Shown here: positions 1 through 20,738 of the stretch, in pieces | How positions within the stretch are numbered: position 1 is the first letter of the stretch | How the letters are laid out: every line of letters starts with the position of its first letter | Source: a virus | DNA: 20,738 nucleotides | Strand: one strand, 5' to 3' | IMG/VR virus record: IMGVR_UViG_3300048928_000135 | Coordinates: 1-20,738 of that record | The notes under the pieces: generated by a model | Databases searched by the model: none | Seen by the model: the letters and a program-made list of their open reading frames with translations, nothing else | Told to the model about the DNA's origin: nothing | Translations under genes and position numbers: made by a program

Positions 1-2
1 TG

Positions 3-536
3 CAGATGAGCAGGGCAAATGCCGCCAGCATCGCTAAAACAGCTGTGAATCATCTGGCTGCCACAGCGCGCAACAGCTTCACCAGTGCCAACAGCGATAT
101 CGTGAAAGGCAAACAGTGGCTGTCTACGCTGGACAATAAAACCAGCCACGACTGCATTATTCGTGACCTGCTGCGTTACACCCTGGATAACAAACCGGTC
201 GGGCATAAGGTGCCTTACCTGCAGGGACCCGGAAAGATTCATTTCTGCTGCCGTTCTACTGAAACTCTGATTCTCAAGTCCTGGCGCGAACTCGGCATTG
301 ATATTGATGAGATGGACGAGGGTACTCGTGCCAGCATGGATGGACAGGTGCCAGCTAAAACCACGTATCTGGAATGGCTCGGACGTCAGCCAGCTCAAAG
401 ACAGGATCAGGTTCTGGGTGCCGAGCGTGGACGTCTGTTCCGCGCGGGTGAAATCGACCTGGCTGATATGTTCACTGACAAAGGCGAGTGGATCTCCCTC
501 GAACGTCTTAAGCAGCTCTCAGGAACAGACAACTAA
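3..536 (+). CDS. Minor head (head morphogenesis) protein, Mu F/SPP1 gp7-like, C-terminal part
   Basis: This is the C-terminal 177 codons of a gene whose frame is open to the left window edge, so the true start lies upstream; the ATG at 6 is probably internal. The protein has the pattern of the phage head morphogenesis family: a W-L-S-T-L-D-N-K-T segment, a conserved Cys/Arg stretch (CIIRD), then a P-G-K-I-H-F-C-C-R motif that resembles the family's PP-H-x-x-C-R signature. Known members (Mu F, SPP1 gp7) are minor capsid proteins present in few copies near the portal. The position just before scaffold and capsid genes agrees with this. The portal and terminase genes would be expected further left. 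The family call is by motif recognition and is fairly secure; the exact subfamily is not. Confidence 0.75.
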   Translation, partial: QMSRANAASIAKTAVNHLAATARNSFTSANSDIVKGKQWLSTLDNKTSHDCIIRDLLRYTLDNKPVGHKVPYLQGPGKIHFCCRSTETLILKSWRELGIDIDEMDEGTRASMDGQVPAKTTYLEWLGRQPAQRQDQVLGAERGRLFRAGEIDLADMFTDKGEWISLERLKQLSGTDN

Positions 537-555
537 CAACCATTACTTTCTTCAC

Positions 556-581
556 GCCCTGGCATCCACCGGGGCTTTTTT
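556..581 (+). terminator. Intrinsic terminator-like hairpin after the minor head gene
   Basis: GCCCTGG (556-562) pairs with CCGGGGC (569-575), giving a 7-bp stem with one G-U pair and a 6-nt loop, followed directly by six T (576-581). It lies 20 bases after the stop of the minor head gene and 35 bases before the next start. In a late operon this is either read through by an antiterminated polymerase or acts as a partial attenuator. Confidence 0.6.
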
Positions 582-616
582 ATGGGCGAGGCCCGGCAAA
601 ATCCCGAGGGGAAAAT

Positions 617-1387
617 ATGTTAATTCGAAACATGCTTCTGAAATTCTATGCACCAGAAAGTGGCGGCGAGGGCAGCGGTGGCGGTGGTATCGAAATCACC
701 CCAGAAATCCAGAAGCTTATTGATGAGCGCGTGACCAGCGAAGTCACTGGCCTGAAATCAAAAAACTCTGAGCTGCTGGGCACCATCAAGCAACAAAAAG
801 AAAACCTGTCTCGCTTTGATGGTATCGATCCTGATGCAGTGCGCGGGATCCTCCAGCGTTTTTCCGACGACGAAGAGGCAAAGCTGATTGCCGCCGGAAA
901 AATCGATGAGGTACTCGATAAGCGCACCGAGCGTCTGCGTGCTGACGTTGATAAGCAGATTAAAGCCGCAAATGAACGCGCGGACAAAGCCGAAGCGTTC
1001 TCCAACAAATTCCGGGACCGGGTTCTGGGCGATGCAATCCGTGCAGCAGCGTCAAAAGCTGGCGCGCTGCCGGAAGCATCCGACGATCTGATTCTGCGTG
1101 CCAAAGGCACATTCCAGCTCAACGACGAAGGCGAGGCCGTAGCAGTTGATGCAAATGGCGATGTTCTGTTCGGTAAAGACGGTAAAACCCCACTAAGCCC
1201 GCTTGAGTGGGCGGAGTCTCTTAAGGAGACGGCTCCGCATCTGTTCCCACGCGCGGAAGGCACCGGCGCGGGCGGACACAAACCAAACGGCGGTGGCAGC
1301 CTGAAACGTTCCGAAATGAGCGCCAGCGACAAAGCGGACTACATCCGCAAGCATGGCCAGCAGGCCTTCCTCAAACTTCCAAAATAA
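617..1387 (+). CDS. Phage scaffold-like structural protein preceding the capsid gene
   Basis: A 256-residue acidic/charged protein immediately before the major capsid gene, the usual place of the scaffold. After a short N-terminus and a Gly-rich linker (about residues 16-24, GGEGSGGGG), it contains a long charged, helix-prone stretch (about residues 30-140, rich in K, E, R, A, Q), as expected for a coiled scaffold. A flexible Gly/Asn-rich segment near residues 213-230 is followed by a basic C-terminal tail; scaffold proteins commonly bind capsid through such a tail. The start at 617 is preceded by GAGGGG (606-611) at good spacing. No protease motif is visible, so a separate or upstream protease, or none, would be involved. 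The function is inferred mainly from position and composition. Confidence 0.6.
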   Translation: MLIRNMLLKFYAPESGGEGSGGGGIEITPEIQKLIDERVTSEVTGLKSKNSELLGTIKQQKENLSRFDGIDPDAVRGILQRFSDDEEAKLIAAGKIDEVLDKRTERLRADVDKQIKAANERADKAEAFSNKFRDRVLGDAIRAAASKAGALPEASDDLILRAKGTFQLNDEGEAVAVDANGDVLFGKDGKTPLSPLEWAESLKETAPHLFPRAEGTGAGGHKPNGGGSLKRSEMSASDKADYIRKHGQQAFLKLPK

Positions 1388-1398
1388 GGGATTAACCC

Positions 1399-2352
1399 AT
1401 GTCTACCACTGTTAATAGTGACCTGATCATTTATGACGACCTGGCGCAGACCGCTTTCCTTGAGCGACGACAAGATAACCTCGCAATCTTCAACGCCTCT
1501 TCCAACGGAGCGATCCTGCTGGATAACGAGCTGATCGAAGGCGATTTCCGCAAGCGTGCGTTCTACAAGGTGGGCGGCTCTATCGAATCGCGTGATCCCA
1601 ACTCCACCGATAAAGTGACGGGTAAGAAGATTGGTGCCGGTGAAGCCGTATCGGTCAAAGCGCCGTGGAAATACGGTCCATACGAAACTACCGAAGAAGC
1701 GTTCAAACGTCGCGGCCGCTCTGTAGACGAGTTTTCCGAAGTGATCGGCACTGATGTGGCTGACGCGACGCTGGAAGGCTACGTGAAATATGGCCTGAAG
1801 GCGCTAACGGCTGCTATTGGCGCCAACGCTGACATGGTGGTTACCGCCGATATCGAAACAGACGGTAAGAAGACCCTGACGCGCGGCCTGCGTAAGTACG
1901 GCGACAAGTTCAACCGTGTTGTGCTCTTCGTTATGCACTCCGCTACTTACTTCGACATCGTGGATGAGGCGATCGCCAACAAAATCTACGAAGAAGCTGG
2001 CGTGGTGGTCTACGGTGGCCAGCCAGGCACCCTGGGTAAACCTGTGCTGGTGACCGACACCATGGACGCGGATGCGATTCTTGGGCTGGTGGCTGGGGCA
2101 GTGACTGTAACTGAGTCTCAGGCTCCGGGGTTCCGTTCCTACGACATCAACGATCAGGAAAACCTGGCGATCGGGTACCGTGCTGAAGGCGTGGTGAATG
2201 TCGACTTGCTGGGTTACAGCTGGGATACCTCCAAAGGTGACAATCCGGACCTGACCAAAATCGGCACCGCAGGTAACTGGAAGAAGCACTTCACCAGCAA
2301 CAAATCAACGGCAGGCGTGCTGATCAAACTGGGATCCGCAGCGGGGGAGTAA
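1399..2352 (+). CDS. Major capsid protein (HK97-fold type)
   Basis: A 317-residue protein with the look of a phage major capsid protein. It has a short N-terminal arm (SDLIIYDDLAQTAFLERRQD), a glycine-rich region with a K-V-G-G-S-I-E motif, a long central helix-like region (FKRRGRSVDEFSEVIGTDVA), and the segment VVLFVMHSATYFDIVDEAI followed by VVVYGGQPGTLGKPVLVTD, which is typical of these capsid proteins. AAGGGA (1386-1391) lies 7 bases before the ATG and overlaps the scaffold gene's stop. It should form the icosahedral shell. The gene ends in GCG GGG GAG TAA, and an Ig-like coding frame continues in the -1 frame across this stop, so a longer form (about 411 residues) is likely made; see the next entries. 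The capsid call is strong; the exact family is from recognition only. Confidence 0.85.
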   Translation: MSTTVNSDLIIYDDLAQTAFLERRQDNLAIFNASSNGAILLDNELIEGDFRKRAFYKVGGSIESRDPNSTDKVTGKKIGAGEAVSVKAPWKYGPYETTEEAFKRRGRSVDEFSEVIGTDVADATLEGYVKYGLKALTAAIGANADMVVTADIETDGKKTLTRGLRKYGDKFNRVVLFVMHSATYFDIVDEAIANKIYEEAGVVVYGGQPGTLGKPVLVTDTMDADAILGLVAGAVTVTESQAPGFRSYDINDQENLAIGYRAEGVVNVDLLGYSWDTSKGDNPDLTKIGTAGNWKKHFTSNKSTAGVLIKLGSAAGE

Positions 2353-2390
2353 CGCTGTCAGCGGATAAAATCTCCGCAACCGCTGACAGC
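2343..2390 (+). promoter_or_regulatory. Probable -1 ribosomal frameshift signal at the end of the capsid gene
   Basis: Five G (2343-2347) span the codons GCG GGG GAG just before the TAA stop (2350-2352). A glycyl-tRNA on GGG (2344-2346) can slip back to the identical triplet 2343-2345. Downstream, GCTGTCAGCGG (2354-2364) and CCGCTGACAGC (2380-2390) form a perfect 11-bp stem with a 15-nt loop, starting 4 bases after the GAG codon and 7 after GGG. Slippery run, short spacer and stable stem are the standard parts of a -1 frameshift site. The heptamer G GGG GAG is not one of the classic efficient ones, so efficiency is uncertain. Confidence 0.7.
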
Positions 2391-2633
2391 ACCGATGCGG
2401 TCACCATTTCCCTAAAGTACACGCTAAATGGCGCAGGTGTTTCCGGCAAAACTGTTGCCTGGAGTTCAACGGGCGGTACGCTCAGCACGGCCAGCTCTCA
2501 GACCGGTTCTGCTGGTGGGGCGACGGTCAAACTTACCTCTGATACGGCAGGTACTTTCACAGTCACTGGTACTGTTGATGGTATTGCTAAATCGAGTGAG
2601 GAAATCACCTTCACCGCACCTGCTGCAGGCTAA
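2346..2633 (+). CDS. Ig-like domain extension of the major capsid protein, read by -1 frameshift
   Basis: Reading in the -1 frame from the slip site gives 95 residues ending at TAA 2631-2633. The sequence runs GVTLSADKISATAD, then AVTISLKYTLNGAGVSGKTV, AWSSTGGTLS, and ends EEITFTAPAAG. The alternating beta-strand pattern, the V-x-L-S-A-D opening strand, a T-V-x-W core tryptophan and the G-T-F-T-V-T-G strand near the end are typical of bacterial Ig-like (Big/invasin type) domains. The frame is open upstream only to 2277 and contains no ATG, GTG or TTG before the domain, and the first Ig strand is coded right across the capsid stop. Independent translation is therefore unlikely unless the CTG at 2355 is used behind GGGGGAG. 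The fusion would be about 411 residues, displaying the Ig fold on the capsid surface. Phage precedents exist for capsid extension by -1 frameshift (T7 10A/10B) and for Ig-like add-ons to virion proteins. Confidence 0.78.
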   Translation, partial: GVTLSADKISATADSTDAVTISLKYTLNGAGVSGKTVAWSSTGGTLSTASSQTGSAGGATVKLTSDTAGTFTVTGTVDGIAKSSEEITFTAPAAG

Positions 2634-2636
2634 CCG

Positions 2637-2654
2637 ATGGGGCGTAAGCCCCAT
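2637..2654 (+). other. Stem-loop with GNRA tetraloop after the Ig frame
   Basis: ATGGGGC (2637-2643) pairs perfectly with GCCCCAT (2648-2654) around a GTAA loop, a GNRA-type tetraloop. No T run follows, so it is not an intrinsic terminator. It begins three bases after the Ig-frame stop and buries a potential ATG start at 2637, which favours the in-frame ATG at 2670 for the next gene. It may protect an mRNA 3' end or limit read-through translation. Confidence 0.55.
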
Positions 2655-2669
2655 TCAACGGATGCTCAG

Positions 2670-3152
2670 ATGATTAATATTGATATCACCGCCGCTGACG
2701 TTAACAGTTACGCCAGCGAAGATGAACTGGCGTCATTTGCCGCGCTGAGAGGGATTGAGCTGCCTGAAAAGCTCGCGCCGTTACTGATTAAGGCGATGGA
2801 CTATCTGGAAGGGCTTGATTGGGTAGGTTCCAAAGCAGACCCTCGACAGCCTCTGGCCTGGCCACGCGCAAATGTCATTCTGGATGGACACGACTTCCCA
2901 CCCGACCAGGTGCCACGGCAGGTTATCACCGCACAATGCATGCTGGCTATCGAGGCAATTGATGGCGATTTGCTTTCAAGCGTTCGTGAGGCCGCGGTTA
3001 AAACCGAACGTGTCGAAGGCGCCGTTACCATGACCTATGCGGTTGCCGATGGTGAGGTGTTCACACCATCCTACCCGGCGGTAATGGCTATTCTCGGCGA
3101 CCTGGCTGGTGGGCGTGGATATGCAATCAATGCTCTCGCGGAGCGCGCGTAA
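2670..3152 (+). CDS. Head-tail connector/adaptor protein (DnaT-like 'DnaT_2' / gp6-type)
   Basis: A 160-residue protein starting MINIDITAADVNSYASEDE. The A-D-x-N-S-Y-A-S-x-x-E-L beginning, a central L-x-G-L-D-W region followed by P-L-A-W-P-R, and a helix with Q-C-M-L-A-I-E are characteristic of a family often labelled putative DnaT-like ssDNA-binding in databases. By position in siphophage genomes it is the head-tail adaptor that follows the capsid gene. An in-frame ATG at 2637 would add 11 residues, but they are coded inside a hairpin and do not resemble the family N-terminus. No strong Shine-Dalgarno is visible before 2670, so the start is the least certain part. It overlaps the next gene by 1 base (TAATG). 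Confidence 0.65.
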   Translation: MINIDITAADVNSYASEDELASFAALRGIELPEKLAPLLIKAMDYLEGLDWVGSKADPRQPLAWPRANVILDGHDFPPDQVPRQVITAQCMLAIEAIDGDLLSSVREAAVKTERVEGAVTMTYAVADGEVFTPSYPAVMAILGDLAGGRGYAINALAERA

Positions 3153-3502
3153 TGACCATCAACTATCAGCGAATGCAGGCGACAACGACTCGTATGCTCA
3201 AGCAGAACGGCATTGCATACAACGTCACGCGTAAGGGCACGTTAATCGTCATCGGTGGTGTGGAGCATCGTTCCGATGATATCCAGTTCACCGCCACAGG
3301 AGTGAAGACGGATTACACGCCAGGCGAAATTGATGGAACCGTCATTGAAAACGGCGATGTGCGGATTGTCTTCACCGCTGAGAAGGAAATTAAAACCGGC
3401 GATCTGATCGTCGTGGACGGCGTAAGCCACCGCGTAGTTAAACCTAACCCCGTGAAACCGGGTGCGGTGGTGCTCTGCTACAAATCCCAGTTGAGGACAT
3501 AG
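3152..3502 (+). CDS. Head closure/stopper-like neck protein
   Basis: A 116-residue protein with a basic start (MTINYQRMQATTTRMLKQNG) followed by an all-beta pattern with repeated short strands and the segments IKTGDLIVVDG and V-S-H-R-V-V-K-P-N-P near the end. A small beta-barrel with G-D-x-I-x-x-x-G-x-x-Y/H-x-V is typical of phage head completion/stopper proteins (FII/gp16-like fold), which seal the portal after packaging and accept the tail. It overlaps the preceding gene's stop by one base, implying translational coupling. Assignment rests on fold pattern and genome position; exact family membership was not verified. Confidence 0.55.
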   Translation: MTINYQRMQATTTRMLKQNGIAYNVTRKGTLIVIGGVEHRSDDIQFTATGVKTDYTPGEIDGTVIENGDVRIVFTAEKEIKTGDLIVVDGVSHRVVKPNPVKPGAVVLCYKSQLRT

Positions 3503-3503
3503 C

Positions 3504-4088
3504 ATGGGCGATAATAAGGCGTTTACGACTGCCATCACCGCGTTCGTGGACAAAGCCAAAGCGAATCAGGAAGCGGTCGTACGTGCTGTCGGCATTCGGA
3601 TCCTTAATCAACTGGTGATGATGTCACCTGTCGGCAACCCGGAACTGTGGGGCATCAACCAGACGGCAGCTTCTTACAATCAGGCGGTATACGACCATAA
3701 CGAAGCGCAAAAATCGGACCCTGCCAACCTGACTAAAACCGGACGGCTTAAGAAGAAAGCTCGACTGGTGGATGGGATGGATATCAAAGCGCCACCCGGA
3801 TATACCGGTGGACGGTTTCGGGGCAACTGGCAGGTGTCTTTTGATGCACCGACCACAGATGAAACGGGCCGTGTCGATAAAACCGGAAATCTGACAAAAG
3901 CCGCCGGCAATTACACGCTGTCGCTGTTCAAAGTCGGGATGAAGGCTATTTATTTCTGCAACAACGTCCCTTACGCGTATCGACTGGAGATGGGGCACTC
4001 TTCCCAGGCTCCGGGAGGGATGGTACGCATTACTGCTGCTGAGTTTCAGCGATTTTTTGAGGAAGCAGTAAGGGAGGTGACTAAATGA
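3504..4088 (+). CDS. Neck/tail completion protein, HK97 gp10-like
   Basis: A 194-residue protein beginning with a helix-rich segment (AFTTAITAFVDKAKANQEAVVRAVGIRIL) followed by a short MMSPVGNPELWG loop, the motif P-P-G-Y-T-G-G-R-F-R-G-N-W, and a C-terminal Y-A-Y-R-L-E-M-G-H-S segment. The pattern 'V-R...SPVDTG-x-L-x-x-S/N-W' then 'N-x-x-x-Y-A-x-x-x-E-x-G' is the recognised pattern of HK97 gp10-like and lambda gpZ-like proteins, which join tail to head. GAGGA (3493-3497) provides a Shine-Dalgarno at 6 bases. It overlaps the tail terminator gene by 4 bases (ATGA). Confidence 0.7.
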   Translation: MGDNKAFTTAITAFVDKAKANQEAVVRAVGIRILNQLVMMSPVGNPELWGINQTAASYNQAVYDHNEAQKSDPANLTKTGRLKKKARLVDGMDIKAPPGYTGGRFRGNWQVSFDAPTTDETGRVDKTGNLTKAAGNYTLSLFKVGMKAIYFCNNVPYAYRLEMGHSSQAPGGMVRITAAEFQRFFEEAVREVTK

Positions 4089-4495
4089 TTCCCGATATCG
4101 CGGCGGCGCTGGCCGCCAGGCTCGGCGAGTGGGCTGATGCTGAAGGGATCCCGGTTGCCTGGGAAAACGTGCCTTTCACACCGCCGTCTGATGGGCTCTA
4201 TCTTGCTGTCCATGACATGCCCGCTTCGCCGCGTACGGTAGACCTTGGATTGCGCTGCCGCATTTATTCAGGTGTCTACCAGATTAACGTTGTGGCTCCA
4301 GCCGGCATAGGCCGTACCGATGTAGTGGCCCTGGTAGACCGCGTGGCTGAATTGTTTCCCGAGGGGCTGGAGATTGAAGGCAGGGGCTTTACATGCTGGA
4401 TAGATGAAACGCCTGGTGTTTTCCGCGGTATCACTACATCTGTCGCTTATACCGTTCCCGTTAGTCTCAATTATCGAGCTGATATCTCCAGCTAA
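4085..4495 (+). CDS. Tail terminator protein (DUF4128/lambda gpU-like)
   Basis: A 136-residue protein starting MIPDIAAALAARLGEWA, with P-V-A-W-E-N-V-P-F-T-P-P and a Y-L-A-V-H strand. This opening (A-L-x-x-R-L, then W-E-N-x-P-F-x-P) is characteristic of the phage tail terminator family that caps the tail tube, stopping polymerisation and binding the neck. The second half has the expected strand-helix pattern (VYQINVVAPAGIG, ALVDRVAELFP). A strong Shine-Dalgarno, AGGGAGGTGA (4071-4080), lies before the ATG, inside the previous gene, and the two genes overlap by 4 bases. Confidence 0.75.
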   Translation: MIPDIAAALAARLGEWADAEGIPVAWENVPFTPPSDGLYLAVHDMPASPRTVDLGLRCRIYSGVYQINVVAPAGIGRTDVVALVDRVAELFPEGLEIEGRGFTCWIDETPGVFRGITTSVAYTVPVSLNYRADISS

Positions 4496-4517
4496 TCCTC
4501 ACAACCTTCTAAACCTG

Positions 4518-4537
4518 ACCGGCTCTTTGCCGGTTTT
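4518..4537 (+). terminator. Weak terminator-like hairpin before the major tail gene
   Basis: ACCGGC (4518-4523) and GCCGGT (4529-4534) form a 6-bp stem with a 5-nt loop, followed by a short T run (TTTT, 4534-4537). It lies 22 bases after the tail terminator gene. The short T tract suggests only partial termination or an RNA-processing or stability role for the very abundant downstream message. Confidence 0.4.
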
Positions 4538-4561
4538 CCCGTTTCTAAAGGAGTAACCAAT

Positions 4562-5233
4562 ATGGGCTTTGCATTGCCTAACGGCGCTCACGTCTATCTG
4601 GCATCGGGTTATGGCCCAGCCATTCCTTTCACCGGGGCGACGAACGCCGAAAATATGGAGATCACCGTGAGTGAAGCGGACGCTCTCAAGGTAGGTGATA
4701 TTGTTCATGTGAACTGCAACTGGTCCGGTGTTGATAACGTCATTGCAAAAATTGATGCGATTGCCGAAAGCGCCGTAACTCTTCGCAATATCAATACCAC
4801 CAACAAAAACAAATATGCCGCTGGTGGCGGTACCGGTTCGATCCGCAAGGTGCTTGAATGGACCGAGCTGCCGCAAATTACTGAGGTGTCGAAATCTGGT
4901 GGCGATCAGAACACCACACAGATTCAGTTCCTGAGCGACGACCGCCAGCGAAACCTGAATACCTATAAATCCGCAGTCTCTCAGACCTACTCGATCGCTC
5001 ACGACTCAACTCTCCCGGTATATCCGTTGCTGCGCCAACTGGACGAAGATGAAGAGACCGTTGCGGCTTACATGTACGTGCCGAAGGCGAAGGAAAACCG
5101 TTACTGGGCGGCCACGGCGTCCTTTGACGATACGCCAACTACTGCGGTTAACGAGGTAGAGACAGTAAGTGTGGTGCTGAACCTGCAGTCACCGGCGATG
5201 ACGTTCTACAAGGTGACTGACGCTGCTGCCTGA
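4562..5233 (+). CDS. Major tail (tube) protein
   Basis: A 223-residue protein placed between the tail terminator and the tail chaperones, the invariant site of the siphophage tail tube gene. The sequence begins MGFALPNGAHVYLASGYG, has a beta-rich first half (ALKVGDIVHVNCNWSGVDN), and then W-T-E-L-P-Q-I-T-E-V-S-K-S-G-G-D, a pattern typical of tube subunits where a loop contacts the neighbouring ring. AAAGGAG (4547-4553) is a strong Shine-Dalgarno, fitting a very highly expressed protein. The C-terminus (NLQSPAMTFYKVTDAAA) is short, with no extra decoration domain. Confidence 0.8.
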   Translation: MGFALPNGAHVYLASGYGPAIPFTGATNAENMEITVSEADALKVGDIVHVNCNWSGVDNVIAKIDAIAESAVTLRNINTTNKNKYAAGGGTGSIRKVLEWTELPQITEVSKSGGDQNTTQIQFLSDDRQRNLNTYKSAVSQTYSIAHDSTLPVYPLLRQLDEDEETVAAYMYVPKAKENRYWAATASFDDTPTTAVNEVETVSVVLNLQSPAMTFYKVTDAAA

Positions 5234-5258
5234 CCCGTCAGAGCTTTCACTATTCCAT

Positions 5259-5283
5259 GCCTCCCGTAACGGAGGCTTTTTTT
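5259..5283 (+). terminator. Intrinsic terminator after the major tail gene
   Basis: GCCTCC (5259-5264) pairs with GGAGGC (5271-5276) around a 6-nt loop, followed by seven T (5277-5283). It is 25 bases after the tail tube stop and 15 before the next start. Partial termination here would lower chaperone and tape measure expression relative to the tube protein, or it is read through by antiterminated polymerase. Confidence 0.7.
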
Positions 5284-5298
5284 CGTTAAGAGGTATCG

Positions 5299-5610
5299 AT
5301 GGCGACCAAATTCACCCTTCAGCCCAAACCCACATTCAAGGCCAATGTCTCGATCCCCCGCGCTGGCGATGAGGATGGCGTGCTGACCTTCACGTTTAAT
5401 CACAAACCACTTAAAGAACTGGCTGACCTGGAAAAACTCGAAGGCAAAACCGCCACTGATTTTCTGATGGAGATCATTTCAGGCTGGGCACTTCCCGATG
5501 CATTCAATGCGGAAAACCTGTCGGTGCTGCTGGAAAACTATCCGGCGGCGATGAAGGCCATCCCGGAAACCTACTACCGCGAGCTGATGGGGCAGCGTGA
5601 AAAAAACTGA
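5299..5610 (+). CDS. Tail assembly chaperone, short form (lambda gpG equivalent)
   Basis: A 103-residue protein (MATKFTLQPKPTFKANVSIP...) between tail tube and tape measure, the site of the tail assembly chaperone in almost all siphophages. The N-terminal half is beta-rich and the C-terminal half helical, ending GQREKN at TGA 5608-5610. Its last codons GAA AAA AAC form a slippery site, and a second coding frame continues beyond. The short form is made in excess and coats the tape measure during assembly together with the frameshifted long form. GAGGT (5290-5294) serves as the Shine-Dalgarno. Sequence similarity to lambda gpG itself is not obvious; the call is by synteny plus the frameshift. 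Confidence 0.8.
   Translation: MATKFTLQPKPTFKANVSIPRAGDEDGVLTFTFNHKPLKELADLEKLEGKTATDFLMEIISGWALPDAFNAENLSVLLENYPAAMKAIPETYYRELMGQREKN
5601..5607 (+). promoter_or_regulatory. Slippery heptamer A AAA AAC for -1 frameshift in the tail chaperone
   Basis: In the chaperone frame the end reads GA-A AAA AAC TGA. A AAA AAC has the canonical X XXY YYZ form, in which both tRNAs re-pair after a -1 slip, and the stop follows at once. I could not identify a convincing downstream stem by eye. Conserved -1 frameshifting at this position is established for lambda G/GT and many tailed phages. Confidence 0.85.
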
Positions 5611-5921
5611 TAGCGGTTGCCTCTGCGTTCTATACGCCTGAACCCACCGCGGCAGATCTGGCGCCTTACGGGCTTACGCCGGATGACTATGAAGATAATT
5701 TCGTAGATGTCTGGCCCGATATCTGGCCTTCATTCCTGGTGTTTCAGGCTGTCAGCACGCAATGGCGAACGGGAATGGGCGGCACGTCCGGGCTCGACTA
5801 TAACGTTTTGCCCTGGGTGATGCGTCTGCACAACGTCGACGACGAGGCAACCGCGCTTTCTGACATCCGGGTGATGGAAAGTGCTGCGCTAAAAATTATG
5901 CATAAAGAGAGGGCGGAATGA
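5607..5921 (+). CDS. Tail assembly chaperone extension (lambda gpT equivalent), read only after -1 frameshift
   Basis: After the slip, reading continues CTG ATA GCG... to TGA 5919-5921, adding 104 residues (LIAVASAFYTPEPTAADL... ending MHKERAE) and giving a G-T fusion of about 207 residues. An independent start is unlikely: the first in-frame ATG is at 5778, deep inside the conserved domain. The other possible starts (GTG 5739, ATG 5778) have no Shine-Dalgarno. The tryptophan-rich stretch VDVWPDIWPSFLVF is typical of T-type extensions that contact the tube protein. The stop overlaps the tape measure start (ATGA, 5918-5921), so translation of the tape measure is coupled to the frameshifted product. 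Confidence 0.85.
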   Translation: MIAVASAFYTPEPTAADLAPYGLTPDDYEDNFVDVWPDIWPSFLVFQAVSTQWRTGMGGTSGLDYNVLPWVMRLHNVDDEATALSDIRVMESAALKIMHKERAE

Positions 5922-8830
5922 GTAACGATATCGCCACGATTTCCCTGCGTGTAAATACCAGTGAGTTGGAGCGTGGTAACCAGGCACTGGATCGCTTTCA
6001 GGAGACCGCGGCCGCCGCGGCAGGTAAAGCGGATGACCTGAACAGTACGTTCCGTACCGGTATCGATAATCAAAAGAAAAACAGTGAAAGCCTGAAGCAA
6101 CAGCGCCAGGAGCTGCAGAACCTGCTGAATAAAATTAGCCCGGTAAACAAGGCGCTGGATGAACTGGACACGATCCAGGAGAGTCTGGCGAAGTTTCGCG
6201 GTAAAGGGCTGGTAGGGGATGAAGACTTTACTCGCTACAACAGCGTGCTTGAGACGACCCGAGCTAAATTGGCGCAGGTCATGGAGTCTGAGACAGCAGA
6301 GGGGCGGGCTCGCATTGAACAGGCACAGGCAGCGCAGCGTGCAGCTGCGGCGGGCAAAACCTTTATCGATTCGCTGGAGGAGCAGGTCACAGCAATCGGA
6401 AAAACGCGCGCAGAACTGTTAGAGCTAAAAGCTGCCCAACTCGGCGTATCCGATCGTGCTGCACCAATGATCGCAAAGCTGAAAGAGCAGGAGGAAGCGT
6501 GGAAGTCTGGGACTATCAGCGCGGGGCAATACCGCAATGCTATGCGTTATCTCCCGATGCAAATTACCGACATTGTGACCTCACTGGCTTCCGGTATGCC
6601 GGTTTATATGGTTGCTATTCAGCAGGGCGGTCAGCTACGTGACTCGTTTGGCGGTGTAGGCAATGCGCTGAAAGCGATGTTGTCGATGGTGACCCCTGCA
6701 CGAGTGGCAATTGGCGGCCTGGCCGGTGCTGTACTGATTGCAGCCAAAGCGGGATCGGACTACTTCACCGCCTACGACGAAATTAACAAGGCCATTATCA
6801 GGACTGGCAACATTGCAGGCACGTCAGCGCTCCAGGTAATGGCTTCCTCCCAGTCGATTGCTGCCTCTACTGGCGCTACTGTAGAAACCGTTCAGAGTCT
6901 GATGACTGAACTGATTAGCATGGGATCGCTCACACAGCAGCAGCTTGAAAAAGCGGCGGGCTCTACGGCACTTGCAGTTCAAACCGGTATTGTTTCGGCG
7001 CAGGACATCACCAAGGCATATCAGGATATTGAAAAGGATCCGGTTAAAGCCCTTCAGAGCCTAAACGAACAATACAACTTCCTGACTGTTTCGCAGCTTA
7101 AGCACATTGATGAACTGGTGAAGCAGAAGGACCGGACCGCTGCAGTTACACAGGCCATGGACCTGTTTGGCGATACGATGGCACAACGTGGAGAACAGGC
7201 TTACGACTCGCTGACGCCGTTTGGTCGCCTGTGGCTGGATATCAAAGACTGGGCGTCTGAGGCCATGCATAGTATCGGCCAGTGGGTAGCAGAGCTGGCA
7301 TCAAACACACTGAAGGAATTCAACGCAATTTATTACAGCGTTGCGATCGTTTTCCAGAAGCTGAACCAGATTATTTCTTCCTCGATTGCCGCAGCGATTA
7401 ATCTCATTCCTGACTGGGCGAAAACGGATACTCTGCAGGGATGGCAGGACTACAACGAACAAATGGCCGGCGCTTATGGCGACAGCGTCTCTCAGCTGAA
7501 AAAAGACTGGGATGCCGCTGATATCAGTGCAGGTAAATACCTCGATACGACCAGAAAGATAAGTACCGCAACCACCCAGAAGGATCGTGAAGGAGTCGCT
7601 TCTTTTGGTAAAAAGACGCAAACCGGAAAGCAGGGCACTTTATCGGCTGGCGATCGCAGCACGAATGCTGCCCAGGCCGAGCTGCTGGCGCTTCAGGCAC
7701 AGTTACGCGCGCTGCAGCAGCATAAAGGGCTGAACGACACTATCAGCCAACAGCGCAAAGACCTTTGGACTACGGAAGCGAAATTTCAGGTGCTGGAAGA
7801 GGCCTCCCGATCTCGCTCTCTGACAAAGCAGGAGCAATCTCTGCTCGCGAGTAAAGACCAGGTGCTGCAGTTAGCGCGGCAGAAAGCCCTGTTGGGTGAT
7901 CAGATTTCCGCGCAGGAACTGCTGAACAAGCGCATGGATACCTCGCAGAAATACGTCACGCAGATGGCTGAGAAACAGGCCGCATTACTGGGTGGCGCGG
8001 GGATGAGTGACCGCCAGGCACAACGTGAGCTGGCAAAGAGCCAGCTTTCCTCTGGCTGGATCAACTCCGGCGGCACGCTTGACGACGAGGGCTATCAGAA
8101 GCAGCTTAAAGCGGCGAATGATTACTATGATGCAGAGGACAGGTTGCGTGGAGACTGGTTGACCGGCGCGAAAAAAGGGTGGGCAGAATTTGAGGACAGC
8201 GCGACCGATGTTTACTCGCAGGTTCAGACGATTACCAGCAATGCTTTCACCGGGATGGCCAGCACCCTGACTGATTTCTTCATCACCGGTAAATCTAACT
8301 TCTCAGATTTCCTGTCTACCTTCCTGAAGGGCATCGCCCAGATGTTGACCCAACTGGCTCTGGTTAATGGAATGAAATCAGCGTTTGGTGGAACGGGTAT
8401 CGGCGCGTTCTTTGGTTTTTCAGGTGGTGGTGTTGTTCCCGGTTTTGATGGCGGGGGTTACACCGGTGATGGCGGTAAATACCAACCGAAAGGCGTTGTA
8501 CACGGCGGTGAGTTTGTATTTACGAAGGAAGCGACCCGTACACTGGGTGTCGGCAATCTCTATGCGCTTATGCGTGGAGCTCAGGGGTATGCAAACGGCG
8601 GTTATGTTGGCACTGCTCCAATGTATGGGCTGCAATCTTCGGCAACTGGCGGCGTAACCGTTCAAACGTCCGTGGTCGTTCATAATCAGAACACTCAGCA
8701 GCAGACTTCCGGCAATAACGATGCTATTTCTCGGGCTTACAAACAGACCATCGATCAGTCGGTTCGTGCAGGGATTGCCAAACAGCTTCAGCCTGGAGGT
8801 CTAATCTGGAATGCGACGAAATCGAGATGA
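5918..8830 (+). CDS. H: Tail tape measure protein (lambda gpH-like)
   Basis: At 970 residues this is the second-longest gene here. Residues about 1-200 are charged and coiled-coil-like with many Q, K, E and A. From about residue 205 (MQITDIVTSLASGMPVYMVA, then QQGGQLRDSFGG) the protein matches the prophage tail length tape measure (TMP_2) domain of lambda gpH relatives, including a hydrophobic glycine/alanine segment near 265-280. A second coiled-coil stretch (about 595-720) is followed by a C-terminal domain (FTGMASTLTDFFITGKSNF, GIAQMLTQL) typical of lambda-type tape measure C-termini, and a Gly-rich tail that may be clipped off. Tail length scales with this protein; at roughly 0.15 nm per residue a tail near 145-150 nm is expected. 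The start overlaps the chaperone stop. Confidence 0.92.
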   Translation: MSNDIATISLRVNTSELERGNQALDRFQETAAAAAGKADDLNSTFRTGIDNQKKNSESLKQQRQELQNLLNKISPVNKALDELDTIQESLAKFRGKGLVGDEDFTRYNSVLETTRAKLAQVMESETAEGRARIEQAQAAQRAAAAGKTFIDSLEEQVTAIGKTRAELLELKAAQLGVSDRAAPMIAKLKEQEEAWKSGTISAGQYRNAMRYLPMQITDIVTSLASGMPVYMVAIQQGGQLRDSFGGVGNALKAMLSMVTPARVAIGGLAGAVLIAAKAGSDYFTAYDEINKAIIRTGNIAGTSALQVMASSQSIAASTGATVETVQSLMTELISMGSLTQQQLEKAAGSTALAVQTGIVSAQDITKAYQDIEKDPVKALQSLNEQYNFLTVSQLKHIDELVKQKDRTAAVTQAMDLFGDTMAQRGEQAYDSLTPFGRLWLDIKDWASEAMHSIGQWVAELASNTLKEFNAIYYSVAIVFQKLNQIISSSIAAAINLIPDWAKTDTLQGWQDYNEQMAGAYGDSVSQLKKDWDAADISAGKYLDTTRKISTATTQKDREGVASFGKKTQTGKQGTLSAGDRSTNAAQAELLALQAQLRALQQHKGLNDTISQQRKDLWTTEAKFQVLEEASRSRSLTKQEQSLLASKDQVLQLARQKALLGDQISAQELLNKRMDTSQKYVTQMAEKQAALLGGAGMSDRQAQRELAKSQLSSGWINSGGTLDDEGYQKQLKAANDYYDAEDRLRGDWLTGAKKGWAEFEDSATDVYSQVQTITSNAFTGMASTLTDFFITGKSNFSDFLSTFLKGIAQMLTQLALVNGMKSAFGGTGIGAFFGFSGGGVVPGFDGGGYTGDGGKYQPKGVVHGGEFVFTKEATRTLGVGNLYALMRGAQGYANGGYVGTAPMYGLQSSATGGVTVQTSVVVHNQNTQQQTSGNNDAISRAYKQTIDQSVRAGIAKQLQPGGLIWNATKSR

Positions 8831-8904
8831 TTAATAGTGACCTTCATTTGTTATATCCCTTTTGGTAATTGTGTCATAAATAACCGCCATCCGGGCATTG
8901 TGAA

Positions 8905-8913
8905 TGGTATGAT
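8905..8913 (+). promoter_or_regulatory. Candidate extended -10 promoter for the H-M accessory gene
   Basis: TGGTATGAT (8905-8913) fits the extended -10 form TGn-TATGAT, 35 bases upstream of the next start. No good -35 hexamer sits 17 bases before it (CGCCAT), which is tolerated for extended -10 promoters. A second weak option is TTGTTA (8848-8853) with TGTCAT (8872-8877), 18 bases apart. The 118-base gap here is long for a tail operon and AT-rich, as expected of a moron promoter region. Confidence 0.4.
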
Positions 8914-8948
8914 TATGTCACTGAAATTAATGGTTTAAGGGGCACTAA

Positions 8949-9305
8949 ATGGCTTCAGTTAAGGTGACGGCTCTGTGGGTCGGGGATGAAAAATCAAGTA
9001 TTTCATTCGTTTCTCCAGTTCTGAATGACAAAAAACTCAATTATGACAATGCTTCCTTCGGTTTTGGCGTTGTAGAAAACTACGAGACATGGGGAGTCGA
9101 ACGATACCCATTTGTAATGGAAGAATTTGGGAAAGGTTTAGCCCTTCTTGATTGGGGATCAACAATCCAAAAAAACATTGCCACAATTGATGTATTGGAT
9201 GTACCTCTAAATGTTGACGGCATCATTACATACAACGAAATTGACGAGAACGGATCGCAACGTGGGCCTTATGTCTACCGAATTTCGACTGTGGAATCGT
9301 TTTAA
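8949..9305 (+). CDS. Unknown accessory (moron) protein between tape measure and gene M
   Basis: A 118-residue acidic protein (MASVKVTALWVGDEKSSISF...) that I do not recognise. It has no signal peptide, membrane segment or cysteine, so a small soluble cytoplasmic protein with alternating strands is likely. It interrupts the normally adjacent H and M genes, lies in a more AT-rich stretch than its neighbours, is preceded by AAGGGGC (8937-8943) and a possible promoter, and is followed by a strong intrinsic terminator. That promoter-gene-terminator arrangement is the definition of a phage moron, typically expressed from the prophage and not needed for the virion. It could alternatively be a tail component not found in lambda, but the flanking signals argue against it. 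Confidence 0.75.
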   Translation: MASVKVTALWVGDEKSSISFVSPVLNDKKLNYDNASFGFGVVENYETWGVERYPFVMEEFGKGLALLDWGSTIQKNIATIDVLDVPLNVDGIITYNEIDENGSQRGPYVYRISTVESF

Positions 9306-9329
9306 TAATAAATAGGATCTCACGTGATT

Positions 9330-9354
9330 AACCCAGCCTTCGCTGGGTTTTTTT
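9330..9354 (+). terminator. Strong intrinsic terminator after the H-M accessory gene
   Basis: AACCCAGC (9330-9337) and GCTGGGTT (9342-9349) make a perfect 8-bp stem with a CTTC loop; the T run continues to 9354. It ends 15 bases before the start of gene M, isolating the accessory gene from the tail genes unless polymerase is antiterminated. Confidence 0.85.
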
Positions 9355-9369
9355 ATGCCCGGAGGAAAG

Positions 9370-9717
9370 GTGGCGATCGAAACATTTACCTGGCGAACCC
9401 AGATTCAAGCGGGAATGGAAGGGGAGTTCACTTACGCAACACGCTCTGCATCCTTCGGAGACGGCTTTGAACAGATCGCCGGTGAAGGCATCAATCCTGA
9501 AAAACAGTCATGGCCGATGACCTTAACGGGAAAAAAGGCAGAGATGCTCGATGCGCTGAGTTTTTGCCGCAAGCACATCACAAAATCCTTTATCTGGACG
9601 TCTCCTGTTGGCGAAACCGGTTTATACCGGATTGAAGCTGATTCCATTAAAGCCCAGCCGCTATCCAGCAAAGTGATGACCATAAAAGCAACCTTCAAAC
9701 AGGCATACGCACCATGA
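9370..9717 (+). CDS. M: Minor tail protein M
   Basis: With the GTG at 9370 the protein is 115 residues (VAIETFTWRTQIQAGMEGEF...), close to lambda gpM (109). It shows the family's W-x-x-x-x-x-x-G-M start, the R-x-x-x-F-G-D-G-x-x-Q block (SASFGDGFEQIAGEGINPE) and the central K-S-F-I-W-T-S-P motif that corresponds to lambda's S-F-L-W-T-P-P. GGAGG (9361-9365) lies just before the GTG. An ATG at 9355 would add five residues but overlaps the Shine-Dalgarno, so 9370 is preferred. gpM acts in assembly of the tail tip hub. The stop overlaps the start of L by 4 bases. Confidence 0.87.
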   Translation: MAIETFTWRTQIQAGMEGEFTYATRSASFGDGFEQIAGEGINPEKQSWPMTLTGKKAEMLDALSFCRKHITKSFIWTSPVGETGLYRIEADSIKAQPLSSKVMTIKATFKQAYAP

Positions 9718-10469
9718 TTACTGAAGATTATCAACGCCTCGAACCGGGTGAAAAAATACGTCTTCTTGAGGTAGACGGTTCTGCGTTTGGTCTGGACGAC
9801 GTTCTGCGCTTTCACGCTTATAACCTCCCGCATACTGAAGAAGAGATTGCGGCTGCTGGTGGCGACGAATCAAAGTTAAAGGCGAAGAGTATCTGGTGGC
9901 AGGGCGATGAGTATGGTGCCTGGCCATATAAGCTCGAGGGACTGGAAGCGTCAACCGATGGCAGTAGCGCCCAGCCTACGCTCACTGTCGCCAACATTGA
10001 CAGCTCTATCACTGCGCTCTGTCTGGCCTATGACGATATGCTGCAGGCCAAAGTTACGATTCATGACACTTTTGCGCATTACCTTGATGAGCGCAATTTC
10101 CCGGATGGAAATCCAACAGCAGATCCCTTGCAGGTGAGAAAGCGGGTTTTCTATATCGACGGTAAAAATAGCGAGCTTCCCGGTGAAAGTATCGAGTTTG
10201 TTCTTACCAGCCCGATGGATCTGCAGGGGGTGATGATCCCGACCAGGCAGCTGCATTCCCTTTGCACATGGTGCATCCGGAATAAGTACCGAACCGGCGA
10301 TGGGTGCGATTATGCCAGCACGCTTTACTTCGACAAAAACAACAATCCGGTAAGCGATCCCTCATTGGATCAATGCAACGGCACGCTCACCGCCTGCAAG
10401 CTTCGGTTTGGTGAACACAATGAACTTCCTTTCGGTGGTTTTCCTGGAACATCTTTGATCAGGAGTTAA
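9714..10469 (+). CDS. L: Minor tail protein L (iron-sulfur tail tip hub protein)
   Basis: A 251-residue protein with the L-family layout: an N-terminal domain with L-L-E-V-D and L-R-F-H-A-Y, an I-W-W-Q-G-D-E-Y block (about 60-67), P-T-L-T-V-A-N-I-D (88-96), then a C-terminal cysteine domain. Cysteines fall at 184, 187, 198, 221 and 228. Lambda gpL binds a [4Fe-4S] cluster through four C-terminal cysteines, and the 23- and 7-residue spacings between the last three match those of lambda (182, 205, 212). C187 or C184 would supply the fourth ligand. The protein is part of the tail tip between tube and J. ATG 9714 overlaps the M stop. Confidence 0.9.
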   Translation: MITEDYQRLEPGEKIRLLEVDGSAFGLDDVLRFHAYNLPHTEEEIAAAGGDESKLKAKSIWWQGDEYGAWPYKLEGLEASTDGSSAQPTLTVANIDSSITALCLAYDDMLQAKVTIHDTFAHYLDERNFPDGNPTADPLQVRKRVFYIDGKNSELPGESIEFVLTSPMDLQGVMIPTRQLHSLCTWCIRNKYRTGDGCDYASTLYFDKNNNPVSDPSLDQCNGTLTACKLRFGEHNELPFGGFPGTSLIRS

Positions 10470-10470
10470 C

Positions 10471-11184
10471 ATGCGTCAGAAAACAATTCAGGACATCCTA
10501 GCGCATGCTGCGAAAGAATATCCCCGCGAATGCTGTGGTGTGATAGCGCAGAAAAGCCGGGTGGAACGCTATTTCCCATGCCGTAATCTGGCTGCCGAAC
10601 CAACGGAACAGTTTCACCTTTCGCCAGAGGATTACGCTGCTGCTGAAGACTGGGGGACGATAACGGGAATCGTACATAGCCACCCCGACGCGACGACCCA
10701 ACCAAGCGAACTGGACAAGGCTCAATGCGATGCAACGTTGCTGCCCTGGCATATTGTCAGTTGGCCGGAAGGAGACTTTCGTACCATTACTCCCCGCGGT
10801 GAATTGCCGTTGCTCGGGCGCCCTTTTGTGCTGGGCCATTACGATTGCTGGGGACTAGTGATGAGCTATTTCCGCCAGGAGCATGGTATCGAGCTTAAGG
10901 ATTACCGGGTGGATTATCCTTGGTGGGAGAACGACTACCCGGACAATTTTTATCGGGATTGCTGGTACGAGTGCGGTTTTCGTGAGTTCGAGGGGGCGCC
11001 GCAGTCTGGTGACTTGCTAATCATGCAGGTCGAGGCCAATAAGTGGAACCACGCCGGAATCTTACTGGAGGGCAATATGCTTCTACATCACCTTTACGGT
11101 CATTTAAGCCAGCGTGTGCCATATGGTGGGTATTGGCGTGAGAGGACAAACAAAATCCTTCGCCATCAATCGAAGTTTATATAA
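10471..11184 (+). CDS. K: Tail assembly protein K (JAMM metallopeptidase plus NlpC/P60)
   Basis: A 237-residue two-domain protein. The N-terminal domain carries a complete JAMM/MPN+ site: Glu20 in P-R-E-C, then H69-S-H71-P with S79 and D82, ligating zinc. The C-terminal NlpC/P60 domain has the nucleophile Cys126 in H-Y-D-C-W-G-L and the catalytic His194 in W-N-H-A-G-I-L. NlpC/P60 domains cleave peptidoglycan cross-bridge peptides, and in lambda K acts in tip assembly and probably entry. AGGAG (10461-10465) inside the end of L gives the Shine-Dalgarno; the gap between genes is 1 base. Both active sites look intact. Confidence 0.92.
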   Translation: MRQKTIQDILAHAAKEYPRECCGVIAQKSRVERYFPCRNLAAEPTEQFHLSPEDYAAAEDWGTITGIVHSHPDATTQPSELDKAQCDATLLPWHIVSWPEGDFRTITPRGELPLLGRPFVLGHYDCWGLVMSYFRQEHGIELKDYRVDYPWWENDYPDNFYRDCWYECGFREFEGAPQSGDLLIMQVEANKWNHAGILLEGNMLLHHLYGHLSQRVPYGGYWRERTNKILRHQSKFI

Positions 11185-11220
11185 TAATGAGCCCACTTCA
11201 CTTCATTAACGGATATTAAT

Positions 11221-11832
11221 GTGGCATTTGTCAACTTGAATAATTTTTATATTAAAATGGTCGTGGTCTGCGTTCCATTTGTCGTTGGGGTCGGGCTTGC
11301 ATGCTTGAGTTTCTTCGGGCACAGTCACAATCTATGGACTGGGTTTGGATATTTGATAACGTCCGTAGCAGTGAGTTTTTTCCTGTTGCGATGGTTGGTA
11401 TGGGGAGATTTGAACCTCGCCAATGGTTCAGCCATTGCTACAATCGGAGGTGGGTTAGGTCTGATAGGGATCTTGGCTGGTTCAAATATTACTGATCCTG
11501 CATTTATTCAAGTGCGCACCGATTTACAGGAGTCCTTCTTAGATGCGTCCTTAAATTGCAAAGGTAATAAGACGCTATTTGACGGTGCTCTTACGTCTTG
11601 TTTAGCAGCTACTTCTAAGGATGCTTTGGCGTTGGGGCAAGAGTTGATTAAAGCCAGGTATTTAGCTCCGACATTATCTTTGGCAGATGGTGTGTATCAT
11701 TCGAGCGATGAAGCTAAGGCGGATGCATGTTTAGTAAATTATTATTTACTTTCAAAGGAATGCCCAAGTAGCTTTATAGAATTCAATAAAAAACACCCAG
11801 AAGTTGCTAATCCGTCAGCCAATAATAAGTAA
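11221..11832 (+). CDS. Unknown three-helix membrane protein (moron) between K and I
   Basis: A 203-residue protein from GTG 11221. Three hydrophobic helices are visible, at about residues 13-33, 41-61 and 70-88. Arg57 near the end of the second places it inside, so the N-terminus would be cytoplasmic and the 115-residue C-terminal part periplasmic. That part has exactly four cysteines (113, 127, 170, 181), consistent with two disulfides. K and I are adjacent in lambda, so this is an insertion; its composition is more AT-rich than the tail genes. By topology it resembles prophage inner-membrane exclusion proteins (HK97 gp15 is a moron of this general kind), but I do not recognise a family. The start is uncertain, with only a weak ACGGA upstream; ATG 11257 would shorten helix 1. 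Confidence 0.75.
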   Translation: MAFVNLNNFYIKMVVVCVPFVVGVGLACLSFFGHSHNLWTGFGYLITSVAVSFFLLRWLVWGDLNLANGSAIATIGGGLGLIGILAGSNITDPAFIQVRTDLQESFLDASLNCKGNKTLFDGALTSCLAATSKDALALGQELIKARYLAPTLSLADGVYHSSDEAKADACLVNYYLLSKECPSSFIEFNKKHPEVANPSANNK

Positions 11833-11890
11833 GTTGATTTGAATTCTTGGATTGCGTGTTAAAAACATCAAAAAGTCTATCTATATTAAC

Positions 11891-11916
11891 AGTCTCTCCT
11901 AGTCAAGAGAGACTTT
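11891..11916 (+). terminator. Hairpin with short T run after the K-I accessory gene
   Basis: AGTCTCTC (11891-11898) and GAGAGACT (11907-11914) form a perfect 8-bp stem around an 8-nt loop; only three T follow before GGAGG, the Shine-Dalgarno of gene I. It is a possible weak terminator for the accessory gene or a structure that presents the ribosome site of I. Confidence 0.4.
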
Positions 11917-11926
11917 GGAGGCATGT

Positions 11927-12529
11927 ATGACATTTTTAACTGGTCAGCCGATGAGAACCATACGCCTCTATGGAATACTTGGCTCAACATTTGGTCGTGA
12001 ATTCAAACTTTCTGTTGCTTCGCCTAAAGAAGCCGTTCGTGCATTGTGTGTGATCGTGCCGGGTTTTGAGCGTTTCCTGAATACTAGTAAGCAGCGCGGG
12101 CTTACTTACGCTGTATTCAGTGGAAAGCGTAACCTGAACGATGATGAACTCTCTATGGATCAGAGTACCGCTGATATCCGTATTGCGCCGGTTATCCTCG
12201 GGAGTAAACGTGGTGGAGTATTCCAGACCATCTTAGGCGTGGCTTTGGTCGCAGTTGGTGCTGTGGCGTCATACTTTGGCGGAGGTGCTGTCGGCGTTCC
12301 TCTAATGCAATTTGGCGCTGCGATGGCCCTTGGCGGTGTCGTTCAAATGCTTTCTCCACAGACAACCGGACTTGCCAGCAAGCAATCGGCAGACAACAGG
12401 GCTAGTTATGCCTTTGGTGGAGTAACAAATACGACAGCTCAGGGCAATCCGGTACCGCTCTTGTACGGACGGCGCCGTATAGGTGGCGCGATCATCTCCG
12501 CCGGTATCTATGTTGAAGATCAGCAGTAA
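11927..12529 (+). CDS. I: Tail assembly protein I
   Basis: A 200-residue protein from ATG 11927, which follows GGAGG (11917-11921) at 5 bases. The N-terminal half is a ubiquitin-like beta-grasp domain (IRLYGILGSTFGREFKLSV, PKEAVRALCVIVPGFERFL) and the second half a Gly/Ala-rich hydrophobic region (about 97-142), ending in G-N-P-V-P-L-L-Y-G-R-R-R-I-G-G. This is the lambda gpI pattern; gpI is required for tail tip assembly but is not found in the mature tail. In lambda it lies directly between K and J; here it is flanked on both sides by inserted genes. TTG 11915 is a possible but inferior start. Confidence 0.88.
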   Translation: MTFLTGQPMRTIRLYGILGSTFGREFKLSVASPKEAVRALCVIVPGFERFLNTSKQRGLTYAVFSGKRNLNDDELSMDQSTADIRIAPVILGSKRGGVFQTILGVALVAVGAVASYFGGGAVGVPLMQFGAAMALGGVVQMLSPQTTGLASKQSADNRASYAFGGVTNTTAQGNPVPLLYGRRRIGGAIISAGIYVEDQQ

Positions 12530-12541
12530 GCATGCTGTAAT
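12513..12541 (+). promoter_or_regulatory. Candidate sigma-70 promoter for the I-J accessory gene
   Basis: TTGAAG (12513-12518) and TGTAAT (12536-12541) are separated by exactly 17 bases and match the -35 consensus at 4 of 6 and the -10 at 5 of 6 positions. The pair straddles the end of gene I and lies about 40 bases before the accessory gene. The prediction is by eye only. Confidence 0.4.
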
Positions 12542-12582
12542 GGGCTTACTTAATATGGGGTAACTTGAGCTTAGATTTAAAA

Positions 12583-13299
12583 ATGAAAAAAATATCTACT
12601 CTTTTCCTTTGTACTTCCTTATTTTCAGGCATGGCTTTTGCTGAGAATCATTATATACCTCTCCTCTATAATTTATCTACTATGTTTGATTTCAATCCAG
12701 TTAAAGGCGCTGTCAAATCCTTAGATACTGATGTTGAAGAAAATGGGAAAGTTACTTATAAAATCGCCATCAGACTGGCTAAGAATGGTTGTGTCGAAAG
12801 CTTAGATCTTGACAACGTTTCGTCTGGTCATGAAACAAATCTAAAAAATAGCAATGGAAGTCTTATTGGAAAGAGAGATGGTAAACCTTTCTCTATACAG
12901 TTCGATGAAAAATGTAATATTTTGAGTGAAAATGAAAATGGTGACGAGTTGCGATATAGTCTTTACTCGAATGGCTTAATTAAAGATACCTATTATTTGG
13001 GTAAGAAAATATCTGAGCATTTTTATGATGATAATTCTAATTTGATACGTTCTGAGTTTTATGGTTCTGAAAAGGCCCTCTCTAAAAACGAAATATCTTA
13101 TGTTGATAAAGATAGGAAGCCTCTTGATTATAAAATCATAAACACATCAGTTTACTCGGAAGGTTATACAGCAACGAATACTTGTCATTATAGCGAAAAG
13201 CTTGTTCCTGAAATATGCAAAGTAACAATGCAGAGCGCAGGGAATCCTGTGCCGAAGCCAGTACTAATGACAGCGAATACCAAAGTTGAATTCTACTAG
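12583..13299 (+). CDS. Exported YnfC/UPF0257-like protein (moron) between I and J
   Basis: A 238-residue protein with a signal peptide (MKKISTLFLCTSLFSGMAFA, predicted cleavage before ENH). The mature part resembles E. coli lipoprotein YnfC (236 residues): F-D-F-N-P-V-K-G-A-V-K, N-G-C-V-E-S-L-D-L, a K-P-L-D-Y segment, C-H-Y-S-E-K-L-V-P-E-I-C-K, and a final K-V-E-F-Y. All four mature cysteines (70, 111, 201, 212) correspond to those of YnfC, suggesting two disulfides. YnfC has a lipobox; this copy has none and should be a soluble periplasmic form. The DNA is clearly more AT-rich than its neighbours, a sign of transfer. TTG 12565, behind GGGG, is an alternative start adding six residues. YnfC's function is not established. 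The similarity is judged from memory of YnfC. Confidence 0.75.
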   Translation: MKKISTLFLCTSLFSGMAFAENHYIPLLYNLSTMFDFNPVKGAVKSLDTDVEENGKVTYKIAIRLAKNGCVESLDLDNVSSGHETNLKNSNGSLIGKRDGKPFSIQFDEKCNILSENENGDELRYSLYSNGLIKDTYYLGKKISEHFYDDNSNLIRSEFYGSEKALSKNEISYVDKDRKPLDYKIINTSVYSEGYTATNTCHYSEKLVPEICKVTMQSAGNPVPKPVLMTANTKVEFY

Positions 13300-13316
13300 A
13301 TTAAACACATTTCAAT

Positions 13317-13341
13317 AAGCCACCTCCGGGTGGCTTTTTTT
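13317..13341 (+). terminator. Strong intrinsic terminator after the YnfC-like gene
   Basis: AAGCCACC (13317-13324) and GGTGGCTT (13329-13336) form a perfect 8-bp stem closed by a TCCG loop (UNCG-type, very stable), with the T run extending to 13341. It ends 11 bases before the J start, matching the arrangement in front of gene M. Confidence 0.87.
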
Positions 13342-13352
13342 ATGGGCGTAAT

Positions 13353-16300
13353 ATGGCTATAGCAACCGCTATTAAAGGCCGCAAGGGCGGCAGTTCAAGC
13401 TCAAGAACTCCTACAGAACAGCCAGACGATCTGCAGTCAGTAGCCAAGGCAAAAATCCTTCTCGCGCTGGGAGAGGGGGAGTTTGCTGGTGGCCTCACTG
13501 CGCGCGATATTTATCTCGATGGCACCGCACTTGAGAACTCAGATGGTTCACAGAACTTCAGCGGTGTGGCTTGGGAGTTTCGTTCTGGAACTCAGGCGCA
13601 AAAATACATTCAAGGGATCCCAGGTACTGAAAACGAAATCAATGTAGGTACCGAAGTTTCCAGCTCTACAGCGTGGACGCGCACGTTCACCAATACGCAG
13701 CTTTCAGCTGTTCGCCTGCGTCTAAAATGGCCTTCTCTCTTCAAACAGGAGGACGATGGCGATCTGGTTGGCTATTCGGTCAACTACGCAATTGACCTGC
13801 AGACAGATGGCGGCACCTGGCAGACGGTGCTAAATACCAGCGTGACCGGGAAAACCACCTCTGGTTATGAACGCAGCCACCGTATTGATTTACCTCAGGC
13901 GGGCAGCACCTGGACCATCAGGCTGCGAAAAATTACAGCCGATGCCAATAGCGCGAAGATTGGCGACACGATGACGCTGCAAAGCTTTACAGAAGTAATC
14001 GACGCCAAACTGCGATATCCGAACACTGCGCTATTGTACATTGAATTTGACTCGAGCCAGTTCAATGGCTCAATTCCGCAAATTGCCTGCGAGCCTCGCG
14101 GGCGTGTTATTCGTGTGCCCGATAACTATGACCCCGAAACAAGAATGTACAGCGGCACCTGGACGGGCGCATTTAAGTGGTCATGGACGGATAACCCTGC
14201 GTGGATATTTTACGATCTGGTGGTCACTGACCGCTTCGGTCTTGGTAATCGGCTAACAGCAGCCAATATCGATAAATGGACGCTTTATCAGGTCGCTCAG
14301 TATTGTGATCAACCGGTACCGGACGGTAAGGGTGGTAGCGGAACTGAACCGCGTTACACCTGCAACGTTTACATTCAGGATCGGAATGACGCTTACACTG
14401 TCCTGCGTGACTTTGCTGCCATTTTTCGAGGCATGACCTACTGGGGAGACGAGCAGATTGTTGCCCTTGCAGACATGCCCAGAGATGTCGATTTTACCTA
14501 CACTCATGCTAACGTAGTCGACGGCAAATTTGTGTATTCCAGCAGCACAACCAAAAGTCGCTACACGAACGCTCTTGTATCCTGGTCTGATCCGGCAAAT
14601 GGCTATGCTGATGCAATGGAGCCAGTCTTCGAACAGGAGCTGGTGGCGCGCTATGGTTTCAACCAGCTTGAGATCACCGCCATCGGTTGCACCCGGCAGT
14701 CTGAGGCTAACAGAAAAGGGCGCTGGGGGATCCTGACCAACAATAAAGATAGGATTGTAACGTTTGACGTTGGTCTGGACGGCAATATTCCTCAGCCGGG
14801 GTACATAATTGCTATTTCTGACCGAAATCTTTCAGGGAGAAATTTAGGCGGTCGATTATCCGCGGTTAATGGTCGCGTCCTCAAGCTTGACCGGGTGCCA
14901 AGTGCTAAGGCCGGTGACAGGATAATGGTAAACCTGCCGTCGGGTATTACCCAATCCCGGACGATTCAGTCCCTGTCCGGTGAAATGGTCACCGTAACAA
15001 CTTCCTTTAGTGAACTTCCGCAGGCTGAGGCTGTATGGGTAATTGAATCTGATGAACTTTATGCGCAGCAGTACAGGGTAATTAGTGTCACCGATAACAA
15101 TGACGGGACATATACCATCACGGGGGCAAATCACGATCCGGATAAATATGCCCGAATCGATACGGGTGCCATCATTGATCAGCGGCCGGTAAGTGTCATC
15201 CCTCCAGGTAATCAGTCGCCGCCAGCCAACATCGCGATCAGCTCGTTTTCGGTGGTTCAGCAGAATATCAGCGTCGAAACCATGCGAGTGAGCTGGGACC
15301 AGGCACAAAATGCCATCGCTTATGAGGCGCAGTGGCGCCGCAACGACGGGAACTGGGTTAACATGCCTCGTAGCTCCACCGCTTCCTTTGACGTTTCCGG
15401 CATCTACGCCGGACGGTACCTGGTGCGCGTGCGTGCTATCAATGCAGCGGAAATTTCATCCGGGTGGGGATATTCAGAAGAGAAGACGTTGACCGGCAAA
15501 GTGGGCAATCCGCCCAAGCCAGTGGGCTTTATGGCTACGGGCATTAACTGGGGTATTCGTCTGAACTGGGGGTTCCCGGGAAACACCGGCGATACCCTCA
15601 AAACAGAAATCCAGTACACGGCCAACAGCGACTTTTCCGATCCGTTGCTGCTATCGGACGTACCTTATCCATCTGCTGAATATACCCAGCTCGGGCTGAA
15701 AGCCGGGCAGGAATTCTGGTATCGCGCGCAACTGGTTGACAGAACGGGTAACGAGTCCGGTTACACCGACTGGATTAGGGGGATGTCTAACGATAATGCT
15801 GATGATTATCTGGGTGATATTGCAGACGATTTCCTTACCTCTACTGATGGGGAGCGCCTCACTGGTGACATCGATACCAACATTGAGGGAATTCTTCAGA
15901 ACGCCCTGGCGAACCACGGAACAGTCGAGCATCAGTGGGCACAATACGGGGAGGTGCGTGCCGATATCCTGGTTGTGAAAACGACTATTGCTGAGGTGGA
16001 TAGGGCAATGGCCGAAATGTCGACACAGGTGCAGGCGCAGATCGATAACGTCACCGCTTCACTGGAAGACAAGCTCACAGCCGTCGTCGATGCCTCCGGT
16101 GCTTCGGCAATCTACACCCTCAAAACAGGCGTGAGGATAAACGGGGTGATGTACAACGCCGGGATGTCGATTGCTGTGCTTGCTGAGGCCGGGAAACCGG
16201 TAGTAACCAGGGTTGGCTTTAACGCTAATCAGTTCGTGCTGATGAGTGGCAATGGTGATACCCAGTATTCACCGTTCGCAGTGGTTAATGGTCAGGTCTT

Positions 16301-16538
16301 TATCAGCTCAGCGTTTATTCAGGATGGCACGATCACCAATGCCAAAATCGGCAACTTCATCCAGTCCAATAATTACGTCCCTGGGCAGTCCGGGTGGAAA
16401 CTGGACAAAGGCGGTACCTGGGAAAACTACGGCAGCGATGGGGAGGGCGCAAGAAAGACCACGAACGTTACTGACAGCATCAGGGATGCGAACGGCGTCC
16501 TCCGCGTACAGATTGGTAAGCTTACAGGGGTATTTTAA
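13353..16538 (+). CDS. J: Host specificity protein J (central tail tip/receptor-binding protein)
   Basis: A 1061-residue protein of the lambda J family (lambda J is 1132). The N-terminus (KGRKGG-SSSSRTPTEQPDDL-QSVAKAKILLALGEGE) is the family signature. Residues to about 600 form the hub domains (F-S-G-V-A-W-E-F-R-S-G, P-R-G-R-V-I-R-V-P-D-N-Y, T-D-R-F-G-L-G). Two fibronectin type III-like domains follow (about 625-720 and 725-815). The DUF1983-like central straight fibre region (about 820-1010) contains a short helix with heptads (VDRAMAEMSTQVQAQIDNV). The C-terminus, which decides the receptor in lambda, ends DANGVLRVQIGKLTGVF. Only weak GGG (13344-13346) precedes the ATG. The stop overlaps the next start by one base. 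Confidence 0.95.
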   Translation: MAIATAIKGRKGGSSSSRTPTEQPDDLQSVAKAKILLALGEGEFAGGLTARDIYLDGTALENSDGSQNFSGVAWEFRSGTQAQKYIQGIPGTENEINVGTEVSSSTAWTRTFTNTQLSAVRLRLKWPSLFKQEDDGDLVGYSVNYAIDLQTDGGTWQTVLNTSVTGKTTSGYERSHRIDLPQAGSTWTIRLRKITADANSAKIGDTMTLQSFTEVIDAKLRYPNTALLYIEFDSSQFNGSIPQIACEPRGRVIRVPDNYDPETRMYSGTWTGAFKWSWTDNPAWIFYDLVVTDRFGLGNRLTAANIDKWTLYQVAQYCDQPVPDGKGGSGTEPRYTCNVYIQDRNDAYTVLRDFAAIFRGMTYWGDEQIVALADMPRDVDFTYTHANVVDGKFVYSSSTTKSRYTNALVSWSDPANGYADAMEPVFEQELVARYGFNQLEITAIGCTRQSEANRKGRWGILTNNKDRIVTFDVGLDGNIPQPGYIIAISDRNLSGRNLGGRLSAVNGRVLKLDRVPSAKAGDRIMVNLPSGITQSRTIQSLSGEMVTVTTSFSELPQAEAVWVIESDELYAQQYRVISVTDNNDGTYTITGANHDPDKYARIDTGAIIDQRPVSVIPPGNQSPPANIAISSFSVVQQNISVETMRVSWDQAQNAIAYEAQWRRNDGNWVNMPRSSTASFDVSGIYAGRYLVRVRAINAAEISSGWGYSEEKTLTGKVGNPPKPVGFMATGINWGIRLNWGFPGNTGDTLKTEIQYTANSDFSDPLLLSDVPYPSAEYTQLGLKAGQEFWYRAQLVDRTGNESGYTDWIRGMSNDNADDYLGDIADDFLTSTDGERLTGDIDTNIEGILQNALANHGTVEHQWAQYGEVRADILVVKTTIAEVDRAMAEMSTQVQAQIDNVTASLEDKLTAVVDASGASAIYTLKTGVRINGVMYNAGMSIAVLAEAGKPVVTRVGFNANQFVLMSGNGDTQYSPFAVVNGQVFISSAFIQDGTITNAKIGNFIQSNNYVPGQSGWKLDKGGTWENYGSDGEGARKTTNVTDSIRDANGVLRVQIGKLTGVF

Positions 16539-16840
16539 TGACGTGGGGCATTCAGACATGGGATGTCAATGGCAACCCGAACAATTATGGTATTAAGCCA
16601 GTTTCAGTGGTCGGACGTATTCAACTTTCTGAGGGGCAAAACTCTGGAAGCTGGTCGTTTACCATTCCGGCAGGAATGAAGGTCGGATTTGTCGTTTCTC
16701 TGGATAAGGGGGCGGTCTCGGTAGGGCGCAGTATCGTCGCCAGCGGAAATACGATAACTCTTGGAGCAGCAAACAGCGCAGGGATTGGAAACTATCCAGC
16801 CTCTGAATGTGAGCTCGTAGTTTTTGTGGAGAAAGCATAA
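16538..16840 (+). CDS. Small tail tip-associated protein (DUF6453-like)
   Basis: A 100-residue protein (MTWGIQTWDVNGNPNNYGI...) encoded with a 1-base overlap after J and a 1-base overlap before the next gene, so all three are translationally coupled. The beginning G-I-Q-x-W-D-x-N-G-N-P-N-N-Y-G-I is common in short proteins downstream of J in enterobacterial siphophages (labelled DUF6453). The rest is beta-strand-like with no cysteine pair, signal or helix bundle. A role as a tip or fibre accessory is inferred from position; no function is established that I know. Confidence 0.65.
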   Translation: MTWGIQTWDVNGNPNNYGIKPVSVVGRIQLSEGQNSGSWSFTIPAGMKVGFVVSLDKGAVSVGRSIVASGNTITLGAANSAGIGNYPASECELVVFVEKA

Positions 16841-17517
16841 TGGCAGATTATGGCGCACTGATAGCTCTGGATAATGGAAATCCCTTTATTACGCCTCAGT
16901 CCACGCCATTTTGTCTCTACAGGAGGGTAGTGGTTGACTCAGTAGCAAGCGGGGCATATCACGGTGCATCTGCAACAATAGCTCTGGACGTTTCATATCC
17001 GGCGATGGTTTTTTGCAAAACGAGTGATACTGCTCAGCCCACGGTAGTTACTGCCGCAAGATCAGGGGGAAATATTCTTGTTGGGTCAAGCAATGCTTAT
17101 GGACAGGCACATACCTTAACGGCTTACATATTTGCCATTTTCCCACAGACATTGCCAAAATGGGGATTTGCTATCTGGGATGCTTCCGGAAAGCTGGTCC
17201 TGACAAACGAGAGTCGGATATTGAGTGATCTCGTAACTGTTGGGACACCAGGAGCTGCAACAGGTGGAATTAATATTGACGTCACTTTGCCAGGGAGTTA
17301 TGCGGTGGCTCCCGCTATTCTTGGTTCCCAGAACATTCAGAACAATAACACTAAACCACCCACTATTGTGAATATCACAGCCTACTCAGGATGTCGGTTT
17401 AATGGTTCATCAAGCAGGATTAATGCCGCGCCTTCGACAACGGCTACCGGTTCTGCTGCGGGAGGGACTACGACTGGAATAGCTTTGACGGCTATCAACA
17501 CCGCCGCCTATGATTGA
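16840..17517 (+). CDS. Second tail tip-associated protein, probably related to the preceding one
   Basis: A 225-residue protein (MADYGALIALDNGNPFITPQ...). Like its upstream neighbour it begins with a short Y/W-G-x-x-x-x-D-N-G-N-P motif and continues with alternating strands; a second similar module (KWGFAIWDASGKLVLTNESR) starts near residue 107. This suggests two domains of the same beta type. The C-terminus is Thr/Gly/Ala-rich (TATGSAAGGTTTGIALT). It is coupled to the upstream gene by a 1-base overlap and is last in the J cluster. The function is unknown; a fibre base or adhesin accessory is possible. Confidence 0.65.
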   Translation: MADYGALIALDNGNPFITPQSTPFCLYRRVVVDSVASGAYHGASATIALDVSYPAMVFCKTSDTAQPTVVTAARSGGNILVGSSNAYGQAHTLTAYIFAIFPQTLPKWGFAIWDASGKLVLTNESRILSDLVTVGTPGAATGGINIDVTLPGSYAVAPAILGSQNIQNNNTKPPTIVNITAYSGCRFNGSSSRINAAPSTTATGSAAGGTTTGIALTAINTAAYD

Positions 17518-17534
17518 TCGTTTTAAGCGATCAA
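17514..17534 (+). repeat. Inverted repeat over the stop of the J cluster
   Basis: TTGATCG (17514-17520) and CGATCAA (17528-17534) form a perfect 7-bp stem with a 7-nt loop that contains no T run after it. The TGA stop (17515-17517) lies in the left arm. It may stabilise the 3' end of the tail message. Confidence 0.4.
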
Positions 17535-17585
17535 ATTCACTTAATTGATCTGTCATATCTATTTTATATTTCAATACTGCTGCGT

Positions 17586-17608
17586 TAGTTTTTACTTAAT
17601 AAAAACTA
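17586..17608 (+). repeat. Perfect 9-bp inverted repeat just upstream of cor
   Basis: TAGTTTTTA (17586-17594) and TAAAAACTA (17600-17608) flank CTTAA. The repeat ends 14 bases before the cor ATG, in an AT-rich 104-base gap. The AT-rich arms would make a weak RNA hairpin, so a dyad operator for a DNA-binding protein is at least as likely. The gap also holds promoter-like hexamers (for example TTAATT 17541-17546 with TATATT 17565-17570), none of them convincing. Confidence 0.4.
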
Positions 17609-17621
17609 GCCAAGGTGTGAA

Positions 17622-17861
17622 ATGACGAAAATAATGTTCGCGATGGCATTTTGCCTGTTTCTTTCTGCTTGCTCTGGTTCCGTTCTGCAAAAGCAGGAAC
17701 CATTATGCGAGGCAGAAGCGCTTATTGGTGGTCAGGTTCTGTCGATACAGATTTACGATGTGCGCAAAGTAGCCAATCAGACAGAATATAGAGCAGGCTA
17801 CCCCTTCAATTGGCGATGGGTGAGCAAAAATAACTTCACCAGGTCGACCTGTTCAAAATGA
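17622..17861 (+). CDS. cor: Cor-type phage exclusion lipoprotein
   Basis: A 79-residue protein with a lipoprotein signal: basic start MTKIM, hydrophobic core, then L-F-L-S-A-C with Cys17 as the lipidated residue and Ser at +2, which favours the outer membrane. The remaining part carries A-L-I-G-G-Q, I-Q-I-Y-D-V-R and Y-P-F-N-W-R-W-V-S, with Cys29 and Cys77 able to form one disulfide. This matches the Cor proteins of phi80/N15/mEp167-type phages, which inactivate the FhuA receptor so that other FhuA-dependent phages cannot infect lysogens. AAGGTG (17612-17617) precedes the start. Position after the J cluster with its own terminator is the usual location of cor. Confidence 0.8.
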   Translation: MTKIMFAMAFCLFLSACSGSVLQKQEPLCEAEALIGGQVLSIQIYDVRKVANQTEYRAGYPFNWRWVSKNNFTRSTCSK

Positions 17862-17871
17862 ACAAAACAAG

Positions 17872-17893
17872 AACCCGCTTCGGCGGGTTTTTT
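17872..17893 (+). terminator. Strong intrinsic terminator after cor
   Basis: AACCCGC (17872-17878) and GCGGGTT (17883-17889) form a perfect 7-bp stem with a TTCG tetraloop, and the T run extends to 17893. It separates cor from the fibre gene. Confidence 0.88.
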
Positions 17894-17917
17894 ATTATCT
17901 GAACTCAGGAGTTTTTT

Positions 17918-19159
17918 ATGTCGGCAGGTACACTCACCCTGACAAATGGATCCGCTATTGTTGGCGGTTCCGGAACTGCATTCGCAACCGAACTCTCTGC
18001 AGGTGACTTCATTGTCTCTACTGTGGGCGGCGTTCCGTACACGTTACCAGTAAAAACGGTAGATAGTGATACCCAGCTGACGCTTGTAAGCAACTTTACC
18101 GGACCTACTCAATCCAGCGCGGCCTGGTCAGCGGTTCCGCGCGTGGCGCTGAACATGGTCACTGCTGCGCTGGTGGCGCAAAGTGCTGAAGCGCTGCGTG
18201 GACTGAATTACGACAAACAGAACTGGCAGCAGGTTTACAGTGCCGCTGGAAACATCACAGTGAAGCTGCCAGACGGCACTACCTTCACCGGCCCGTCATG
18301 GAAATACCTGTCTGACAATATGGCGACTAAGAGCGGCGGGGCAGTGCCTGTTAACCAAGGCGGTACCGGATCGACAACCGCATCAGGCGCTCGCACAAAC
18401 CTCGGTTTAGGAGACAGCGCCACCAAGAACGTCGGCGCAGCGGCGGGAACGATCGCCGCCGGCGATGATTCGCGCTTAAATACTGTCGATCAGAAAGCGG
18501 GTGGGAAAATTACGAGCCCAATTACAGTCCAGCCAGGGATTAACGGTAACCCCGGATTTGCCATCAATTCTGGGGATAATGGTGGCGGTGGATTGATGAA
18601 TAATGGCATCAGCCTGGTCGTGGCAAGTGGCTATAACCCAAATACAGGTAATTACGTCAACCTCATCAAAGGCACTTGGTATACAGGAGAATGGTCTTTC
18701 GGGGGAGCCCGTGGTGGCGGGGCTAATTTTGATAATGTCACACTAAATCTGAAAGGGTCGAATCAGGAAGGGATGGTCACTTGGGTTTTCCATTCCAATG
18801 GCGCTGCCACAGGCAATTGGGTAACGGCATCTGATGAGCGTATCAAAGAAAATGTATCGGTAATCGCTGATCCACTTATGAAAATGCAGCAGCTTCGCGG
18901 CGTTGAATGGGACCGCCTCGACACTCCTGCGCATGGGTATGGCTTCATAGCTCAGGAAGTCGAGAAGGTTTTTCCTGAAGCAGTTAAATCATATGGAAAA
19001 ACAACGTTACGAGATGGCTCAGAAATAGAGGATGTAAAATCAGTCGATACCTTCGGTGTGGCCGCCGCCCTTCACCATGAAGCCATCCTTGCTCTAATGG
19101 ATGAAGTTAGTTGCATCAAAAGGCTAATCAAAGAACTGGATGTAGGGGCTTTGGATTAA
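17918..19159 (+). CDS. Tail (side) fibre with C-terminal S74 self-cleaving chaperone
   Basis: A 413-residue fibre. The N-terminus (MSAGTLTLTNGSAIVGGSGT) is a beta domain that probably attaches to the tail. Residues about 143-165 hold the V-N-Q-G-G-T-G-S-T-T-A-S-G-A-R-T-N-L-G-L-G motif typical of phage tail fibres, and a Gly-rich shaft follows (about 196-300). The last 110 residues are an intramolecular chaperone of the peptidase S74 family: T-A-S305-D-E-R-I-K310 supplies the Ser-Lys dyad, followed by the usual G-Y-G-F-I-A-Q-E-V-E-K-V-F-P. The domain helps trimer folding and then cuts itself off just before Ser305. The tip domain in between decides the receptor and is the most variable part. 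CAGGAG (17906-17911) lies before the ATG. Confidence 0.9.
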   Translation: MSAGTLTLTNGSAIVGGSGTAFATELSAGDFIVSTVGGVPYTLPVKTVDSDTQLTLVSNFTGPTQSSAAWSAVPRVALNMVTAALVAQSAEALRGLNYDKQNWQQVYSAAGNITVKLPDGTTFTGPSWKYLSDNMATKSGGAVPVNQGGTGSTTASGARTNLGLGDSATKNVGAAAGTIAAGDDSRLNTVDQKAGGKITSPITVQPGINGNPGFAINSGDNGGGGLMNNGISLVVASGYNPNTGNYVNLIKGTWYTGEWSFGGARGGGANFDNVTLNLKGSNQEGMVTWVFHSNGAATGNWVTASDERIKENVSVIADPLMKMQQLRGVEWDRLDTPAHGYGFIAQEVEKVFPEAVKSYGKTTLRDGSEIEDVKSVDTFGVAAALHHEAILALMDEVSCIKRLIKELDVGALD

Positions 19160-19273
19160 AACTACTCAATTGGAGTTTGAAGCGAATAATTTACAAAAGT
19201 CATAATTTGAAACGAGAGAGAAACTTAGAAACGAAACGGCGAAGCTTTAAGCAGTGACGGTAGGGCCTGTATC

Positions 19274-19316
19274 TTGCGGACACTTACAAATAAAACTACT
19301 GTATATAAAAACAGTG
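19274..19316 (+). promoter_or_regulatory. LexA-controlled promoter of umuDC
   Basis: A LexA (SOS) box, TACTGTATATAAAAACAGTG, lies at 19297-19316 with the CTGT-N8-ACAG core at 19299-19314; as I recall the E. coli umuDC operator core is the same. A -35-like TTGCGG (19274-19279) stands 17 bases from TACTGT (19297-19302), so LexA would cover the -10. The rest of the 172-base gap from 19160 shows no gene and no clear terminator. Confidence 0.88.
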
Positions 19317-19331
19317 TTGCAGGTGTGCATA

Positions 19332-19751
19332 ATGGAATTCATCAGGCCAACAGAACTGCGAGAAATCATCGCTCTTCCGCTTTTCAGTGACTTAGTCCAA
19401 TGCGGATTCCCCAGCCCTGCCGCTGATTACGTTGAACAGCGTATCGATCTCAATGAGTTACTGGTTACTCACCCGAGCTCAACATATTTCGTTAAGGCCG
19501 CTGGTGACTCAATGATCGAGGCGGGTATCAGCGACGGTGATCTGCTGGTGGTTGATAGTTCGCGAACTGCTGAGCATGGTGATATTGTCATTGCCGCGGT
19601 AGAAGGGGAATTCACTGTTAAGCGCCTGCAGCTGCGCCCGACCGTGCAGCTCAATCCTATGAACAGCGCCTACAGCCCGATTGTTGTTGGCAGCGAAGAT
19701 ACGCTGGACGTTTTCGGCGTTGTTACTTTCATCGTTAAATCTGCGAGCTAA
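19332..19751 (+). CDS. umuD: UmuD, SOS mutagenesis protein (self-cleaving DNA polymerase V subunit)
   Basis: From ATG 19332 the protein is 139 residues, exactly the E. coli UmuD length. It has the cleavage site Cys24-Gly25 (V-Q-C-G-F-P-S-P), the catalytic Ser60 in A-G-D-S-M-I and Lys97 in F-T-V-K-R-L, all at the E. coli positions. RecA filament-stimulated cleavage makes UmuD', which with UmuC forms the error-prone DNA polymerase V. AGGTG (19321-19325) lies 6 bases before the ATG; a longer open frame upstream to 19254 crosses the LexA box and is not used. umuC follows after 2 bases. Confidence 0.95.
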
Positions 19752-19753
19752 GT

Positions 19754-20738
19754 ATGTTTGCGCTCTGTGATGTGAATTCATTCTACGCATCATGCGAGAC
19801 GGTGTTTCGGCCCGATTTGAAAGGGCGGCCAGTGGTTGTTCTCTCGAACAATGACGGCTGTGTAATCGCGCGCAGCGCCGAGGCCAAAGCCGCTGGAATT
19901 ACTATGGGAGAGCCGTTCTTCAAGCAAAAGGAGCTTTTCCGGCGCGCTGGCGTTGTCTGCTTCAGCAGCAACTATGAGCTGTATGCTGATATGTCGAATC
20001 GGGTAATGACGACGCTTGAGGAAATGAGCCCCCGCGTCGAAATTTACAGTATCGATGAAGCTTTTTGTGACCTGACGGGCGTTAGGAACTGCCGGGACCT
20101 GACTGAATTCGGCAAAGAGATCCGCGCGACAGTTCTGAAGCGTACGCATCTGACTGTCGGGGTTGGCATTGCGCAGACAAAAACACTCGCTAAGTTGGCA
20201 AACCATGCCGCCAAAAAATGGCAGCGCCAGACTGGCGGGGTGGTCGATTTGTCCAATATCGATCGCCAGCGTCGGTTATTGGCAATTGTGCCTGTGGAGG
20301 ATGTCTGGGGCGTCGGCAGGCGCATCAGTAAGAAGTTGAACGCCATGGGCATCAAAACGGCTCTGGACCTCTCAGAACACAGCACATGGATTATCCGTAA
20401 ACACTTTAACGTAGTGCTCGAGCGAACTGTCCGGGAGCTGCGCGGCGAACCATGTCTGGAGCTGGAGGAGTTTGCACCAGCAAAGCAGGAAATTGTCTGC
20501 AGCAGGTCTTTCGGCGAACGGGTCACCGTGTACGAACAAATGCGCCAGGCTATCTGCAGTTATGCTGCCCGTGGTGCGGAAAAACTACGTGGTGAGCACC
20601 AGTATTGCCGTTTTATCTCGGCGTTCGTGAAGACATCACCCTTTGCCCTAAATGAGCCATATTATGGCAACAGTGCATCAATGAAGCTTCTCACCCCCAC
20701 TCAGGATTCACGTGACATTATCAACGCTGCAGTAAAGT
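19754..20738 (+). CDS. umuC: UmuC, Y-family translesion DNA polymerase V catalytic subunit (3' end cut by window)
   Basis: The first 328 codons of an expected 422 or so; the frame is open at the right edge. It starts [15 protein letters not shown], with the metal ligand Asp6, the steric-gate Tyr11, and Y-S-I-D101-E102-A-F supplying the other acidic active-site residues. The thumb and helix-hairpin-helix region ([20 protein letters not shown]) and the beginning of the little finger ([14 protein letters not shown]) follow in the usual order. No stop, frameshift or lost active-site residue is seen. It is co-transcribed with umuD under LexA control. Prophages and plasmids often carry such pairs; it may also be the host's own umuC next to the prophage. 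Confidence 0.95.

Follow-up and report, generated by a model that had tools for sequence, protein, structure and literature searches.

The window analysed here comprised 20,738 nucleotides (positions 1 to 20,738 of IMG/VR virus record IMGVR_UViG_3300048928_000135), to which all coordinates refer unless another locus is named. A gene predicted to encode a secreted UPF0257 protein (P0001; 12583..13299, plus strand) was identified from its match to PF06788, its conservation and the purifying selection acting on it. On the same strand, it is bordered upstream by the tail assembly gene I (11927..12529; phrog_32, E 9.5e-77) and downstream by the host specificity gene J (13353..16538), a homologue of the gene annotated as J in E. 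coli NZ_CP015912.1. The ORF runs from an ATG at 12583 to a TAG at 13297-13299 and encodes 238 aa. A TTG start at 12565 (MSLDLKMKK...) was disfavoured, since that position offers no start in frame in three other loci (L006, L021, and L028), and in L034 the upstream ATG is separated from the gene by a stop. L034 was also seen to contain, just 5′ of the UPF0257 gene, an ORF of four codons (ATGAGCTTAGATTAA) that has a good ribosome-binding site and is possibly coupled translationally to the gene; the matching position of the window reads TTG, in frame. Elsewhere in the window, 19335-19748 was found to encode a UmuD-like DNA polymerase V subunit (NCBIfam PRK10276, 162 bits, cut-off 110).

The 238-aa protein showed a significant match to UPF0257 (PF06788; 63.7 bits compared to a gathering score of 25 bits, E 2.9e-17), which was its sole Pfam match, and the alignment covered residues 5-238 of the protein and positions 5-236 of the 236-position profile, i.e., the full length. 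A preliminary description of this DNA had likened the product to the enterobacterial lipoprotein YnfC over its length, with four cysteines kept, and had proposed such a profile search. The likeness was confirmed by the search, and the residues concerned (C70, C111, C201, and C212) were shown to be invariant between the phage copies and YnfC, as was F35-D36-F37 of the FDF.P..G.VK core motif. E. coli YnfC showed 25% identity to the phage protein over 202 columns in a single BLASTP comparison (E 1e-12). Because the score against the NCBIfam YnfC equivalog (NF002798) was 71.7 bits, compared to a cut-off of 263 bits, the phage protein was assigned to UPF0257 but not to YnfC.

The N-terminus (12583..12642, plus strand) was predicted to be a signal peptide (MKKISTLFLCTSLFSGMAFA) without a lipobox. 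Cleavage is expected after A20 (A-F-A followed by E), a site called by inspection and from the conservation of A20 in all aligned phage copies. A lipobox was absent from every phage copy of which the signal was read, the signals ending in A-[FL]-A-[ED], S-L-A-D, S-H-A-E, G-H-A-N, or V-H-A-E. The earlier reading of the signal end as A-F-A-E, with no lipobox cysteine, was therefore correct and extends to the other phage copies read, and these non-lipid signals are consistent with export of an unanchored protein.

A tree of 97 proteins, the root position of which was not fixed, placed the phage protein in a 28-row clade of UPF0257 proteins without a lipobox (support 96/82; two of the 28 rows have an ambiguous cysteine) and outside a separate 45-row clade of YnfC lipoproteins (support 99/96). 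Within the 28-row clade, eleven phage representatives grouped together with the chromosomal protein L080 (100/98), which is the closest chromosomal relative (50% identity) and has a signal ending in A-N-A and no lipobox. The non-phage members of the secreted clade were found to be solo chromosomal genes, and in the neighbourhoods read their surroundings were ordinary, without phage tail genes. As judged from the signals and the tree, secretion without an anchor is common to the phage protein and its chromosomal relatives and is not a phage invention. The phylogeny suggested in the preliminary description did bring the phage copies together as one group without a lipobox, with weak support (81/57), but the clade without a lipobox was shared with chromosomal proteins. 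The statement that the phage form had lost its lipobox was consequently not supported, and a scenario of YnfC losing its lipobox inside phages was set aside on this evidence. Because the root is not fixed, gain and loss of the lipobox look alike on the tree; the data can be accounted for without any loss within phages.

UPF0257 genes were found in 139 out of 392 genomes of the GTDB family containing Citrobacter braakii, with a second, divergent copy in some, and a profile built from the phage copies recovered a graded series of relatives. In some genomes, a YnfC lipoprotein was shown to be encoded alongside a secreted chromosomal paralogue. UPF0257 genes were also observed in tandem chromosomal pairs (L136, secreted; L139, lipobox-bearing); the idea of an immunity protein, which such tandem copies might suggest, was discarded as no toxin or secretion gene was seen by eye in the neighbourhoods read. 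Current family models file the secreted UPF0257 subfamily only as distant YnfC.

These relationships bear on the possibility that the soluble phage form is a decoy or dominant-negative version of host YnfC, competing for a YnfC partner. The phage protein has the fold family and the four cysteines of YnfC with the anchor absent, and a chromosomal ynfC is present in each of the three hosts in which phage-type copies were found. However, the identity to E. coli YnfC is only about 25%, the secreted clade is separate and common with chromosomal genes, and YnfC and a secreted chromosomal paralogue co-occur in some genomes. Since the clade as a whole is secreted and the closest chromosomal relative also has no lipobox, a decoy directed at YnfC specifically is less likely, and we consider it improbable.

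Thirty-seven relatives with 59-97% identity were found in IMG/VR, and all those with both flanks readable were located between I and J (L028-L030 end at the UPF0257 gene and are not readable on both sides). Among GTDB genomes, phage-type copies were found in C. braakii, another Citrobacter, and Kluyvera, all three of which also encode a high-scoring chromosomal ynfC. The phage-type gene was not detected in 5,426 E. coli genomes by a DNA-level search or among plasmids, and the named phage records gave no match except for a contig carrying E. coli ynfC. In a literature search, no paper tying UPF0257 to phages was found.

Among 79 related phages with readable I and J, the I/J junction was empty in 44, contained this gene in 12, and contained other DNA of several kinds in 23. 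An intrinsic terminator (AAGCCACCTCCGGGTGGCTTTTTTTAT; 13317..13343, plus strand) was predicted just before J by a consensus scan, and its hairpin and T-run were kept in 44/44 empty junctions (among loci L162-L241) and also in E. coli NZ_CP015912.1. The I/J junction is a recurrent cargo slot with a predicted built-in terminator, which is part of the slot and not of the cargo because it is present in all 44 empty sites. The proposal that the gene has a terminator of its own is thus not supported, and the terminator was rejected as a sign of transfer as a unit. As every empty junction keeps it, late transcription must read through it. The same terminator also marks the border where cargo inserts. 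Other I/J cargo (L174, L184, L194, and L201) was observed to encode proteins of ~199 aa, 84 aa, and ~310 aa, none of which matched a Pfam family above cut-off; the ~310 aa protein has a putative N-terminal membrane helix.

The UPF0257 gene has a GC content of 34% (GC3 29%) compared to 50-53% for the tail genes H, M, L, K, I, and J (I 51%, J 52%), in agreement with the earlier description of an acquired, AT-rich gene. Two more AT-rich extra genes were observed in the tail operon, one in the K/I gap (11221-11832), the product of which resembles a membrane protein, and one in the H/M gap (8949-9305); neither had a Pfam, PHROG, or PADLOC match. In a related E. coli prophage (L033, positions 1438-2241 and 4183-4860), the H/M gap encodes a DUF6694 lipoprotein and the K/I gap an octameric membrane protein (8xMP), and several gaps of the tail operon are thus cargo sites.

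The main specific rival explanation is superinfection exclusion, namely that a periplasmic protein of the lysogen, like other tail-region morons, blocks entry of an incoming phage genome or a receptor-linked step. The gene has the anatomy of a moron adjoining J, and the same phage has the known exclusion gene cor, which encodes a lipoprotein (17622-17861; NCBIfam 137.9 bits, cut-off 31). Accessory genes of prophages often act in exclusion, e.g., HK97 gp15, P22 SieA, and Cor (PMC11436027). On the other hand, the phage protein had no PADLOC match, and its solo chromosomal relatives need not be anti-phage. Moreover, in a sample of 35 the phage copies were found with three C-terminal classes of J, two of which also occur with an empty slot, so that the gene is not part of one receptor module; no link between the gene and the J receptor type was seen in this sample. 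Exclusion is plausible, with nothing pointing to it specifically, and we regard it as clearly less probable than the reading given below.

A promoter-like element (12512..12540, plus strand) was found upstream of the gene, consisting of TTGAAG (12512-12517), a 17-bp spacer, and TGTAAT (12535-12540) with a TGC extended -10; its -35 lies within the last codons of gene I. TTGA[AT][AG]-17-TGTAAT was present in 40/40 copies with readable upstream DNA, which belong to related phages and are not independent counts, and in 0/18 distinct empty and 0/12 distinct other-cargo junctions. Upstream of chromosomal L080, TTGAAT-17-TGTAAT was found in the same arrangement, though no gene I is present there, and CATGCTGTAATG is common to this region and the window. 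The -10 hexamer differs from TATAAT at the second position, which is usually strict, and the element in the window was not listed by the consensus scan. Altogether, the distribution supports a sigma-70 promoter-like element that goes with the gene and not with the slot. At the level of sequence, the promoter proposed earlier therefore holds, whereas the terminator lies outside the transferred unit.

dN/dS was 0.10-0.20 in 18 of the 19 computable pairs (five distant pairs were saturated and are outside this set); the exception was the close pair L036/L039, with 0.52 at a dS of 0.03. The values were equally low for the mature part and low also at dS near and above 1, and the gene is under purifying selection. 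Nearly every copy was intact; L016, interrupted by a single in-frame stop, was the exception. Short stubs of I and J are what is left of the tail region in Kluyvera genomosp. 3, where ~40 kb yielded none of the window's other tail genes, yet the cargo, the promoter element, and a terminator are intact; this is a single remnant, in which prophage decay could be recent. A functionless passenger, i.e., a host gene that the phage picked up recently and that drifts there, would be in line with the presence of the gene in only 12 of the 79 related phages and with a base composition unlike that of the phage, but the low dN/dS over such distances and the intact gene in nearly all copies and within a decayed prophage speak against it, and it is considered highly improbable.

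An AlphaFold2 model with phage and YnfC sequences as input (mean pLDDT 74.2, pTM 0.70; a first model was weak, with a pLDDT of 61.9) predicted a helix at 26-35 followed by beta-strands. A sequence search for solved relatives gave none. The best solved fold neighbour was 4ghb, a DUF4595 porin-like protein from Bacteroides uniformis (Z 9.5, rmsd 4.4, 184 residues aligned; next row 6.7), which shows 9% identity to the phage protein. LolA/LolB/RseB-like matches (Z 5-6, background level) and matches in a viral library to MORN/YwqK-type beta-repeat proteins (low TM-scores) were discarded. PF06788 is assigned to the Tubby C-terminal clan (Pfam clan CL0395; a 12-stranded barrel with a central helix), but it has been argued not to fit this clan, the AlphaFold model of the family being read as a barrel of 16 strands with a helix at the N-terminus, and the family being termed uncharacterised (PMC12095923). 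A ynfC deletion was scored among the less tolerant mutants in a Keio ciprofloxacin tolerance screen (PMC13131330).

Our preferred explanation, with a probability of about 0.62, is that the gene is a lambdoid moron, i.e., a lysogenic-conversion gene, the product of which would be a soluble beta-barrel in the periplasm, of use to the lysogen and not part of the virion. It is an extra gene between two operon genes, is absent from close relatives, has an odd base composition, and is preceded by a putative sigma-70 promoter of its own, with an extended -10, conserved in all 40 copies. This promoter would fire in the repressed prophage, the slot terminator would insulate J, and late antiterminated transcription would pass both. 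Sec would export the protein and signal peptidase I would cleave it after AFA; once in the periplasm, it would fold into a beta-barrel that has a helix at its N-terminus and probably two disulfides, and would act on the host envelope in a way that favours the lysogen. The activity is the least certain step; a tentative guess is that the protein binds a hydrophobic or peptide ligand in the periplasm and would thereby be the soluble equivalent of the membrane-anchored YnfC. To our knowledge, no secreted UPF0257 protein has been assigned a phenotype.

These results correct the tempting story that a phage stripped the anchor from YnfC, because the secreted UPF0257 branch is also present on chromosomes. 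They show that the I/J junction is a slot for cargo, that it has a predicted built-in terminator, and that it also takes several other uncharacterised genes. They further open a way into an envelope family that is uncharacterised, because a member that is carried by phages, under selection, and retained by a host suggests a benefit, one that lends itself to assays in lysogens. A broader and rather unlikely view would be that UPF0257 proteins are envelope beta-barrels in lipid-anchored (YnfC) and soluble periplasmic forms, somewhat like LolB and LolA, and that phages spread the soluble form among enterobacteria, adding a lipid- or peptide-binding activity to the envelope of the lysogen.

Compared to the phage morons HK97 gp15, lambda lom and bor, and cor, the gene is likewise an extra gene of the late region with a putative promoter of its own, odd composition, and patchy occurrence, but its product belongs to an unrelated protein family and is predicted to be soluble and periplasmic. 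The YnfC lipoprotein (NF002798/PRK02939; E. coli ynfC) shares the family, the length, the four cysteines, and FDF.P..G.VK with the phage protein, which differs by its low identity, the absent lipobox, a score below the equivalog cut-off, and a separate clade. The secreted chromosomal paralogues L080, L083, L084, L086, and L089 have the signal without a lipobox, the clade, and the four cysteines in common with it, and L080 in addition half of its residues and a similar promoter element, but they are solo genes in ordinary neighbourhoods whereas the phage gene lies between I and J. What is new here is thus a member of two known kinds, a moron and a UPF0257 protein.
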